Shown here one piece after another: positions 1-64,000 of a stretch of 64,000 nucleotides of DNA. The notes under the pieces were generated by a model. The model saw only the letters and a list, made by a program, of their open reading frames with translations. It did no database searches and had not been told where the DNA came from. Position 1 is the first letter of the stretch. Every line of letters begins with the position of its first letter. The DNA lies in assembly GCF_023525255.1 (NCBI RefSeq), contig NZ_CP073355.1, positions 1,116,001 through 1,180,000 of the forward strand. Reading direction: 5' to 3'. The translations under genes and the position numbers were made by a program. The DNA comes from Thermospira aquatica (GTDB taxonomy: Bacteria; Spirochaetota; Brevinematia; Brevinematales; Thermospiraceae).

Positions 1-282
1 AATCCTAGAAATCAATATTCTTTTACTTCAAAAACCGGTATTTTCCTGGAGCGGATTTTCTGTGGGGAAAAGTTATACCAGCCTGGATGGCTGGTATGAT
101 CTTTTGGTAGGAAAGTTTTCCAGAGGTTTTTTCCGGTGAACGAAGTGAAAGAATGGGTTTTTTCCTTTATCGTTGTGTACAATTGTCCTTCAAGATTTTT
201 TGTGAGATTCTTTGAGTTGCAAAAAAAGCACTTTTGTGCCATACTATATATACTATGGAAAACAATTTGACAAGGAGCGTTC
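1..282. other. Leading intergenic region with an inverted repeat
   Basis: No gene is recognised before the first CDS. A perfect 9-bp inverted repeat (ATACCAGCC, 5-nt loop, GGCTGGTAT) lies at 75-97. It has no strong T-run, so it could be an operator or the end of an upstream transcript. A weak promoter for the next gene may exist (TTGCAA at 217-222, TACTAT at 242-247, 19-bp spacer). A minus-strand frame covers most of the region but has no recognisable protein features. Confidence 0.4.
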
Positions 283-3174
283 ATGGAAAAAAAATGGATT
301 CTGTTATTTTTTCTTTTTCTTCCATTTTTTGCGTTGGCTCAAACCAAAGATGTGGAACGTTTTTTTCTGTCTGGGAGGGCTGCGTACACTGATCGAGCCT
401 ATACGATAGCTATACGGTTGTTTGATCGGGTCCTGAGTCTTGATCCTTTTGGAGAGTATGCCGATGATGCCGCTTACTATCGTGCTCTTTGTTACTATGA
501 AGATGAGCGTTATCAGCGTGCTATTCAGCTTTTTAATCAGTTTCTAAGCTTTTATCCCTATTCTCCTTATAGGGAACATGTGGCGTATCTTATCGTGGAG
601 GCTAACTATTCTCTTCGCAATTGGGATAAGGTGATTCAACAGGGGACTCTTTTTCTACGGAATTATCCAAAGGGTGAGTACATAGACGATGCCCACTACC
701 TTATGGGGTCGGTGTATCTTTTACAGGGGAAGTATGGTTCTGCCATCGAGGAGTTCCGTTCTGTGATAGGGATGACCAATTCTCCTCTCAGGGAAATGGC
801 TTTTTATCGTATTGTGCTTGCTTTGTTCTACGATGGAAACTACCGCGTGGCAAAGGAGCAGGCTCAGCGTTTTCTCGCAAGTTATCCCCGTTCTCCACTT
901 TTCCCTCAAACGCAGATGGTTCTTGCCAAGTGTGCCTTTGCAGAAAAAAGATACCCAGAAGCGAAAAGCATTATTCTCCAGTTGCTTTCCAATGCGCCTC
1001 CAACTATTGTTGCTGAAGGTATCTACTACCGGGCAATGATAGATATCGAGATGCAAAACTATTCTATGGCAATCAACTATCTTGAAACCCTGGTGAAATA
1101 TGAACGTTTTGGTTCTACGCCGAATGACTATCGCGAGGATGGCCTCTACAAGCTGGCGCTTCTCTACAAGATGCAAAAAAGATACGATGAAGCAAAAAAA
1201 GTCCTTGAGCAACTCTTTAAGCTTACCAGAAATAAGGAAATGCAATTAAAAGCCTCTTTAGAGCTTGCTTCACTGGCTGTTCTTTTATCGGATTATGAGT
1301 ATGCAAAAAATGCGTACATCCGCCTTTCGAGTCTGGATTCAGCGTATCTTCCCCTCTCTAAACAAAAGTTGGGAGAGCTTGCTTTTCTTCTCGGGAAGTT
1401 TTCCGAAGCGGAGAGCTATTTTTCTGAAATAGTTGAAAACTATGGTGACACCCCTCAATTTCCTGATGCACTCTACTGGAGGGCTCGTTCACGTATTGAA
1501 CAGGAAAGATATGAAGAGGCGGTACGTGATCTGGACCAATTTCGCAAACTTTTCCCCACAGCCAGTCGAATAGAAGAAACAATTATGTATACGGGGAATA
1601 GCTATGCCTCTATGAAAAAATGGGACGATGCGTTATACAATTACAACTATCTGTTGCGCAACTATCCCAACAGCCGTTTTGCTGATAGTGCCTACCTTGC
1701 TATAGCATGGGTGTATCTTCAGAGGGGGCTTTTTCCCCGAGCAGAGGAAACGTATCTTCGTATGGCAAACTCCTATCCCAATAGCCCGAGAGCGGCTCTC
1801 GCGCTGTATAGTCTTGCCTCTCTGTATTATAACCAGCGGCGGTATGGAGAAGCGCTTACCAACTTTGAACAGGTATATCGCAGGTATCGTACCTCATCGT
1901 ATGCTGGAGAATCCCTCATTAAGGCGGGATGGGTTTACCTCCGGCAGGAACGTTTTAGAGATTTGATCCGATTCTATGAGGGGGCGGATACTGCTTACCT
2001 TTCTCAAGAACAAAAAGCTGCCTTTTACAATCTTTTGGGATGGGCGTATTTTCGTGAAAGTCTCTACGAAGAGGCTATTAAGAATTATGAACGTTCGTCC
2101 ACCACGACAACCAACCTCACGACGGCTTTAGAAAACCAGCTTTACATCGCCAAGGCTTACTACAACATGGAAAAGTACGATGCGGCTATAAAGACGTATG
2201 AAACCTATATCCAGCAAGCGATGCAAGCGAATATCACTCAAGAGGTACCGGTAGCCTATGCGGAGATGGCGTGGTGTTATCTCAAAAAAGGGGAGAAAGC
2301 TACGGCGGAATCTATCTACCAACAGCTTCTTCAGGAATTTCCTTATAGCGTTGCTACCGCAGAGGCTGTTTTTCGTATGGGAGAAATTGCTTTTAGCAGT
2401 CAGAAGTATGACGAGGCTATCCAGCACTATCAGAGGCTTCTTGTGCTTCCCCCAAGCGAATATCAAGCTGCTGCTTACTACTGGTTGGGAAGGACCTACC
2501 TTCGTCTTGACAAAAAGCTTGATGCCATTCGCATGTTTGAGACGTATGTAAGCAAATATCCACGAGGAGATTATCTTCCCGACTCTCTTCTTCAGCTTGG
2601 CAATCTCTATTTCTCTCTGAATAATTATGAAAAAGCTCGAAATGCTTACAATACTTTGATAGGGCAGTTTCCCAAAACCCCTGATGCGGAGATGGCAAGG
2701 GTCCAGTTAAAAGAACTCCAGATGGTTCAGGAGGCAAAGGGAGACCCTGAGAAGCTTTACAAAATTATGGTACGTGAAAGTAAAACGAAAGAAGCCCGTT
2801 CTCTTGCTTTATCGAAACTTGCCAGGTTCTATGAGGAGAATGACAAGATAAAAGAGGCTATCCAGACCTATACCGAGATAGAGTCTGTTGGCGTTTTTCC
2901 GGATGCTGCCCGGGCAGCCCTCGAGATAGGCAACTTGCTCTCCCAACAAAAACAATACATCCAGGCGATTCAGGCGTATAGTCGTATTCTCACGAAATAT
3001 GAGGAGGAATCCCTGTATCCCGAGGCTCTCTACGGTATTGGTGCTGCCTATTTTTCCAATGAACAATGGGAGTTTGCCCGTCGCTACCTTCAGCAGGTTG
3101 TGGAGAGGTATCCTAATTCTCCTCAGTCCACCCTGGCAAAAGAGCTTTTAAACCGCTTACCCAAAAATGATTAA
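283..3174 (+). CDS. Exported TPR-repeat protein, 963 aa
   Basis: Residues 1-19 form a signal peptide (MEKKWILLFF..., cleavage near ALA/QT). From about residue 30 to the C-terminus the protein is a continuous tetratricopeptide solenoid, with recurring A-x-x-x-Y, YP-x-S and W-x-Y patterns typical of BamD/YbgF-like periplasmic TPR proteins. No catalytic domain is visible, so a scaffolding role in the periplasm or at the outer membrane is inferred. The ATG at 283 follows CAAGGAGCG at suitable spacing. The gene stands alone and converges on ahcY across a shared hairpin terminator. Such very long TPR proteins are common in spirochaetes, but the partner and exact function are unknown. Confidence 0.8.
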   Translation: MEKKWILLFFLFLPFFALAQTKDVERFFLSGRAAYTDRAYTIAIRLFDRVLSLDPFGEYADDAAYYRALCYYEDERYQRAIQLFNQFLSFYPYSPYREHVAYLIVEANYSLRNWDKVIQQGTLFLRNYPKGEYIDDAHYLMGSVYLLQGKYGSAIEEFRSVIGMTNSPLREMAFYRIVLALFYDGNYRVAKEQAQRFLASYPRSPLFPQTQMVLAKCAFAEKRYPEAKSIILQLLSNAPPTIVAEGIYYRAMIDIEMQNYSMAINYLETLVKYERFGSTPNDYREDGLYKLALLYKMQKRYDEAKKVLEQLFKLTRNKEMQLKASLELASLAVLLSDYEYAKNAYIRLSSLDSAYLPLSKQKLGELAFLLGKFSEAESYFSEIVENYGDTPQFPDALYWRARSRIEQERYEEAVRDLDQFRKLFPTASRIEETIMYTGNSYASMKKWDDALYNYNYLLRNYPNSRFADSAYLAIAWVYLQRGLFPRAEETYLRMANSYPNSPRAALALYSLASLYYNQRRYGEALTNFEQVYRRYRTSSYAGESLIKAGWVYLRQERFRDLIRFYEGADTAYLSQEQKAAFYNLLGWAYFRESLYEEAIKNYERSSTTTTNLTTALENQLYIAKAYYNMEKYDAAIKTYETYIQQAMQANITQEVPVAYAEMAWCYLKKGEKATAESIYQQLLQEFPYSVATAEAVFRMGEIAFSSQKYDEAIQHYQRLLVLPPSEYQAAAYYWLGRTYLRLDKKLDAIRMFETYVSKYPRGDYLPDSLLQLGNLYFSLNNYEKARNAYNTLIGQFPKTPDAEMARVQLKELQMVQEAKGDPEKLYKIMVRESKTKEARSLALSKLARFYEENDKIKEAIQTYTEIESVGVFPDAARAALEIGNLLSQQKQYIQAIQAYSRILTKYEEESLYPEALYGIGAAYFSNEQWEFARRYLQQVVERYPNSPQSTLAKELLNRLPKND

Positions 3175-3195
3175 TTACCTGGAAACCTTTGTTTT

Positions 3196-3228
3196 TTAAA
3201 AAAGGCTGCCAGAAGGCAGCCTTTTTTA
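3196..3228. terminator. Bidirectional terminator between the TPR gene and ahcY
   Basis: GGCTGCC (3204-3210), loop AGAA and GGCAGCC (3215-3221) form a stem with an A-run on the left and a T-run on the right, so it can act on both strands. It lies between convergent stop codons. Confidence 0.85.
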
Positions 3229-3229
3229 T

Positions 3230-4630
3230 TTAGTATCTATAATGCTCTGGTTTGTATGGTCCCTCGAGGGGAACGCCGATATAGGCAGCCTGTTTAGGAG
3301 TGAGCCTGGTAAGTTTTACTCCTATCTTTTCCAGATGGAGGCGGGCTACCTCTTCATCAAGATGCTTGGGGAGACGATAGACTTTTCTGTCGTAGTTTTG
3401 CCAGTTTTTGGCAAGGTCAATCTGGGCAAGTGTCTGATTTGAAAAGGAATTGGACATCACAAAAGAGGGATGCCCTGTTGCACACCCAAGATTGACAAGT
3501 CTTCCCTCTGCGAGCAGATAAATTACGTGTCCATCGGGGAAGATATATTTGTCGTATTGGGGTTTGATGGTGATTCGTTTGATGCCAGGATAGTTGTTCA
3601 GGGCATCTACCTGGATCTCATCATCAAAATGCCCGATGTTACATACAATGGCTTCGGATTTCATCTTTTCCATGTGTTCGATACGAATGACATCACAGTT
3701 TCCTGTTGCTGTGATGTAAATATCACCAATGCCAAGGGTATCTTCCACCGTGGTTACCTGAAAGCCTTCCATGGCCGCCTGGAGGGCGTTAATAGGATCT
3801 ATCTCGGTAACAATCACACGGGCGCCCATTCCACGAAGGGCTTGAGCACATCCCTTACCCACATCGCCGTAACCGCAGACAACAGCTACCTTGCCAGCGA
3901 TCATAACGTCGGTAGCGCGTTTGATGCCATCGATAAGAGACTCCCGACAACCATAGAGGTTATCAAACTTGGACTTGGTAACCGAATCGTTCACATTGAT
4001 GGCAGGGACAAGGAGTTCTTTTTTGGATTCCATCTGGTAGAGACGATGAACCCCCGTTGTGGTTTCCTCTGAAATACCGTGCCAGTCTTTAACCACCTCG
4101 TGCCAGAAACCCGGGCGTTCTCTTTGAACCTCTTTGAGAAGACTGAGGATAATTGCCTCTTCTCGGCTTTCTGGTTTTTTGTCGAGAAGGCTGGGGTCTT
4201 TTTCTGCATAGTATCCTTTGTGGATGAGAAGGGTAGCATCTCCTCCATCGTCCACAACCTGGTTTGGTCCTTTGCCGCCCGGGAAGCTAAGAGCCTGCAA
4301 GGTGCACCACCAGTATTCCTCGAGGGTTTCTCCTTTCCATGCAAACACGGGGATGCCGGCTTTAGCAATGGCTGCGGCGGCATGATCCTGGGTGGAAAAG
4401 ATGTTACAGCTTGCCCATCGCACATCGGCGCCAAGTTTTGCCAGGGTTTCAATGAGCACAGCTGTCTGGATGGTCATATGAAGCGATCCGGTGATACGCA
4501 CACCTTTGAGTGGTTGAGAGGGCGCATACTTTTCACGAATTGCCATCAGACCGGGCATTTCCTGCTCAGCGACTTCAATCTCCATTCTCCCCCAATCGGC
4601 AAGAGAGATGTCTTTGACTTTGTATTCCAT
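3230..4630 (-). CDS. ahcY: S-adenosylhomocysteine hydrolase (adenosylhomocysteinase)
   Basis: Cytosolic NAD-dependent enzyme that splits S-adenosylhomocysteine into homocysteine and adenosine, recycling the product of SAM-dependent methylation. The 466-aa length and end-to-end family sequence fit. The Rossmann motif GYGDVGKG is at about residue 253, and the substrate-domain segments [13 protein letters not shown] and [13 protein letters not shown] and the terminus ending KPEHYRY are all present. A longer frame reaches 4693, but the ATG at 4630 follows GGAGGATACA and begins the family's usual N-terminus ([15 protein letters not shown]). It is the last gene of an operon with metF and a SahR-like regulator. 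It starts 13 nt after the metF stop. Confidence 0.96.
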
Positions 4631-4643
4631 TGTATCCTCCTTT

Positions 4644-5384
4644 TCAGGATAGTTTTTCAAAGATTTTGGGTAGGTAGCTTTGAACATCCACACGGATAGG
4701 CATAAGATACAGCGAGGCGTTGGGATCGCCGCTGATTTCCTCTATCACTGTGGCTGCCCATGCGGCATTTCCCTCAAGAGAAAGATCATAATCATCGGGG
4801 AGAGGAACACCATTTTTCTCCCTCCAGTAGATGAGGCTTTTTTCGGAAAGGATGGGTGTGACTCCCCACCATACAGAAAGTCCCTCACATGCCCGATGAT
4901 AGGTCGTGAGAAGCTTCTTGTCAAAAAACGGCTGGGTCAAAAAAGCCTTTGCTCCTGCAAGGATTTTTTTCTCCACGTATCGCATCTCTTTGGCAATATC
5001 CTGTCGATACGGGTCTATAGCCCCATACAAAACAAAATCATTCTCCCACATACGCAGACCCTCAAGCAGTTCCACGGAAGTCATCCCCTGTTGACCATCA
5101 TCCCGTTCATCTCCCTGGACGACGAGCAGGTGACGTATTCCACGGTTCTTGAGATCCGTGGCAAAATCTTCTACCCTATCGGGCAAAATATCCGAGGCTC
5201 GAATATGAACAATAACAGGATACTGCCCATTAACCCATTCAAAAGCCTCCCAGCTCCTCGTTGGCAGGCGGGTTAAATCAGGTATGTTTACATAACTAAT
5301 CTGAGGAATATGCGTTCTGGTCCAGAGGATTTCTTGTTCAAAATCTTCTCGCTTTCTTGGCACCAATTCAAGTGAGATTTCCAT
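4644..5384 (-). CDS. metF: Methylenetetrahydrofolate reductase family protein (MetF-like)
   Basis: A 246-aa TIM-barrel protein of the 5,10-methylenetetrahydrofolate reductase family, which makes 5-methyl-THF for methionine synthesis. Family signs are SLELVPRK at the N-terminus, the central [13 protein letters not shown] strand-loop, and [11 protein letters not shown] (family QPFFD motif). It is shorter than the usual MetF of about 290 aa, so some FAD-site elements may be reduced, and a MetF-like methyltransferase-associated role is possible. The ATG at 5384 follows CGGAGAAAACC and overlaps the 3' end of the upstream regulator gene by 17 nt, indicating translational coupling. Placement between a SahR-like regulator and ahcY supports a role in the methyl cycle. 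Confidence 0.85.
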
Positions 5385-6309
5385 GGTTTTCTCCGTTTTT
5401 CATCCAGAGCATAAACACCTCCAGTGTATGTTTTTTGAGAGGGAGTGTTTGGTATTTTACCTCAGAGAAACCCTGAGCCTTGAGAAGGTTTGTAAGTTCT
5501 AAGGGGTCAATCCCGAGCCAGTGATCGTGGTAAACCTCCTTAAGCATCTTTTCCTCGTGAGGGAGAAAATCGACGACCACCAGATGCCCATGAGGCTTGA
5601 GAACCCTTGCCATTTCCTGTGCCCAGCGCTGGAGAGTGGGAAGATGATGAAGGGTAAGATTGGCTGTGGCGAGGTCGATTTCACCATCTCTGAGAGGCAG
5701 GTCCTCGATATCGCCATAACGAAATTCCACCCGGGGCTCCTCTATAAATCGTTGCCTGGCGAGTGCCATCATCTGGGTTGAGTTATCGATGCCAATTACC
5801 CAATCTGCGTAATGAAGAAGAGTTGACAGGCTGTCTCCAGCCCCACATCCCAGATCAGCACACCGTTGAAAATGTCCCATATCCTGGAGTACCATATCCA
5901 GAGGATCCATCTCTCCTAAAAGCTCAAGTCGAAGACGTTGCCAGCGAAAAGCCACATCATCAAAAAATTGCTGGGTTGCCGTCTTTTTTTGTTCTTCCCA
6001 CAGGCGAGCAGACATGGCATCCTCTTCGTATACAGGATCGCTGAGCATTTCGAGAGTGAGCTTGAGCCACGTATTGTCCTGCCACACCTCTCCGAGTCGA
6101 TAATAGGCCCATAATCCCTGACGTCGTACCTTTACCAGATTTGCTTCGTTTAATATGCCAAGGTGACGGGAAATTCTCGATTGTCCTACACGAAGAATAT
6201 GAACAAGATCATTGACACTCCATTCGTGGAGGGTGAGTATCTTGACAATTCGCAACCTGGTCTCATCTGCAAGTATGCGTAGCCACTGACGATCGAGTGC
6301 CTGTTTCAT
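5368..6309 (-). CDS. SahR-like regulator: ArsR helix-turn-helix fused to a SAM-dependent methyltransferase domain
   Basis: 313 aa. Residues 10-80 are an ArsR-type winged helix (LADETRLRIVKIL; recognition helix around VGQSRISRHLGIL). Residues about 120-260 are a class I methyltransferase fold (ADLGCGAGDS at 151-160, VIGID at 171-175, LTLHHL). This architecture matches SahR, described in Proteobacteria as sensing S-adenosylhomocysteine and repressing methionine-cycle genes. Here it leads an operon with metF and ahcY, exactly that regulon. The frame continues upstream to 6567, but the ATG at 6309 starts the conserved HTH and sits just below a strong promoter and dyad. No good Shine-Dalgarno is visible. 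Sensing of SAH is inferred, and a true methyltransferase activity is the alternative. Confidence 0.85.
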   Translation of the reverse strand: MKQALDRQWLRILADETRLRIVKILTLHEWSVNDLVHILRVGQSRISRHLGILNEANLVKVRRQGLWAYYRLGEVWQDNTWLKLTLEMLSDPVYEEDAMSARLWEEQKKTATQQFFDDVAFRWQRLRLELLGEMDPLDMVLQDMGHFQRCADLGCGAGDSLSTLLHYADWVIGIDNSTQMMALARQRFIEEPRVEFRYGDIEDLPLRDGEIDLATANLTLHHLPTLQRWAQEMARVLKPHGHLVVVDFLPHEEKMLKEVYHDHWLGIDPLELTNLLKAQGFSEVKYQTLPLKKHTLEVFMLWMKNGENHGNLT

Positions 6310-6310
6310 T

Positions 6311-6338
6311 ATATCAATATATCCAGATATAGTGATAT
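6311..6338 (-). promoter_or_regulatory. Probable operator of the SahR-like regulator
   Basis: A 28-bp imperfect palindrome with 12 of 14 positions matching between arms. The outer ends are ATATCA (6311-6316) and TGATAT (6333-6338). It lies just downstream of the -10 box and covers the expected start of transcription, the right place for autorepression by an ArsR-family protein. Confidence 0.65.
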
Positions 6339-6341
6339 TAC

Positions 6342-6370
6342 AGTATACCATACCGAGAAAAAATTTGCAA
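6342..6370 (-). promoter_or_regulatory. Sigma-70-type promoter of the sahR-like/metF/ahcY operon
   Basis: On the minus strand TTGCAA (6365-6370) and TATACT (6342-6347) are separated by 17 bp. The start of transcription would fall inside the adjacent palindrome, about 26 nt before the ATG. Confidence 0.7.
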
Positions 6371-6496
6371 GTTTTTGAAAGAATTCTGCAAAAAAGGAAG
6401 GTTATTGGGAAAGGCTTTTTGAATTCAGGAAAACACAACAAAACGTTTGTGGGAGGAATCAAGAGCATCCCTGTGTGAAAGATGTTTTCCATGCTT

Positions 6497-7768
6497 GGCA
6501 GTGTATACTTAATTGTGTCTGGTAGGAAAAAGATAACCTCCTGTGATAATATAAATAAAACTATCACAGGAGGCCAGATATGATTGAGACGAAGAATATT
6601 TTAGAGCTATTCAAACCAATTGTCAAGGAAGTATTAGAGAGTATGTTAAAAGAGGAAAGAGAGATTTACCTGGAAAACAATCCTCCCACAAAAGGCAATG
6701 GCTTTTACGAAAGGGATTTAAAGACAGCTTTTGGCGAGCTTACAGCCATACGTGTTCCAAGAACAAGGGATAATGGATTTAAATGTGCCCTTCTTCCCTA
6801 TCGCAAACGTATCACAGAAGACTTAGATGCATTAATCAGGGCTATGTTGATATCAGGAATGTCAACAAGGAAGATAGCAGAAGTTTTAAAAGAGCTTTAT
6901 GAAATAAAGATTTCTTATGCTAACATCTCAAGGATAAGCCAGGTAGGCATAGAAGAGATTCAGAAGTGGCGTAGTCGCCCTCTCATGGAAGAATATGCCG
7001 TGGTATTTCTGGATGCTATGGTGTTTCCTATCAAGAGAGATAGGGTAGAAAATGAATCAATATATGTAGCTATAGGCATTACACCTGAGGGAAGACGGGA
7101 GATTTTAGGATACTACCTGCCAGGAGGCATGGAAAGTGCTTATAACTGGCGGGAAATTTTGCTAGATATAAGAGAAAGAGGTGTCAAACAGATTCATTTT
7201 ATTGTCTCTGATGGCTTAAGTGGTATGAAAAACGTCATAACAGAGATATATCCCCACGCAAAGTATCAGCCCTGTGTAGTCCATGTCATGAGAAACATAC
7301 TGGCTAAAGTGAGAGTTCAACACAGAAATATCATTGCCACTGAAATAAAAGAGGTATTTCATGCCAAAGACAAACAGGAGGCAGAACAATTGTTTATGAA
7401 ATTTACACAAAATGGAAAAATATCTATCCCAACTTAATGAATAACCTCTTGACAATAAGAGAGAATATATTCACTTACATGGAATTACCTGAAGGAATAC
7501 GAAGCATGGTGTATACAAACAATGCCCTGGAAAGACTCTTTAAAGAACTTAAAAGGAGATTAAAAACAATGGAAATGTGTCAAAGCGAGGCTTCAGTTGA
7601 GAAATATCTTTACCTGTTATTAAGATACCAAAATGAGAAGTTCTTAAAAAGAAAGTTAAAAAATTGGGAGTATTACTTTCAACTCTATCGTGAGCAACAC
7701 TCATACACCAAAGAAAATATTCACAGCGAGGTTATCCTATGACTAGACACAATTTTCTTGACACAATG
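6497..7768 (+). mobile_element. IS256-family insertion sequence, copy 1 (inactivated)
   Basis: Element of about 1,272 bp with an 8-bp target duplication CCATGCTT on each side (6489-6496 and 7769-7776). The ends are imperfect inverted repeats sharing the core AATTGTGTCT. A short dyad (CCTCCTGTGATA ... TATCACAGGAGG, about 6537-6573) precedes the transposase. A second copy is at 62112-63358. The element landed between the sahR-like promoter and the LacI gene and leaves both promoters intact. Confidence 0.9.
6580..7742 (+). pseudogene. IS256/Mutator-family transposase, frameshifted
   Basis: DDE transposase of the Mutator/IS256 family, about 387 aa when repaired. The catalytic Asp residues are in VVFLDAMVFP and FIVSDGLSGM and the Glu in NALERLFKELKRR. 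The reading frame breaks near 7410: an A-run in TTTACACAAAATGG is one A shorter than in copy 2, giving an early stop at 7437 and a detached C-terminal frame (7437-7742). The other copy is intact at this site, so this is a mutation and not programmed frameshifting. Transposition would need a functional copy elsewhere. Confidence 0.9.
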
Positions 7769-7816
7769 CCATGCTTTTTTCAAAACCCAAAAATAATAAA
7801 ATAGCGAAAAAAGCTA

Positions 7817-7845
7817 TTGACACAATGGCTATTGTACTCTATAAT
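7817..7845 (+). promoter_or_regulatory. Consensus promoter with operator-like dyads for the LacI-family gene
   Basis: TTGACA (7817-7822) and TATAAT (7840-7845) are 17 bp apart, a perfect sigma-70 consensus. A dyad ACAAT-GGCT-ATTGT (7822-7835) lies in the spacer, and a second (AATAGC ... GCTATT, 7800-7818) overlaps the -35 box. Both are well placed for autorepression by the LacI-type product. Confidence 0.8.
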
Positions 7846-7877
7846 AAAGAAAGACGAGAAATAGATAAGGAGTTCTC

Positions 7878-8894
7878 ATGGCACAGACTCACAAAAAGGT
7901 TACCATTTATGACGTTGCCAGGCTTGCCGGTGTAACGGCAGCTACTGTGTCTCGTGTTATCAACGGCAAAGCGAATGTTGCCCATGAGACAAGAGAAAGG
8001 GTGCTCAAGGCTATTGAGGAGCTTAACTATTATCCCTCCCCCCTTGCCTCCGGGCTTCATTCTCATCAATCCAATCAGATAGGGGTTCTCGTGCCGTTTT
8101 TCTTTGGTGAATTTTTTTACAAGGTACTTTCCCATATTTCTCAGGTGATACCTTTCCCTTATGAGTTGGTGCTTTATGACGCAGCTACCCCGGAGATCAA
8201 GACCCACACTCTTCAGAAGATTTTCGGTGAGAAAAAACTGAACGGTCTCATTGTGATTTCTCTTCCCCTTCTCAAAGAAGAAGCTTTTCTTGCCATGCAG
8301 TCAGGGCTCCCCCTTGTGCTCCTTGATAATGTACACCCCTCGTTTCCCTCTGTTTACTTTGATAATGTGATGGGGATGTTTCATGCCACCCAGCATCTTA
8401 TCAAACTGGGACATAGGCGGATTGCTCTTATCAATGGTGCCCATGAAGATCCCTTTCATCTTGAGGTAGCAAAACATCGGCACGAGGGATATCGACTTGC
8501 CTTTGATATGGCAAGGATACCCTTTGATCCGGGGATTATGTTTGTCAATGACTGGTCGAGAGCTGGCGCAAGATTTATTGCTCACAAGATTCTCAAGATG
8601 AAAAACCGACCCACGGCTATTATGTGCACCAGTGATCTCCAGGCGATTGGTGTTCTGGAAGCGTGTAAGGAAGCGGGTGTGGCTGTGCCGGAGGAGATCT
8701 CAGTCATGGGATATGATGATATGGATTTTGCCGACTTTTTTGGTCTTACGACAGTGCAACAGTCTTTTCAAACGATTGCTAAAATAGCCCTTGATATGCT
8801 TATGGAGCGGATAAATCAACCCGGGAGTAAGCCTGAGAAGGTTGCGCTCATGCCTACCCTTATCGTGAGGAAAACCACACGAGAACTGGTTTAG
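7878..8894 (+). CDS. LacI/GalR-family transcriptional regulator
   Basis: 338 aa. Residues 8-55 form the LacI helix-turn-helix (VTIYDVARLAGVTAATVSRV), followed by the hinge helix (YPSPLASGL). Residues about 65-335 are a periplasmic-binding-protein-like effector domain with the usual GYDDMDFADF and TTVQQSFQTIAKIA segments. Such proteins repress sugar-utilisation genes and are released by a small ligand. The ligand cannot be read from the sequence, and no sugar transporter lies next to it. The ATG at 7878 follows AAGGAG. An IS256-family element ends about 100 bp upstream without touching the promoter. Confidence 0.93.
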   Translation: MAQTHKKVTIYDVARLAGVTAATVSRVINGKANVAHETRERVLKAIEELNYYPSPLASGLHSHQSNQIGVLVPFFFGEFFYKVLSHISQVIPFPYELVLYDAATPEIKTHTLQKIFGEKKLNGLIVISLPLLKEEAFLAMQSGLPLVLLDNVHPSFPSVYFDNVMGMFHATQHLIKLGHRRIALINGAHEDPFHLEVAKHRHEGYRLAFDMARIPFDPGIMFVNDWSRAGARFIAHKILKMKNRPTAIMCTSDLQAIGVLEACKEAGVAVPEEISVMGYDDMDFADFFGLTTVQQSFQTIAKIALDMLMERINQPGSKPEKVALMPTLIVRKTTRELV

Positions 8895-8975
8895 TCATTT
8901 GCCGAGCTTTCTTTCTTGATATTTTCTCTTTTTTTCCGATATTTTTTTTGTTAGGCAAGAAAAAGGAGTATTTCC

Positions 8976-10112
8976 ATGGAGCGATTGTTGTACACCCTTT
9001 GCTGGAATCTTTTGGTGTTGATTTTTGTAGTGACAGGCTGTTCTTCAAGTACCCTTCCTCCCTCAGATCCTCTCGAAGAAAAGATGCCTGTCCTTCGCGT
9101 TCTTATTATGGAAAATGTAACGTCTTGTATGGTTTCTTTTCCCTCGAGTTTTGTGTTTCAGAGTGGGAATTATCAGGAAACAGGACGGGGAAGGGTAAGT
9201 CTTTCTATTGAGAGCAATTACCTTGTTATTAATGGGGTTTTTCTCCAGGATTCCTCCTGCCGTTTTGTGACGGAGGGTTTCCGCACCCGGCAAGGAAGTT
9301 ATCGAGGAAATCTTTTTGTTCTCTTGACAAACTCGCAGATTCTTCTCATTAACGAGATAGATATAGAGAACTACCTCTACAGTGTGGTGCCTTCTGAAGT
9401 TTCTCCAGAATGGCCCAAAGAGGCTCTCAAGGCTCAAGCTGTAGCTGCAAGAACCTATGCTCTGTACGAAATGGTCAATAGTCGGCAGAAAAATCTTCCC
9501 TTTGACGTGTATGCTGATACCAGATCCCAGGTGTATAAAGGAGATTCTGCTGAACACCGTTCCACCTCACTGGCCGTTGATGAAACTCGCGGGGAGGTGA
9601 TTCGTTACCAGGGGAGGATTATTCCGGCATATTTTCATGCCTCCAGTGGAGGTTTTACGGAAAACAGTGAAGAGGTTTTTGGAACTCTCTGGCCGTATCT
9701 TCGTTCTGTTCCTTCTCCTTACTACAAAGTCTACCCTCAATACGAATGGAAACTAGAGGTCCCTCTTTCCACTCTTTCAAAAAAGCTCGGGATGGCTTCC
9801 ATCAAGCAAGTGGAAGTGGTGGAAAGAACCCCATCTCAGAGACTGAAGCTTGTCCAGTTTACCGACGAAGCAGGGCGCATACTTAAGGTTCCAGGGACTA
9901 ACCTTAGAACGATGCTTGGGTATACCGCTATGAAAAGCACGCGTGCCAACATTCGTCTTGAAGAGGAGAAACTCGTTATTTATGGGGTAGGGTATGGGCA
10001 TGGGGTAGGGATGGCTCAGTGGGATGCGTATGGTATGGCGCTCGCGGGCAAGTCGTATAGGGAGATTCTTGGTTTTTTCTACATCGGCACACAGATTGAT
10101 AGACTCTGGTAA
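8976..10112 (+). CDS. SpoIID/LytB-domain lipoprotein
   Basis: 378 aa. A lipoprotein signal ends at FVVTGC with lipidation at about Cys22. The SpoIID domain follows: IENYLYSVVPSEVSPEWPKE, ALKAQAVAARTYAL, YFHASSGG and the C-terminal GYGHGVGMAQWDAYGMA motif. SpoIID of Bacillus is a lytic transglycosylase acting on denuded glycan strands. In non-sporulating spirochaetes such proteins are thought to remodel peptidoglycan. The start at 8976 follows AAAAAGGAG. It is 81 nt after the LacI gene with no clear terminator between, so co-transcription is possible. Its stop is only 2 nt from the convergent plsY stop. Confidence 0.85.
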   Translation: MERLLYTLCWNLLVLIFVVTGCSSSTLPPSDPLEEKMPVLRVLIMENVTSCMVSFPSSFVFQSGNYQETGRGRVSLSIESNYLVINGVFLQDSSCRFVTEGFRTRQGSYRGNLFVLLTNSQILLINEIDIENYLYSVVPSEVSPEWPKEALKAQAVAARTYALYEMVNSRQKNLPFDVYADTRSQVYKGDSAEHRSTSLAVDETRGEVIRYQGRIIPAYFHASSGGFTENSEEVFGTLWPYLRSVPSPYYKVYPQYEWKLEVPLSTLSKKLGMASIKQVEVVERTPSQRLKLVQFTDEAGRILKVPGTNLRTMLGYTAMKSTRANIRLEEEKLVIYGVGYGHGVGMAQWDAYGMALAGKSYREILGFFYIGTQIDRLW

Positions 10113-10114
10113 AA

Positions 10115-10729
10115 CTACAAATCGGTGTTTGTGGGTGAGCTTTTTTTGATTTTTGGTAGAGAAACGAGATCCTTTCGGTGCGTCCAGATAAGTATGAGCC
10201 AGTTCAAAAGAAAACCTGCGAAAAGCTCCCATTCTTTCCAGATACCGAAGAAATACCCTGCAACAAGGTTGGCAAAGCAAAGCACCATGACTATCCAACT
10301 GTCAGAGGCAAGAAAAAATTTGAGAACAAAGGTGACTATGCCACCACTTGCAGGAATAATTCCAAGGGTGACAGCACCCCATACCCCAAGGGTCGCGGCA
10401 ACAGCTTTTCCCCCACGAAATCCAAGAAACGGAGAGAGATGGTGTCCCATAACAGGGCTGAGAAGGATGAGAACAAGCCACCATCCACGGATACCGAGGA
10501 TATGGTAGGCCAGGGTGGCAGGAAGGGCTCCTTTTCCTATCTCGAGAATAACTGCAAGCACTCCTACCATACGGCCTCCAGCACGAAAGACATTGGTTGC
10601 TCCAGGATTGTGGTCTCCATAGTGGCGAACATCCTTTTTAAGAAAAAGTTTTCCCAACCAAACAGCAAAGGGCAGACTCCCTATCAAAAATCCCCCAAGA
10701 GTGAATAGAACAAGTTGAGATATTCCCAT
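10115..10729 (-). CDS. plsY: Glycerol-3-phosphate acyltransferase PlsY (paralogue 1)
   Basis: 204-aa polytopic membrane protein that transfers an acyl group from acyl-phosphate to glycerol-3-phosphate in the first step of phospholipid synthesis. Signature motifs are GSLPFAVWLG near residue 17, DHNPGATNVFRAGG, and LGFRGGKAVAATLGV, which correspond to the three conserved PlsY loops. It starts 9 nt after the end of the ABC-F gene and is probably co-transcribed with it. A second PlsY (225 aa) is at 21019, so the window has two divergent paralogues. Confidence 0.93.
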   Translation of the reverse strand: MGISQLVLFTLGGFLIGSLPFAVWLGKLFLKKDVRHYGDHNPGATNVFRAGGRMVGVLAVILEIGKGALPATLAYHILGIRGWWLVLILLSPVMGHHLSPFLGFRGGKAVAATLGVWGAVTLGIIPASGGIVTFVLKFFLASDSWIVMVLCFANLVAGYFFGIWKEWELFAGFLLNWLILIWTHRKDLVSLPKIKKSSPTNTDL

Positions 10730-10738
10730 TTTGCCTCC

Positions 10739-12562
10739 TTACAGAGAATCAATCTCTTCAAGTTTTTGTTCGTACCATTTTTGCTTTTCTTCTACCTCGG
10801 TGGCGAGATTGTAGTAATCTTCATAGGCTTTTTGGAGTTCTTCGTCTATTTCTTTAAGGGATTTTCCATAAATGCGGAGGTTTTCGGCATGAGAGGTGGC
10901 AGAAGCTTCCAGTAAGAGAGTGTGAAAATGGTTTTTTTTCTCTTCGAGAGAGATGATGTATTGTTCGAGGGTTTCCAGTTGCTTCTGGAGAGGTCGTAAC
11001 AGTCTGGACTTTTCCTGCACAATCTCTGCCCTTTTTTGACGGGTATTTTTTTTCACTTCTTGTGGGGGTGTTTTCTTGTCTTCTGTCTCCCATGCCCAGC
11101 CAATTTTTTCCAGGAAATCATCATAGGTTCCTTCGAATATGCGCACCTTTCCTTCATCAAAAATGATGAATTTTGTTGCCAGGACCCGGAGGAAACTTTC
11201 ATTGTGGGTTACAAGGACAATTCCCCCGGGAAACTGGTCCAGGGCAGCGAGAAGAGCATCAGTAGCGTCCATATCGAGGTGGTTGGTGGGTTCATCGAGG
11301 AGAAGAAGATTGGCTGGTCTGGCAAGAAGCTTTCCTAAAAGAACCCTGTGGCGTTCTCCCCCTGAGAGAACCTTGAGAGTTTTTTCGGCAAGTTCCCCTT
11401 CAAAAAGCATAAGACCGGCAATCGTTCTTGCCTGTGTGCGGTCCCGATTTTCCATGGCCGTGAGAATTTCTTCCTCAATAGTGTGGTCGGGGTGGAGTTT
11501 ATCCACTTCTGATTGTCCAAAGAAATGCGTCACAGCTTGTGGGTGGTAAGAGATGGTGCCTGTCCAGGGTTTTTTATTGCCCCGCAAAACCTCAAGAAGG
11601 GTGGTTTTCCCCTGGCCGTTTCGGCCCACCACTGCCACACACTCACCCTTTTCTACGCGAAATGAAAGCTTTTGAAAAAGTGGCCTGTCATAACCAAAAG
11701 AGAGGTTTTCTACCTCGAGGAGAATCTTGGCTGTTGTTGTTGCATAGGAAAAATGAAAGTCAAGTTCAGGAAGTTTTTCAAGTTTTTCTTTTTTTTCCAT
11801 CTTTGCAAGCATGCGGGCTCGAGATTTGGCCTGACTGGCAAGACGGGCTTTTGCCCGGAAACGGCTGATAAAGAGCTCTATCTGCTGACGTTTCTTCTCC
11901 TCGTGGATACGTGTTTTCTCATACACTTCTTCTTCGAGGGCAATTTGCTGGTACATTTTCTCTGTTTCTCCCTCCATTTTGCGCGCTCGTTGACGATGAA
12001 TATACAGGGTGTGGGTAATAATGTCATCAAGAAAGTCTCTATCATGGGAGATAACGACCAGCTCTCCTTTCCATCCTCGAAGAAGATTCTTAAGAAAACG
12101 GATGGAAACAATATCCAGGTAGTTGGTTGGTTCGTCGAGGAGTAAAAGATTTGGTTCAGCTATCAACACACACGCCAGAGCAAGTCGCATCTGGTATCCT
12201 CCCGAGAGCTGATCTGGTGAGAGAGTTATCATCTCCTGGCTAAATCCCAGTCCATGGAGAAGTTTCTCAGCCTGGTAGCGTGGTTTTTCCTCCCCCGGGA
12301 TGTGGTGACAGAGTTCTTCTACCACGGTAGAAAAATGCCAGGTGTGGTGTTGTTTGAGATATCCCACCCGATACTCTCTTGGGAACACTACTCTCCCTGT
12401 GTCTGGTTCTTCCTCTCCTGCTAGAATGCGGAGTAATGTGGTTTTCCCACTTCCATTGCGACCACAGAGACCTATCCGTTCCCTGGGATGAATGGTAAAA
12501 GAAACCCCTGTAAAGAGTTTCTGTCCTCCATAGGACTTGGAAACATTTTCTATTGCTATCAT
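10739..12562 (-). CDS. ABC-F family ATPase (ribosome-associated type)
   Basis: 607 aa with two ABC ATPase domains and no membrane segments. The first domain has Walker A GRNGSGKTTLL and signature LSGGYQMRLA, the second GRNGQGKTTLL and LSGGERHRVLLG, and both have the LLLDEPTN(Y/H)LD Walker B. Between them is a charged linker of about 80 residues, and the C-terminal 90 residues are predicted coiled coil (KKNTRQKRAEIVQEKSR...). This is the Uup/YdiF/EttA-like ABC-F layout, acting on the ribosome. The exact subgroup is not assigned. The ATG at 12562 has GAGGT upstream. It lies just below the V-ATPase operon terminator, so read-through may contribute to expression. Confidence 0.9.
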   Translation of the reverse strand: MIAIENVSKSYGGQKLFTGVSFTIHPRERIGLCGRNGSGKTTLLRILAGEEEPDTGRVVFPREYRVGYLKQHHTWHFSTVVEELCHHIPGEEKPRYQAEKLLHGLGFSQEMITLSPDQLSGGYQMRLALACVLIAEPNLLLLDEPTNYLDIVSIRFLKNLLRGWKGELVVISHDRDFLDDIITHTLYIHRQRARKMEGETEKMYQQIALEEEVYEKTRIHEEKKRQQIELFISRFRAKARLASQAKSRARMLAKMEKKEKLEKLPELDFHFSYATTTAKILLEVENLSFGYDRPLFQKLSFRVEKGECVAVVGRNGQGKTTLLEVLRGNKKPWTGTISYHPQAVTHFFGQSEVDKLHPDHTIEEEILTAMENRDRTQARTIAGLMLFEGELAEKTLKVLSGGERHRVLLGKLLARPANLLLLDEPTNHLDMDATDALLAALDQFPGGIVLVTHNESFLRVLATKFIIFDEGKVRIFEGTYDDFLEKIGWAWETEDKKTPPQEVKKNTRQKRAEIVQEKSRLLRPLQKQLETLEQYIISLEEKKNHFHTLLLEASATSHAENLRIYGKSLKEIDEELQKAYEDYYNLATEVEEKQKWYEQKLEEIDSL

Positions 12563-12573
12563 TGGTTACCTCT

Positions 12574-12603
12574 AAAAAAAGGCTGTCCTTTTTCAGGACA
12601 GCC
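12574..12603 (-). terminator. Terminator of the V-ATPase operon
   Basis: Read on the minus strand, GGCTGTCC, a 7-nt loop and GGACAGCC (12581-12603) are followed by seven T (12574-12580). It lies 28 nt downstream of the subunit K stop. Confidence 0.85.
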
Positions 12604-12630
12604 CCTTCAGTATGAGAAGAACCATAGGTT

Positions 12631-13089
12631 TTATCCCATCAAGGCTGTCATCAGAATCGATGCCACCAGAGCAAGAATTGCGTAAAACTCCGGAAGAGCC
12701 GCCATCACCAGACCAGGTACCAGCGTGTTATGGCCAGAACCAATAGCTGACGCACTGGCAGCACAAACCTTACCCTGATAGATAGCTGAAACCAGACCGG
12801 CCAATCCAAGCATGATGCCGGCAGCGAGCATCACGGATCCCTGGAGTAGGGTCAATTCAGGCTTCATATAACTCTGGTAGAAGAAGAAACCCACAAACCC
12901 GTAGATACCCTGGGTTGAGGGTAGCACCGAAGCCACCAGAAGGGTACCAAAGGCATCTGGTCGTTTCTTCAGTGAACCAATAGCTGTGCTTCCACTAATG
13001 ACAAGTCCCATAGCTGAACCTACGCCAGGCAAACCCACCATCAAACCCAATCCAATACCTCCAAGAATCAAAGCCAATGTGTTTTCCAT
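12631..13089 (-). CDS. atpK: V-type ATPase subunit K (rotor proteolipid)
   Basis: 152 aa, four transmembrane helices as two hairpins, the duplicated V-type c subunit. Helix 2 has LPSTQGIYGFVGFF, helix 3 AIYQGKV and helix 4 ALPEFYAILALVA with the ion-binding Glu. The residues known to bind sodium in Enterococcus hirae NtpK (Leu61, Thr64, Gln65, Gln110, Glu139) all have apparent equivalents here (LPSTQ, YQGK, PEFY), so sodium coupling is inferred. It is the last gene of the operon, 3 nt after subunit I. Confidence 0.93.
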   Translation of the reverse strand: MENTLALILGGIGLGLMVGLPGVGSAMGLVISGSTAIGSLKKRPDAFGTLLVASVLPSTQGIYGFVGFFFYQSYMKPELTLLQGSVMLAAGIMLGLAGLVSAIYQGKVCAASASAIGSGHNTLVPGLVMAALPEFYAILALVASILMTALMG

Positions 13090-13092
13090 ATC

Positions 13093-14952
13093 CTACTCCT
13101 TTTCCATGTATTCTCTATGTCGAAATGGCTCATACCGTCGTCCACCACCCTGATAATCCATGGTTTTAAAAAATTCCAGAAATGTGAGTCGCAAAGGATG
13201 AACAAAAGCACCCAGGAGTGCCAGAGCCAGATTGAGCCCATGTCCTACCACAAGGATAAGAATCATACCCACCCAGTTCAGTATACCAGGATTATCCCCA
13301 CGAGCCATGAGCGCAATCTGGTTGAAGGCACTTCCCAGCATACCACCAGAGAGTCCCAGAGCAAAGAGACGAATGTACGAAAGAATGTCTCCCGGGAGAC
13401 CGGTTACGGTGCCATACAACTCCCACAGTCCCAGAAGAGGTCTCATCCAGAGTTTGTTCTGGGGATTGTTAAAGAGCAGGATAAGCACCACCCCGGTGAG
13501 TGCCAGGATATTCCCGGTGAGTAGAGGCTGGGGGAGAGCATCCACCCAGGACCGTATGGTAAATGGGCCAACTGCATATCCTTCGGGGAGGAGTCCTGCG
13601 ATCATGGAAATCAGAACGCCCAACAGAAGTGAGAGTGTACCCAGAGGGTGGAGAGCATACACAAACCCTTCCATTCGTATCTTGTTTATGACCTTTACAA
13701 TAAGCCCAATAGAAAGCTGCAGCACACCAAGCATCAGAGAGAATGCCATAGCATCGTTGATGTTCGCAAAGAATACGGTGGAGCACAACTCGGAAGGGAG
13801 TACCCCTGTTAATTGAATCCCGAAGAAACTATTGAGTATCCAACCCGAGATCATCGTGGTCAGACTAAATACCACTCCTAACCAGGCAAGCCTGCGAGCA
13901 TTTCCCCTCGTGAGAAGTACCAGAAGAAGGGTAATAACGAGCATGATCGAACCATAACCGAGATCTGCCATACAAAGACCAAAGAAAAAGGCAAAAAAAG
14001 GAGCAACCAGGGGAGTGGGATCTATCTCGTAGTATGATGGTACACTGTGAAGCGAAAGAATTGGCTCAAAGAGACGACTAAAGGCATTGTTACGGAGAAG
14101 TACAGGCACACTTTCGCCCGGTTGGGGATCCTCGATGAGGTAAACAACGGTGTAAGACTGAAGCAGAGCTTCAATTTTTGTCCGTTTGCGTTTGGGAAAC
14201 CATCCCTGGAGAAGGCGAACCGTTCCCTCTGCTTCTTCGATGGCTGAAACCTCAGCAAGCCTGTAGGAAAGTTTATCCTCAATAGAAAGTTTTTCTTTTT
14301 CAAGGAGAGGAATTGCCGAAAGGAGTTGTTCGAGTTCAACATAGTACTCTGAGAGGGTTCCTTCACGGACGGCAATCTCCTTTTCGAGCATTTCCATTGA
14401 GAGGGGTCTATAGGCAAGCTCATAGGGTTTGAGAGCATCGATTTCCTCTCCTGCAGGGGTGATAGCCACGAAATATACGGTTTTCCCGATCTGGTTGATC
14501 TTTTCCACAGGATACTCAGCAGAAAATTTCTTAAAAGCGGACTCAAGAGCCACATAAAAACGGATGGAAAGACCTAAAGACTCGAGTTGTGCTTTGTCTT
14601 CCGGTCCAAATTCGCCCCAGACGGAGATTTCTTTCAGAGTTCTCTCCATACTTTGAATCTCGGCCTGGAGGTGCTGGATCTCTTCATTCCTCTTGAGAAT
14701 ACGTTGGGCAAGCGAGAGAGCATCCTCTGTTATTGTTTCCTGGGCAAGTTTTTTGTCTGGTTTGAGGTAGCTTTTGAGGATCTTGAGAGCATCATCGAGG
14801 AGTTTTTTGTTTCTTTCCAGGTTTTGAAGTTCCTCATCATCCGTGGTGATGGTTTCAATATGAACAAGTCCAAGATTCTGGAGATCAACAAGAAGCCTTT
14901 CAATCTCCTGATGATAGATAAAGCACGAGAGTTTTTGCATTTTTTCGACCAT
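13093..14952 (-). CDS. atpI: V-type ATPase subunit I (stator/membrane a-subunit equivalent)
   Basis: 619 aa. The N-terminal 300 residues are hydrophilic with coiled coils (the peripheral-stalk-binding arm). The C-terminal half has about seven to eight transmembrane helices, including LPGDILSYIRLFALGLSGGMLG with the conserved Arg needed for ion transfer to the rotor ring. A longer frame reaches 15087, but that part overlaps subunit D and is not family-like. The ATG at 14952 starts MVEKMQKLSCFIYH, the usual N-terminus. It lies 1 nt from the subunit D stop, indicating tight coupling. Confidence 0.93.
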   Translation of the reverse strand: MVEKMQKLSCFIYHQEIERLLVDLQNLGLVHIETITTDDEELQNLERNKKLLDDALKILKSYLKPDKKLAQETITEDALSLAQRILKRNEEIQHLQAEIQSMERTLKEISVWGEFGPEDKAQLESLGLSIRFYVALESAFKKFSAEYPVEKINQIGKTVYFVAITPAGEEIDALKPYELAYRPLSMEMLEKEIAVREGTLSEYYVELEQLLSAIPLLEKEKLSIEDKLSYRLAEVSAIEEAEGTVRLLQGWFPKRKRTKIEALLQSYTVVYLIEDPQPGESVPVLLRNNAFSRLFEPILSLHSVPSYYEIDPTPLVAPFFAFFFGLCMADLGYGSIMLVITLLLVLLTRGNARRLAWLGVVFSLTTMISGWILNSFFGIQLTGVLPSELCSTVFFANINDAMAFSLMLGVLQLSIGLIVKVINKIRMEGFVYALHPLGTLSLLLGVLISMIAGLLPEGYAVGPFTIRSWVDALPQPLLTGNILALTGVVLILLFNNPQNKLWMRPLLGLWELYGTVTGLPGDILSYIRLFALGLSGGMLGSAFNQIALMARGDNPGILNWVGMILILVVGHGLNLALALLGAFVHPLRLTFLEFFKTMDYQGGGRRYEPFRHREYMEKE

Positions 14953-14953
14953 G

Positions 14954-15553
14954 TCAGGCCTCCCCACCCTCGATGACTTTTTGTTTGGTAATTTTCTGAG
15001 CTGATTTCTCGAGGTTGTCCACATCCTCCAGGAAGCGCTTGATCTTTCGTATAGCCTCTTCATACGCCGGGATCTGGACTTTTTCATAAAGGTTTACTTT
15101 TTGTGTGGTTTTACGCCGTGCGTATTCGAGGATCTCCATTTTTCGCTCGGTCACCTTGAGCCTGGAGAGGATACGAGCCAGCTTCTCCAGCTGGTTAATT
15201 CCTTCCGTGTACCACATCGGCGTAAGAAACAGGGAGTAGGGTTGGACTTTGAGCTTTACATTCGAAAACTCTGGTGTCTTAACCCCGGCGATCTTCTGAG
15301 TCGTGAGGATTATCTCCTCAAGCATGACAAGAAGCTCAGGAAATTCAACCCATAATCGGACATTTGCTTCCATTTCAGCAAGTGTTTGATGAAACTCAGC
15401 GTTGATCTTTTCTTTTTCTTCTTTGAGGTGTTTTACTGTCAGACGAAGGGCTGTTTCCTTGCTTTTGAGCGTCGGCAAGGCATTCTGGCGGATCTTGATC
15501 TGTTTCTGCAGGGCCTGCATGGCCAGCTTGTTAAACTGATACTTGATCGCCAT
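14954..15553 (-). CDS. atpD: V-type ATPase subunit D (central shaft)
   Basis: 199 aa, mostly long helices at both ends (MAIKYQFNKLAMQALQKQIK... and the C-terminal VDNLEKSAQKITKQK), forming the antiparallel coiled-coil rotor shaft inside the A3B3 head. The family pattern RRKTTQKVNLYEKVQIP (compare RRVNALEYVVIP) is near residue 145. It starts 3 nt after subunit B in the operon. No separate subunit F gene, its usual shaft partner, is visible in the operon. Confidence 0.92.
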   Translation of the reverse strand: MAIKYQFNKLAMQALQKQIKIRQNALPTLKSKETALRLTVKHLKEEKEKINAEFHQTLAEMEANVRLWVEFPELLVMLEEIILTTQKIAGVKTPEFSNVKLKVQPYSLFLTPMWYTEGINQLEKLARILSRLKVTERKMEILEYARRKTTQKVNLYEKVQIPAYEEAIRKIKRFLEDVDNLEKSAQKITKQKVIEGGEA

Positions 15554-15556
15554 AGG

Positions 15557-16879
15557 TTATTTTCCTTTCCAGTACTTATCCATGAATTCTTGTTTGATAC
15601 CAACTTCGTTTCGGTTAAAGTATTTAGCAAAAAGTTCCCATGCTGTATCAAGCATTTCGTCTACAGCAATATTCACATCAATGGCAAGAAGTTTTTCAGA
15701 GTATTCTCTGGCAAACTGGATACAACGCTCATCATAATCGGTAAGGTCAAAACCATTGTCTCGTTTGGTCTTGGCATTGGCAGCATCTGCGTAGAGACGG
15801 ACGGCAGCGTTCATCACCTGGGGGTGATCAGGGCGAGTTTTCTTTCCGATCACAAGCTGCTTGAGACGGGAGAGGGAGCGGAAAGGATCAACGATTACCT
15901 TGTTGATGTCACTGTCCTTTCGCAGGAAGAGCTGTCCTTCGGTAATGTATCCTGTGTTGTCGGGAATAGCATGGGTGATGTCTCCACCGGAGAGGGTGGT
16001 TACCGCGATAATGGTGATAGAACCTCCCGAAGGAAATTGAACGGCTTTTTCGTATATCTTGGCGAGATCTGAGTAGAGAGATCCTGGCATGGAGTCCTTG
16101 GAGGGGATCTGGTCCATCTTGTTGGAGACGATCGCGAGAGCGTCAGCAAACAGGGTCATATCGGTAAGAAGTACGAGGACTTTTTCGTTTTTGTCTACAG
16201 CAAAGTATTCTGCTGCCGTCAGAGCCATATCCGGGATGAGGAGTCGTTCCACCGGTGGCTGATCAGTGGTGTTAACGAAAGAGACAATCTTATTGAGAGC
16301 TCCGGCGTTGTCAAAAAGATTTTTGAAGTAGAGGTAGTCATCGTTTGATAACCCCATACCCCCAAGGATGATCTTGTCTGCTTTGGCTCGGAGGGCGACA
16401 TTTGCCATGACAATGTTGTAAGGTTGATCAGGATCGGCAAAGAAGGGAATCTTTTGTCCCGTTACCAGGGTATTGTTGAGGTCGATACCCGCGATACCTG
16501 TGGCAATGAGTTCTGAGGGTTGTTTTCTTCGGACGGGGTTTACCGAAGGAGACCCAATCTCTCGTTCTTCTCCTTCGATCTCAGGGCCACCATCAATCGG
16601 TTCACCGTATGCGTTAAAGAATCGGCCGGCCAGCTGATCTGAAACCTTGAGTTTGGGTGGCGCCCCGGTAAATACCACTTCCGCGTTGGTTCCGATCCCT
16701 GCTGTTCCCTGGAAAACCTGGAGAGTAACCTCGTTGCCTTGAATTTTTACCACCTGGGCTGGCTTGCCATCCACATAAGCCAGTTCCTCATAACTTACAC
16801 CCTCAGCGATTAGCGTACATGTTGCTTTGGTGATTTTGCTTATTTTCGTATAGATCTTTTGAAATGCCTGCCCGCTCAT
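15557..16879 (-). CDS. atpB: V-type ATPase subunit B (regulatory head subunit)
   Basis: 440 aa, full length for bacterial/archaeal B subunits. It carries the degenerate nucleotide domain without a P-loop, as expected for B (VTGQKIPFFADPDQPYNIVMANVA). The segments GSITIIAVTTLSGGDITHAIPDNTGYITEGQ and DPFRSLSRLKQLVIGKKTRPDH are family hallmarks. Three copies alternate with subunit A in the cytoplasmic head. Its start overlaps the 3' end of subunit A by 4 nt. Confidence 0.96.
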   Translation of the reverse strand: MSGQAFQKIYTKISKITKATCTLIAEGVSYEELAYVDGKPAQVVKIQGNEVTLQVFQGTAGIGTNAEVVFTGAPPKLKVSDQLAGRFFNAYGEPIDGGPEIEGEEREIGSPSVNPVRRKQPSELIATGIAGIDLNNTLVTGQKIPFFADPDQPYNIVMANVALRAKADKIILGGMGLSNDDYLYFKNLFDNAGALNKIVSFVNTTDQPPVERLLIPDMALTAAEYFAVDKNEKVLVLLTDMTLFADALAIVSNKMDQIPSKDSMPGSLYSDLAKIYEKAVQFPSGGSITIIAVTTLSGGDITHAIPDNTGYITEGQLFLRKDSDINKVIVDPFRSLSRLKQLVIGKKTRPDHPQVMNAAVRLYADAANAKTKRDNGFDLTDYDERCIQFAREYSEKLLAIDVNIAVDEMLDTAWELFAKYFNRNEVGIKQEFMDKYWKGK

Positions 16880-18633
16880 GCGTTTTTCCTCCTTTCTGCG
16901 ATAGCTTCACGGAGTTCTTTCTCATATTGCAAAAATTTCTCCTGTTTGAAAGGGCTGTAGTTCATCTGTTTCATGATATTGATAAGCCGTTTGAAGTAGG
17001 AGCCAACCTCTTCAAAGGAGTTAAATTCAAACTCACTCTCGAGTATTTCGGTGATAAGATCCAGCATGTACTTTTGACGTTCAAGTGGTGTGATGGCATC
17101 AATTTCGTCAAAGGCATCCTGTTGATAAAGGACAAAATCAATGGTCTCTGACTTCCAGTACGTGACATGATAGTCAATGGGCACACCATCATCACCGAGA
17201 ATAGTGATTTGATCGTACGCTTCCTTGCCCCGGAGTGTCCAGTTTCGAGCGTTGTATACCTTGGAAACCCAGTCCGAACCGAGACGTTTGTTGAGGTATT
17301 CTTGAATTTCTGGATATTCAAGGTATTTGGAGTAACTCTCTATAGGGTCAATGGCAGGATACCGTTTGGAGTCTGCTCGTGCCTGTGCCAGAGCATAAAA
17401 ACAACGAGCGGCTTTTTTAGTGGATTCTGTGACGGGTTCTTTGAGGTTTCCACCGGCAGGAGATACCGTTCCGATAAAAGTGACCGACCCTGTTTGACCA
17501 TTGTTCAGGTAAACCATCCCAGCGCGAGCGTAGAAGTTGGAGATGACCGCTGGCAGATCCATGGGGAAAGCATCAGGTCCAGGAAGTTCCTCGAGACGGT
17601 TGGACATCTCACGAAGGGCCTGCGCCCATCGGGAGGTTGAGTCTGCCAGAAGAAGGACTTTGAGTCCCATGTTACGATAGTACTCAGCAATCGTCATAGC
17701 GGTATAGACAGAAGCCTCACGAGCTGCAACAGGCATGTTGGATGTGTTACAGATGATAGTTGTTCGTTCCATGAGTTTACGCCCTGTCCGTGGGTCAATA
17801 AGCTCAGGGAACTCGGTAAATATTTCTACCACTTCGTTAGCACGTTCACCGCACGCTGCAATGAGAATGAGATCAGCCTCGGCGTTTTTGGAGATGGCGT
17901 GCTGGAGCACTGTTTTACCACATCCAAAAGGTCCAGGGATAAAGCCTGTTCCTCCCTCTGCCATAGGGTTAAAAGTATCTATAATACGAATACCTGTTTC
18001 AAGAACCTTAAATGGGCGAGGTTTTTCTCTGTAACAACGGAGTTCCTTTTTAACGGGCCAGCGCTGAACCATGGTGACTTCAGTGGTTTCACCTTCGTCG
18101 TTTTCGAGGGTAGCGATAGTATCTTTTACACGATAATTTCCTTCGGAAACGATGGATTTTACTTTCCATTTACCTTCAAGCTTGAAGGAAACCATGATTT
18201 TGTGATCAATCCAGTTTTCCTTGACGGAGCCAAGCCAATCTCCCGCCTGGACAGTGTCACCTACCTTGACGATAGGCTTGAAATCGTATCTCGCTTCTTT
18301 GTCAAGGGGTTCGGTGTATTCACCACGGCGGAGAAAGATCCCCTGTTTTTTATCAAGATCATTCTGGAGACCGTCAAAGTTTTTGGAGAGGAGACCCGGG
18401 CCAAGCTCTACTTCGAGCATGTGACCGCTAAATTCTACCTCCGTACCCACTTTGAGCCCACGGGTGGACTCAAAAACCTGCACATACGCAATATTACCCG
18501 TGATTTTGATTACTTCGCTCATCAGGCTGGCATCAGGCATCTTAATAAAAGCGATCTCGTTCTGAGCTACAGGACCATCCACTTCAACCGAGACCAGGTT
18601 GGCGATAATACCTTTTACTTTTCCTTTGACCAT
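16876..18633 (-). CDS. atpA: V-type ATPase subunit A (catalytic)
   Basis: 585 aa. The P-loop GPFGCGKTVLQ is preceded by FNPMAEGGTGFIPGP and followed by the catalytic region AACGERANEVVE and LLADSTSRWAQALREMSNRLEELPG. The A-specific insertion of about 90 residues is present (around KENWIDHKIMVSFKLEGKWKVKSI). It hydrolyses or makes ATP while driving the rotor. In fermenting spirochaetes the complex is thought to work mainly as an ATP-driven ion pump. It overlaps both neighbours by 1-4 nt. Confidence 0.97.
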   Translation of the reverse strand: MVKGKVKGIIANLVSVEVDGPVAQNEIAFIKMPDASLMSEVIKITGNIAYVQVFESTRGLKVGTEVEFSGHMLEVELGPGLLSKNFDGLQNDLDKKQGIFLRRGEYTEPLDKEARYDFKPIVKVGDTVQAGDWLGSVKENWIDHKIMVSFKLEGKWKVKSIVSEGNYRVKDTIATLENDEGETTEVTMVQRWPVKKELRCYREKPRPFKVLETGIRIIDTFNPMAEGGTGFIPGPFGCGKTVLQHAISKNAEADLILIAACGERANEVVEIFTEFPELIDPRTGRKLMERTTIICNTSNMPVAAREASVYTAMTIAEYYRNMGLKVLLLADSTSRWAQALREMSNRLEELPGPDAFPMDLPAVISNFYARAGMVYLNNGQTGSVTFIGTVSPAGGNLKEPVTESTKKAARCFYALAQARADSKRYPAIDPIESYSKYLEYPEIQEYLNKRLGSDWVSKVYNARNWTLRGKEAYDQITILGDDGVPIDYHVTYWKSETIDFVLYQQDAFDEIDAITPLERQKYMLDLITEILESEFEFNSFEEVGSYFKRLINIMKQMNYSPFKQEKFLQYEKELREAIAERRKNA

Positions 18634-19463
18634 TATTTCCTCCCCTTGTGGATGTCGAATTCATGTGAAAAGGTTATCTTGGACTGTATGGAAGATACAA
18701 GTTTTTCCAGTTTTTGTTTGCCGTCGGGGGCACTCAGAGAAAGCCAGCGAGTAGCAAGAGCAAGCCGCAGCACATAGCTATAAACATCGTGGGCAGAAAA
18801 CATTTCCAGGGAGACACGCTCCTCCAACCATTTCCATTTTACTTCGTCAAAGAAAAGTTCCATCTCAAGAAGACGTCCACTCTCGTAAAGCTGGCTTGCT
18901 TTTTCAATAAAGTTGAATTCCCCACCTACTCCAAAATCCGGGGAGGAGCTTCGTCTCATCAGATCGGCAAATTCTCCCACGGGAAGCATAGAACGTTCCA
19001 TCGGTTTATGGAAACGACGGGCAACAAGCCCTGATTTGATGTTGCGAAGATGTGCCTCAAATTCATAGTACTCTCGTACAAAGGGATCATGAAAATCATC
19101 GAGATGTTCGTAAAGGAGAATAGTGAGTTCCTCTTCGGGAAGATACTCGGGGTAGAGACGACGCTCATTGTTGTAAGCAAACCAATACTCGGCAAGAAAA
19201 GGGAGAAAGCTATCACTGTCTTTCATGTTTTCTTCGAATTCTTCCTGGGTGTAATAAGCGGGGTAACGATAGATGAAGTCTGGTTTGCCATAATGAGCGG
19301 CGTTTGCGATATCATTGAAAAGAAAAAGTTGACGCAGCCCTTCAAAATCCTCGTGTGACATTTCCTCACGACAGAGCTCCCAGACCTCTTCGAGAGTATT
19401 GCCGATTTTTTCTGCATCAAGTACAATATCATGGAAGCTGGAAACAAGGTAGTAGTACTGCAC
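18633..19463 (-). CDS. DUF2764 protein, V-type ATPase subunit C-like
   Basis: 276-aa, acidic, helical soluble protein (MQYYYLVSSFHDIVLDAEK...; DFEGLRQLFLFNDIANA; EFADLMRR). It belongs to the DUF2764 family found in the V-ATPase operons of spirochaetes and Bacteroidetes, in the position where other bacteria encode subunit C. By position and absence of any other C gene it is inferred to be the C-like adaptor between rotor shaft and ring. The stop overlaps the subunit A start by 1 nt and the start overlaps the subunit E stop. Confidence 0.8.
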   Translation of the reverse strand: MQYYYLVSSFHDIVLDAEKIGNTLEEVWELCREEMSHEDFEGLRQLFLFNDIANAAHYGKPDFIYRYPAYYTQEEFEENMKDSDSFLPFLAEYWFAYNNERRLYPEYLPEEELTILLYEHLDDFHDPFVREYYEFEAHLRNIKSGLVARRFHKPMERSMLPVGEFADLMRRSSSPDFGVGGEFNFIEKASQLYESGRLLEMELFFDEVKWKWLEERVSLEMFSAHDVYSYVLRLALATRWLSLSAPDGKQKLEKLVSSIQSKITFSHEFDIHKGRK

Positions 19464-20077
19464 TACTTGCCTCCAAAGAGAATCTCTTTTGCCTGGGGTT
19501 TAAGAAACGACTGGAAGAATTCGAGAAAGTCTTTCTCAGTGAAAGAAAGAAGAAATGTTCCATCTTTTGGCCCAATTTTGAAGCCTCCTTCCATGCGGGA
19601 TTCAAATCGAAGTTCCATACCTTGTTCGAGGAGTTTACTTGCTCGGGACTTGAACCAGGAGAGGAGCTTGTCTTTTTGTTTCTCTGGCAGAACAACGGCA
19701 ATATCAAGACTTCCCTGGTCAGTTGTCCATTTCTGCGCGAGGGTAAGAACAACTTCTCCCAGAATATTTTCATCAGCAAGGGTGTCTTTGATGTTGGGTT
19801 TGATTGCCGATTCGGTCAGGATACGAATGATTTCCTGGCGCAGGCTTGCCATAGCCTGGTCTGAGGCCATCTTCACTTCGGAGAGAGTGCGTTGTTTGAG
19901 ATGTTCTGATTCTTGCTCTGCTTTGCGAAGGATCTGCTCAGCTTCTTTTTTTGCTTGCTCAACGAGGAGCTTTGCCTCTTCCTCAGCTTTTTTTATGATG
20001 ATCTGGCCTTCTTTACGGGCCTTTTCGAGGCCTTCGTTGTAGATCTTTTGGGTGAGTTCTTTGAGCTTGCCTTCCAT
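19463..20077 (-). CDS. atpE: V-type ATPase subunit E (peripheral stalk)
   Basis: 204 aa. The N-terminal 100 residues are a highly charged helix rich in K, E and A (ARKEGQIIIKKAEEEAKLLVEQAKKEAEQIL), followed by a globular C-terminal domain that binds the head. It is the first gene of the operon. The ATG at 20077 follows GGGAGGAAAA and a good promoter. No separate subunit G/H gene is visible. Confidence 0.9.
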   Translation of the reverse strand: MEGKLKELTQKIYNEGLEKARKEGQIIIKKAEEEAKLLVEQAKKEAEQILRKAEQESEHLKQRTLSEVKMASDQAMASLRQEIIRILTESAIKPNIKDTLADENILGEVVLTLAQKWTTDQGSLDIAVVLPEKQKDKLLSWFKSRASKLLEQGMELRFESRMEGGFKIGPKDGTFLLSFTEKDFLEFFQSFLKPQAKEILFGGK

Positions 20078-20108
20078 AGAGGTTTTCCTCCCGGATTTTA
20101 TTTGTTGT

Positions 20109-20137
20109 ATTATAAATCTTTTTAGAATTTTTGTCTA
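20109..20137 (-). promoter_or_regulatory. Promoter of the V-ATPase operon
   Basis: On the minus strand TAGACA (20132-20137) and TATAAT (20109-20114) with a 17-bp spacer, about 30 nt before the subunit E start. The 200 bp between this and the divergent ExbB-like gene are AT-rich with no further recognisable element. Confidence 0.65.
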
Positions 20138-20337
20138 TATTTTAGGAGATTTTTTTTTGGAAAATGGAAAATAAAAGAAAAATAAATGTAAACTTGGTAA
20201 AATTTGTTGATTGTGTCGAGTAAAACGAGAGAGAATCTCAAGAAAAGAAAAAATTTTTAAGAAAAGATGCATTTTTTTTTCTTTTTCTTTATACTTACCT
20301 TTGTAAAAATATTGTGTGATGGAAAAGGAGGCTAGAG

Positions 20338-20973
20338 ATGGTTATCCTGGAGTATTTCCAACAGGGTGGACCAGTAATGTATTTTATCCTTGTGGTTTCG
20401 ATTGTGGGACTTGCGGTTTTTATTGAGAGAGTGCTTTTTTTCCGTCAGGTTCGACAGAATGCGAAGATTATTCAGGAAAAGATGCGCGAGAAACTCAAGG
20501 GGAGACGGATAGATGAGGCTATAGCCGTCTGTGAAAACTATCCGGGACTTGCGGCTAATATTATTCGCGCCGGACTGACGCAATACAACAAGAGTCGTGA
20601 TGAGATTGAAAAGGCAATGGATGATGCGGCTGTTTATGAGCTTCCCAAACTGCATCGGAATGTGCCTGTGCTCGCGACGGTGACGAGTGTTTCAACCCTT
20701 TTGGGACTTTTGGGAACGGTGCTCGGGATGATTATCTCGAGTACGGTGCTTTCTACGCAGGGTATGAATAATCCCTCGAAGCTTATCGGGGGTATTGCTC
20801 AGGCGCTTATTACGACAGCGTATGGGTTGATTGTGGCCATCCCTGCTCAGGTGGCGTATAACTATATTGTGGCTCAGGTAGAGAGTATTATTTCAGATAT
20901 AGAGATATCGACGACGGAACTGATCCAGCTTTTGAAATCAAAAGCGGAAGATACATCGCTTCCTCGCTGGTAA
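20338..20973 (+). CDS. MotA/TolQ/ExbB-family proton-channel protein
   Basis: 211 aa with an N-terminal transmembrane helix (VMYFILVVSIVGLAVFIERVLFF), a cytoplasmic loop (residues 40-110) and two C-terminal helices (VTSVSTLLGLLGTVLGMI; GLIVAIPAQVAYNYIV). This is the ExbB/TolQ pattern. Such channels use the ion gradient to drive an outer-membrane or cell-wall partner through an ExbD/TolR protein. No ExbD/TolR gene follows, which is odd, so the partner must be elsewhere. The ATG at 20338 follows AAAAGGAGG. It heads a plus-strand run with plsY, gatA and a ferredoxin. Confidence 0.88.
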   Translation: MVILEYFQQGGPVMYFILVVSIVGLAVFIERVLFFRQVRQNAKIIQEKMREKLKGRRIDEAIAVCENYPGLAANIIRAGLTQYNKSRDEIEKAMDDAAVYELPKLHRNVPVLATVTSVSTLLGLLGTVLGMIISSTVLSTQGMNNPSKLIGGIAQALITTAYGLIVAIPAQVAYNYIVAQVESIISDIEISTTELIQLLKSKAEDTSLPRW

Positions 20974-21018
20974 GTTGTCTTGATATGATACTTTTAGGGA
21001 AAAAGTAAGGAGTAAACG

Positions 21019-21696
21019 ATGACGGTAATGGTGTATGTGCTTTACCTTGTTGGAACGTATCTGCTCGGTGCGATTCCATTTGGTTTGGTTTATGGGTTTA
21101 TGCGGGGTGTTGATATTCGCACCGTAGGATCCAAGAATATTGGGGCGACGAATGTGAGTCGGGTTTTTGGTTTTTGGGGTGGTTTTGTGCCTGTATTTGT
21201 GTTGGACTTTCTCAAAGGTGGTCTGCCGGTTTTCTTTTTCCCTGTTGTGGAGCAGATGGTATTTGGGGGGAGTGGATATTTTCTCGAAAGGGATATCATG
21301 TTGATTTTGATAGGCGTGGTGGCGATTCTTGGGCATCTCTACCCTGTGTACCTTGGCTTCAAGGGAGGTAAAGGTGTGGCCACATCGGCCGGAGTGTTTT
21401 CGTTTTTGGCTTTTTATGAACTTTTGATAGCTTTGGGGGTATTTTTGGTGACTCTCTTTGGTTTTCGATTGGCGGTCTATCTGGGTGACACAGAAGAACG
21501 AAAGCTAGGTTTTTTCAAAAATCTGCAAAAGGGTGTAGGGCTTTCTTCTGTCCTTGCTGCTGTTGCTCTTCCTCTGAGTGTTTGGTTCTTGGAACCGCAG
21601 AGGACAGCTCTTAAAGTGGTGACGATAGTGATAGCTCTTCTGGTTATTGTTAAGCACCGGAAAAATCTCGCGCAGCTTTTTGGGGCAAAGTCGTAG
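21019..21696 (+). CDS. plsY: Glycerol-3-phosphate acyltransferase PlsY (paralogue 2)
   Basis: 225 aa, polytopic. PlsY motifs are GAIPFGLVYG near residue 18, SKNIGATNVSRVFG, and LGFKGGKGVATSAGVF. It is about 20 residues longer than the copy at 10115, mainly by a cytoplasmic stretch (LGDTEERKLGFFKNLQKG) before the last helices. The two copies share motifs but differ broadly, so this is an old duplication or separate acquisition. The ATG follows AAGGAGTAAACG. It ends 9 nt before gatA. Confidence 0.92.
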   Translation: MTVMVYVLYLVGTYLLGAIPFGLVYGFMRGVDIRTVGSKNIGATNVSRVFGFWGGFVPVFVLDFLKGGLPVFFFPVVEQMVFGGSGYFLERDIMLILIGVVAILGHLYPVYLGFKGGKGVATSAGVFSFLAFYELLIALGVFLVTLFGFRLAVYLGDTEERKLGFFKNLQKGVGLSSVLAAVALPLSVWFLEPQRTALKVVTIVIALLVIVKHRKNLAQLFGAKS

Positions 21697-21705
21697 GAGG
21701 AAGGA

Positions 21706-23142
21706 ATGGATATACGGGAATTTTCTCTTCGTCAGCTGAGTGAAGCTCTTGAGAAAAAGGAACTTTCCTCGGAGGAGATCACAAGGGCGTATCTTGAGGC
21801 TATTGAGAGAGATGAAACCTCGTCTGAACCTATTCATGCCTATGTCTCTGTTTATACTGAGGATGCCCTCGCTATGGCTCAAGAGGCAGATAAGAAACGT
21901 GCCCGGGGTGAAGGTACAAAACTTACCGGTATTCCTATAGCTATTAAAGATAATATTAACGTACGCGGATATGAGACAACCTGTTCCTCCAGGATTTTAA
22001 AAGGGTATAAAGCAAGTTATGACGCGACGGTTGTAGAAAAACTCATCCGTCACCATGGAATGGTGTTTTTGGGGAAGACCAATATGGATGAGTTTGCTAT
22101 GGGGTCTTCTACCGAAACCTCGGCGTATGGTATTACTCGAAATCCTTTTGATCGCAAAAGGGTTCCAGGGGGCTCGTCGGGTGGTTCTGCGGCTTCTGTT
22201 GGTGGAAAGTTGGCTCCCGTGGCACTTGGGAGTGATACAGGGGGGTCTATACGTCAACCGGCGGCTTTTTGTGGGTGTGTGGGATTGAAGCCTACCTATG
22301 GAACAGTTTCACGGTATGGGTTGGTGGCGTTTGCCTCTTCGCTTGATCAGATTGGACCTCTCGCTCGGACGGTAGAGGATGCTGCCTGGATCTATGAGGC
22401 TATCGCAGGGCATGATCCCAGAGACTCTACCAGTGTTGAGCATGTGCCTGTGTTGAAGCTCGAGGGAAATCTCAAGGGTGTTCGAATTGGTGTGCCGAAG
22501 GAGTTTATTGTCGAGGGGATGTCTCAGGAGGTGAAGGAAAATCTTGAAACAGTTCTCCGGAAACTGGAACAGGAGGGGGCTATTGTGAAGGAAATATCCC
22601 TTCCTCATAGTGAGTATGCTGTGCCCACCTACTATGTGGTGGCTACGGCTGAGGCAAGTTCCAATCTCGAACGTTACGATGGGGTGAAGTACGGTTACCG
22701 GGCTCAGGCGGGAACACTCTCGGAAATGTATGTGAAAACCCGTACAGAGGGTTTTGGAGCAGAGGTAAAACGACGTATTATGCTGGGGACGTACGTGCTT
22801 TCTGCTGGCTACTATGATGCCTACTATCTCAAGGCACTCAAGGTTCGTACCCTTATTCGTCAGGATTTTCAGAAGGCGTTTGCCCAGGTAGATGTGATCC
22901 TTGGACCGACGACTCCTACTCCACCGTTTGGGATAGGGGAAAAGCTCAATGATCCCATTTCGATGTATCTTTCGGATATTTATACGATTTCAGCGAATCT
23001 GGCAGGCATTCCTGCAATTTCGTTACCTTCTGGATGGACAAAGACAGGATTGCCGCTTGGTATTCAGTTGATGGGTGACGCACTCAATGATGGAAAACTT
23101 CTCGATGTGGCGTATGGAGTAGAGCAAAAGTTAAAGGTGTAA
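21706..23142 (+). CDS. gatA: Asp-tRNA(Asn)/Glu-tRNA(Gln) amidotransferase subunit A
   Basis: 478 aa of the amidase signature family. The catalytic triad is visible: Lys in GIPIAIKDN, cis-Ser in [10 protein letters not shown] and nucleophile Ser in [12 protein letters not shown]. GatA releases ammonia from glutamine for transamidation of mischarged Glu-tRNA(Gln) or Asp-tRNA(Asn) in the GatCAB complex. It is full length for GatA and not a generic amidase, judging by [13 protein letters not shown] and [14 protein letters not shown]. gatB and gatC are not in the window. The ATG follows GTAGGAGGAAGGA. Confidence 0.94.
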
Positions 23143-23167
23143 AAGAATCTCTTTCAAGGAGGCCAAA

Positions 23168-23338
23168 ATGGCATATAAGATTATCGCAAGTAAGTGTACC
23201 AACTGCGGAGCATGTGAAGCTGCCTGCCCTGTGTCTGCTATCAGTGAGCAGGGGGGAAAGCGTGTTATCGATGCGGGTGTCTGTATCGATTGTGGTGCTT
23301 GTGCTTCTACCTGTGCGTTTGATGCTATCGAGGCTTAA
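23168..23338 (+). CDS. 2[4Fe-4S] ferredoxin, 56 aa
   Basis: A small gene starting at ATG 23168 after AAGGAGG and ending at TAA 23336-23338. It has two cluster motifs, [12 protein letters not shown] and [11 protein letters not shown], each a C-x2-C-x2-C-x3-C pattern, in the classic clostridial-type low-potential ferredoxin size. Such proteins shuttle electrons between pyruvate:ferredoxin oxidoreductase, hydrogenases and related enzymes, which fits an anaerobic fermenter. It follows gatA by 25 nt and may be co-transcribed. Confidence 0.95.
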
Positions 23339-23350
23339 GATGTTTTGATA

Positions 23351-23386
23351 GTGGGATGGAGAAGCATCCCACTTGTCTTTATTTTG
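23351..23386 (+). terminator. Probable terminator after the ferredoxin gene
   Basis: GTGGGATG (23351-23358), loop GAGAAG and CATCCCAC (23365-23372) form a perfect 8-bp stem. It is followed by an interrupted T-rich tail. Confidence 0.65.
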
Positions 23387-23411
23387 TGTAGGGAGAAATA
23401 AGGAGAGAGGT

Positions 23412-25334
23412 ATGCAGATGGAAGCTTATTATACAACGTCAGGTTTGTCCCGGATTACGACGGTGGTTGTGGTAGTTTTAGTGATGATTCTGGGAGTTTG
23501 GCCGTTTATCAGAAATTACAAATACGCTGATCACCATCTGGATTATCTCAATCATGATTATGGGAAAAACCTTATGGCATCATCTGAACCAGGATCGGTA
23601 TACATGACAGAAGGTGGGGATAATCAGGTGTTTTCTTCGCTGTATTTTGTGTATGCTGCCCGTGTACGACCTGATCTCTCTCCCTATGATCAGATGGGAA
23701 ATGTGTTCAAGAAAATTTACGGACTCATGCTTTACAGTGATCCACGCGTGCTTGCTCGCCGAAAAGACCTCGTTGATAGCAATATTTTTGCCGGGCTTGA
23801 GCCGTTTTATGTGCAGATTTCTAATATCAATGATCCTCGAATCAATCTCGATCCGTATTTTATTCCTTACTGGCAGGGGCAGCGGCCGGTGTATCTCACA
23901 TGGCAGCGTCCCGAGGTGTGGAAACTTGGGGATTATACGTATCGTCGGTACGGTATTATGTATAAAGTGGAACCCATAGCCCATCGTTTGCTGGATGACC
24001 TGGAGATTCGTGGCTCGTTGACAGTGGGAGAAGCCCAGTATCTCTTTTCTGAGTGGCTCAAGCGTTCTGTTGATAGAGACTTTGTCCTTGAGAAGGTGCG
24101 CTATCTTGCCTCGCATGGCTATGTAAAACAGGAGGGTGAGAAAATTGTTTTTATCAAGAATACCCCATTTCCCCTTGCGGATTATTTTTCCCGGTATCGA
24201 CTTCGCTGGGGAAAGATTCCTAACCTGGCATATCTTGATAGGATGACCAGAGAGATTGCTATTGGGTATGATATGCAGATGGGAAATATCTACCGAAGTA
24301 AGATTAGAGACCTCCAGACGATGTATCAGCGTGAGGTTCGTTCTGAGGTTCGCGAAAAAATCGCTAAAGAAATCACTAATGCCTGGGAGCAAGCAAAAGC
24401 CGTATATCGTGAGGCTATTTCGTATGGGCATGATAGCGTCTCTATTATAGGGGCTTTAGTGGCTTTGGTAGAAAATGAGGTTGGAGAGGATCTGTCAGAG
24501 GAAGCCTGGCCACATTTTCGTAGGCTTTTGTCGTATTATTATAAATCAAGAACACTTGTGGGTGTTGCGATGACGTATAATCAGCTTCTCTTGAGAACCA
24601 TTTATCGTCATCCTGATCGAAAAGAAAAGCTTCTTCCTCTTCTGGAGGAGAATATCAGGCATCTTCGCCAGATGCTTGTTCTCCGGAGTGAGGTAAAGCT
24701 CAAAGAAGCTCCCCCGAAGGATATAGGGGGTGGTTTTATGAATCCAGCCTATCAATCGTATCAGGAGTATCTCCAGTGGAAGCAGTATGTGGATATGCTT
24801 GATGTCGTCACGAAGGATCTTCGTTCACCGCTTTCCTCTCGTTTTGAAGAGACGGTATATGCCCTTTTGCAAAATCCTAAGGTATTTTCTTTAGATCAGA
24901 AGCAGATGATTCTTGTACAACTGATTCAGCGGACACAGCTAGCGAACTATGTTCCATATGCAAACCTTGCTGGAAAAATTATAGATGTCCTTTCTCGGGA
25001 GGATGATCTGCAGACACTTCTGTTTGTTTGGCAAATGGCTATACAGGTGCCTGACTGGACAGACAAGGCCTTTGTGACCGGTGATAAGATTTTGAGGCAT
25101 AAGGACTTTCAGGTTCAACCTCTTCCAGAGGTTCCGTACAATCTTGGTATCCTCGCGTACCAAATAGCAAAGACATCCAATGATGAAGGGGATGTAAACA
25201 AAAGTTCATTTTATACCATGAAGAGCAAGGAATACATGAAAGTGTTTAAGCTGCTCTGTGAGGGAAATCTTCAGCTTCAGGCGAGGTTTGCTCAGCAGCT
25301 AAGAGTAGCGGACCAGGTTTTGGCACTGCCGTAA
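23412..25334 (+). CDS. Large membrane-anchored protein of unknown function
   Basis: 640 aa from the ATG at 23412, which follows AAGGAGAGAGG. A longer frame to 23373 has no ribosome site. One transmembrane helix lies near residues 18-36 (TTVVVVVLVMILGVWPF), and the rest is soluble and outside the membrane. The segment ASSEPGSVYMTEGGDNQVFSSLYFVYAARVRPD resembles the soluble tail of DUF2723-type membrane proteins of Bacteroidetes/spirochaetes, but the multi-helix part is missing. Later regions are helical and rich in Tyr and Arg. No catalytic motif was recognised. It follows the ferredoxin terminator and precedes cvpA by 41 nt. Confidence 0.7.
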   Translation: MQMEAYYTTSGLSRITTVVVVVLVMILGVWPFIRNYKYADHHLDYLNHDYGKNLMASSEPGSVYMTEGGDNQVFSSLYFVYAARVRPDLSPYDQMGNVFKKIYGLMLYSDPRVLARRKDLVDSNIFAGLEPFYVQISNINDPRINLDPYFIPYWQGQRPVYLTWQRPEVWKLGDYTYRRYGIMYKVEPIAHRLLDDLEIRGSLTVGEAQYLFSEWLKRSVDRDFVLEKVRYLASHGYVKQEGEKIVFIKNTPFPLADYFSRYRLRWGKIPNLAYLDRMTREIAIGYDMQMGNIYRSKIRDLQTMYQREVRSEVREKIAKEITNAWEQAKAVYREAISYGHDSVSIIGALVALVENEVGEDLSEEAWPHFRRLLSYYYKSRTLVGVAMTYNQLLLRTIYRHPDRKEKLLPLLEENIRHLRQMLVLRSEVKLKEAPPKDIGGGFMNPAYQSYQEYLQWKQYVDMLDVVTKDLRSPLSSRFEETVYALLQNPKVFSLDQKQMILVQLIQRTQLANYVPYANLAGKIIDVLSREDDLQTLLFVWQMAIQVPDWTDKAFVTGDKILRHKDFQVQPLPEVPYNLGILAYQIAKTSNDEGDVNKSSFYTMKSKEYMKVFKLLCEGNLQLQARFAQQLRVADQVLALP

Positions 25335-25375
25335 GCTGGCTTTATTTTTGTGCCTTAAAGGTCGATAAGAAAAAT

Positions 25376-25840
25376 ATGCATTACTATGATCTTTTTATTG
25401 TCGTTTTTCTGATCATTGGGTTTGCTTACGGGTTTAGTAGGGGTTTTATCAATATGATATTTACCCTCCTGGCTGTGGTTTTTGGACTTGTTTTGGGAGT
25501 AGCTCTGGGAAAACTTGTAGTAGGATGGCTTCCCCAGGCATATCGGCAGGTGTGGTTCTGGGTGGTGTTTGTTGTGGTGTTTACAGGGGGATATTTTGGG
25601 GTGAAGAGGTTTTCGTACTGGCTTGAGGATGTGCTGGAGTTTTTTGAGCTGGAGTGGTTGGATTCACTTCTGGGAGGTGTGGTTGGGCTTTTTCAGTTTG
25701 GGTTTTTGGTGGGTCTTATCTTCCTTTTGGTGGAGAGGTTTCCCTTTTTTCCTCAGGATTGGATACAAAAGGAGTTACCGTTGGGGCTTCTTCTTGCTCA
25801 GTGGACGCAGGTGGTGATAAACGTTTTTACTCATCTGTAG
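25376..25840 (+). CDS. cvpA: CvpA-family membrane protein
   Basis: 154 aa with four hydrophobic helices. The N-terminal pattern YDLFIVVFLIIGFAYGFSRGFINMIFT is characteristic of the CvpA/colicin V production family. The family is linked to envelope homeostasis, but its molecular role is unsettled. The ribosome site is weak (AAAGG). It is probably co-transcribed with the large anchored protein upstream. Confidence 0.8.
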   Translation: MHYYDLFIVVFLIIGFAYGFSRGFINMIFTLLAVVFGLVLGVALGKLVVGWLPQAYRQVWFWVVFVVVFTGGYFGVKRFSYWLEDVLEFFELEWLDSLLGGVVGLFQFGFLVGLIFLLVERFPFFPQDWIQKELPLGLLLAQWTQVVINVFTHL

Positions 25841-25847
25841 AGAGTAT

Positions 25848-25876
25848 TTGCAAAAAGTTTTTGTCTGTTATATAAT
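25848..25876 (+). promoter_or_regulatory. Promoter of the binding-protein/sensor-kinase pair
   Basis: TTGCAA (25848-25853) and TATAAT (25871-25876) with a 17-bp spacer, 30 nt upstream of the lipoprotein start. Confidence 0.7.
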
Positions 25877-25905
25877 GAAAAAAGTCCAGGAAAAGGGAGG
25901 CGGTT

Positions 25906-26979
25906 ATGATGAAGAAAATCCTTTGGACCGCCGTGGTTTGTGTTTTGTTTTTGGGTTGTGCTCGTCCTATGCGTGTGATGATTGTGGGGGATTTTTCTGG
26001 TGTGAGTTCAATGCTCCATGTTGAGGGAAGAGAGGGGATTCTCTGGGCTATCTCTGACCTTCGTGACGAGAAAAAAATTCTCTATGAGATGCTGGACATT
26101 CATAATATCTCTGATGACGAAGTGAAAAAAGTTCTCCAGAAATACCGTCCTGATGTCATTCTCGGGCCATTTGAGTCTACGATCGGAGCAAGACTTATTC
26201 CTTTAGCTAATGAAATGGCCATACCCATCATATGTCCGACGGTGAGTACCTCATGCTGGACCGGCAAAAGGGATTACATGGCGAGGGTTGTACCGGAAAA
26301 TCTCCAGGAAATACGAAGTCTTTTGTGCCGGATGGAAAGAGATGGTGTTAGCCGACCCCTTCTTCTCTATGCTGAAGCCAATAAGGTCTACGCAACAGCA
26401 TGGAAAGAAGAGAGTTCAAATTTTTGGACATCGAAGGGGGTAAACGTGGTTATAGTACCCTATCGGTTCGAAGGTTCTGGTTGGGTTGAGGAGGTGGCTG
26501 AGAGGGTAGTGCGAGCAAGACCGGATGCCCTTATAATTGTGGCTGGCGGAGAAGAGGGTGGACTTCTTGTCCAGAGGATAGGACGCCAGCTTTCCGGGGT
26601 GCGTTTTTATCTTTCTGGTTGGACGATGGACAGGTATTTTCTTCGATGGAGTGGAAGATATGGCGAGGGGGCGGTGGTTATTCATCACTTTGTTATGAAT
26701 CATACCAATCAGGGGTATCAAAATATCGCCAGGAGATTTTTAGAGCAGTATGGGCAGATGCCATCGTTTGGGTTTGTGTATGGTTATGAGGCAATGAAAC
26801 TGGCTGCAGAGCTTTACGACGATGCCAAAGGACAACTGGCTAAACGGTGGTTTTCTCTTTTTCCACGGACATTTGAGGGGTTACAATCCGCAGTGTATCT
26901 TGATCAGTATGGAGATGCCACGAGGAAGATGTTTATTATAAAGGTAGTGAGTAATGAGTGGCAGGTGGCAAATGAGTAA
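25906..26979 (+). CDS. Periplasmic-binding-protein (type 1) lipoprotein, probable sensor partner
   Basis: 357 aa. A lipoprotein signal ends at LFLGC. The rest has the fold pattern of LivJ/peripla_BP_6 ligand-binding proteins: RPDVILGPFESTIGARLIPLANEMAIPIICPTVS, then a second lobe with RPDALIIVAGGEEGGLLVQRIG. No transporter genes follow. Instead its stop overlaps the start codon of a sensor kinase, so it is inferred to bind a ligand and present it to that kinase. The ligand is unknown (amino acid, amide or similar by family). The ATG follows AAGGGAGG. Confidence 0.8.
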   Translation: MMKKILWTAVVCVLFLGCARPMRVMIVGDFSGVSSMLHVEGREGILWAISDLRDEKKILYEMLDIHNISDDEVKKVLQKYRPDVILGPFESTIGARLIPLANEMAIPIICPTVSTSCWTGKRDYMARVVPENLQEIRSLLCRMERDGVSRPLLLYAEANKVYATAWKEESSNFWTSKGVNVVIVPYRFEGSGWVEEVAERVVRARPDALIIVAGGEEGGLLVQRIGRQLSGVRFYLSGWTMDRYFLRWSGRYGEGAVVIHHFVMNHTNQGYQNIARRFLEQYGQMPSFGFVYGYEAMKLAAELYDDAKGQLAKRWFSLFPRTFEGLQSAVYLDQYGDATRKMFIIKVVSNEWQVANE

Positions 26980-29431
26980 AAAAAGATTTTCTCTGAGGGG
27001 ATTGTCGCTGGGTTTACAGGTACGTGTGGTTATTATTTTTCTTTTGGTGATGACTACCCTGGTGACGGGTTTCTGGGTGGGGGGGATCTTTTACCAGTGG
27101 TGGAATAAAGAGTATTATCACCAGGTGACGGTGAGTACTTTTTTGGCAAGTGATCTGGTGTCTTCGGACATAGAAATGTTTCGCCGGGTGGGAGAGACGG
27201 TATTTGAGATTTTGTCGGATACCATGAAGGGGGATAGCTTTGACAAGCGGCAAACTCTTGATGTGTTAAAAAAAGAGTTTGCTCAGATGGAGGCATTTGC
27301 ACTTTTTGATCGAGAGGGGAAAAGGCGTTTTTTTATCGGTGATTCCCGGTGGGATTCTCTTGATCTTTTAGGATTTTTTTCAGGGAAAGCGTTTCGTTTT
27401 TCGAATGTGATGTATGAGGTGGTGAATTATCCAGGAGAGAAGGTTTCCTATCTTCTGTTGTTTTATGAGGATGGCGAAAGAAAAGGTGTGGGGGTTTTTT
27501 CTTTACAATCAGTGCTTGCTCATTTTCGCATTCAGCTTCAGGTTTATCGGGTAGGAATCGGCATTGTGGACCAATACGGCAGTTTTGTAATTCATACTGA
27601 TATATCGAGAGTAGCTGCTTCTGAGGGATTGGGCCATCTGGGGGATTTTCGAGATCTTGTTCGTTCTGCTGCAGAGAGACAGGATGTTTCAGGTACTGTA
27701 GAAGATCAGGAATATATGTATATTATCAAAGCTGTGAGTGGGCTTCCCTGGTTTGTGGTAATTGAGGTTTCCAAAAAACGCTGGATGTGGTTTTTTTCTG
27801 AGTATCTATGGGCGGTTTTTGTCATTCTTGGAACATCGTTTGTTGTGTCTCTTGTGATAGCGGTGCAATTTTCTCGATTTCTTGAGAGAGTGTTTCGTGC
27901 CTTTGTGGAATACACGAAGGCGATGCTTCTTGGACGTTCAGGAGAAAGAGCAGAGAGAGGAGGTTTTGCGGAGCTTGAGTTTTTTATTTCGACGGTAGAG
28001 CAACTCGTCACTTCTCTTCGGCAGGAAGAGGAGCAACTCCGTTATTCCCGGCAGATGCTTCAGGAGATCCTCAATACCTTGAGTGAGGGAATTTTGCTCG
28101 TACGGCCTGATGGAACAGCAGTGTATATTAATCAGGAGGCCTCGAAGATGCTGGGGATTTCTCCCCGGGTGGAAATGGATGTTTTGATACAGGGCAAAAG
28201 TAGTAGCGGTGGAGTGGGGCTTCCTCTTCCACTTTTGATGGCGGTTAAGCCGTATGAGCGAAGGTATGAGGTAAAGGAAGAAGTGATGATCTATGGGGGT
28301 GACGGGCAGAAGATCTGGCTTTACGTGCAGAGTAAGGATTGGTGTAATCCAGATGGAAATTTTCTGGGCAAGATTGTGACACTCATGGATATTACCAGCA
28401 GGAAAGTATTTGAACAGCAGCTTCAAACCTCGGAGAAAAGACTGTCAACGGCTCTGGAAACAGCAAATGCGATGTTCTGGGAATGGTTTGTTCCATCGGA
28501 TAGTTTGATACTCTCAAAAGAATGGGAAGAAAAAACGAGGAAACCTTTGCCGTCATTTTTTAAAAATTGGCTTATGCAATTGGATGAAGAGGAGGCAACA
28601 ACGTTTCGGGAGAAACTTCTAGACTACTGCTATGGACGGGAGCGGGAGTTTGTTTTCGAGCATCGTTTGCCGGCTCTAGATCGGGAAATCTGGGTGCTTA
28701 ACAAAGCGCATGTAGTGGAAAGGGATCTTTTTCATCAACCGTTACGTGTCATAGGAGTGATGGTGGATATTACTACCTTGAAAGAGCAACAGAAGCTTAT
28801 AGAGGCTTCTCTTGCTGAGAAAGAGATGCTTTTGCGAGAGATTCATCATCGGGTAAAGAATAATCTTCAGATTATCTCGAGTCTACTCTCTCTTCAGATG
28901 GATCAGACAGAGGATGATGGAATGAAAAAGGTGCTTTTAGACAGTCAGGTGAGGGTACGTTCGATGGCTCTCGTGCATGAGAAGCTTTATCAAACCAAAT
29001 TCTTTGCCCAGATACCGGTAAAGGAGTATCTAGAGGATCTTGTGGAGGCTATCAGGGGTATCTATGATATCACGGTACCGGTAGAGTTGGAGATCAAAAC
29101 AGAGGATTTGGTTTTACCGTTAGAGACTTGTATACCGGTAGGATTGTGGCTTTCGGAGGTGGTGACGAATGCTTTTAAGTATGCTTTTCGGGATCACCCG
29201 GATCCGAAGTTGAGGATAGAGTTTCTTTCTGTTGGGAATCAATTGCGACTTGAGGTTGCCGATAATGGTCCAGGACTTGATACGCAGCGACTGGAAAAAC
29301 CCTCTTCTCTCGGGATGAAGCTTATCCATATTCTTGGGGATCAGCTTGGTGGTCTGTCAAATAAATTAAAATGTCACCTTTTTATTGAAATAGAAATGTC
29401 ACTTTTTTATGCCGAAACTCTACGACCATAA
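26972..29431 (+). CDS. Membrane sensor histidine kinase (HisKA_2 type), 3' end replaced by an insertion sequence
   Basis: The ATG at 26972 overlaps the upstream stop codon. Order: transmembrane helix about 15-40, extracytoplasmic sensor about 40-270 (Cache-like), second helix about 275-300, coiled linker, PAS about 365-470, a second PAS-like domain about 480-610, then HisKA_2 (EIHHRVKNNLQIISSLLSLQ) and the HATPase (EVVTNAFKYAF, DNGPGLD). At 29352 an ISNCY-type element begins. Translation continues into it for about 25 foreign residues. Without the insertion the protein would end GGKVSFVNEGGLLL at 30725. The ATP-binding core precedes the break, so activity may be reduced and not abolished. Confidence 0.88.
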   Translation: MSKKRFSLRGLSLGLQVRVVIIFLLVMTTLVTGFWVGGIFYQWWNKEYYHQVTVSTFLASDLVSSDIEMFRRVGETVFEILSDTMKGDSFDKRQTLDVLKKEFAQMEAFALFDREGKRRFFIGDSRWDSLDLLGFFSGKAFRFSNVMYEVVNYPGEKVSYLLLFYEDGERKGVGVFSLQSVLAHFRIQLQVYRVGIGIVDQYGSFVIHTDISRVAASEGLGHLGDFRDLVRSAAERQDVSGTVEDQEYMYIIKAVSGLPWFVVIEVSKKRWMWFFSEYLWAVFVILGTSFVVSLVIAVQFSRFLERVFRAFVEYTKAMLLGRSGERAERGGFAELEFFISTVEQLVTSLRQEEEQLRYSRQMLQEILNTLSEGILLVRPDGTAVYINQEASKMLGISPRVEMDVLIQGKSSSGGVGLPLPLLMAVKPYERRYEVKEEVMIYGGDGQKIWLYVQSKDWCNPDGNFLGKIVTLMDITSRKVFEQQLQTSEKRLSTALETANAMFWEWFVPSDSLILSKEWEEKTRKPLPSFFKNWLMQLDEEEATTFREKLLDYCYGREREFVFEHRLPALDREIWVLNKAHVVERDLFHQPLRVIGVMVDITTLKEQQKLIEASLAEKEMLLREIHHRVKNNLQIISSLLSLQMDQTEDDGMKKVLLDSQVRVRSMALVHEKLYQTKFFAQIPVKEYLEDLVEAIRGIYDITVPVELEIKTEDLVLPLETCIPVGLWLSEVVTNAFKYAFRDHPDPKLRIEFLSVGNQLRLEVADNGPGLDTQRLEKPSSLGMKLIHILGDQLGGLSNKLKCHLFIEIEMSLFYAETLRP

Positions 29432-30668
29432 TCATCTATTTCAAAAAAGTTCAATTCGATATTTTTCTTAAAAATATGTATACTTCCATCAAGCCAGGTT
29501 TTTAAGATAACATTGTCCCCGGGTTTTATGGCTATAGGTTGTTTCTTTTCAATCTGGTATATTCTTTTAGAAAACTTTATTGTATAATCTCTATAGACTT
29601 TGCACTCGGCCGTATAACAAACATAGTTCCTTAAGTCCTGATCAGGCATTAATGCAATATGAAAATCTTCATCCGACAGAGGTTTTTTACTAAATTTTCG
29701 GTTATTCTTTTCCCAGTAATATTCTTTCAAAAAACGATTGGCACTGTCAATATCCTTTATGTTTTTTAGTTTCATTTCTGCTATTAACCTGTCCTGATGG
29801 ATCCCATTCCATCTCTCTACGCGCCCTTTTGCCTGGGGACTATGGGCATATATCATTTCTATCCCCAGCCTATGGCAGACCTCTCCAAACTTTGTTAGAG
29901 GCAATTTCCCTGCAAGCTGTTCTTCTATGGTCGCTTCCCGTTTCGTATAGAACAGGCTTTTATAATCACAATAGATCGAATAAGGAATACCGTATTTCAT
30001 TATCCAGTCAAACAAACATTGCAGCGCTACTTGTGTCGTTTCTCCTGTGTCGAAAAGACCGTAAGATGTGCCTGTAGCATCATCCACCATATTCATCAGA
30101 CAGACTTCTTTGCCTGTCCCAAACCAGTCGTGAATGCTGCCGTCCATTTGAATCTTTCTCCAAAATGCTCTTTTCTCGGCCTTCTGGTACGGTGTTTCGC
30201 AGTTTTCTTATTTTCTTCCACAATCCTGTTTCCATCATCCATAAACGAAGCGTTGATGCTCCTATTTTTATATGATGTTCCTCATAAAGCTTTTCAGCTA
30301 TAAATGTCGGCTTAAAACCTTTATAATTATTCCGTACTATCTGCATAATTTTCTCTTTGATATCACTGCTAATTCTGTGATTCCCCGGTTTGCCTATTAA
30401 TTTGTGATTGAGGGCTTCATCACCCTTTGATAAATATTCTTTAAAAATTCGAATAAGTTGCCTTCTGCAAATCCCCAGTATTATTGCAGCATCTTTCTGC
30501 TTGATTTTCTTGTTCTTTACCATCTCCAGTATTTTTGCCCTCTTCTGTGCTTTAAGTGTCATCGTTATCACCTCTCTCATCTGCAACCTCTCGTTTTTTT
30601 AGTTGCAGTATTTTAAAAGGTGACATTTCTATTTGCACAAAGTGTGACATTTTAAATTGTTTTCGACA
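29353..30668 (-). mobile_element. ISNCY-type (IS1202/ISDol1-like) insertion sequence
   Basis: 1,316 bp inserted in the kinase gene. The ends are imperfect inverted repeats: TGTCAAATAAATTAAAATGT on the left and TGTCGAAAACAATTTAAAAT on the right (reverse complement). The 17-bp target duplication is unusually long, which fits this group. It holds a minus-strand transposase in two frames. Confidence 0.9.
29407..30586 (-). pseudogene. ISNCY-family transposase, broken reading frame
   Basis: The N-terminal part (30080-30586) has a helix-turn-helix (IKQKDAAIILGICRRQLIRIFKEYL) and a second winged-helix-like region. The C-terminal part (29407-30147) has the DDE integrase core starting QMDGSIHDWFG, with VDDATG, an Asp at CDYKSLF and Glu in GRVERWNG. 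Between them the conserved linker (HRTRRPRKEHFGE) is readable only in a third frame, so two frameshifts within about 60 nt separate the halves. Two shifts argue for decay over programmed frameshifting. Confidence 0.8.
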
Positions 30669-30685
30669 GGGGATCAGCTTGGTGG

Positions 30686-30725
30686 GAAGGTGAGTTTTGT
30701 GAACGAAGGTGGGCTTTTGTTGTAA
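30686..30725 (+). pseudogene. Severed 3' end of the sensor kinase gene
   Basis: Encodes the original final residues KVSFVNEGGLLL followed by TAA at 30723-30725, in frame with the kinase once the insertion is removed. Confidence 0.85.
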
Positions 30726-30931
30726 CTGTTCGAACGAGACGTTATCACTGGATCCTTGAGGGAGAATTTTGTCGTTACGAGATGGAGGCGGTTTTAGCTT
30801 CTTTTACGGGTGTGAGAGATTGGTTAATAGAGGAGGGGAGGGTTTCTTTTCAGGCTACTGAGGATTTTGATAGCGAGGGATTTATGAGTGTCCTGGCCGA
30901 TCTGGGAATAAGGGTACGTCAGATGCAGTGA
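30725..30931 (+). other. Open frame after the kinase, no clear start
   Basis: An open frame with coding-like composition reads TVRTRRYHWILEGEFC..., then MEAVLASFTGVRDWLIEEG (first ATG 30782) and ends at TGA 30929-30931. It has no convincing start or ribosome site. It could be a C-terminal extension of the kinase separated by a frameshift at the kinase stop, or a small protein of up to 49 aa from 30782. Not recognised as a family. Confidence 0.3.
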
Positions 30932-31003
30932 GAGACTGAAAGAAGGCAAAAGTTTTCCCAGGAATTTTAGAGAAAAGAAAAGATAAGGAAGCATGTTATT
31001 TGA

Positions 31004-31033
31004 GTGAAAAAAAGAGCCGCCCGAAGGCGGCTC
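31004..31033 (-). terminator. Terminator of the amt-glnB operon
   Basis: The stem GAGCCGCC (31014-31021), CGAA loop and GGCGGCTC (31026-31033) is followed on the minus strand by seven T. Confidence 0.85.
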
Positions 31034-31040
31034 TTGATGG

Positions 31041-31382
31041 TTAGCCTATGGCTTCTGGTCCTTCCTCTTCTGTTCGGATCCGTATACACCGTTCAAGAGG
31101 CAAAACGAAGATCTTTCCGTCACCGATTTTGCCGGTGAAAGCAGTGTCCATAATAGTGCGGATAGTGATGTCGACAAACCCATCGTTGACGGCGATTTCC
31201 AGCTTTACTTTTTTGATCAGATTGATGTCTGTATCTACGCCGCGGTAGGTTTCTGTGTATCCCCCCTGCTGTCCGCATCCGATCACATTGGTGACCGTCA
31301 TCTTGCCTACACCTGCTTGAGCCAGAGCTTCTTTGACGTCGGTGAGTTTTTCAGGCCTGATGATAGCTATAATCCATTTCAT
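31041..31382 (-). CDS. glnB: Nitrogen regulatory protein PII
   Basis: 113-aa PII trimer subunit that reads ATP/ADP and 2-oxoglutarate and controls the partner ammonium channel. PII patterns: [21 protein letters not shown]-loop region [14 protein letters not shown] (Gln39 kept) and the C-terminal [16 protein letters not shown]. Position 51, the uridylylated Tyr in enterobacterial PII, is Thr here, and position 49 is Val, so the classic Tyr51 and Ser49 modifications are unlikely. Regulation is probably by metabolite binding alone. It lies 11 nt after amt in one operon. Confidence 0.95.
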
Positions 31383-31393
31383 ATATGCCTCCT

Positions 31394-32749
31394 CTACTTT
31401 GTCAGGAAACCCTGGAAATCAGGGTAAGCTTCCTGCCCGTGTTCACCCAGGTCAAGCCCCAATAGCTCTTCTTCTCTGGTTACTCTGATACCAATCGTGG
31501 CTTTCAAAATAGCCCATACGATCAAGGCAACAGTGAAAACAAAGGCTGCAACCACCAGAACCCCTATCAACTGATGGAGGAAGAGAGAAACTCCACCGCC
31601 GAAAAAGAGTCCATTGGTTGTTTCTGTACCAGTTATGCCGTTCTGGGCAAAGAGTCCCACCGCGAGTGTTCCAAAGACACCATTGACAAGGTGAACGGAA
31701 AGAGCACCAACAGGATCATCTATTCGCAGGCGGTCGAAAATAAACACACTCAAGACCACCAGAATCCCCGCTATAAGTCCAATGATAGCTGCTGATGGCA
31801 CACTTACAAATGCACAGGGTGCTGTGATTGCTACCAGTCCGGCCAGAGCACCGTTGACCAGCATGGTGAGGTCAGGTTTTTTCTGCAGAATCCAGGAGGT
31901 AGCCATCGCACTGAGGATAGCCATAATCGCTGATGTATTTGTAGTCATGAAAATATGTGCGATGGCTGTTCCATCACCCACGCCCATGGTAGATCCCGGA
32001 TTGAAACCAAACCATCCAAACCACAAGATAAGTCCTCCAAGGGTTACCAGCGAAAGGTTGTGTCCCATGATGGGATTGATACTCCCATCGCTTCGGTATT
32101 TTCCTGTCCGCGGTCCCAGGAGAAGCACACCGGCTAGGGCAGCCCATCCGCCCACAGAGTGTACCACCGTAGAACCGGCAAAATCCCACATTCCGAGTTC
32201 TTGGAGCCAGCCTCCCCCCCATATCCAGTGTCCAATAATCGGATAGATAAAGCCCACAAGCACCACAGAGAACACGAGAAAAGAGAGGAACTTGATTCTC
32301 TCAGCTACTGCTCCAGATACTATCGTTGCAGCTGTTCCGGCAAACACCAGCTGGAAGAAAAATTTCGCCCAAAAGGGAACCTGTGTCCAGCTTATGGCAC
32401 TATATCCCTCATCAACACCACCATTGGCAAAGAAAAGACTGGTGAGCCCGATGAAACCGTTTCCATCTCCAAACATCAAGCCCCATCCAATGACCCAGTA
32501 AGCTAGAGATGCCAGGGCAAATACAATAAAATTCTTTGCCAGAATATTTACCGTATTCTTGGCTCGTGCCAATCCTGCTTCTACCATGGCAAATCCTGTG
32601 TTCATAAAAAACACCAGTAACCCCGTAAGAAGCACCCACACCGTATCAAGAGCTACAGACAACGTTCTGGTTATATCAGCACTTTCTTGAGCAAAGCTCG
32701 CTGATACTCCAAGAAGTATGCCTGAAGCAACCCAAAACCATCGTTTCAT
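31394..32749 (-). CDS. amt: Ammonium transporter
   Basis: 451 aa from the ATG at 32749, preceded by AGGAGGAGAAA. A longer frame to 32800 runs through the promoter. A signal-like N-terminus (ending ASFAQ) is followed by eleven transmembrane helices. Hallmarks: [50 protein letters not shown], twin-His region [16 protein letters not shown]. It conducts ammonium under nitrogen limitation and is paired with PII, which plugs the channel. A sigma-54 promoter precedes it. Confidence 0.96.
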
Positions 32750-32783
32750 TTTCTCCTCCTTTTTAGGTTTTGTATATTTATTG

Positions 32784-32800
32784 TGCAATATTTGTGCCAA
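32784..32800 (-). promoter_or_regulatory. Sigma-54 (RpoN) promoter of amt-glnB
   Basis: On the minus strand TTGGCACAAATATTGCA: GG and GC are separated by exactly 10 nt, and the -24 (TTGGCAC) and -12 (TTGCA) elements match consensus. Transcription would start near 32773, about 24 nt before the amt ATG. Confidence 0.85.
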
Positions 32801-32864
32801 AATTTCAAAATTTTATTTCAAATAATTTCAATAACTTATAAAAACAAAATAAAAAATAGACAGA

Positions 32865-32897
32865 AAAAAGGCTAAAAATTAAACATATAGCCTTTTT
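32865..32897. repeat. Hairpin between divergent amt and lspA
   Basis: AAAAAGGCTA (32865-32874) and TAGCCTTTTT (32888-32897) form a perfect 10-bp stem. It resembles a terminator but no gene ends here. It is about 110 nt upstream of the sigma-54 start of amt, so it could also be a protein-binding dyad. Confidence 0.4.
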
Positions 32898-32989
32898 TTG
32901 ATTAAAAAATAGGCATATTTGTTGGTAAAAGATTCCCTTATCGTGATGAACGGGAGGAAACCAATCTCTGAAAAAGAGAGTTCGTAAAA

Positions 32990-33018
32990 TTGACATCCCT
33001 TTTTCTTTTCCCTATAAT
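32990..33018 (+). promoter_or_regulatory. Promoter of lspA
   Basis: TTGACA (32990-32995) and TATAAT (33013-33018), 17-bp spacer, a perfect consensus 31 nt before the lspA start. Confidence 0.8.
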
Positions 33019-33048
33019 ATTTTCTTATCTTTATCAAAGGAGAAAACT

Positions 33049-33564
33049 GTGCAAAAATCGTTTTGGAGAACACTTGTTTTCCTTCTTGTGATTTTTGTGG
33101 CTGTGGCAAGCGATCAAATCACCAAGGCACTCGCCAAAGCCTATCTTGTTCCAGGAGAAACGATCCATGTGGTAGGAGATCTGTTTGTTTTGATGTATGC
33201 CGAGAACGAAGGTGCCTTTCTCGGATTGGGAGCAAATCTTCCTCCCCTTGTGAGGAGCTGGGTTTTGGTTATTTTGCCCACAGTACTTCTTGTTGTATTT
33301 ATCGTGGCTCTTTTTCTTCGGGAGAAGAATCCTCCTCTTGTTCATGTTCTGACGATGGCATCGATCGTGGGAGGGGGAATAAGTAACCTCTACGATCGTA
33401 TCTTTTACGATGGAAGGGTCATTGATTTCATGAATTTTGGGATAGGGCCGGTCTTTCGCACGGGAATCCTCAATGTGGCTGATCTCTGGATTACCTTTGG
33501 GGCTATCATCCTGATTCTCTTGGGTGGGAAGTCCTCTTCATCCTCAGGAGAAAAAAACGCGTAG
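33049..33564 (+). CDS. lspA: Signal peptidase II (prolipoprotein signal peptidase)
   Basis: 171 aa, four transmembrane helices. An aspartic protease that removes signal peptides from lipoproteins after lipid attachment. The conserved motifs are AENEGAFLGLG, the first catalytic Asp region GGGISNLYDRIFYDGRVIDF and the second in GILNVADLWITFG. It begins with GTG at 33049 after AAAGGAG. Several lipoproteins in this window would be its substrates. Confidence 0.95.
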   Translation: MQKSFWRTLVFLLVIFVAVASDQITKALAKAYLVPGETIHVVGDLFVLMYAENEGAFLGLGANLPPLVRSWVLVILPTVLLVVFIVALFLREKNPPLVHVLTMASIVGGGISNLYDRIFYDGRVIDFMNFGIGPVFRTGILNVADLWITFGAIILILLGGKSSSSSGEKNA

Positions 33565-33668
33565 CCTTTGAAGGATTTTCCCCATCTCTTAAACATCTTC
33601 TAGCTTTTCTTGGAAAAAGAATGTTTTTGTTTTTTTCTTTGAGAGAAAAATTTTCTTCTTGAAAAAAC

Positions 33669-33704
33669 TTGACAAAAAAAATTTTTTTCACTACTCTTGT
33701 AGTG
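33669..33704 (+). promoter_or_regulatory. Promoter region with dyad upstream of the envelope cluster
   Basis: TTGACA (33669-33674) and TACTCT (33692-33697), 17-bp spacer. A dyad CACTAC-TCTT-GTAGTG (33689-33704) overlaps the -10 box and could be an operator. The rest of 33565-33802 is AT-rich with no other feature seen. Confidence 0.5.
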
Positions 33705-33802
33705 TGATTTCACTTTTTTTTTTTAAAAAAACGTATTCTATTAAGGATCTCTACGTTCAGGGTGTAGGATGATAAAAAAGAAAAAACCATAAGGAGGGCG
33801 AT

Positions 33803-34765
33803 ATGGTGAGAAAATTTTTTTTGGGATGGTGGATATTTTTTCTCATTGGGTGTGGGTTTGTAGTAGAGGATCCTTCATCAGAAAGTATAGATTATGTTTC
33901 CCTGATGACCAATGTTCAGTCTCTTACCGTAGCAAAAGGATCCTCGTATACTCTTAGTTTGCCAGATACCAATGAATGGTATCCCCAGGTATACCGTACT
34001 CCCTGGAACAAGACGTATCTCTTTTACATCCGGGGAAATTTTTCCGGTCCTTGTACCCTCTATGCTGCAGAAATGGATGATGAGGGAAACTTCAAAAAAC
34101 CCTCGGTAATAACTAATAACTTATTATCCAGCATCTTTGCGATTTTTGATGGGAGAAAGGGAAATGAACGGGTGCCTATCATTTATTTACGATCTTATTC
34201 TCCGGCTTTTTATGAGCTTACTCCTGATTTTGGTCTTGCTCAAATTTTCGGATTTTCTTTTGATCTTTCTCCTCTCATGGTATGGAACGGCTCGGCATGG
34301 GAAACATGGGCAGTGTATAATAGTGGTGAGAGCTGGCGACGTGTAGAGGTGTTTTCTACCACGGGAGGATGGGACTTTCAGGAGACTTCTATTATTTTGG
34401 GTTATGATATTGTCCAGTTTTTCTCGACGCCGATGGGAGGAGTGGGGGTGATTGGCAATGGCGAAAGTAATTTTGCGCTTTTGATGGTGAAAGAAAAAGA
34501 CCAGACAGGACCGCCTTTTGTTTTTCAGCAGGTGGTGATAACCATAAAAGGGAATACCACGAATCTTAGTTCGAACTGGATCCTCTCCTCGACGCTTGTT
34601 GGGGTAAACTCTCCCTTTGTCGATGCTCAGGGAGGCTATCAGATCTACTTTTCCTGGCAGGAAGAGGGGAAGAACTTTACCTTTCCCGTAGGAGATCTCT
34701 ATCGATTCCGGTATCTGACGTGGGATAAGCTCATGCCACGAGATATCCGCTCCAAGCTACCGTGA
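33803..34765 (+). CDS. Lipoprotein of unknown function
   Basis: 320 aa with a lipoprotein signal (MVRKFFLGWWIFFLIGC). The mature part is rich in aromatic residues and beta-strand-like segments (PQVYRTPWNKTYLFYIRGNFSG; FSFDLSPLMVWNGSAWETW), suggestive of a beta-propeller or sandwich, but no family was recognised. The ATG follows AAGGAGGG. It is the first of four closely spaced exported-protein genes (gaps of 9-10 nt) leading to a nitroreductase and a CHASE2 cyclase. Confidence 0.7.
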   Translation: MVRKFFLGWWIFFLIGCGFVVEDPSSESIDYVSLMTNVQSLTVAKGSSYTLSLPDTNEWYPQVYRTPWNKTYLFYIRGNFSGPCTLYAAEMDDEGNFKKPSVITNNLLSSIFAIFDGRKGNERVPIIYLRSYSPAFYELTPDFGLAQIFGFSFDLSPLMVWNGSAWETWAVYNSGESWRRVEVFSTTGGWDFQETSIILGYDIVQFFSTPMGGVGVIGNGESNFALLMVKEKDQTGPPFVFQQVVITIKGNTTNLSSNWILSSTLVGVNSPFVDAQGGYQIYFSWQEEGKNFTFPVGDLYRFRYLTWDKLMPRDIRSKLP

Positions 34766-34775
34766 GGAGGAAACG

Positions 34776-35174
34776 ATGAAAAGAATCTTTGTTCTTTTGT
34801 TTATAGGGATTGTGGGTTGGTTTTGGGCCCTGGATGCGACCCAGATAGCTAGCTGGCTTGAGATGGAGAGAGTGAGCGTGGGAGATGCTGTCTGGCTGGT
34901 GGAATCACTGGACAATCCCTCTCTTGAAAAAGATAAAATCTCATGGGAGAAATATCGAGGGCTAAAAGAGGATGCTGTACTCACAGCAGGGAGACTTGCC
35001 CAGGTGCTTATCAAAAGCGGGAAGGTGAAGGGGGGCTTGTTGTACCGACTCGCAGGTTGGGATCGATACGCCGTGATAGCGCTTCATTATGAGGGACTTG
35101 TCGACGAGAATGTGGTGTGTTCCACTCCTCTCAGTGGAGCGGAAATGGTGGGTATTATCTCAAAGGTTCAGTAG
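34776..35174 (+). CDS. Small exported protein of unknown function
   Basis: 132 aa with a signal peptide (MKRIFVLLFIGIVGWFWALDA). The mature part is helical (IASWLEMERVSVGDAVWLVESL; AVLTAGRLAQVLIKSG; AGWDRYAVIALHYEGL). No family is recognised. The ATG follows GAGGAGGAAACG. It sits 10 nt after the lipoprotein and 9 nt before the FecR gene, so it is probably part of the same envelope function. Confidence 0.65.
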   Translation: MKRIFVLLFIGIVGWFWALDATQIASWLEMERVSVGDAVWLVESLDNPSLEKDKISWEKYRGLKEDAVLTAGRLAQVLIKSGKVKGGLLYRLAGWDRYAVIALHYEGLVDENVVCSTPLSGAEMVGIISKVQ

Positions 35175-35183
35175 GAGGAAAGT

Positions 35184-35843
35184 ATGAAAAAACTTATATT
35201 CTTTTTGATGCTTCCGTGTTTCTTGTATGGAGGAGAAGTAGTGTCTGTTCAGGGTGATGTCAAGGCTTTTCTCAATAAAGCCTGGGTTGCTATCAAAAAG
35301 GGAGATAAAATCCCCTCAGGGACAAAGATTATGACAGGGGTGAAATCTCAGGCAGAGATTCTGGCACCCTCAGGCAGGGTGACCATTCAACCGATGACCC
35401 TTATCACCTATAATGAAAACATTGATGGTCAGGATAGTCGCGCAGATATCACGCTCCAGAATGGTTCTGTGGGAGTAAAATACACCAAACCCCCTCAGGG
35501 GAAGGCAGAGTTTCGGGTTCAGACTCCCAAGGGAACGGCATCTGTGAGAGGGACAGAAGAGATGGTTTCGTATGATGCCGTGAGTGGTATGAGGGTGTTT
35601 GTGATTTCAGGACATGTTGAGGCACTTGGACGCCAGCTTTTGCAGGATCAGGACCTTGGTGTTTCTCAGAGGGGGAATATCTGGGATAAAGTGGTCAAGA
35701 TCCAGAATGCTGTAGGTATTCTGGATGAGGTTGGAGAAAAAGATACTATGAAAAGAATGCGAGACAGGGTAGATGAGCTTCTTGGTGAGGGTTTGTCACC
35801 AGAAGACATAGCCAATATGCTTTCCGATCCTCAGAAACTCTAG
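35184..35843 (+). CDS. FecR-domain periplasmic protein
   Basis: 219 aa with a signal peptide (MKKLIFFLMLPCFLYG). Residues 25-150 are a FecR domain: GDVKAFLNKAWVAIKKGDKIPSGTKIMTG, AEILAPSGRVTIQP, FRVQTPKGTASVRGTEEMVSYD. The C-terminal 60 residues are helical. It lacks a transmembrane anchor, unlike classical FecR anti-sigma regulators. FecR-domain proteins often neighbour CHASE2 cyclases, as one does here at 37611. That pairing suggests a periplasmic input module, which is inference. Confidence 0.82.
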   Translation: MKKLIFFLMLPCFLYGGEVVSVQGDVKAFLNKAWVAIKKGDKIPSGTKIMTGVKSQAEILAPSGRVTIQPMTLITYNENIDGQDSRADITLQNGSVGVKYTKPPQGKAEFRVQTPKGTASVRGTEEMVSYDAVSGMRVFVISGHVEALGRQLLQDQDLGVSQRGNIWDKVVKIQNAVGILDEVGEKDTMKRMRDRVDELLGEGLSPEDIANMLSDPQKL

Positions 35844-35853
35844 GGGAAAGCGT

Positions 35854-37017
35854 ATGAAACGAGTAGTTTTCTTACTTTTTTTGGCGGTAAATATGTATAG
35901 CTGGTATGGTGATATAGGAATTGTGGCGATACCCTCGTATGTTATCATGAATACCAGTGAGAATACTCTCTATGGCTATGGAATATACACCTTTGATGTT
36001 CGAGGAAGGGTTTTTCTCTCTCGTTTTCACTATGCTGATACGGTTTTTCGTGATACGCTAATAGCAGGTACCAACATGACCAATCTCTGGGAACTGAAGC
36101 GTCTCTCATGGCATAGTGGGAATGAGTATAGCGAGGAGAATCTCTCGTGGAGCGTTACTTTGGGAAGAGAACGTTTTTCCCTTGATGAGGGGAAATTGTT
36201 TGAAAAGCCTGGTGATGGGCTGGGGTTTCTGCTTGCCCTGAAGGGATGGAGGGGAGAAACGGTTCTTTCATATCGTGGGTGGACTGAATTTGTACAAACC
36301 AATCGCACCTACAGTTCGAAAACCAATGAACGTCTTGAGGGTGGGGTACTGGTGAGTTTTCCTTTGTGGTTTTTTTCTTTTGTGAGAGTTGGGGTGGCAG
36401 GAAGTGTTGATCTGAGAACCAATAACCGAACAACTCTCTGGGTGATTTCCAGCAGTCTTCAGGGAAATATTGGGAGTTTTTTCAGTTATCAGGGTCGGGG
36501 ATGGTATGAGATGGGAGAGATAGCGCTCACCAACAGTGAACGATCCGATCCTGTTTCTGCTTGGGCTGGAGAAATTCAGCTTTTTGTGGGGAAGAGAGAT
36601 TTCCCTCTCCAGGGGAGTATACGCTGGCTTGGGGCTTCGGGTGAAAATGATTCCGGGGGATGGAACCGATTTACTGGTCTTGGAAGTGTGGAGGGTCCGG
36701 TGGTACTGCTTCATCCTGTGGCCAACCTTTCCATGGGACAAATTCGTCTCACGTGGCGTGGGTTCCATGAGAGGCTTTTGGTTTCTGTGGTTGATGGTTT
36801 ACTCTGGCGGATGGAGACAAAGGATCTTGTTCTTGCTCCTCTCTATGGCTCAGGGGCGTTTCTCGGGCATGAGCTTGGACTGGAAACCGTGTATAGGTTT
36901 GATCCAAACTTTACCCTTTTTCTGAAAGGAGGAGTATTTTTTAAAGGAGATGCTTTTGCTGTTATGAAAGACAAGCCCCTGTATCAGATTGCGACAGGCA
37001 TCGCTATGACTCTCTAG
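35854..37017 (+). CDS. Probable outer-membrane beta-barrel protein
   Basis: 387 aa with a short signal sequence (MKRVVFLLFLAVNMYSW). The mature part has alternating-hydrophobicity strands rich in Trp, Tyr, Gly and Ser (LSWSVTLGRERFSL; GETVLSYRGWTEFVQTN; LGLETVYRFDPNFTLFLKGG) and ends in a hydrophobic strand (LYQIATGIAMTL), a pattern typical of outer-membrane barrels. No named family was recognised. It lies 10 nt after the FecR gene and 8 nt before the nitroreductase. Confidence 0.6.
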   Translation: MKRVVFLLFLAVNMYSWYGDIGIVAIPSYVIMNTSENTLYGYGIYTFDVRGRVFLSRFHYADTVFRDTLIAGTNMTNLWELKRLSWHSGNEYSEENLSWSVTLGRERFSLDEGKLFEKPGDGLGFLLALKGWRGETVLSYRGWTEFVQTNRTYSSKTNERLEGGVLVSFPLWFFSFVRVGVAGSVDLRTNNRTTLWVISSSLQGNIGSFFSYQGRGWYEMGEIALTNSERSDPVSAWAGEIQLFVGKRDFPLQGSIRWLGASGENDSGGWNRFTGLGSVEGPVVLLHPVANLSMGQIRLTWRGFHERLLVSVVDGLLWRMETKDLVLAPLYGSGAFLGHELGLETVYRFDPNFTLFLKGGVFFKGDAFAVMKDKPLYQIATGIAMTL

Positions 37018-37025
37018 GAGAATAT

Positions 37026-37601
37026 ATGCACATACAGGAACTGGTAAAAAGCAGTCGAAGTTTTCGTCGTTTTGATGAACGTGTGGAAATCCCTGAGAAA
37101 AAGCAAAGGAAATGGCTGGAGGCTCTCCGATATATCCCATCGGCGAGGAATCTCCAGCCTCTCCGCTATGTGGTGGTACGTTCTTTTGAGGCAAGAGAGA
37201 GGTTCTTCCCTCTTCTTGGATGGGCGGCTTACCTCAAGGGTAAGGGTACTCCTCAACAGGGAGAACGCCCTACGCTGTATGTGGTTATAGGGTACGATAC
37301 AAGGTTGTCTCCTTCTCTTCCTGCGATAGATATAGGGATTGCTGCTCAAACACTTCTTCTTCTTGCTCGAGCAGATGGCTATGGCGGATGTGTGATAGGA
37401 AGTTTTGATCCCGAGAAAATAAAAAACCTTCTCGAGGTCGATGATCACTTTGGTGTAGGACTGGTTGTGGCTCTTGGTAAACCAAAAGAAAAGATAAAAA
37501 TTGTTCCTGTGACGGGTAGTATAGAGTACTATCGGGATGAAAAGGGTACCCATTACGTACCAAAACGTGCACTCTCCGAGCTCTGGATAAAAACACTCTG
37601 A
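37026..37601 (+). CDS. Nitroreductase-family flavoprotein
   Basis: 191 aa. FMN-binding nitroreductase pattern: SSRSFRRFDER at the N-terminus, IPSARNLQPLRYVVV, the dimer helix DIGIAAQTLLLLARADGYGGCVIGSF and the C-terminal GLVVALGKPKEK. Such enzymes reduce quinones, nitro-compounds or flavins with NAD(P)H; the substrate cannot be read. The start follows AGGAGAATAT. It is embedded between envelope genes and the cyclase with 8-9 nt gaps. Confidence 0.85.
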   Translation: MHIQELVKSSRSFRRFDERVEIPEKKQRKWLEALRYIPSARNLQPLRYVVVRSFEARERFFPLLGWAAYLKGKGTPQQGERPTLYVVIGYDTRLSPSLPAIDIGIAAQTLLLLARADGYGGCVIGSFDPEKIKNLLEVDDHFGVGLVVALGKPKEKIKIVPVTGSIEYYRDEKGTHYVPKRALSELWIKTL

Positions 37602-37610
37602 GGAGTTGGT

Positions 37611-39890
37611 ATGAAAAAATCCTGGCTGATGGAAACAGGGATACTCGCGGGGTGCGTGTTGCTGGCTCTTTTTGTTACCCTGACACCGATGGGTCATGTT
37701 CTTGAGATGAAGCTTCAGGATGGGCTTGGGACATTTTCTTTCAAACGGGATGCAACGAATCTTTTTGTTTATGTGAATATTGATGATGCCACGATTGACA
37801 GGGTGGGTGTGTATCCTGTGCCACGGCTCACCATAGCCAGGGCTATCGAGGTATTGAAAGAATATGGTGTTTCGGCGGTGATTATTGACTCTGAGTTTAT
37901 CGATCCTGCTCCTCTCTGGGTAGATGGAGAACGCTACAATCAGGGGGAGAAAAATGTTGAAAAGGTTGTTGTGAATCAGGATACCCGTTTTGGAGAGGCT
38001 CTTGCTCTGGAGGGAGCTCCTGTTTATCTTGCCTGTCGGGGCGTAAGTGAAAGTGACAAACCAAGAACCCTCTGGACAGAGGAGAATGCTGAACTCCAGA
38101 TGGTCTATGAACGTTTTTTTCTTGAAATTCACAATACGAATGGGATGGCAGACTTTTTTGATGAGAAACGGATGGAGTTTCCTGTGTTTCCTCTCTATGT
38201 GTATGCAGGAGGACTTGGCGATACGACGAGTGATGAGTCGGCGGATGGGGTGCTTCGTCAGGTGGCGCTTCTTCGACATTTTCATGGTCGGTACGTCCCC
38301 CAGTTGAGTTTTGCTTATGTTCTGGATGCCCTCGCGGTAGACAAATCTGCCATTTATCATGAAAATGGTTTTCTCGTTTTGCCCACAGGAGGGAAAACCC
38401 ATCGTATCCCGGTGAATCGTTATGGAGAGATGCTGGTGCACTGGCTTGGTGGGTGGAAAACCCAACCCTGGACAAACATGGTTTCACTGACAACGCTTCT
38501 CGAATACCGTGAGTGGCAGGACTATGTTCAGACACTCGAGAATGATCCAGATGTTTCTCTCTCTGACCGTCGTAAAGCCAGAGAAGAACTCAACAGATAC
38601 GAAAATCTTCTTAAAAATCTCAAGGACAAAGTGGCGGTAATAGGGTATACGGCTTCTGCTACTACAGATGTTGGTGCTATTCCCGGGGATCCTTCTGCCC
38701 CTCGTGTGATGTTACAGGTTCATTTGATGAACACGATTATGATGGAGAATTTTTTGTATTTTGCCGACTGGTGGTGGGATGGCATCCTTGTTTTTGTTCT
38801 TCTTGTGCTTTTGGTATTTTTTAGTCAATTTGCCAGAAGCGCTCTTCAAGAGGTGGCCATCATAGGGACAAGCTGGGGAATTTTACTCGGCTGGATGGTC
38901 ATCAGTATGATGCTATGGAACCGCCATGTTCATGCGTTGTTTTTTGTTGTTCTCTGGATTCTTGTTTCAGTTTTTTATGTGGTGTATAAGTTTGTTGTTT
39001 TTGATAAACAGAAGCAATTTATCAAACAGGCGTTTTCCTATTATCTTTCTCCGGTGGTGATTAAACAGCTTCTAGAAGATCCTTCTCAGCTTCAACTCGG
39101 GGGAGAACAGCGCGAGATTACAGCTTTTTTCTCGGATGTGGAGGGATTTACCTCTATCTCGGAAAAACTCTCACCGACAGAGGTGGTTTCGCTTCTCAAT
39201 GAGTATCTCACGGCTGCCACGGATGTACTTCTTAAGTACGGGGGAACGGTAGACAAGTTTGAGGGGGATGCTATTGTGGCCTTTTTTGGGGCACCGGTGA
39301 CTCAGCAAGATCATGCCTATCGTTGTGCCATGGCTGCTCTTGAAATTCAACTCAAACTCTCCCTTCTCGCTATTGAATGGGTGGAAAGAGGGTATCCTCT
39401 TATCAAAACCCGTATAGGGATGAATTCAGGACCAGCGGTGGTAGGGAATATGGGATCGAGCCAGCGGATGAACTATACGATGATGGGGGATACGGTGAAT
39501 CTTGCTTCCCGTCTTGAGGGGGCAAACAAGTTTTATGGCACGTATACGATGATGTCTGAATCTAGCTACGAAATGGTAAAAGAACATTTCGTCTGTCGAA
39601 AGCTTGATCTCATTCGGGTAAAGGGAAAAACGCAGCCCATCGGTGTGTACGAACTCGTTGAACGAGTGGGGAAAGTGTCCGCTGAGAAGGAAGATGTCCT
39701 GGCTCGTTTCCAGGAGGGATTCCACCTTTACGAGAAAAAACAGTGGGGGGAAGCTCTCCGTGTATTCCGGTATCTGTGGGAGACCTATCAGGATCCTCCT
39801 TCAGCAACCTATCTCGAACGTTGCGAAGAGTTTATAAAAAATCCTCCCCCTGATGATTGGAATGGGGTTTATGTGTTAAAATCAAAATAA
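37611..39890 (+). CDS. CHASE2-domain adenylate cyclase
   Basis: 759 aa. An N-terminal helix (8-28), a CHASE2 extracytoplasmic sensor (about 30-380: LFVYVNIDDATIDRVGVYPVPR, KDKVAVIGYTASATTDVGAIP), three transmembrane helices (about 385-465) and a class III cyclase domain (about 500-690). The metal Asp residues are in FFSDVEGFTS and KFEGDAIVAFFG. The Lys before FEGD and the Asp in MMGDTVNLASRLEG favour ATP over GTP, so cAMP is the likely product. A short TPR-like tail follows (FQEGFHLYEKKQWGEALRVFRYL). It is the last gene of the FecR/barrel cluster. Confidence 0.92.
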   Translation: MKKSWLMETGILAGCVLLALFVTLTPMGHVLEMKLQDGLGTFSFKRDATNLFVYVNIDDATIDRVGVYPVPRLTIARAIEVLKEYGVSAVIIDSEFIDPAPLWVDGERYNQGEKNVEKVVVNQDTRFGEALALEGAPVYLACRGVSESDKPRTLWTEENAELQMVYERFFLEIHNTNGMADFFDEKRMEFPVFPLYVYAGGLGDTTSDESADGVLRQVALLRHFHGRYVPQLSFAYVLDALAVDKSAIYHENGFLVLPTGGKTHRIPVNRYGEMLVHWLGGWKTQPWTNMVSLTTLLEYREWQDYVQTLENDPDVSLSDRRKAREELNRYENLLKNLKDKVAVIGYTASATTDVGAIPGDPSAPRVMLQVHLMNTIMMENFLYFADWWWDGILVFVLLVLLVFFSQFARSALQEVAIIGTSWGILLGWMVISMMLWNRHVHALFFVVLWILVSVFYVVYKFVVFDKQKQFIKQAFSYYLSPVVIKQLLEDPSQLQLGGEQREITAFFSDVEGFTSISEKLSPTEVVSLLNEYLTAATDVLLKYGGTVDKFEGDAIVAFFGAPVTQQDHAYRCAMAALEIQLKLSLLAIEWVERGYPLIKTRIGMNSGPAVVGNMGSSQRMNYTMMGDTVNLASRLEGANKFYGTYTMMSESSYEMVKEHFVCRKLDLIRVKGKTQPIGVYELVERVGKVSAEKEDVLARFQEGFHLYEKKQWGEALRVFRYLWETYQDPPSATYLERCEEFIKNPPPDDWNGVYVLKSK

Positions 39891-39900
39891 GCCCTGGCTC

Positions 39901-39928
39901 TTGACAAACAAAAAAGTTTGCCTACAAT
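39901..39928 (+). promoter_or_regulatory. Promoter of the PC4-like gene
   Basis: TTGACA (39901-39906) and TACAAT (39923-39928) with a 16-bp spacer, 28 nt before the ATG. Confidence 0.65.
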
Positions 39929-39956
39929 AAAAGAGAGAAAAAAAGGAGGATTTCCT

Positions 39957-40184
39957 ATGGCAGAAGAACAGATTATCTCCATTGGCGAAGTAAAAAAAGG
40001 GAATATTAAGATCACCGTCTCTGAATTTAATGGACAGAAGTATCTGGACATTCGTAAGTATTTTGATGACGACGGTGAACTTAAACCCACAAAAAAAGGT
40101 ATTGCCCTCAGTGCCGAGCAATTTGAAGCTGTTCTGGATATTCTCACCAGGGAAAAAGATCACATTCTCAAAGAACTTTCATGA
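39957..40184 (+). CDS. PC4/p15-like single-stranded-DNA-binding protein
   Basis: 75 aa from the ATG at 39957, which follows AAAGGAGG. The sequence fits the bacterial PC4/YdbC family: KITVSEFNGQKYLDIRKYFDDDGELKPTKKGIALSAEQFEAVLDIL, with the conserved GQ-x-YLDIR and P-T-KKGI-L patterns. Family members bind single-stranded nucleic acid as dimers. The overlapping start of the next gene (TPR protein) is only a few nucleotides away. Confidence 0.82.
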   Translation: MAEEQIISIGEVKKGNIKITVSEFNGQKYLDIRKYFDDDGELKPTKKGIALSAEQFEAVLDILTREKDHILKELS

Positions 40185-40204
40185 AAAGCGAGAGAGGAGG
40201 CTTT

Positions 40205-40915
40205 ATGAAAAGATTGTTGATTGGTGCAGGGATTTTGGTGTGTTCTCTTTTGTTTGCCGCTGTTAAAGATTACTGGGGTGAAAGAAATTCCCTGGAAGGG
40301 GCAAAAAAAGCTTACGAGAGTCTCAAGGTTCAGTTTCAGCAGAACCCCTCTTCGTACGAGGTGGCGTGGAAGTTTGCAAGAGCAGCGTACCACTACGCGG
40401 AGAACTTCGTGAAGGATAAGAATACCCGGAAGATCATCTTCACTGAGGGAAAAGAAGCTGCCGAAAAGGCCACCCAGCTGAATCCTCAATCTCCTGAGGG
40501 ATGGTACTGGCTTGGGGTGTGTCTTGGTTCGTGGGGTGAGGTGAATGGTATCATGCAAAGCCTTGGTGCGGTAAAGCCGATCATGAATGCTGTGGCGAGA
40601 GGCATGGCGGTGAATCCCAACTGGGATGATGGGGCTTTTTACAATCTTCGGGGGAGGGTCTACCACCGTGCTCCTGCTGGTATCAGTGTCGGAGACAAAC
40701 AAAGAGCCGAAGCAGATTACAAACAGGTCCTCGTCCTTAATCCCAAGAACCGAACAGCCTACAGGTTTTATGCTGAGCTTCTTCTTGAACAGGGGCGAAG
40801 GGATGAGGCAACCAAAATAATTGAAAAGGGACTCAGTCTTCCCTATGATGAAGGAAATAAAATTACTGAGGATAAGGAAATCCGACTGCTTCAAGAGTTG
40901 AAGAAAAAACTCTGA
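40205..40915 (+). CDS. Exported TPR protein
   Basis: 236 aa from the ATG at 40205 after GAGAGGAGG. A longer frame from 40181 lacks a site. A signal peptide (MKRLLIGAGILVCSLLFAA) is followed by several TPR-like helical pairs (EAAEKATQLNPQSPEGWYWLGV; ADYKQVLVLNPKNRTAYRFYAELLLEQG). Such periplasmic TPR proteins usually scaffold envelope complexes. It follows the PC4-like gene and ends before a strong terminator. Confidence 0.78.
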   Translation: MKRLLIGAGILVCSLLFAAVKDYWGERNSLEGAKKAYESLKVQFQQNPSSYEVAWKFARAAYHYAENFVKDKNTRKIIFTEGKEAAEKATQLNPQSPEGWYWLGVCLGSWGEVNGIMQSLGAVKPIMNAVARGMAVNPNWDDGAFYNLRGRVYHRAPAGISVGDKQRAEADYKQVLVLNPKNRTAYRFYAELLLEQGRRDEATKIIEKGLSLPYDEGNKITEDKEIRLLQELKKKL

Positions 40916-40960
40916 GAATTTTCTCTTTTTCTCATCCTTCAAAAACCATTTTTCCTTTTT

Positions 40961-40990
40961 CCAGCCCCTTCTCTCAGGGGCTGGTTTTTT
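40961..40990 (+). terminator. Terminator after the TPR gene
   Basis: CCAGCCCC (40961-40968), an 8-nt loop, GGGGCTGG (40977-40984) and six T. Confidence 0.9.
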
Positions 40991-41057
40991 ATGGAGAGAG
41001 AGTATTGTTTTGTTTTTTCTTTTTCGAAAATGATTGTTCGCACGTATTCACCCCTGT

Positions 41058-41104
41058 ATTTCTGCACAATATTGCACACTGACTATGCAAAATTGTGCAG
41101 AAAT
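41058..41104. promoter_or_regulatory. Large inverted repeat, probable enhancer for the amylase promoter
   Basis: Arms of 19 nt (41058-41076 and 41086-41104) match at 18 of 19 positions around a 9-nt spacer. Each arm contains TCTGCACAAT and an ATTGCA-like half. The centre lies about 155 nt upstream of the predicted sigma-54 start, where bacterial enhancer-binding proteins usually bind. No terminator-like T-run is attached. Confidence 0.65.
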
Positions 41105-41207
41105 AATTCTGTAACCGATTTCTGTTTTTTTTCAGTTTTTCTTTTTATTTTCAATACGGAAAAGAAAATTTCTATGTAATTTTTGTTTTTTCTTTAAAAG
41201 AGAACCT

Positions 41208-41224
41208 TTGGCATGAATATTGCA
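41208..41224 (+). promoter_or_regulatory. Sigma-54 (RpoN) promoter of the alpha-amylase gene
   Basis: TTGGCATGAATATTGCA: GG (41210-41211) and GC (41222-41223) are exactly 10 nt apart, and the -24 and -12 boxes match consensus at nearly every position. The start would be near 41235, 28 nt before the ATG. Confidence 0.8.
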
Positions 41225-41262
41225 TATTTTTTATGAAAATTGACATAATTAAGGAGGTCTGT

Positions 41263-42672
41263 ATGAAACGGTTAGGGTTTTTGATGGTGGGGCTTCTGGT
41301 AGGAAGCTCGATGTTTGCTGGCGTGATGATGCAGGGTTTCTACTGGGATGTCCCGGCAGGTGGTAACTGGTACAATACCATGAAGAGTAAAGCCTATGGG
41401 CTTCGATATATGGTAGGGAGTGGTACAAAGTACGGTATTAACCGCATCTGGTTTCCTCCTGTATCCAAAGCTCAGGGTGGTGGCTATTCTATGGGATATG
41501 ATCCCCATGATTACTATGACCTGGGCCAATACTATCAGGACGGCACCACAGAAACGCGCTTTGGTTCCCAGGCAGAACTCAAGGCGGCTATTGCGCGGTA
41601 CCGTAGCTATGGCATTGATTGTATGGCTGATATCGTGATCAACCATCGCTCCGGTGGTGCCAGTGAGTACAACCCCTATACCGGTGGAAACACCTGGACA
41701 GATTTTCGTAATGTGGCAAGTGGAAAGGCAAAATGGCGGTACTGGGCATTCCATCCCAATAATATTCATTGGTATGATTCTGGCTCATTTGGTGGGTTCC
41801 CTGATGTGTGTCACGACAACTCGACGGTGTACAATGACATCAAAACGTGGATGAACTGGCTCAAGAGTACCGCAAATGCTGGTTTCAAGAGCTGGCGATG
41901 GGATTATGTCAAGGGATTCTCCCCCACTATTGTGAAGAATCTCAACGCAGCAACAAGTCCTACGTTTAGTGTGGGTGAGTATTGGGATGCCAATACTTCG
42001 ACACTTGATTGGTGGGCCAATGCCGCTAACTCGTCCGTATTTGACTTTGCTCTCTACTATACGCTCAAAGATATCTGTAACAATAGCTCAGGTGGTGGCT
42101 ATCTGCCCAATGTGTTTGACTATAGTAAGAGTTTTGCTGCCAAGAATCCATGGCGTGCCGTGACCTTTGTTGGAAACCATGACACTGATGAGATTTACAG
42201 AGACAAGATGATGGCGTATGCGTTCATTCTCACCTATCAAGGGTATCCCTGTATCTGGTGGAAAGACTACTACAACTATGGGTTGGCTACTGGTGGTGGT
42301 GCTGGCAGTGGTTGGGGAAATGGTATCAAACAGCTCGTATGGTGCCGAGAAAAGCTCGGTGGTGGAGGTCCTCAGATCGAAATCCTCAAGAGTAACGATG
42401 GAGATGTGATCATCTACGGAAGCAAGGGGTACTCTACCTCAAGTCCAGGGTATATTGTCGTGATCAATGACCATCCATCCCAGTGGAAGGGTGCATGGGT
42501 CCGGACAGGCAACAGCTATCTTAAGAACAAGACCCTCAAAGCTTATGCCTGGTCCTCAACGGTAAGTGGACAAAATGTGGCACCTCAGAATAAGTATTGC
42601 GATGGCAATGGTTGGGTAGAGGTATGGGCTGCACCGCGTGGGTATGCAGTCTACTCGGTTAACGGACTATAA
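41263..42672 (+). CDS. Secreted alpha-amylase, GH13 (archaeal GH13_7-like)
   Basis: 469 aa from the ATG at 41263 after AAGGAGG. A signal peptide (MKRLGFLMVGLLVGSSMFAG) is followed by a GH13 TIM barrel: GYDPHDYYDLGQYY, DIVINHR (first conserved region), nucleophile Asp214 in WRWDYVKGF, acid/base Glu239 in VGEYWD and transition-state Asp307 in GNHDTD. The short C-terminal beta domain completes the protein. The text matches recalled Pyrococcus/Thermococcus enzymes closely (MMQGFYWDVP, YSMGYDP, TETRFGS, ADIVINHR, TWTDF-VASGKA, FGG-PD-CHD), so subfamily GH13_7 and ancient transfer are inferred. It would hydrolyse starch outside the cell. Confidence 0.94.
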   Translation: MKRLGFLMVGLLVGSSMFAGVMMQGFYWDVPAGGNWYNTMKSKAYGLRYMVGSGTKYGINRIWFPPVSKAQGGGYSMGYDPHDYYDLGQYYQDGTTETRFGSQAELKAAIARYRSYGIDCMADIVINHRSGGASEYNPYTGGNTWTDFRNVASGKAKWRYWAFHPNNIHWYDSGSFGGFPDVCHDNSTVYNDIKTWMNWLKSTANAGFKSWRWDYVKGFSPTIVKNLNAATSPTFSVGEYWDANTSTLDWWANAANSSVFDFALYYTLKDICNNSSGGGYLPNVFDYSKSFAAKNPWRAVTFVGNHDTDEIYRDKMMAYAFILTYQGYPCIWWKDYYNYGLATGGGAGSGWGNGIKQLVWCREKLGGGGPQIEILKSNDGDVIIYGSKGYSTSSPGYIVVINDHPSQWKGAWVRTGNSYLKNKTLKAYAWSSTVSGQNVAPQNKYCDGNGWVEVWAAPRGYAVYSVNGL

Positions 42673-42691
42673 TAAAAGGATGCATGTAAAA

Positions 42692-42723
42692 GGCTGTCCG
42701 GATTACCGGACAGCCTTTTTTTT
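42692..42723. terminator. Terminator between amylase and the LuxR-type gene
   Basis: GGCTGTCCGG (42692-42701), ATTA loop, CCGGACAGCC (42706-42715), then eight T. An A-rich left flank allows some activity on the minus strand too. Confidence 0.9.
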
Positions 42724-42742
42724 AAAAGCTTTTTTTGTCTTC

Positions 42743-45517
42743 CTAAGGCAGTAATTTTCCATGAAAACGCTGAATAAGCTGGTAACGCTTTTGTACTCCG
42801 AGCTTTTTGAATATGCGCTTGATGTGACCTTTAACTGTTTCTTCAGTGATTGCAAGGTGCTGAGCAATCTCTGCATTGGATTTTCCGTCGACGATCAGGG
42901 TAAAAACCCTTTTTTCTGTCTCTGTGAGGGCTGAGAGATCGACGGAAGGGGAAGCTTCCCGGATCTGGAGGACAGGAGGTTTTGTTTCCAGCTCTTGAAG
43001 TTCTGCAAAGAACTCTTTTAAGGAATGAGAAAAAACCGAAAGTCTCTGGAGGAAAAGCCAGAGAGATTCTTTCTCTTGTTGTGAAGCTTGCACGTCAAAG
43101 AAAAAGAGCATAGCCTCATTATTTAAAAAGAAAAGGAGTACCTCTTTTTCAAAGACTTCGTCTTTTTTGTTATGAAAGTAGGCTTGTACTTTTTTAAATT
43201 TAAAGGGTGTTGGAGATGGAAATAAAAGATGACGTACCAGGCCGCTCTCTTTGATCATCTGGGATAAAAATATACTTTGATGAGCCTGGAATCGGAACAC
43301 ATCAAAGATTTTAGGATGCCATTCAAGGACATTTCCTTCGTGGTTGACAACCACCCAGGGAATAGGAAAACCTGTCAAAATCTGGTAAAAACGTTTGTAC
43401 GTTTCGGTATTTTCCTTTCCCAGACCGATGACAATGGAAAGGAAGCTATCATAGCTAATAATAGCAATCCTTTCTCCTGTTTCGAGAGTGAGAAGAGAAT
43501 TTTGTTTGATGGGAAGGGGAAGAGAAGGATGAAATGGTTGTTGGGATGCTACCGTATTTTTCAGGATAATCTTGCCGCTTCTTTCAACGAGAAGCACAGG
43601 GAGGGGCGAGGACTCAAGCCATACCCATGGTGAAGTAAAAGAAGCTTCTTGGAAGGGTATGAGATACATAACAGCATAAGGAGTATTTTTAACAATAACC
43701 CTGTAACACTGAAGTGTAAACCAGACGATGTTTTGTGCTTGTCGAAGAGGTACAGAAAATGAACAGAAACTTACCTCTTGCTGGTTTTCTTGTTGTTTCA
43801 AAAGAAAATAGAGGTCTTTGGAGTAGGCTGCATCGACTTTTTCAAGGAATTCAGAGAAAAGTCCTTCATGAAAAGGGATAAGCTTCTCAAATTGACTGTT
43901 CCAGTTGGAGAATTCTAACGTTTGTAGATTGAGGATGGCCATAGGAAACGGTGTTTCGTTGAAAAGGATCTGTATACTCTGTTGGTAGGAAGAAAGGTCG
44001 TTTCGCATGGCAACAAGTTGAGAAACATCCCTCGCAATACATCGATAACCTTCTATCTGATTGTTCCGTATAAGGGGGGTGGTGGCTACCTCGAGGAGAA
44101 GAGATTTTTTTTCGCGAGATATGGCGAGGAGATGACCGGAAAGCATCCCTTTACTCTGGTTAAGGGCTTGTTTAAAATAGAGAGTGGCTTCTTTTCCCAC
44201 AATATATTCGATAGGCTTATGGAGAACATTATCAGCTGAAAGATTGAAAAAACTCTCAATTCTTGGAGAAGTGTAGGTTATTTTCAGGCGAGCATCCATC
44301 TCCCATATCCAGTCTGAAAGATTGTCAACAAGCTCCTGGTATTGCCGTTGTTGATTTTCATATAGCCTGGCAAGCTCTGATTTCTGAGCTGTTTCCTTTT
44401 GCAGCTTGTGGACTGTTTCTTGAAGTTTTTTATTACTCTGGGCGAGGTGGCTTTTAAGGAGACGGTTTGTATTTTGATAAAACTGATAGAGTGACCTATC
44501 AAAGTAGATTTCCTGAGCGAATTCCCAGCATTCTCGTGCAAGATAAGCGAGAAGTCCAATCGCCATAAGCCAGGGGAAGATAGGGGAAAACGGTGTCCAG
44601 AGTCCCATCATCTCCCAGAAAAAGCCTATGCCTGTGAGAGCAAAAAAGACATGCCAGGGAAGAAAATTTCGATGAGTCGATGCCTGGTGATAAAAAATAA
44701 GAAGAATGAGCTGAAAATGAAGAGAAATACCGAAAAGAAAAAAACCGAGAGAATCATTTCTCCATCCTACTATAACCATGGTAAATAGGAGGAATATGAG
44801 AATGCTATGAAGCGCTATCATATCTGGTCGGTGAAGTTCCTGGTGGGTGAGAAGCTGGTAGAGTGTCCATGATACTCCAAAAACAGCCATGATCGAGAGC
44901 AACAGGGGAATAGAATGTTCTCCCGGAGAAATGATCAAAGCGGTGAGAATAGCAAGAAGAACAAAATTTATAGCTTTCCAGAGACGTTTGAGGTTTTGAG
45001 TACGAACAGCCCATAAAAAATACCAGACGAGAAGGGCAAGAACAATCCCACCGATTATTCCTGCAAACGTGAAAATAATAATTTGTTGCGAGATGAAATT
45101 TTCCATTTCCATAATTTTTGGAGTAATGATCAGAGGATGACCTTTTATTTCAAGAAGAAAGACAGAAGAGTTTTTGCCGGAGGGTATGATGAAGAAATTG
45201 GGGCTGGATTTTAACTCCAGAGGGGTGATTAAGCCGTTTTCATCGTAAAGAAAAGCCCTTTGAATAGGAGACCATTTTGTGCCATTAAAGAGAACGTATT
45301 GGGTATTTGAAGAGAGTCCATGGACCTCAACTTGTATCCAATGATTTTTCCCCATCCAGCCACTAAAAAAGAAGGGTTTCGAAAGCTTTAGTGCAGGTGT
45401 TTCGCGTATCATGAGAGAAAAATCACTCCCCGCTGCTATGAGGGAGGTGGTAATTTGGACAGCACAAGCAGTTTTCCACAAGAGGAATAAAAGGAGAAAA
45501 AGCCAACTTTTCTTCAT
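42743..45517 (-). CDS. Membrane-embedded one-component regulator: exported sensor, membrane helices, PAS domains, LuxR helix-turn-helix
   Basis: 924 aa. Signal peptide 1-19, an extracytoplasmic beta-rich domain about 25-140, seven to eight transmembrane helices about 145-340 (7TMR-DISM-like), a coiled coil about 345-405 (NRLLKSHLAQSNKKLQETVHKLQKE) and PAS domains from about 410 (YQELVDNLSDWIWEMDARLKITYTSPRI). The C-terminal 65 residues are a LuxR/FixJ helix-turn-helix (LTETEKRVFTLIVDGKSNAEIAQHLAITEETVKGHIKRIFKKLGV). There is no kinase or receiver domain, so it must sense and bind DNA in one chain anchored in the membrane. The promoter places transcription at or next to the ATG, giving a probably leaderless mRNA. 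Confidence 0.88.
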   Translation of the reverse strand: MKKSWLFLLLFLLWKTACAVQITTSLIAAGSDFSLMIRETPALKLSKPFFFSGWMGKNHWIQVEVHGLSSNTQYVLFNGTKWSPIQRAFLYDENGLITPLELKSSPNFFIIPSGKNSSVFLLEIKGHPLIITPKIMEMENFISQQIIIFTFAGIIGGIVLALLVWYFLWAVRTQNLKRLWKAINFVLLAILTALIISPGEHSIPLLLSIMAVFGVSWTLYQLLTHQELHRPDMIALHSILIFLLFTMVIVGWRNDSLGFFLFGISLHFQLILLIFYHQASTHRNFLPWHVFFALTGIGFFWEMMGLWTPFSPIFPWLMAIGLLAYLARECWEFAQEIYFDRSLYQFYQNTNRLLKSHLAQSNKKLQETVHKLQKETAQKSELARLYENQQRQYQELVDNLSDWIWEMDARLKITYTSPRIESFFNLSADNVLHKPIEYIVGKEATLYFKQALNQSKGMLSGHLLAISREKKSLLLEVATTPLIRNNQIEGYRCIARDVSQLVAMRNDLSSYQQSIQILFNETPFPMAILNLQTLEFSNWNSQFEKLIPFHEGLFSEFLEKVDAAYSKDLYFLLKQQENQQEVSFCSFSVPLRQAQNIVWFTLQCYRVIVKNTPYAVMYLIPFQEASFTSPWVWLESSPLPVLLVERSGKIILKNTVASQQPFHPSLPLPIKQNSLLTLETGERIAIISYDSFLSIVIGLGKENTETYKRFYQILTGFPIPWVVVNHEGNVLEWHPKIFDVFRFQAHQSIFLSQMIKESGLVRHLLFPSPTPFKFKKVQAYFHNKKDEVFEKEVLLFFLNNEAMLFFFDVQASQQEKESLWLFLQRLSVFSHSLKEFFAELQELETKPPVLQIREASPSVDLSALTETEKRVFTLIVDGKSNAEIAQHLAITEETVKGHIKRIFKKLGVQKRYQLIQRFHGKLLP

Positions 45518-45524
45518 CGTCTAT

Positions 45525-45553
45525 ATTGTAGCTTTAGATGAAAAGATTGTCAA
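45525..45553 (-). promoter_or_regulatory. Promoter of the LuxR-type gene (leaderless)
   Basis: On the minus strand TTGACA (45548-45553) and TACAAT (45525-45530), 17-bp spacer. Transcription should start at about 45517-45519 and the ATG begins at 45517, with no ribosome site between. Confidence 0.75.
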
Positions 45554-45577
45554 GAAAGATTCTTTTTCCAGGTAGGG

Positions 45578-46813
45578 TTAGAGCTGTTTCATGGGTCGGC
45601 TAGAAAATAAGCTTATGGAAGGGAGGATGCCTACCCCGATAGCTGTCCAGAAAAAGAGCGTATCAGGCTTATCTATGACTTGAATAGGAAGGGTTCCGAG
45701 AAGAGAGGTGGCTTTCTCGAGCATGAGGTGGAAAGACCATCGAGAAACAACAACGGCAAAAAGAGCAAGAAGAATGTATTTAGCCCCAATCATGGCGAGT
45801 AAAAAGAGTCGGCTTTCTCCCAGGACCCTGAGGAGATGGTAGTAGGACTGGCGTCTAAAACTTGAGAGAAAGGCAGCGAGTCCTATAGCGATACTACAGA
45901 GACCCCATATGAGTCCTTGAAGGAGACGAAACACGGTTTTGAGATGATTTTGCATCGTAAGAATTTCCTGTGACATTTCTGTCTGTGAAGAGACATTGAG
46001 CTTGAGTTTGGCGATTGCTCTGGTGAGAGAAAGGAGGCTTTCATGATTTTGTGCTTCCACAAGGACATAACTGTATTCTGGTTTTGTTTTTTCGAAGTGA
46101 AGGTTGTAGTGTTCAACCACAGCATAGGGGAGGATAAGAGCTATTTCGCCTATTTTTCGGCTGAAGCCGGCAAGTTCTCCATCAATCACAACGGGTGTCT
46201 CCATACTTTTGAGGCTGGATTTTCCGAAGACGATTTTCATTTTCTGACCACGGGCGAAATCTTCCGTGATAAGGGGAAGCTGGTTTGGTTTTGCCAGTGT
46301 CTGGTTGTACATGTCTAACAGAAGAGCGGGGAGAAGGGCAATGACGGTTTCACCCTCTTTCCATTTTCTCCACCGGGAGCGGTAACGTTGAGGTATCTCA
46401 TTCTGGATGAATTCCCAGGGTACGCCGATGGCTACGACATCGCTTTTGTAGCCCATCCCAAAAAGAGAAATCTGAACTTCCATCGGTATCTGTGAAGCAA
46501 GGAAGGGATAGACCTTTTTGACACCACTGAGGGTTTGGATTTTTTTGAGGATGGTATCGTCAATGTAACTGCCCTGGGGACGCTGGAGCTGAATACCAAA
46601 AAGGGAAGTGGTTTTGACGGCTTTTGGAGTAATACGAATAGTCTGCGGGGGGAGTTTGGTGATAAACTGTTTTTCAAGATAGGAGAAAAGAGTTTTTTCT
46701 ATGGTGAGAAACCCCATGCTAAACCAGAGGGTAACAACGAGCGTAAAAAGAAAAAGGAGATGAAGCAGAGGGTTTGCCAGGCATTCTCGCCAGAAGAGCA
46801 TCAGTTTTTTCAT
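45578..46813 (-). CDS. ABC transporter permease (MacB/FtsX/LolCE-like)
   Basis: 411 aa. One N-terminal transmembrane helix (LLHLLFLFTLVVTLWFSMGFL), a large extracytoplasmic domain (about 40-290: SGVKKVYPFLASQIPMEV, VVIDGELAGFSRKIGEIALI) and three C-terminal helices. This is the MacB/LolC layout, mechanotransmission without substrate channels, used to move lipoproteins or peptides. A 4-nt overlap with the ATPase gene shows that they form one transporter. Lipoprotein release is one possible role. Confidence 0.85.
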   Translation of the reverse strand: MKKLMLFWRECLANPLLHLLFLFTLVVTLWFSMGFLTIEKTLFSYLEKQFITKLPPQTIRITPKAVKTTSLFGIQLQRPQGSYIDDTILKKIQTLSGVKKVYPFLASQIPMEVQISLFGMGYKSDVVAIGVPWEFIQNEIPQRYRSRWRKWKEGETVIALLPALLLDMYNQTLAKPNQLPLITEDFARGQKMKIVFGKSSLKSMETPVVIDGELAGFSRKIGEIALILPYAVVEHYNLHFEKTKPEYSYVLVEAQNHESLLSLTRAIAKLKLNVSSQTEMSQEILTMQNHLKTVFRLLQGLIWGLCSIAIGLAAFLSSFRRQSYYHLLRVLGESRLFLLAMIGAKYILLALFAVVVSRWSFHLMLEKATSLLGTLPIQVIDKPDTLFFWTAIGVGILPSISLFSSRPMKQL

Positions 46814-47496
46814 AACAGTTCGAGCCTCCCCTCGTGAAGATGGTAGGTTTTATGACATTTTTTTGCGAGCTTTTTCTTGTGGTGGACGAGAATCATGGAG
46901 AAAGGTTGCTCTTTAAAAAGTATCTCAAGAAGTTCGAGTAGCTCCTCTGAGGTTTTTTCATCGAGGTTGGCAAAAGGTTCATCGGCCAGAACGAGAAGGG
47001 GTTGAATGACGAAGGCTCTTGCAAGCGAGAGGCGTTGTTTTTGACCACCGGAGAGGAGACCTGCCCGATGGTGTTTGTGGGTTTCAAGTCCCACCTTTTT
47101 GAGAAGCCACTGGGCGTAGTCGAGTTGGTTTTTGCCATACCATCCCCGGATACGGAGGGGAAGAATGAGGTTTTCCCACACGGTTTCACTTTCAACAAGA
47201 CGAAAGTCTTGAAAGATAACCCCTATATGCCTGTTTCGTAGGTAGGCAGGATAGATATCAAAAAAGTAGGGGAGGTGTTTTCCCTTCCAGAGGATTTTTC
47301 CTCTGTCAGGTCGAATAAGGCCGGCAATAATGGACAGAAGGGTTGTTTTACCACTCCCTGAAGGTCCCATGAGTCCAATCCACTCTTCCTTAAAAACATC
47401 AAAAGAAATGTCTTTGAGGATGGGGATTCGTTTTCCTGCGATGGGAAAGCTTTTGCTGATACCTTTGAGGGAGAGGAATGGCTCTTTTTGGTTCAT
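46810..47496 (-). CDS. ABC transporter ATP-binding protein (LolD/MacB-like)
   Basis: 228 aa. Walker A GPSGSGKTTLLS, Q-loop FQDFRLVESETVWENLILPL, signature LLSGGQKQRLSLARAF and Walker B LVLADEPFANLD, the LolD/FtsE/MacB type that pairs with the permease encoded next (4-nt overlap). It starts 4 nt after the aldehyde dehydrogenase. Confidence 0.9.
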   Translation of the reverse strand: MNQKEPFLSLKGISKSFPIAGKRIPILKDISFDVFKEEWIGLMGPSGSGKTTLLSIIAGLIRPDRGKILWKGKHLPYFFDIYPAYLRNRHIGVIFQDFRLVESETVWENLILPLRIRGWYGKNQLDYAQWLLKKVGLETHKHHRAGLLSGGQKQRLSLARAFVIQPLLVLADEPFANLDEKTSEELLELLEILFKEQPFSMILVHHKKKLAKKCHKTYHLHEGRLELL

Positions 47497-47500
47497 GGGG

Positions 47501-48967
47501 CTATCCTAGATTCACGATGATGGTATGGAGTTCGGTAAGCTCATCAATACTGTACTTGATACCCTCCCGACCTATGCCCGAACGCTTGTTTCCTCCAAAG
47601 GGGAAGTGACCTACCCCGTGAGCAGGAATGGCATTGATGGTGACACTTCCATCATGGAGGGCTTCCGCAACGCGAAAGGCTCTGGTGATGTCCTGGGTGA
47701 ATACACAACTATCCAGTCCGTACTCTGAAGCATTGGCAAGACGAATGGCCTCTTCTTCGTTTTTGACCCTTATAATAGGAAGAATGGGACCAAAAATTTC
47801 CTCCCACGCGAGGCGGCAGTCTGTTGAGATTTCGACAATATGGGGAGGGTAAAAGAGGTTGTTTCTTTTTTTCTCTACGAGGAAACGAGCCTGTTTTTCT
47901 CTGGCGTCGGCAAGAAGTCCATCAAGTCTTGTCGCTGCAGCCTCGTTGATCACCGTTCCCATGGGGGTTTTAGGATCCATGGGATCTCCGCAGGAGTAGT
48001 TTTTGGATTCTTCAACGAGGGCTTCGATGAGTTGTGGGGCGATGCTTTCCTCTACCAGGACACGACTCACCGCATCACAGCGCTGGCCTGAGTTTCGGAA
48101 AGCCCCTTTGCAGAGGAGGCTTGCGGTTTTCTGAATATCCGCGTCAGCAAACACGAGAGCGGCTGCTTTGCCTCCAAGTTCGAGATGGAGGCGTTTCATG
48201 CCAGCGCGAGAGGCTATGTATTCTCCTACCTGGGTAGAACCGGTAAAACTTATAGCCTTGACAAGGGGATGGGTCACAAGGGTGTCGCCAATCTCCTTGC
48301 CACTGCCGGTAAGAATGTGGATAGCCCCTTGAGGGATGCCCGCTTTTTCTAAAATTCGAACGAAAAGGATGAGAGAAATGGGGGTGTCACTTGCTGGTTT
48401 TACCACAACGGTGTTACCGGCAAGAAGGGCAGGTATAATCTTGGCAGCACCGATAAAAAGAGGATAGTTGAAGGGAGCAATGGCTGCCACCACCCCGAGA
48501 GGGCGACGTTTGACAATAGCAAATTTTCCCTTCGTGTCGTGAACCCATTCTCCAGGGAGGTATTCCCCGTAGAGGACTCGTACCTCTTCCTCTACCAGGC
48601 GAAGGCGCTCTATGGTGGCATCTACTTCAGAAAATGCCACGGAAATGGGTTTCCCCGATTCGAGGACGATGGTTTTTGCCATGTCTTCTCTGACAGAGGC
48701 GAGTATTTCTGCGGCCTTTTTCATGATTTCCAGTCTCTCAAGGGGATCAAACGAAAGCTTCTCAAAAAAGCGATAGGCTGCCTGGATGGCGTTTTCCGCG
48801 TCCTGGTTGTTAGCAAGAGGAACACGCCCGATTACCTCACCGGTGGCAGGATTTATCACATCCTGCGATTCACCTGAGGAAAGACACCGCCAGCATCCGT
48901 CAATGAGAAGATGAAAATGAGGGATGCCGTCTTTCTCCTGGGCTACTTCACTCCAGAGGGGAATCAT
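47501..48967 (-). CDS. Aldehyde dehydrogenase (GapN / glyceraldehyde-3-phosphate dehydrogenase-like)
   Basis: 488 aa from the ATG at 48967 after GGAGGAAGC. The NAD(P) aldehyde dehydrogenase motifs are present: APFNYPLFIGAAKIIPALLAGNTVVVKP, the Glu in HLELGGKAA and the catalytic Cys in FRNSGQRCDAVSR. The C-terminal segment (HFPFGGNKRSGIGREGIKYSI) resembles non-phosphorylating GapN and archaeal GAPN-like enzymes, which oxidise glyceraldehyde-3-phosphate straight to 3-phosphoglycerate. The substrate is not proven; lactaldehyde or semialdehyde oxidation is possible. Its 5' end overlaps murG by 20 nt. Confidence 0.82.
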   Translation of the reverse strand: MIPLWSEVAQEKDGIPHFHLLIDGCWRCLSSGESQDVINPATGEVIGRVPLANNQDAENAIQAAYRFFEKLSFDPLERLEIMKKAAEILASVREDMAKTIVLESGKPISVAFSEVDATIERLRLVEEEVRVLYGEYLPGEWVHDTKGKFAIVKRRPLGVVAAIAPFNYPLFIGAAKIIPALLAGNTVVVKPASDTPISLILFVRILEKAGIPQGAIHILTGSGKEIGDTLVTHPLVKAISFTGSTQVGEYIASRAGMKRLHLELGGKAAALVFADADIQKTASLLCKGAFRNSGQRCDAVSRVLVEESIAPQLIEALVEESKNYSCGDPMDPKTPMGTVINEAAATRLDGLLADAREKQARFLVEKKRNNLFYPPHIVEISTDCRLAWEEIFGPILPIIRVKNEEEAIRLANASEYGLDSCVFTQDITRAFRVAEALHDGSVTINAIPAHGVGHFPFGGNKRSGIGREGIKYSIDELTELHTIIVNLG

Positions 48968-50063
48968 AGCTTCCTCCTTTGATAAAATTTCTCTCAATAT
49001 CATCAAGGATACGTTTCTCCGGGAATTGTTGGTGAATTTCTTTTATTGTTTCAAAAGCCTGATGTCGTTCAGGGAGGGAAGAGAGAAAGGTGTCAAGGGT
49101 TGTTTGGAGTTTTTCAAGCTCAACCTCTTCTAAAAGCATGGCACACCCTTGCTCCACAAGGTAAAGGGCATTTTTTTTCTGATGGTCATCGGGTGATTTG
49201 TAAATCGGGATAAAGAGAGCGGGGCATGAGGCGGCAATCACCTCGGTGATGGTGGTAGCTCCACTTCGGGCAATCACCCCGTCACATGCTCCCCAAAAGG
49301 CATCCATTCTTTCAATAAACGAAAAAACTCGCACGAGTGGGTAATTCTTTTCTATCCTTTCGATTGTTCCGGCGGCTTGCATCCTCTGATAGTGGGCTCC
49401 ACCAACGCTCCATATTACAGCGGTGTTTTTAGCATGAAGAAAGTCAAGGACACGTTCAATGGCGATATTGAGACGATGGGCTCCCTGACTCCCTCCCACT
49501 ATGCCCAGACAGAGACCGGTCTGGGGGAGATGAAAAAATTCTCGAGCTTCTTTTTTTGGAAGAGGGCGAGAAAATATGGTCGGATTTCCCGTGAAAAGGG
49601 CTTTTTTGGTGGGAATTTTTTCTGTATGGGGAAAAGATGTGTACACTCTCTTCGCAAAAGGGGCGAACATGCGGTTGGTAATGCCTGCAACGGTATTTTG
49701 CTCGAGAATGTAGAGGGGGATCCTGAGAATGAGGGCAGAGAGAGCGATAGGGTTGGAAATGTATCCCCCCGTGATGATGATGGCATTGGGTTTTTGTTTT
49801 GCGACTTCTCCCACGGTGACAAAAAAAGCCCGTAAGATTTTTGCTATCCACAGGGGGGTTTTCCAGGAGAGTTTTCGAGAAAGTGAACCTATGGGGACGA
49901 TGTATCTGTCTGATGGAGCAATGCGGGAAGTGATACTGAAACGTTCGTCATTGGGACCCAAGAAATAGGTGACGGTATGTCCTCTTCTTTTGGCTTCCTC
50001 ATAGACAGCAATCCCTGGTATGAGGTGTCCACCTGTTTTTCCACCGCTAATGAGAAGTTTCAA
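48948..50063 (-). CDS. murG: UDP-GlcNAc:lipid I N-acetylglucosaminyltransferase
   Basis: 371 aa of glycosyltransferase family 28. It makes lipid II from lipid I at the inner face of the membrane. Motifs: GGKTGGHLIPGIAV at the N-terminus, the acceptor-site ITGGYISNPIALSA, GGSQGAHRLN and the C-terminal donor site ARSGATTITEVIAASCPALFIPIYKSPDDHQKKNA. The family-typical start is a TTG codon at 50063, preceded by GGGGAGGAG at 7 nt. No other mur or fts genes are next to it. Confidence 0.93.
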   Translation of the reverse strand: MKLLISGGKTGGHLIPGIAVYEEAKRRGHTVTYFLGPNDERFSITSRIAPSDRYIVPIGSLSRKLSWKTPLWIAKILRAFFVTVGEVAKQKPNAIIITGGYISNPIALSALILRIPLYILEQNTVAGITNRMFAPFAKRVYTSFPHTEKIPTKKALFTGNPTIFSRPLPKKEAREFFHLPQTGLCLGIVGGSQGAHRLNIAIERVLDFLHAKNTAVIWSVGGAHYQRMQAAGTIERIEKNYPLVRVFSFIERMDAFWGACDGVIARSGATTITEVIAASCPALFIPIYKSPDDHQKKNALYLVEQGCAMLLEEVELEKLQTTLDTFLSSLPERHQAFETIKEIHQQFPEKRILDDIERNFIKGGSYDSPLE

Positions 50064-50180
50064 TGTTTTTCTCCTCCCCTTTTATGGATGTTATCTTAAG
50101 GAAAGGAAAATAAAAAAGCAAGCAAAAGACTAAAGCGGGGCTCTTTCTTTTTCCAAAGGAAAAGTGCTTTGCGAGAGGGT

Positions 50181-50240
50181 GTCTCTGGGAGTTTTTGTCC
50201 CACGCTTTTTTGGCCCGGCGAACTAGCTCCCAGCCGAGAG
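50181..50240. other. Structured intergenic segment
   Basis: CTGGGAG (50186-50192) pairs with CTCCCAG (50227-50233), enclosing a 34-nt G/C-containing loop. Short outer pairs (TCT with AGA beyond a bulge) extend it. It lies between murG and the divergent lipoprotein gene. No riboswitch class was recognised. Confidence 0.3.
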
Positions 50241-50267
50241 AAAAAACAAAAAAAGTAGCATCCCTAC

Positions 50268-50296
50268 TTGAAAAATCTTCAAATGAGGGGTATATT
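50268..50296 (+). promoter_or_regulatory. Promoter of the head-GIN lipoprotein
   Basis: TTGAAA (50268-50273) and TATATT (50291-50296), 17-bp spacer. Confidence 0.55.
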
Positions 50297-50339
50297 TCTA
50301 GAGAAACGTCAGAAAAATTTCGAAATAATGAGGATACAT

Positions 50340-50999
50340 ATGAAAAGAATGGTTGTTTTTGGTGTGGTTCTGTTCATCTTGACAGGCTGCGGTCTTTTCA
50401 AAACAGAGGTGAGGGGGTCCGGTATTCTTACCTCGAAAGAGTATGATAGCTCAGGGGTGACCGCGATTGATCTCAGTGGAGGATATGAGCTCGAGTATGT
50501 TCCCGAACTGGGAGAAAATGTGCTTTTGATCACCACGGATGATAATCTCTTTGAGTATCTCACCGTGAAAAAGAGTGGGAGTACCATGGAGATTTTTTAC
50601 AAAGAGGGGTATGAGCTGAAGCCCACTGACGGGATAAAAATAAAAACCTCCCTCGCTACCATAAACAAATTTGCGATTGCGGGAGCACTCTCCTGGAGTG
50701 GGACTAATCTGGTGAAAGACAGCTTTACCCTTGAGGTTTCCGGGGCGGCAGATGTTACTCTCTCCGGCAAAATCGATACCACGCTCTATGATGTGTCGGG
50801 GAGTATTTCTATCACTACCCCTGAGCTCACAAACCGCACGTTGACACTTGAAGTCTCGGGGTCTGTTGATGCTACCGTTCGGGTTACCGACCAGCTGGGG
50901 GTGAATGTTTCCGGGTCCGGTGCCGTGGACTACTATGGGAATCCTACGGTATCGCAGGATATTTCCGGTAGTGTGAGTATTCGTCGAGTTGGGGAGTAA
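50340..50999 (+). CDS. Head-GIN (DUF2807) domain lipoprotein
   Basis: 219 aa from the ATG at 50340, with a lipoprotein signal (MKRMVVFGVVLFILTGC). The frame extends upstream to 50268 through the promoter, so the later start is chosen. The mature protein is a right-handed beta-helix of repeated short turns (EVSGAADVTLSG, DVSGSISITTPELT, EVSGSVDATVRV, NVSGSGAVDYYG), the DUF2807/head-GIN putative auto-transporter adhesin pattern. The function is not known. It would sit on an envelope surface. Confidence 0.82.
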   Translation: MKRMVVFGVVLFILTGCGLFKTEVRGSGILTSKEYDSSGVTAIDLSGGYELEYVPELGENVLLITTDDNLFEYLTVKKSGSTMEIFYKEGYELKPTDGIKIKTSLATINKFAIAGALSWSGTNLVKDSFTLEVSGAADVTLSGKIDTTLYDVSGSISITTPELTNRTLTLEVSGSVDATVRVTDQLGVNVSGSGAVDYYGNPTVSQDISGSVSIRRVGE

Positions 51000-51021
51000 A
51001 AAGACTCTCAAAGTTTTTCCT

Positions 51022-51050
51022 CCCCCCACCATGGGTGGGGGGGATTTTTT
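51022..51050 (+). terminator. Terminator after the head-GIN gene
   Basis: CCCCCCACC (51022-51030), a 3-nt loop, GGTGGGGGG (51034-51042), then six T. Confidence 0.85.
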
Positions 51051-51109
51051 AAGTCTAAGGCGTTGGTGAGAAGCATCTTTTAAAAGATTTTGGTGGTAAG
51101 GAGAGGATG

Positions 51110-51371
51110 ATGAAGGAATTGAGAAAAGTTCTCATGGTATTGGGTATGGGGTGGGCGATGGTGATGTTTGGTGAGGAGGTTGAGGAACCGAGAAGCTGGG
51201 TGCGAAGCCCCTCGAGTGATGTTTCGGTGTCGTACCAGCCTGTGTTGGGAGCAGGGAACTAGTCTCCATACCCTCGAAGCGATGGGGAGGTATACGAACT
51301 GGGAGGAGGCTGTGGGGGCGATTTCTCACTGGGTGAGCAATGTGGGGATAAAGGAGATAGAGGGGAGGTAG
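51110..51371 (+). pseudogene. Small exported protein, frameshifted
   Basis: From ATG 51110 (AAGGAG 6 nt upstream) a signal peptide is encoded (MKELRKVLMVLGMGWAMVMFG) and the frame stops at TAG 51260-51262 after 50 residues. The next frame continues with protein-like sequence (SLHTLEAMGRYTNWEEAVGA, SHWVSNVGIKEIEGR) to TAG 51369-51371. Removing one G from GCAGGGAAC near 51255 joins the two into a protein of about 86 aa. The family is not recognised. A sequencing error is possible. Confidence 0.6.
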
Positions 51372-51477
51372 AAAGCTAACAACTCTTTGGGATTTCAAGA
51401 GAAAAAGGCTTCTCATGGTGGAAACGTAAGCAGGGCACACCGTGTCGAAAAGATTATTTTGGAAAAAGCTCAGTTGC

Positions 51478-51506
51478 TTGACAATTAATAATTTTCATTG
51501 TACAAT
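51478..51506 (+). promoter_or_regulatory. Promoter of rny
   Basis: TTGACA (51478-51483) and TACAAT (51501-51506), 17-bp spacer, 33 nt before the rny ATG. Confidence 0.75.
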
Positions 51507-51538
51507 TTATACACCAAAAAAGAGAAAAGGGGATAGAT

Positions 51539-53071
51539 ATGCTAACAAAAATACTCGGTGTGCTCATCCCCTCTCTGATTGGTATAGGTGTTGGTTTTTT
51601 CCTGCGTTGGCTGTGGGCACAATTTCAACTCAAATCGGCTGAAAAACGGGTCAGCCAGATTCTTGAAGCGGCCCTGCGGGAAGCCGAGACAAAGAAGAGA
51701 GAGATGCTTCTAGAAGCAAAGGATAAGCTTCTGGAAGAGCGGAGACAGTTAGAGAAGGAGTTCCGTGAGCGGAGTGTTGAGTTACAACAGAACCAGCGCC
51801 GCCTTATGCAGAAGGAAGACCTTCTTGACAAGCGTATGGAAACGCTGGACAAGAAGGAGCAGGAGCTTGAACAGGAGAGACGACTTCTCAAACAGAAGGC
51901 AGAGGAGCTGCAACAGGCTCATGAGAAGCATCTAAAAGAGCTTGAGCGGATTGCTCAGATGACCGCCGAACAGGCCAAACAGATGCTGATCAATGAGATG
52001 CTTGAAGAGGCTAAGAAAGACTCCATTACCATGATCAAGAAGATGGAGGATGAAGCCAAAGATCAAGCTGAGAGCCGCGCTCGTGAGATCATTCTCTCCG
52101 CTATCCAGCGCAATGCTGCTGAAGTAACGGCAGAAAAAGCGATCTCAACCATCACCTTGCCGAACGATGAGATGAAAGGTCGTATCATCGGAAGAGAGGG
52201 AAGAAATATCCGGTCGTTTGAGGCGATCGCAGGGGTAGATCTCATTATCGATGATACTCCAGAGGTAGTGGTTATTTCCTCGTTTGATCCGTACAGACGA
52301 GAGGTAGCTAAACGTGCTCTGGAGGTTCTGATGCAGGATGGTCGAATTCATCCTGCCCGTATCGAAGAGGTTATCCAAAAGATCACCAAAGAAATGGAAC
52401 AAAACATTGTGGATGCTGGAAAACAGGCGTGTATCGATCTTAAGATCATCCTTCCGAGAGAGCTGTACCCGTATATTGGGAGACTCAAGTATCGAACCAG
52501 TTATGGGCAAAACGTGTATGATCATGTAATTGAGGTGGCCAACATTGCTGGAATGATAGCCGGTGAGCTCCGTGTCAATGTTGAATATGCCAAGATGGCG
52601 GGGCTTCTTCACGATATCGGCAAGGGAATCAAAACCCTGGGTGAGGGTGTTCATGCCACGGTTGGTGCTGATGTGGCGAGCAAGTATGGGCTTCCTGATG
52701 AAGTGGTCAATGCTATAGCGGCACACCATGGCGAGGTTGAAGCAAAATATCTCACGAGTGCCATTGTAAGTGCTGCGGATGCTATTTCGGCTTCCCGACC
52801 AGGTGCCAGACGAGAATCATTTGAAAACTATATCAAGCGTCTCCAGACTCTTGAAGGAATAGCAACCTCGTTTGAGGGTGTGGAAAAGGCGTATGCCATT
52901 CAGGCAGGTCGTGAAGTACGCATATTTGTCGCAAGTGACAAAGTGGATGATCAGAAAGCCTCTATCATGGCTCGTGATATAGCCAAAAAGATCGAAAACG
53001 AGATGAAGTATCCTGGTCAGATTAAGATAACCCTTATTCGAGAAACCCGAATTATCGAGTATGCGCGTTAG
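51539..53071 (+). CDS. rny: Ribonuclease Y
   Basis: 510 aa. N-terminal membrane helix (LIPSLIGIGVGFFLRWLWAQF), a long coiled coil (about 30-190), a KH domain (GRIIGREGRNIRSFEAIAGVDLIIDDTPE) and an HD hydrolase domain (LLHDIGKGIKTLGEG, VNAIAAHHGEVE). It is the membrane-bound endoribonuclease that starts mRNA decay where RNase E is absent. The ATG follows AAAAGGGG. Its last 96 codons are duplicated at 60482-60770. Confidence 0.96.
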   Translation: MLTKILGVLIPSLIGIGVGFFLRWLWAQFQLKSAEKRVSQILEAALREAETKKREMLLEAKDKLLEERRQLEKEFRERSVELQQNQRRLMQKEDLLDKRMETLDKKEQELEQERRLLKQKAEELQQAHEKHLKELERIAQMTAEQAKQMLINEMLEEAKKDSITMIKKMEDEAKDQAESRAREIILSAIQRNAAEVTAEKAISTITLPNDEMKGRIIGREGRNIRSFEAIAGVDLIIDDTPEVVVISSFDPYRREVAKRALEVLMQDGRIHPARIEEVIQKITKEMEQNIVDAGKQACIDLKIILPRELYPYIGRLKYRTSYGQNVYDHVIEVANIAGMIAGELRVNVEYAKMAGLLHDIGKGIKTLGEGVHATVGADVASKYGLPDEVVNAIAAHHGEVEAKYLTSAIVSAADAISASRPGARRESFENYIKRLQTLEGIATSFEGVEKAYAIQAGREVRIFVASDKVDDQKASIMARDIAKKIENEMKYPGQIKITLIRETRIIEYAR

Positions 53072-53083
53072 TCTTTCAAGGTG

Positions 53084-53117
53084 TAAAAAAAAGGCTACCC
53101 TTTTGGGTAGCCTTTTT
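53084..53117. terminator. Bidirectional terminator between rny and flgG (left copy)
   Basis: GGCTACCC (53093-53100), loop TTTT, GGGTAGCC (53105-53112), with an A-run before and T-run after. Confidence 0.9.
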
Positions 53118-53137
53118 TATTTATAAGGGGGAAGGGA

Positions 53138-53932
53138 TTATCGTTTCAGACTATTCGCTGTTCCAAGCATGGAATCACTCGTTTGAATAGCTCGAGAGTT
53201 GAATTCATACGCGCGCTGAGCCACAATCATGTCCACCATTTCCTGTACGGCATTGACATTTGACATTTCGAGAAAACCCTGGTGGATTTTTCCATAGCCA
53301 GCGAGGGAAGGTATCCCTTCAACAGCCGGTCCTGACGCAGGGCTTTCCTTGACATAGTTTTCTCCGATATTGGTAAGACCAGCAGGGTTAATAAAACGGT
53401 AGAGGAGAATTCTTCCTACTTCGATATCTTCATCTTCGCCTGCAACCTTCACCGTGACCAGACCATCCTTGGAGATAGTAAGACTCTGAATCTCAAATTC
53501 ATCCGGTAGGACAATGGGTGGATTTAATCGATATCCCTGGGAGGTGACAATCTCTCCATTACTGTCTAATTTAAGGGTACCATCTCTTGTATAAGCCTGA
53601 GTTCCATCTGGCAGAATTACCCCAAGAAACCCCTCACCTTCAATGGCGATATCCAGTTTGTTGCCAGTATTCTGGAGGCTCCCCTGCGTGTAGAATTTCT
53701 GGGTAGCGGCTGGACGAACACCCAGTCCCACCTGAATTCCTGTCGGATATTGGGAAATCTCCGAGGAGGGCGTTCCCGCGAGACGAATCGTCTGGTAGAG
53801 AAGGTCTTCAAACTCCGCTCGAGTTTTCTTAAAACCTGTGGTATTGATGTTTGCCAGGTTGTTGGCAATGGTATCGATATGAAACTGCTCTCCAATCATC
53901 CCGGAGGCAGCTGTCCAGAGTGAACGCATCAT
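53138..53932 (-). CDS. flgG: Flagellar basal-body rod protein FlgG (left copy)
   Basis: 264-aa distal rod protein of the periplasmic flagellum. Family N-terminus MMRSLWTAASGMIGEQFHIDTIANNLANINTTGFKK, central FYTQGSLQNTGNKLDIAIEGEGFLGV and C-terminus SNVNAVQEMVDMIVAQRAYEFNSRAIQTSDSML, which form the rod core. The ATG follows AAGGAGAGGGGAT and a sigma-28 promoter. No flgF or other rod gene is adjacent, unlike the usual operon. The protein is identical to that at 60836. Confidence 0.96.
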   Translation of the reverse strand: MMRSLWTAASGMIGEQFHIDTIANNLANINTTGFKKTRAEFEDLLYQTIRLAGTPSSEISQYPTGIQVGLGVRPAATQKFYTQGSLQNTGNKLDIAIEGEGFLGVILPDGTQAYTRDGTLKLDSNGEIVTSQGYRLNPPIVLPDEFEIQSLTISKDGLVTVKVAGEDEDIEVGRILLYRFINPAGLTNIGENYVKESPASGPAVEGIPSLAGYGKIHQGFLEMSNVNAVQEMVDMIVAQRAYEFNSRAIQTSDSMLGTANSLKR

Positions 53933-53961
53933 ATCCCCTCTCCTTCTTTGTTTTTACTTAT

Positions 53962-53987
53962 GTATCGGCGAATTTTGAAAAGGTTTA
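53962..53987 (-). promoter_or_regulatory. Sigma-28 (FliA) promoter of flgG, left copy
   Basis: On the minus strand TAAA (53984-53987), 14-bp spacer and GCCGATAC (53962-53969), close to the flagellar sigma-28 consensus. The -10 box ends about 30 nt before the flgG start. Confidence 0.75.
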
Positions 53988-54061
53988 AGAAAAAAGAGGT
54001 TGGTTTGGGGCTTTATCGCGTGTTTACCCGTTCATGCGCGGGAAAGTGGTGCAAGGCTCTG

Positions 54062-54415
54062 ATGAGAAGTATTGAAGGGATCGCGAAAAGAGGGATAGAA
54101 GGGAAATGTTGTAAGGTTTTTCTTGCCCTGGAAAGTCAAAGGAAAAGGCTTTTTGAAGCTTTAAAAGGGGATCATCTGGATAAAGTATGTAAAGATTTTT
54201 ACGAAAAAGTTGGGGAGTTAAGTGTCAAAGAAAAGCTTTTCCAAAAGCTGGTACTGTGTAACAGTTCTAATTTTTTTGAAAGTTTAGACGGAAGATTTTG
54301 TTTGCTTTTGGTTTTGAGCGAGCTATTACCTTATGACAGTTTTTTGCTCGGTACTGCAAAAAAAAGCATCCATTCGAGCCTTCAGGTTAAACGTTTACCC
54401 AATATTTTTCTTTGA
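54062..54415 (+). CDS. Possible protein of unknown function next to the repeat edge
   Basis: 117 aa from ATG 54062 (AAGG 6 nt upstream). The frame is open back to 53948, but that part is the flgG promoter and repeat, so an early start is unlikely. The sequence is basic with scattered Cys (GKCCKVFLALESQRKRLFEALKGDHL; KVGELSVKEKLFQKLVLC). No family is recognised. Base composition is closer to the chromosome than to the AT-rich island that follows. From 54416 to 54720 nothing convincing was found. Confidence 0.3.
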   Translation: MRSIEGIAKRGIEGKCCKVFLALESQRKRLFEALKGDHLDKVCKDFYEKVGELSVKEKLFQKLVLCNSSNFFESLDGRFCLLLVLSELLPYDSFLLGTAKKSIHSSLQVKRLPNIFL

Positions 54416-54724
54416 GATACTGCTTATTAGTTTTTTGATTGTGTTCTCTCTTGTTTTGAGAAGTCGTTGTGCCAGTCAGCTTGTCAAATGCTGTCATGGA
54501 ACTCGCTTGTGTGGTATGCCACGCCTTTCGTCCAAGAATTCTCTTCTAAAAATAAATCTTTCTTTTCTCGTTTAACATACCTTCCTATACTTCCGGAGCT
54601 ATTGATTTGAATAATTTTATAAGAGGCTTTTGCTCCCTATCGTGTTTTCCCTCCTCTGAAAATGCTTTTTCTGTTTTTTTATAGGAGAGAGTAAAAAAAT
54701 ATTAAAAATATTTTTGATTTATAC

Positions 54725-54753
54725 TTGACTTTTTAGATCAAATGTATTAAAAT
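54725..54753 (+). promoter_or_regulatory. Promoter of the copper operon
   Basis: TTGACT (54725-54730) and TAAAAT (54748-54753), 17-bp spacer, immediately before the CsoR-type dyad. Confidence 0.75.
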
Positions 54754-54756
54754 AAA

Positions 54757-54775
54757 TATACCATAGGATGGTATA
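54757..54775. promoter_or_regulatory. Probable CsoR operator
   Basis: TATACCATAGGATGGTATA, a perfect 8-bp dyad around AGG. The TACC...GGTA arms match the general form of CsoR sites. It lies 3 nt past the -10 box across the transcription start, and a csoR gene is in the same operon. Confidence 0.75.
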
Positions 54776-54811
54776 CTATATAAAATTTTAATGCCATGCA
54801 AGGAGTTTTTT

Positions 54812-56581
54812 ATGGAAAAAAAAGAAGTAAAACTCAATGTGAGGGGGATGAGTTGTAATGCCTGTGAAATCAGAATAGAAGAGGTACTTTCTAAAGAAGA
54901 AGGGATTTATAATGTTAAGGCGAAGAGAAATAAAAATATGGTTATTCTAAGCTATAATCCACAAAAGATTGATTTAGAAAGAATAAAAAGCTTAATCAAT
55001 GAACTCGGTTATAAGGTAGAAGGTGTTTTGACGAATGAAAGTGGAAATTTAAATTTTTCTTTTATACCTATTTTCATAACGAGTGGCGTAATTTTAGTTT
55101 TTTTTATATTGCAAAATAAATTAGGAATACATTTTCTTCCAGTTATAACGAAAGAAATGGGATATGGAATACTTTTTGTTGTTGGTTTACTCACATCTTT
55201 TCATTGTGTTGGAATGTGCGGAGGAATAAACTTAACGCAGAGCTTACACAAAGATAAAAATAATTTTATCCCTTCTCTCAAGTATAATATTGGCAGACTA
55301 ATTGCTTATACATTAATTGGTGGAATCTTTGGTGGAATAGGTACACTCTTTTCACTTTCATCTTTTTCTAAGGGTTTTATTTTTATCATTGCTGGGATAT
55401 TTATGATTACAATGGGACTTAATCTTTTTGGGATATTTTCTTTAGGAAATTTTTTATCAAAATTTTTTAGTCAGGTTTATGCAAAGGTGAACAAAAAAGG
55501 AAAACTCATTGATCCTTTTTTTGTTGGTATTTTGAACGGACTTATGCCTTGTGGACCACTTCAGGGAATGCAGATTTATGCTTTGAGTAGTGGGAGTTTC
55601 TTTACTGGTGCTTTATCGATGTTTTTCTTTGCTCTTGGAACACTACCTTTAATGCTTGGGTTGGGGGTTTTAGTTAATTTTTTGTCTAAGAAAGTTGGCT
55701 ATCACATGATGAAAGTAAGTGGGCTTATTGTAATTTTTTTAGGCATTTCTATGCTTTCAAATGGATTAGCACTTACTGGAAATCCATTGTTTAAAGAAAA
55801 GGATAAAAATTATAGTGTTGCAAAGTTGAATGGTGATCTTCAGACAGTTATCACTGAGATTGAGCCAAATAGATATCCACCCATAGTTGTAGAAAAAGGA
55901 AAACCAGTGAAATGGATCATAAAGGTGAGCGAGGAAAACCTGAATAGTTGTAACAATGCAATAGTAATTCCAGCCCTCGGTATAGAAAAAAGATTAATTC
56001 CAGGAGAGAATATTATTGAATTTACTCCTACAAATGAAGGAAATATCTATTATTCTTGCTGGATGGGAATGATTTCAAGTACTATAAAGGTTGTTAACAA
56101 TATAAATCAATCAGATATTGTTGTTGAAGAGAATATAGGTGGTGGTGGAAGTTGTTGCGCGAGCGGAAATATCGGACGATATTCTGGTGGAAAACTACCT
56201 TTAGACAGTATTGGAATTGCTAAAATAAAAGATGGTTTTCAAGAGGTGGTTATTAATGTGGATGAAAATGGTTATTCACCTTCAGTTATAGTATTACAGA
56301 AAAATATTCAAGCAAAGATAATCTTTAATCCAAAGAAGCTTACAAGTTGCAACTACGTGGTTATTTTCCCTGAGTATAGAGGCAGGCTTGATTTGAGTGT
56401 GGGACAATGGGAGACACCCTTGTTAAATGTTTCAGAAGATTTTACTTTTACTTGCTGGATGGGTATGCTTAATGGGTATGCAAAGGTTGTGGAAGATTTG
56501 AGAAAAGTTGATATTCAAAAAATACAAAAAGAGCTTGAAAACTACAGAAGTCCAAGGGCAGGTGGGTGTTGTGGCGGATGA
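54812..56581 (+). CDS. Copper-handling membrane protein: HMA domain, TauE/UreH-like membrane domain, two cupredoxin-like domains
   Basis: 589 aa from ATG 54812 after AAGGAG. Residues about 3-68 are an HMA domain (MSCNACEIR). About 80-325 is a six- to seven-helix TauE/SafE (UreH-like) domain (LLTSFHCVGMCGGIN; GILNGLMPCGPLQGMQIYALSSGS). Two tandem cupredoxin-like domains follow, each ending in a CWMGM motif with an upstream SCN Cys. Between them is a GGGGSCCASG linker and the tail ends GGCCGG. These Cys/Met sites suit Cu(I) transfer across the membrane. It is the first gene of the operon; no single-gene name applies. Confidence 0.82.
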   Translation: MEKKEVKLNVRGMSCNACEIRIEEVLSKEEGIYNVKAKRNKNMVILSYNPQKIDLERIKSLINELGYKVEGVLTNESGNLNFSFIPIFITSGVILVFFILQNKLGIHFLPVITKEMGYGILFVVGLLTSFHCVGMCGGINLTQSLHKDKNNFIPSLKYNIGRLIAYTLIGGIFGGIGTLFSLSSFSKGFIFIIAGIFMITMGLNLFGIFSLGNFLSKFFSQVYAKVNKKGKLIDPFFVGILNGLMPCGPLQGMQIYALSSGSFFTGALSMFFFALGTLPLMLGLGVLVNFLSKKVGYHMMKVSGLIVIFLGISMLSNGLALTGNPLFKEKDKNYSVAKLNGDLQTVITEIEPNRYPPIVVEKGKPVKWIIKVSEENLNSCNNAIVIPALGIEKRLIPGENIIEFTPTNEGNIYYSCWMGMISSTIKVVNNINQSDIVVEENIGGGGSCCASGNIGRYSGGKLPLDSIGIAKIKDGFQEVVINVDENGYSPSVIVLQKNIQAKIIFNPKKLTSCNYVVIFPEYRGRLDLSVGQWETPLLNVSEDFTFTCWMGMLNGYAKVVEDLRKVDIQKIQKELENYRSPRAGGCCGG

Positions 56582-56629
56582 AGTCTAGAAAGAATTGAGA
56601 AGAATAAGGATTAAAAGGGAGGATTTATT

Positions 56630-56917
56630 ATGGAATATTGTAGAAATGCCCATCATTCCGAAGAATTTAAAAAAGATTTAATTAAGCGTCTTAACAAGAT
56701 TGAAGGACAGGTAAAAGGAATAAAAAAGATGATTGAAGAAAACGTATACTGTGATGATATTTTAAATCAAATTACTGGCATTCGTTCTGCTCTTGCAGGA
56801 GTACAAGAAAAGTTACTTTCTGGGCATATTAAGACATGTGTCTTTGATCAGATTAAAGAAGGTGAGGTTGAGGTGGTTGAAGAATTAACCAGAACGATTA
56901 GAAGAATGTTAAAATAG
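56630..56917 (+). CDS. csoR: Copper-sensing repressor CsoR
   Basis: 95 aa, all-helical DUF156 repressor. The Cu(I) ligand set Cys-His-Cys is visible in ENVYCDDIL and SGHIKTCVF. The N-terminal KDLIKRLNKIEGQVKGIKKMIEE is typical. Cu(I) binding releases DNA. It should bind the dyad at 54757-54775. The start follows GGGAGG, 48 nt after the first gene, and copZ follows after 10 nt. Confidence 0.93.
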   Translation: MEYCRNAHHSEEFKKDLIKRLNKIEGQVKGIKKMIEENVYCDDILNQITGIRSALAGVQEKLLSGHIKTCVFDQIKEGEVEVVEELTRTIRRMLK

Positions 56918-56927
56918 GGAGGTTTTT

Positions 56928-57176
56928 ATGAAGAGAGTATATGTAAACATTTCAGGGATGAGCTGTCAGGGCTGTATGAATATTGTCAAAAACACCTTGA
57001 TGAAGGTAGAGGGTGTTGTGGATGTTGAGGTTGAGCTTGTTCCGGGAAGTGCAAAGATTATTTGTGATGAGAATGTAAAATCAGCACAACTTGTAAGTTC
57101 TATAAATGAGAATACTTCATACAAGGCAAGCTTACAAAAAGAAGAAGATGTTTTAGAGGAAGAACTTAAGGAGTAA
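56928..57176 (+). CDS. copZ: Copper chaperone CopZ-like HMA protein
   Basis: 82 aa, one HMA domain with the metal motif MSCQGCMN near residue 9 and the usual beta-alpha-beta pattern (VEGVVDVEVELVPGSAKIICDEN). It carries Cu(I) in the cytosol to CopA or CsoR. A short acidic tail (KEEDVLEEELKE) extends beyond the domain. The start follows AGGGAGG. Confidence 0.92.
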   Translation: MKRVYVNISGMSCQGCMNIVKNTLMKVEGVVDVEVELVPGSAKIICDENVKSAQLVSSINENTSYKASLQKEEDVLEEELKE

Positions 57177-57187
57177 GGAGGTCAGAC

Positions 57188-57828
57188 ATGAAAAGATTAA
57201 TTGTGTTGACATTTTTCTTTGTAGTTTGGTTGGCTTATCTTTTTCGTATTCCGAGAGTCCACAGAAAGAGATTGATAGTATACTTAACAGTATAAAGGCA
57301 GAACAAAGTGTGAGCAACAATAAGGATATTAACATTGCCAAAATTGATGATTCTACTCTTGAGAGGCTTGGGGATGCGGTTATGAGTCTTTATATCCCTG
57401 ATGAAGCAACGCATGAATATATGGACAATATGATGGGAGGAGAAGGTTCAACAAGTTTGAAGAATATGCATATTACAATTGCGGCGAATTATATTGCTTA
57501 TCTGAAAGGAGAAAGAATTTCTCCATTTATGGGTCCTGGAATGATGTTTTTACCTTTTTATAGAGGAAGAGAAAATATTTTTGGAGGTTGGCCTATGGGT
57601 TGGATGCACTGGAATTATCCCTGGATGGGATTTGGATATTATGGTTTAGGAGGTTGGTTTATGATAATTTTGCTTTTGATCGTAATAGGAGTGATAGTAT
57701 ATCTCATTTTGAGAGAGAGAAGAGCAAGTGTTTTTTCAAATAAAACACCGCTTGATATTCTTAAAGAAAGATATGCTAAAGGAGAGATTTCTAAAGAAGA
57801 GTTTGATAGGATAAAAAAAGATTTATAA
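57188..57828 (+). pseudogene. SHOCT-domain, Met-rich membrane protein with frameshifted signal peptide
   Basis: The good start (ATG 57188 after AAGGAGG) encodes MKRLIVLTFFFVV and then goes out of frame. The body is read one frame over from about 57226 (a TTG codon): LVGLSFSYSESPQKEIDSI.... Adding one T to GTAGTTTGG near 57227 restores a normal signal peptide. The body has a Met-rich segment (YMDNMMGGEGS, MHITIAANY, FMGPGMMFLPF, MGWMHW), one transmembrane helix and a C-terminal SHOCT motif (TPLDILKERYAKGEISKEEFDRIKKDL). The Met clusters suggest periplasmic Cu(I) binding. It may still be made from TTG 57226, or the shift is a sequencing error. Confidence 0.65.
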
Positions 57829-57941
57829 ACTGGGATGCGAAACTTATTAACGTAAAGAGTTTATACCCGAGATTATACTTTATGGAAAAATGGTTTTGTG
57901 TATATATTTATTAGTTTTATTAGTGTTGAGAGGAGGTTCTT

Positions 57942-60314
57942 ATGCAGAACATAAAGCTTAAAATAGAAGGTATGAGTTGTACGAGTTGTGCTTTGAATAT
58001 TGAAAAGGCTTTAAAAAAGTCTGATATAATTCTTGAAGCAAAAGTAGATTTTGCAAGTAAAGAGGCTGAAATTTTTTTAAAGGATGAAAAAGATATAGAG
58101 AAGGCTATTGATATTGTAAAACAGACTGGTTATAATGCTTATCCCAAAGAGGAAAAAGAAATAATCTTCAATGTTGAAGGAATGAGTTGCACAAGTTGTG
58201 AAAAAAGGGTAGAAAAGGCATTGAGAAAGATTGATGGGGTTACTGATGTATGGGTGAGCCTAAGTACAAAACAGGCTAAGGTAAGATATGAAGGGGATAT
58301 TCCATTGAAAACATTTTATAAGGTTGTGAAAGAGGTTGGATATGAGCTTAGAGAAATAGAAGAAGTTGATAAAGAGTTAATTTATCTTAAAAAAGAAAAG
58401 ATAAGACTCATCTTAGTCTGGCTTTTTACATTACCAATAGCCATTAAAATGATACTTTCAATGGTTTTTCATATTGAAATTATACCAGAGATGATAGGAA
58501 TGTACTTGGATTTAGTAATAAGCGGGATAGTTATCTTTATAATTGGTTTTCCTGTAATAAGATCAACATTTTTTGCCTTTAAATCCCTTTCTTTTAATAT
58601 GGATTCTCTTATTGGGATAGGTACAATTGCCTCATTTTCAACAGGAGTATTAAAAATTTTTGGTTTACAGATAGAGGATTTCTCTGTTATTGGTGCAATG
58701 ATAATGGCAATAAATCAGATTGGAAATTATTTAAAACAACTGTCTACTGGAAAAGCAAGTGAGGCTATAAAGAAGTTAATTCAACTTGGAGCAAAGGAGG
58801 CTCATCTTGTTACTGAAAATGGAATTATTGATATTCCAGTAAATGAACTCAAGATTTCTGATGTAATGTTCCAAGGCTTTTCTACTGTAGATGAATCTAT
58901 AGCTACAGGTGAATCCATACCAGTAGATAGAAAAGAAGGGGATAAAGTAATAGGTGCAACCATTAATCAGTCTGGAGTAATAAAAGTCAAAATAGAAAAG
59001 GTCGGTAGTGAAACATTTTTAGCACAGGTAATAAAGATGGTAGAAGAGGCGCAGAGAAGCAAAGTTCCAATTCAAGAGCTTGCGGATAAAATTACTTCTT
59101 ACTTTGTTCCAGGAATACTCTTACTTTCCTTAGCTACCTTTCTTTTTTGGTTTTTCTTTCCAGAAATTGGAGAGAGATTTTTAATGCTTGTTAAACCAGT
59201 TTTCCCGTGGCTAATGATAGGAAGTGATCAATTGTCGATGGCTTTGTTTAGTGGAATTGCAACACTTGTTATAGCTTGTCCATGTGCTCTTGGGCTTGCT
59301 ACTCCGACAGCCTTAATGGTTGGAATGGGAATGGGCGCGACAAATGGGATATTGATTCGCAAAGGTGAAGCGATAGAAAAGATGAAAAATGTGAACACGA
59401 TAGTTTTTGATAAGACAGGTACCATAACGAAAGGCAAACCACTAGTTACGGACTATTTTGCCATTGATAAAGATAAACTTTTTAACTATGGGCTAGCACT
59501 CGAAAGCCTGTCAGAACATCCGCTTGCTAAAGCAATAGTTGAATTTATTCCTACAAAAAGTGAATTAAAAGTTGAAAACTTTAGTGCCTTAGCTGGCAAA
59601 GGAGTTTCTGGAATTATAAATGGCAAAAAGGTTGTAGCAGGGAAAATAAGTTTTCTTGAAGAGAAAAAAGTAAATATTTCCTTTCAGGATAGAGAAAAGC
59701 TTATAAAATTCGCCAATGAGGGTAAAACTATTGTTGGAGTTGCTGAGGAAGATATTTTGTTGGGGGCTTTTGCAATCTCTGATGATTTAAAGATTGATTC
59801 TATTGAGGCTATAAGAAAGCTTCATGCCCTTGGTTTAAAGATAGTAATGCTAACAGGGGACAACAAACTTTCAGCTGAATATATTGCAAAAAGTGTTGGT
59901 ATTGATGAGGTTTATTCTGAACTTCTGCCAGAAGATAAGATTGAAATAGTAAAAAAGCTTCAAAAAGATGGTAAAATAGTAGCGATGGTTGGTGATGGAA
60001 TAAACGATGCGCCTTCCTTAAAGCAAGCGGATGTAGGGATAGCTATAGGAACGGGGACAGATATTGCTATCGAATCAAGTGATATAACCCTTGTGAGTGG
60101 AAGTTTGATGGGAGTATATAAGGCGTTTTTGATATCTACAAAGACATTTGGTAAAATTAGACAAAACCTTTTCTGGGCGTTTTTCTACAATATTATAGCC
60201 ATTCCACTCGCAATGAGTGGAATACTTCATCCAATAGTTGCTGAACTTGCTATGGCATTTAGCTCGATTAATGTTGTAGTAAATTCTTTGACTTTAAAGC
60301 GGATAAAAATATAA
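57942..60314 (+). CDS. copA: Cu(I)-translocating P1B-type ATPase, actuator segment deleted
   Basis: 790 aa. Two HMA domains (MSCTSCALN near residue 8 and MSCTSCEKR near 80), eight transmembrane helices, CPC at 446-448, phosphorylation Asp490 in DKTGT, SEHPLAKA and GDGINDAPSLKQADVG. It pumps Cu(I) out using ATP. In the actuator domain the usual run before TGE (324), around RPGEKIPxDG, is missing: NELKISDV goes straight to MFQGFSTVDESIATGE, an apparent in-frame loss of about 15 residues. Activity is therefore doubtful. The ATG follows GAGAGGAGG. Confidence 0.9.
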   Translation: MQNIKLKIEGMSCTSCALNIEKALKKSDIILEAKVDFASKEAEIFLKDEKDIEKAIDIVKQTGYNAYPKEEKEIIFNVEGMSCTSCEKRVEKALRKIDGVTDVWVSLSTKQAKVRYEGDIPLKTFYKVVKEVGYELREIEEVDKELIYLKKEKIRLILVWLFTLPIAIKMILSMVFHIEIIPEMIGMYLDLVISGIVIFIIGFPVIRSTFFAFKSLSFNMDSLIGIGTIASFSTGVLKIFGLQIEDFSVIGAMIMAINQIGNYLKQLSTGKASEAIKKLIQLGAKEAHLVTENGIIDIPVNELKISDVMFQGFSTVDESIATGESIPVDRKEGDKVIGATINQSGVIKVKIEKVGSETFLAQVIKMVEEAQRSKVPIQELADKITSYFVPGILLLSLATFLFWFFFPEIGERFLMLVKPVFPWLMIGSDQLSMALFSGIATLVIACPCALGLATPTALMVGMGMGATNGILIRKGEAIEKMKNVNTIVFDKTGTITKGKPLVTDYFAIDKDKLFNYGLALESLSEHPLAKAIVEFIPTKSELKVENFSALAGKGVSGIINGKKVVAGKISFLEEKKVNISFQDREKLIKFANEGKTIVGVAEEDILLGAFAISDDLKIDSIEAIRKLHALGLKIVMLTGDNKLSAEYIAKSVGIDEVYSELLPEDKIEIVKKLQKDGKIVAMVGDGINDAPSLKQADVGIAIGTGTDIAIESSDITLVSGSLMGVYKAFLISTKTFGKIRQNLFWAFFYNIIAIPLAMSGILHPIVAELAMAFSSINVVVNSLTLKRIKI

Positions 60315-60370
60315 TGGTGTTGGTCTCACTGAACATGAAGGCTTATTAAAAATGTGAAAGTATTTTTGCT

Positions 60371-60410
60371 ATTGTGTCAAAAGAATTGTGTGTCGTTGGA
60401 AGATAATTTC
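60371..60410. other. Degenerate IS256-like end
   Basis: ATTGTGTCAAAAGAATTGTG and the following TGTCGTTGGAAGATAA resemble the ends of the IS256-family element (core AATTGTGTCTGG...AAGATAA). No transposase follows. It lies between copA and the right direct repeat and may be a relict of an element involved in building the island. Confidence 0.4.
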
Positions 60411-60481
60411 GCTTGGATAACGAAATGAGAAACATTTTCTTCAAAATAAGATCGTCTATTTTTCGGAAGAGAAAAGAGAGG

Positions 60482-60770
60482 TATTTCGGCTTCCCGACCA
60501 GGTACCAGACGAGAATCATTTGAAAACTATATCAAGCGTCTCCAGACTCTTGAAGGAATAGCAACCTCGTTTGAGGGTGTGGAAAAGGCGTATGCCATTC
60601 AGGCAGGTCGTGAAGTACGCATATTTGTCGCAAGTGACAAAGTGGATGATCAGAAAGCCTCTATCATGGCTCGTGATATAGCCAAAAAGATCGAAAACGA
60701 GATGAAGTATCCTGGTCAGATTAAGATAACCCTTATTCGAGAAACCCGAATTATCGAGTATGCGCGTTAG
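60482..60770 (+). pseudogene. rny 3' fragment
   Basis: The last 95-96 codons of RNase Y, in frame with the parent ([17 protein letters not shown]...) but without start, KH or HD core. One base change gives Ala to Thr. It is part of the right direct repeat and is not expected to be functional. Confidence 0.95.
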
Positions 60771-60783
60771 TCTTTCAAGGTGT

Positions 60784-60818
60784 AAAAAAAAGGCTACCCA
60801 AAAAGGTAGCCTTTTTTT
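60784..60818. terminator. Bidirectional terminator (right copy, loop altered)
   Basis: GGCTACC (60792-60798), loop CAAAAA, GGTAGCC (60805-60811), T-run. The loop is A-rich where the left copy has T. Confidence 0.85.
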
Positions 60819-60835
60819 ATGTAAGGGGGAAGGGA

Positions 60836-61630
60836 TTATCGTTTCAGGCTATTCGCCGTTCCAAGCATGGAATCACTCGTTTGAATAGCTCGAGAGTTGA
60901 ATTCATACGCGCGCTGAGCTACAATCATGTCCACCATTTCCTGTACGGCATTGACATTTGACATTTCGAGAAAACCCTGGTGGATTTTTCCATAGCCAGC
61001 GAGGGAAGGTATCCCTTCAACAGCCGGTCCTGACGCAGGGCTTTCCTTGACATAGTTTTCTCCGATATTGGTAAGACCAGCAGGGTTAATAAAACGGTAG
61101 AGGAGAATTCTTCCTACTTCGATATCTTCATCTTCGCCTGCAACCTTCACCGTGACCAGACCATCCTTGGAGATAGTAAGACTCTGAATCTCAAATTCAT
61201 CCGGTAGGACAATGGGTGGATTTAATCGATATCCCTGGGAGGTGACAATCTCTCCATTACTGTCTAATTTAAGGGTACCATCTCTTGTATAAGCCTGAGT
61301 TCCATCTGGCAGAATTACCCCAAGAAACCCCTCACCTTCAATGGCGATATCCAGTTTGTTGCCAGTATTCTGGAGGCTCCCCTGCGTGTAGAATTTCTGG
61401 GTAGCGGCTGGACGGACACCCAGTCCCACCTGAATTCCTGTCGGATATTGGGAAATCTCCGAGGAGGGCGTTCCCGCGAGACGAATCGTCTGGTAGAGAA
61501 GGTCTTCAAACTCCGCTCGAGTTTTCTTAAAACCTGTGGTATTGATGTTTGCCAGGTTGTTGGCAATGGTATCGATATGAAACTGCTCTCCAATCATCCC
61601 GGAGGCAGCTGTCCAGAGTGAACGCATCAT
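60836..61630 (-). CDS. flgG: Flagellar basal-body rod protein FlgG (right copy)
   Basis: 264 aa, identical in protein sequence to the copy at 53138; only four silent base changes separate them. It has the same ribosome site and sigma-28 promoter. Its upstream neighbour is an interrupted AT-rich methyltransferase gene and not a rod gene. Both copies look expressible, so FlgG dosage may be doubled. Confidence 0.96.
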   Translation of the reverse strand: MMRSLWTAASGMIGEQFHIDTIANNLANINTTGFKKTRAEFEDLLYQTIRLAGTPSSEISQYPTGIQVGLGVRPAATQKFYTQGSLQNTGNKLDIAIEGEGFLGVILPDGTQAYTRDGTLKLDSNGEIVTSQGYRLNPPIVLPDEFEIQSLTISKDGLVTVKVAGEDEDIEVGRILLYRFINPAGLTNIGENYVKESPASGPAVEGIPSLAGYGKIHQGFLEMSNVNAVQEMVDMIVAQRAYEFNSRAIQTSDSMLGTANSLKR

Positions 61631-61659
61631 ATCCCCTCTCCTTCTTTGTTTTTACTTAT

Positions 61660-61685
61660 GTATCGGCGAATTTTGAAAAGGTTTA
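61660..61685 (-). promoter_or_regulatory. Sigma-28 promoter of flgG, right copy
   Basis: TAAA (61682-61685), 14 bp, GCCGATAC (61660-61667) on the minus strand, identical to the left copy. Confidence 0.75.
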
Positions 61686-61777
61686 AGAAAAAAGAGGTTG
61701 GTTTGGGGCTTTATCGCGTGTTTACCAGCAAAAGAGGAGAAAAAGTACCCCAAAATGGTTTTAGAAAAAATTTTTGA

Positions 61778-62111
61778 TTATTTTTTTTCTGCCACCAATT
61801 CCCACAGGTAATAGCCAAATATTGGGATTTTTATGTTTCTTAGAAATTTTATAATTTTGTTTTTTTCATAAATATCTTGTTTGAAACCTATTCTTTTAAG
61901 GAAGAAATCTAGAAAAGGGTATTTAAATAAAGTTTTTTTGTTAGATAATATCTCAAAATCATACTTTTTTAACAGCAAGGGAAGTTCAAAGTCATTTTTA
62001 TATTCTCTTTCATGAGTGGGATCAATAACTTGCTCACCATATTTATTTTTGTAAAAATACCAACCATACCATTTTTTATATACAGTAGTTAAGTAAAGGA
62101 TCCCACCGGGT
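61778..62111 (-). pseudogene. C-terminal part of an interrupted SAM-dependent methyltransferase
   Basis: Open from the target site of the insertion to the TAA at 61778-61780: PGGILYLTTVYKKWYGWYFYKNKYG... to ...FGYYLWELVAEKK. It continues exactly from the N-terminal part at 63333-63755 when the insertion sequence and one 8-bp duplicate are removed. It is AT-rich, unlike the flanking flgG. Confidence 0.85.
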
Positions 62112-63358
62112 GGGCAGTGTATACTTAATTGTGTCTGGTAGGAAAAAGATAACCTCCTGTGATAATATAAATAAAACTATCACAGGAGGCCAGATATGAT
62201 TGAGACGAAGAATATTTTAGAGCTATTCAAACCAATTGTCAAGGAAGTATTAGAGAGTATGTTAAAAGAGGAAAGAGAGATTTACCTGGAAAACAATCCT
62301 CCCACAAAAGGCAATGGCTTTTACGAAAGGGATTTAAAGACAGCTTTTGGCGAGCTTACAGCCATACGTGTTCCAAGAACAAGGGATAATGGATTTAAAA
62401 GTGCCCTTCTTCCCTATCGCAAACGCATCACAGAAGACTTAGATGCATTAATCAGGGCTATGTTGATATCAGGAATGTCAACAAGGAAGATAGCAGAAGT
62501 TTTAAAAGAGCTTTATGAAATAAAGATTTCTTATGCTAACATCTCAAGGATAAGCCAGGTAGGCATAGAAGAGATTCAGAAGTGGCGTAGTCGCCCTCTC
62601 ATGGAAGAATATGCCGTGGTATTTCTGGATGCTATGGTGTTTCCTATCAAGAGAGATAGGGTAGAAAATGAATCAATATATGTAGCTATAGGCATTACAC
62701 CTGAGGGAAGACGGGAGATTTTAGGATACTACCTGCCAGGAGGCATGGAAAGTGCTTATAACTGGCGGGAAATTTTGCAGATATAAGAGAAAGAGGTGTC
62801 AAACAGATTCATTTTATTGTCTCTGATGGCTTAAGTGGTATGAAAAACGCAGTATCAACCCTGTGTAGTCCATGTCATGAGAAACATACTGGCTAAAGTG
62901 AGAGTTCAACACAGAAATATCATTGCCACTGAAATAAAAGAGGTATTTCATGCCAAAGACAAACAGGAGGCAGAACAATTGTTTATGAAATTTACACAAA
63001 AATGGAAAAATATCTATCCCAACTTAATGAATAACCTCTTGACAATAAGAGAGAATATATTCACTTACATGGAATTACCTGAAGGAATACGAAGCATGGT
63101 GTATACAAACAATGCCCTGGAAAGACTCTTTAAAGAACTTAAAAGGAGATTAAAAACGATGGAAATGTGTCAAAGCGAGGCTTCAGCTGAGAAATATCTT
63201 TACCTGTTATTAAGATACCAAAATGAGAAGTTCTTAAAAAGAAAGTTAAAAAATTGGGAGTATTACTTTCAACTCTATCGTGAGCAACACTCATACACCA
63301 AAGAAAATATTCACAGCGAGGTTATCCTATGACTAGACACAATTTTCTTGACACAATG
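62112..63358 (+). mobile_element. IS256-family insertion sequence, copy 2 (inactivated)
   Basis: 1,247 bp, target duplication CACCGGGT (62104-62111 and 63359-63366). It is very similar to the copy at 6497-7768 but lacks about 26 bp internally between two ACG repeats and has a separate one-base deletion. It splits the methyltransferase gene. Confidence 0.92.
62196..63332 (+). pseudogene. IS256/Mutator-family transposase, broken
   Basis: Same protein as copy 1. The frame is lost near 62778 (GCAGATA where copy 1 has GCTAGATA) and about 26 bp are missing near 62847. The C-terminal part (62877-63332) is intact, including the A-run that is broken in copy 1. The two copies therefore have different lesions. 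Confidence 0.9.
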
Positions 63359-63755
63359 CACCGGGTTTTAAGAAAGCACTCATATTTTTTATGGCCTTTT
63401 CATCATCTGAAACATGTTCAATTACTTGATTGCATATAATAAAGTCTACTTTTTCAAGAATATTTAGATTGTTTAATATAGATATATCATCATGAATAAC
63501 AGTGATTTTCTCATCTATATTTTTAACTCTTTCTAGTCTTAACGATGAGACATCAAGAGCATATATTTTTTCAAACTTTTCAAAATAGTTGTTGGTTTTA
63601 AGGGAATATAAAAGAGCACCATCCCCACAACCTATGTCAGCAATCTTAGTGAAACGAAAATTCTCTAATAATTCCTTTATTTTTTCTGGAATATGATCGC
63701 TGTAATAATGGATAAACTTTTCAGAGTAATTTGTTATATTTTTGTTCTTCATCAT
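63333..63755 (-). pseudogene. N-terminal part of an interrupted SAM-dependent methyltransferase
   Basis: Starts at ATG 63755 after AAAGGAGAAAAG. Class I methyltransferase motif I is IADIGCGDGALL, followed by IYALDVSS, HDDISIL and VIEHVSDDEKAIKNMSAFLKPG. After AFLKPG the frame runs into the insertion sequence. The closest type is the Methyltransf_11/UbiE-like fold often found in glycan or small-molecule clusters. The substrate is unknown. Confidence 0.85.
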
Positions 63756-63808
63756 TTTCTTCTTTTCTCCTTTAAAAAATAAGAAGACTCATACACTTTT
63801 ATGATTTT

Positions 63809-63837
63809 ATTATACTATAAGTATGTGATTTTTGTCC
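63809..63837 (-). promoter_or_regulatory. Probable promoter of the methyltransferase gene
   Basis: TATAAT (63809-63814 on the minus strand) with a TTGGAC-like -35 about 18-19 bp upstream. A short dyad ATACT-ATA-AGTAT (63812-63824) overlaps the -10 box. Confidence 0.5.
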
Positions 63838-63903
63838 AATTTTTATCAGATTGAATTTTTATTTTTTTGAGAATAGAAGAACTTTTTCTTAAATAACTTA
63901 TTA

Positions 63904-64000
63904 CATTGTGTCAAGAAAAGTGTGTCTGGCCATACGATAGCCTTTATCTGAATATTTTTTGTTGTGTATGGGTGTTGCTTACAAGAGATTTGAAAAAATA
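63904..64000. mobile_element. Possible end of a third IS256-like element
   Basis: CATTGTGTCAAGAAAAGTGT followed by GTCTGG (63904-63929) closely matches the terminal inverted repeat of the two complete elements. The element would continue past the window end. No transposase is visible here. Confidence 0.5.

Follow-up and report, generated by a model that had tools for sequence, protein, structure and literature searches.

A sigma-54 box and TGCA-rich putative enhancer conserved before alpha-amylase genes of Thermospira aquatica and its relatives, and a probable new small RNA with the same promoter layout

The window analyzed here is a stretch of 64,000 nucleotides, bases 1116001-1180000 of one 2.515-Mb contig of the spirochaete Thermospira aquatica (Brevinematales), and includes the gene for an alpha-amylase with an intergenic region upstream of it (Table 1). 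The catalytic domain of the encoded protein is recognized by Pfam (44.5 bits, cutoff 22) and also matches NCBIfam alpha-amylase models, with scores below their cutoffs. Terminator-like hairpins lie on both sides of the unit formed by the intergenic region and the gene; the next gene downstream (42743-45517), which has a LuxR-type HTH at its end, is on the minus strand.

Table 1. Features of the amylase locus (window coordinates) and of the candidate small RNA (genome coordinates)
Feature	Position	Strand	Details
Terminator-like hairpin of preceding gene	40961-40990	+	sequence; isolates the amylase promoter region
Inverted repeat, putative enhancer	41057-41105		arms 41057-41076 and 41086-41105, 20 nt, 19/20 paired, 9-nt spacer
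TGCA-N6-TGCA-N9-TGCA-N6-TGCA core	41063-41099		TGCA at 41063, 41073, 41086, 41096
LacI/cre-like operator TGTAACCGATTTCT	41110-41123	+	between enhancer and promoter, -125 to -112
Sigma-54 -24/-12 box TGGCATGaataTTGCA / TGGCATGAATATTGCA	41209-41224	+	0 mismatches to TGGCAYGN4TTGCW; conserved across class
Predicted transcription start (+1)	41235	+	12 nt after C(-12) at 41223
Ribosome binding site AAGGAGG	41251-41257	+	sequence
GH13 alpha-amylase, 469 aa, signal-peptide-like N-terminus	41263-42672	+	Pfam PF00128
Intrinsic-terminator-like hairpin and T run after amylase	42692-42723	+	sequence; inverted repeat
Candidate ~56-nt sigma-54-dependent RNA	genome 1090466-1090522 (L012:1527-1583); L264, L275 near 1527		predicted +1 1090466

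The sequence-only reading of this region had reported a near-consensus -24/-12 promoter 28 nt before the end of the amylase leader, and this element proved to be a perfect sigma-54 box, with the GG and GC dinucleotides 10 bp apart. It is the sole exact match to the consensus in the window and one of 7 in the 2.515-Mb genome. When one mismatch is allowed, the genome contains 45 matches, compared to 16 for the reversed control pattern; many of the one-mismatch matches are intragenic, so that context matters, and the amylase box is intergenic (several loose matches inside genes were set aside). Dinucleotide shuffling of the intergenic sequence, repeated 300 times, never produced a match with fewer than 2 mismatches. 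All genome-wide tests were pattern searches, with the box and the enhancer judged by consensus. Because the C of the -12 element is at 41223, transcription is predicted to start at 41235, giving a leader of 28 nt before the ATG at 41263; an in-frame upstream ATG at 41233 precedes the predicted start.

The inverted repeat, previously described as having 19-bp arms (18/19 paired) and being centered about 155 nt upstream, is real and slightly larger, by one base pair per arm, with its center near 41081, 154 nt before the predicted start, and a span of -178 to -130, that is, judged as sequence only, within the range of about 80-200 bp upstream expected of an enhancer-like element. The longest comparable arm among 100 shuffles was 11 nt (mean 6.3) versus the 20 nt observed. 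The genome-wide search for the repeat that had been proposed found no other place matching the 18-nt arm core with fewer than 3 mismatches. The sequence-only reading had missed the substructure of the arms, together with the LacI/cre-like operator and the regulon. The genome contains the strict arrangement TGCA-N6-TGCA-N(5-20)-TGCA-N6-TGCA twice, before the amylase gene and at 1090311-1090349, and the reversed control gave no match. Both strict motifs lie 91-110 bp before an exact sigma-54 box, and in this genome the motif is found only before such boxes; given 7 exact boxes in 2.5 Mb, we estimate the chance of a motif-box association within ~200 bp at about 1 in 1000. Across 14 genomes, the pattern TTGCACNA...TGCANNNTNGTGCAA was found in the amylase promoters of 4 genomes and at one further place in genome G015, beside a GH13-like fragment.

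Between the enhancer and the promoter lies a palindromic site of the TGWAANCGNTTNCW type with a central CG and one imperfect half (TTTCT), which fits the pattern TGWAANCGATTNCW; this pattern occurs at only 4 places in the genome, 3 of them upstream of amylase genes. The site is kept in the congeners, and in family f5 a different palindrome, ACCAAAATATTTTGGT, occupies the same position. We infer that it is a repressor site for a LacI-family protein. The genome encodes two proteins of this family, neither adjoining starch genes; the gene of one of them (L099, window 7878-8894), a candidate for the cre-like sites, is located beside transposase remnants.

Within its own genome the amylase is accompanied by a paralogue with 93% identity (L092), and relatives occur in families f1, f2 (another family of the order) and f5 (another family of the class), with the copy number varying between relatives. 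Of 17 amylase loci examined in the class, 14 carry a recognizable sigma-54 box (0-3 mismatches, GG and GC kept), in most cases at a distance of 25-40 nt from the start codon; the larger apparent distances at 4 of the 14 reflect tblastn matches that begin inside the gene. At the other three loci (the paralogue L092, L079 and L080), a -24-like half is kept and the GC at -12 is absent. The box is retained in three families while the flanks diverge. Between -300 and -70, 16 promoters of the class together contain 68 TGCA tetramers, against 23.9 ± 4.0 in dinucleotide shuffles (largest value 39), the commonest spacings being 10 and 23 bp, whereas promoters outside the class contain 46, against 42.6 ± 5.8 shuffled. 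Among ~48 amylase homologues from outside the class, including Gracilinema/Treponema, Calditrichia, Verrucomicrobia and Chloroflexi, the sigma-54 box is generally missing or no better than expected by chance, with two-mismatch matches at L216 and L222. In three families of the class, most amylase orthologues are preceded by both the box and a TGCA-rich enhancer. A 76% identical amylase, without a sigma-54 box, is encoded on a contig labelled Clostridia SKW257 (L198, JAOAEJ010000052.1), which may reflect horizontal transfer or misbinning.

Other starch genes of the genome carry parts of this layout. Scattered TGCA and a one-mismatch sigma-54 box, the latter conserved in both congeners, are found at the gene for a 1161-aa lipoprotein with CBM20 and GH13 domains. 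Two further lipoprotein genes are without a sigma-54 box: that of a 1306-aa CBM26/GH13 protein (from 2220055), where a TGCA cluster and a cre-like site lie immediately ahead of the start, and that of an 824-aa amylase-like protein, which carries a TGCA palindrome together with a TATAAT-like element. Starch genes are thus marked by TGCA more widely than by sigma-54.

The second strict TGCA motif closely follows the stop codon of a gene of the glycogen-debranching type (CBM48 and GH13) and lies 91 bp ahead of an exact sigma-54 box at genome position 1090440. There is no open reading frame between this promoter and the GC-rich hairpin and T run, an intrinsic terminator, into which the predicted RNA would run after ~56 nt. 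The same arrangement follows the end of the corresponding gene in both congeners (G001 and G002), and the ~56-nt block is near-invariant in the three species, while both flanks diverge. The conserved block begins exactly at the predicted start, which provides an independent check of the geometry used to place the start relative to the box. The RNA folds with -22.3 kcal/mol versus -12.95 for shuffled sequences (z = -4.2) and displays two CCCCC stretches, in the 5' tail and in the hairpin loop. No Rfam gathering score was reached (for example, tfoR with 21.9 against 70 bits, in one of the three species), and with only such sub-threshold matches, it is not a member of a known small RNA family. 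The genes that follow are an rpoZ-like gene and miaA, with their own TTGACA-type promoter, in the window genome and a deformylase-like gene in G002; given the different downstream genes and the separate promoter, the unit is unlikely to be a leader, and a tie to miaA was rejected because the synteny is not conserved. The combination of a sigma-54 promoter, a short non-coding unit, an intrinsic terminator and conservation points to a probable new sigma-54-dependent small RNA of ~56 nt. Pairing of its tail with amylase leaders (-10.7 to -12.4 kcal/mol) mostly involves the Shine-Dalgarno sequence and was not used as evidence.

The genome does encode rpoN, on the presence of which the sequence-only reading had made its proposal depend, with all three domains (TIGR02395, 370 bits, cutoff 277), and the search that it had suggested for enhancer-binding proteins with a GAFTGA motif recovered four, all with HTH_8. 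One (L002) has two GAF domains, and its gene is divergent from the type III glutamine synthetase gene glnN; the second (L003) has a receiver domain and is AtoC-like; the third (L004) has a receiver domain, is NtrX-like and is encoded after an NtrY-like kinase; and the fourth (L005) lacks a regulatory domain and is encoded downstream of rpoN on the same strand. A further three proteins that match PF00158 more weakly (26-34 bits) presumably represent other AAA+ ATPases. Together with the retention of box and enhancer across the class, this machinery strongly supports the earlier proposal of sigma-54 control of the amylase. The accompanying notion of a dedicated activator is not supported: no activator gene adjoins the amylase gene, a tree of 65 sequences assigns all four proteins to orthologous groups shared class-wide, and the conserved small-RNA promoter has the enhancer motif as well, as do other starch genes in looser form.

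Which of the four would act here can be narrowed. The GAF-type protein L002 is disfavored because its gene lies beside glnN and because G015 (95% complete), a genome with two TGCA-type amylase promoters, yielded no copy of it; the TGCA activator would then be L003, L004 or L005. The match of L003 to the AtoC model (516.7 bits) is below the cutoff of 714, its C-terminal domain is equally ZraR-like, and that of L005 is NtrC-like; TGCA is also present in the NtrC sites that precede E. coli glnA. Two genomes with TGCA-type amylase promoters, G011 (73% complete) and G017 (82%), yielded no member of the L003 group, which may be explained by incompleteness. Neither the L003 gene nor the L004 operon is preceded by a TGCA pair, so autoregulation of these activators was rejected. 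As a rough judgement from sequence, L003 would be the first choice, if a tentative one, followed by L005 as a possible candidate; L004 appears unlikely and L002 very improbable. In family f4, where no related amylase occurs, a single short enhancer-binding protein (390-414 aa; L131, L149, L150, L151) ends without an HTH and groups weakly with the L003 group.

Other sigma-54 promoters of the genus have motifs of different classes. The GTATAC class comprises a sigma-70-family factor gene and lpxC, and TTTTGTATACAAAA-like palindromes precede the sigma-54 boxes of these genes (L010, L016, L260, L262, L263, L273), apparently a second enhancer class common to the three species. GTATC/GATAC-like elements lie upstream of the conserved sigma-54 boxes of hsp20 and of the gene for a second sigma factor (L014, L015, L261, L268). 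The nitrogen genes glnN and amtB form a further class; in the window, a one-mismatch box (32784-32799, minus strand), conserved in G001, lies before an amtB-glnK-like pair. About 80 identical copies of TTTCTGCTCAACGTAGCA are scattered over the 2.5-Mb genome (e.g. L041, L043, L046, L064), in the frame of a transposase-like ORF that has multiplied strongly and is often decayed.

Sigma-54 is best known for its roles in nitrogen metabolism, flagella and stress. In the spirochaete Borrelia, the RpoN-RpoS pathway, with Rrp2, is a sigma-54 system controlling another sigma factor; here, two sigma-70-family factor genes have sigma-54 boxes, so that, by analogy, a similar cascade is possible, although the enhancer logic differs, and we know of no starch branch of the Borrelia pathway. 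A sigma-54-controlled alpha-amylase was not found in the open-access full texts searched, although a precedent may exist elsewhere, and neither "amylase" nor "starch" appears in the sigma-54 regulon surveys PMC12316311 and PMC6615313, or in PMC3162934. The closest parallel to the enhancer itself is E. coli atoDAEB, where the AtoC enhancer was verified as two inverted 20-bp sites of a sigma-54 promoter (PMC3118216). As at the amylase gene, which has two inverted ~20-bp sites, each site is TGCA-N6-TGCA, located upstream of the sigma-54 box, and L003 is AtoC-like; however, atoDAEB serves the use of short-chain fatty acids rather than starch, its activator is encoded beside the target, and the arm sequences differ. 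In function, the nearest precedents are the levanase operon of Bacillus subtilis under LevR (cited in PMC6510779) and CbrB-CrcZ of Pseudomonas, where CbrAB, a sigma-54 carbon-use activator system, drives the small RNAs CrcZ and CrcY along with protein genes (PMC6296734). The levanase is an exo-polysaccharide-degrading enzyme under SigL (sigma-54) with an upstream enhancer, but LevR is a PTS-controlled activator of another architecture, and the substrate is levan rather than starch. The Pseudomonas system likewise places a small RNA and protein genes under a single sigma-54 carbon-use system, but the CbrB subsites are non-palindromic and of the TGTTAC type, and we found no sequence relationship to the small RNA described here. 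CrcZ is also a much longer RNA than the ~56-nt one.

The intergenic region is, with high probability, a sigma-54 control region that places the amylase and the small RNA in one starch/glucan regulon, and sigma-54 control of the amylase itself is very likely; the sequence is best read as a sigma-54 starch regulon specific to the class, in which the amylase and a probable new small RNA would share one enhancer-binding activator, with LacI-type control probable as well. The amylase could instead be transcribed from an ordinary sigma-70 promoter, the sigma-54 match being fortuitous or a relic. The loss of the -12 GC in L092 suggests that sigma-54 control can be dispensable for a near-identical gene, and the two lipoprotein genes without a box look sigma-70-dependent; a zero-mismatch box at a fitting distance, kept in three families despite diverging flanks and never approached in shuffles, makes this explanation highly improbable. 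A different possibility is that sigma-54 does read the promoter but that a separate regulator, one that senses starch and does not belong to the enhancer-binding proteins, uses the TGCA repeat as its operator, with the sigma-54 activator binding elsewhere or acting from solution. The wider distribution of TGCA than of sigma-54 boxes at starch genes is our main reason for keeping this alternative: TGCA clusters precede two amylase-family lipoprotein genes that have TATAAT-like elements and no box, so the factor recognizing TGCA need not be a sigma-54 activator, and the missing TGCA pair before the L003 gene and the L004 operon fits as well. It is nonetheless unlikely, because the position and the double inverted geometry match sigma-54 enhancers such as that of atoDAEB, the strict paired motif occurs in the genome only before exact boxes, and TGCA enrichment tracks the class that has the box.

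For the second site, a remnant of a lost amylase-gene promoter followed by a terminator, with no small RNA gene, would account for the lack of an ORF and would agree with the variable amylase copy number among relatives. However, such a remnant would hardly be expected to preserve a near-invariant block between diverging flanks in three species, starting at the predicted +1, to fold so stably, or to keep its form with different genes downstream in the window genome and G002; we consider this explanation improbable, a little more so than that of the separate TGCA regulator.

Under the sigma-54 regulon reading, RNA polymerase with sigma-54 would occupy the -24/-12 box as a closed complex, and an enhancer-binding ATPase would bind the TGCA inverted repeat as two inverted dimers, loop onto the box and open the promoter. 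A LacI-family protein at the cre-like site probably limits activation according to sugar supply, and the same enhancer type would drive the short conserved RNA after the debranching-type gene. What the sequence itself displays is the box and the enhancer with their conservation, rpoN and the genes of four activators, and, at the second site, another enhancer with its RNA unit; we infer binding, looping and repression, the choice of activator (L003, L004 or L005, with L002 disfavored) and the role of the small RNA.

On balance, it appears somewhat probable that, in Brevinematia, a single TGCA-enhancer activator couples secreted amylases to a ~56-nt C-rich small RNA, a system that would resemble CbrB-CrcZ in function and would have been built independently. 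An extracellular starch enzyme and a conserved small RNA have a common sigma-54 enhancer layout in a mostly uncultured class of spirochaetes. This amounts to a small, testable network of one sigma factor, four activators and about four enhancer motifs, with a probable new small RNA for which the exact 5' nucleotide is predicted.
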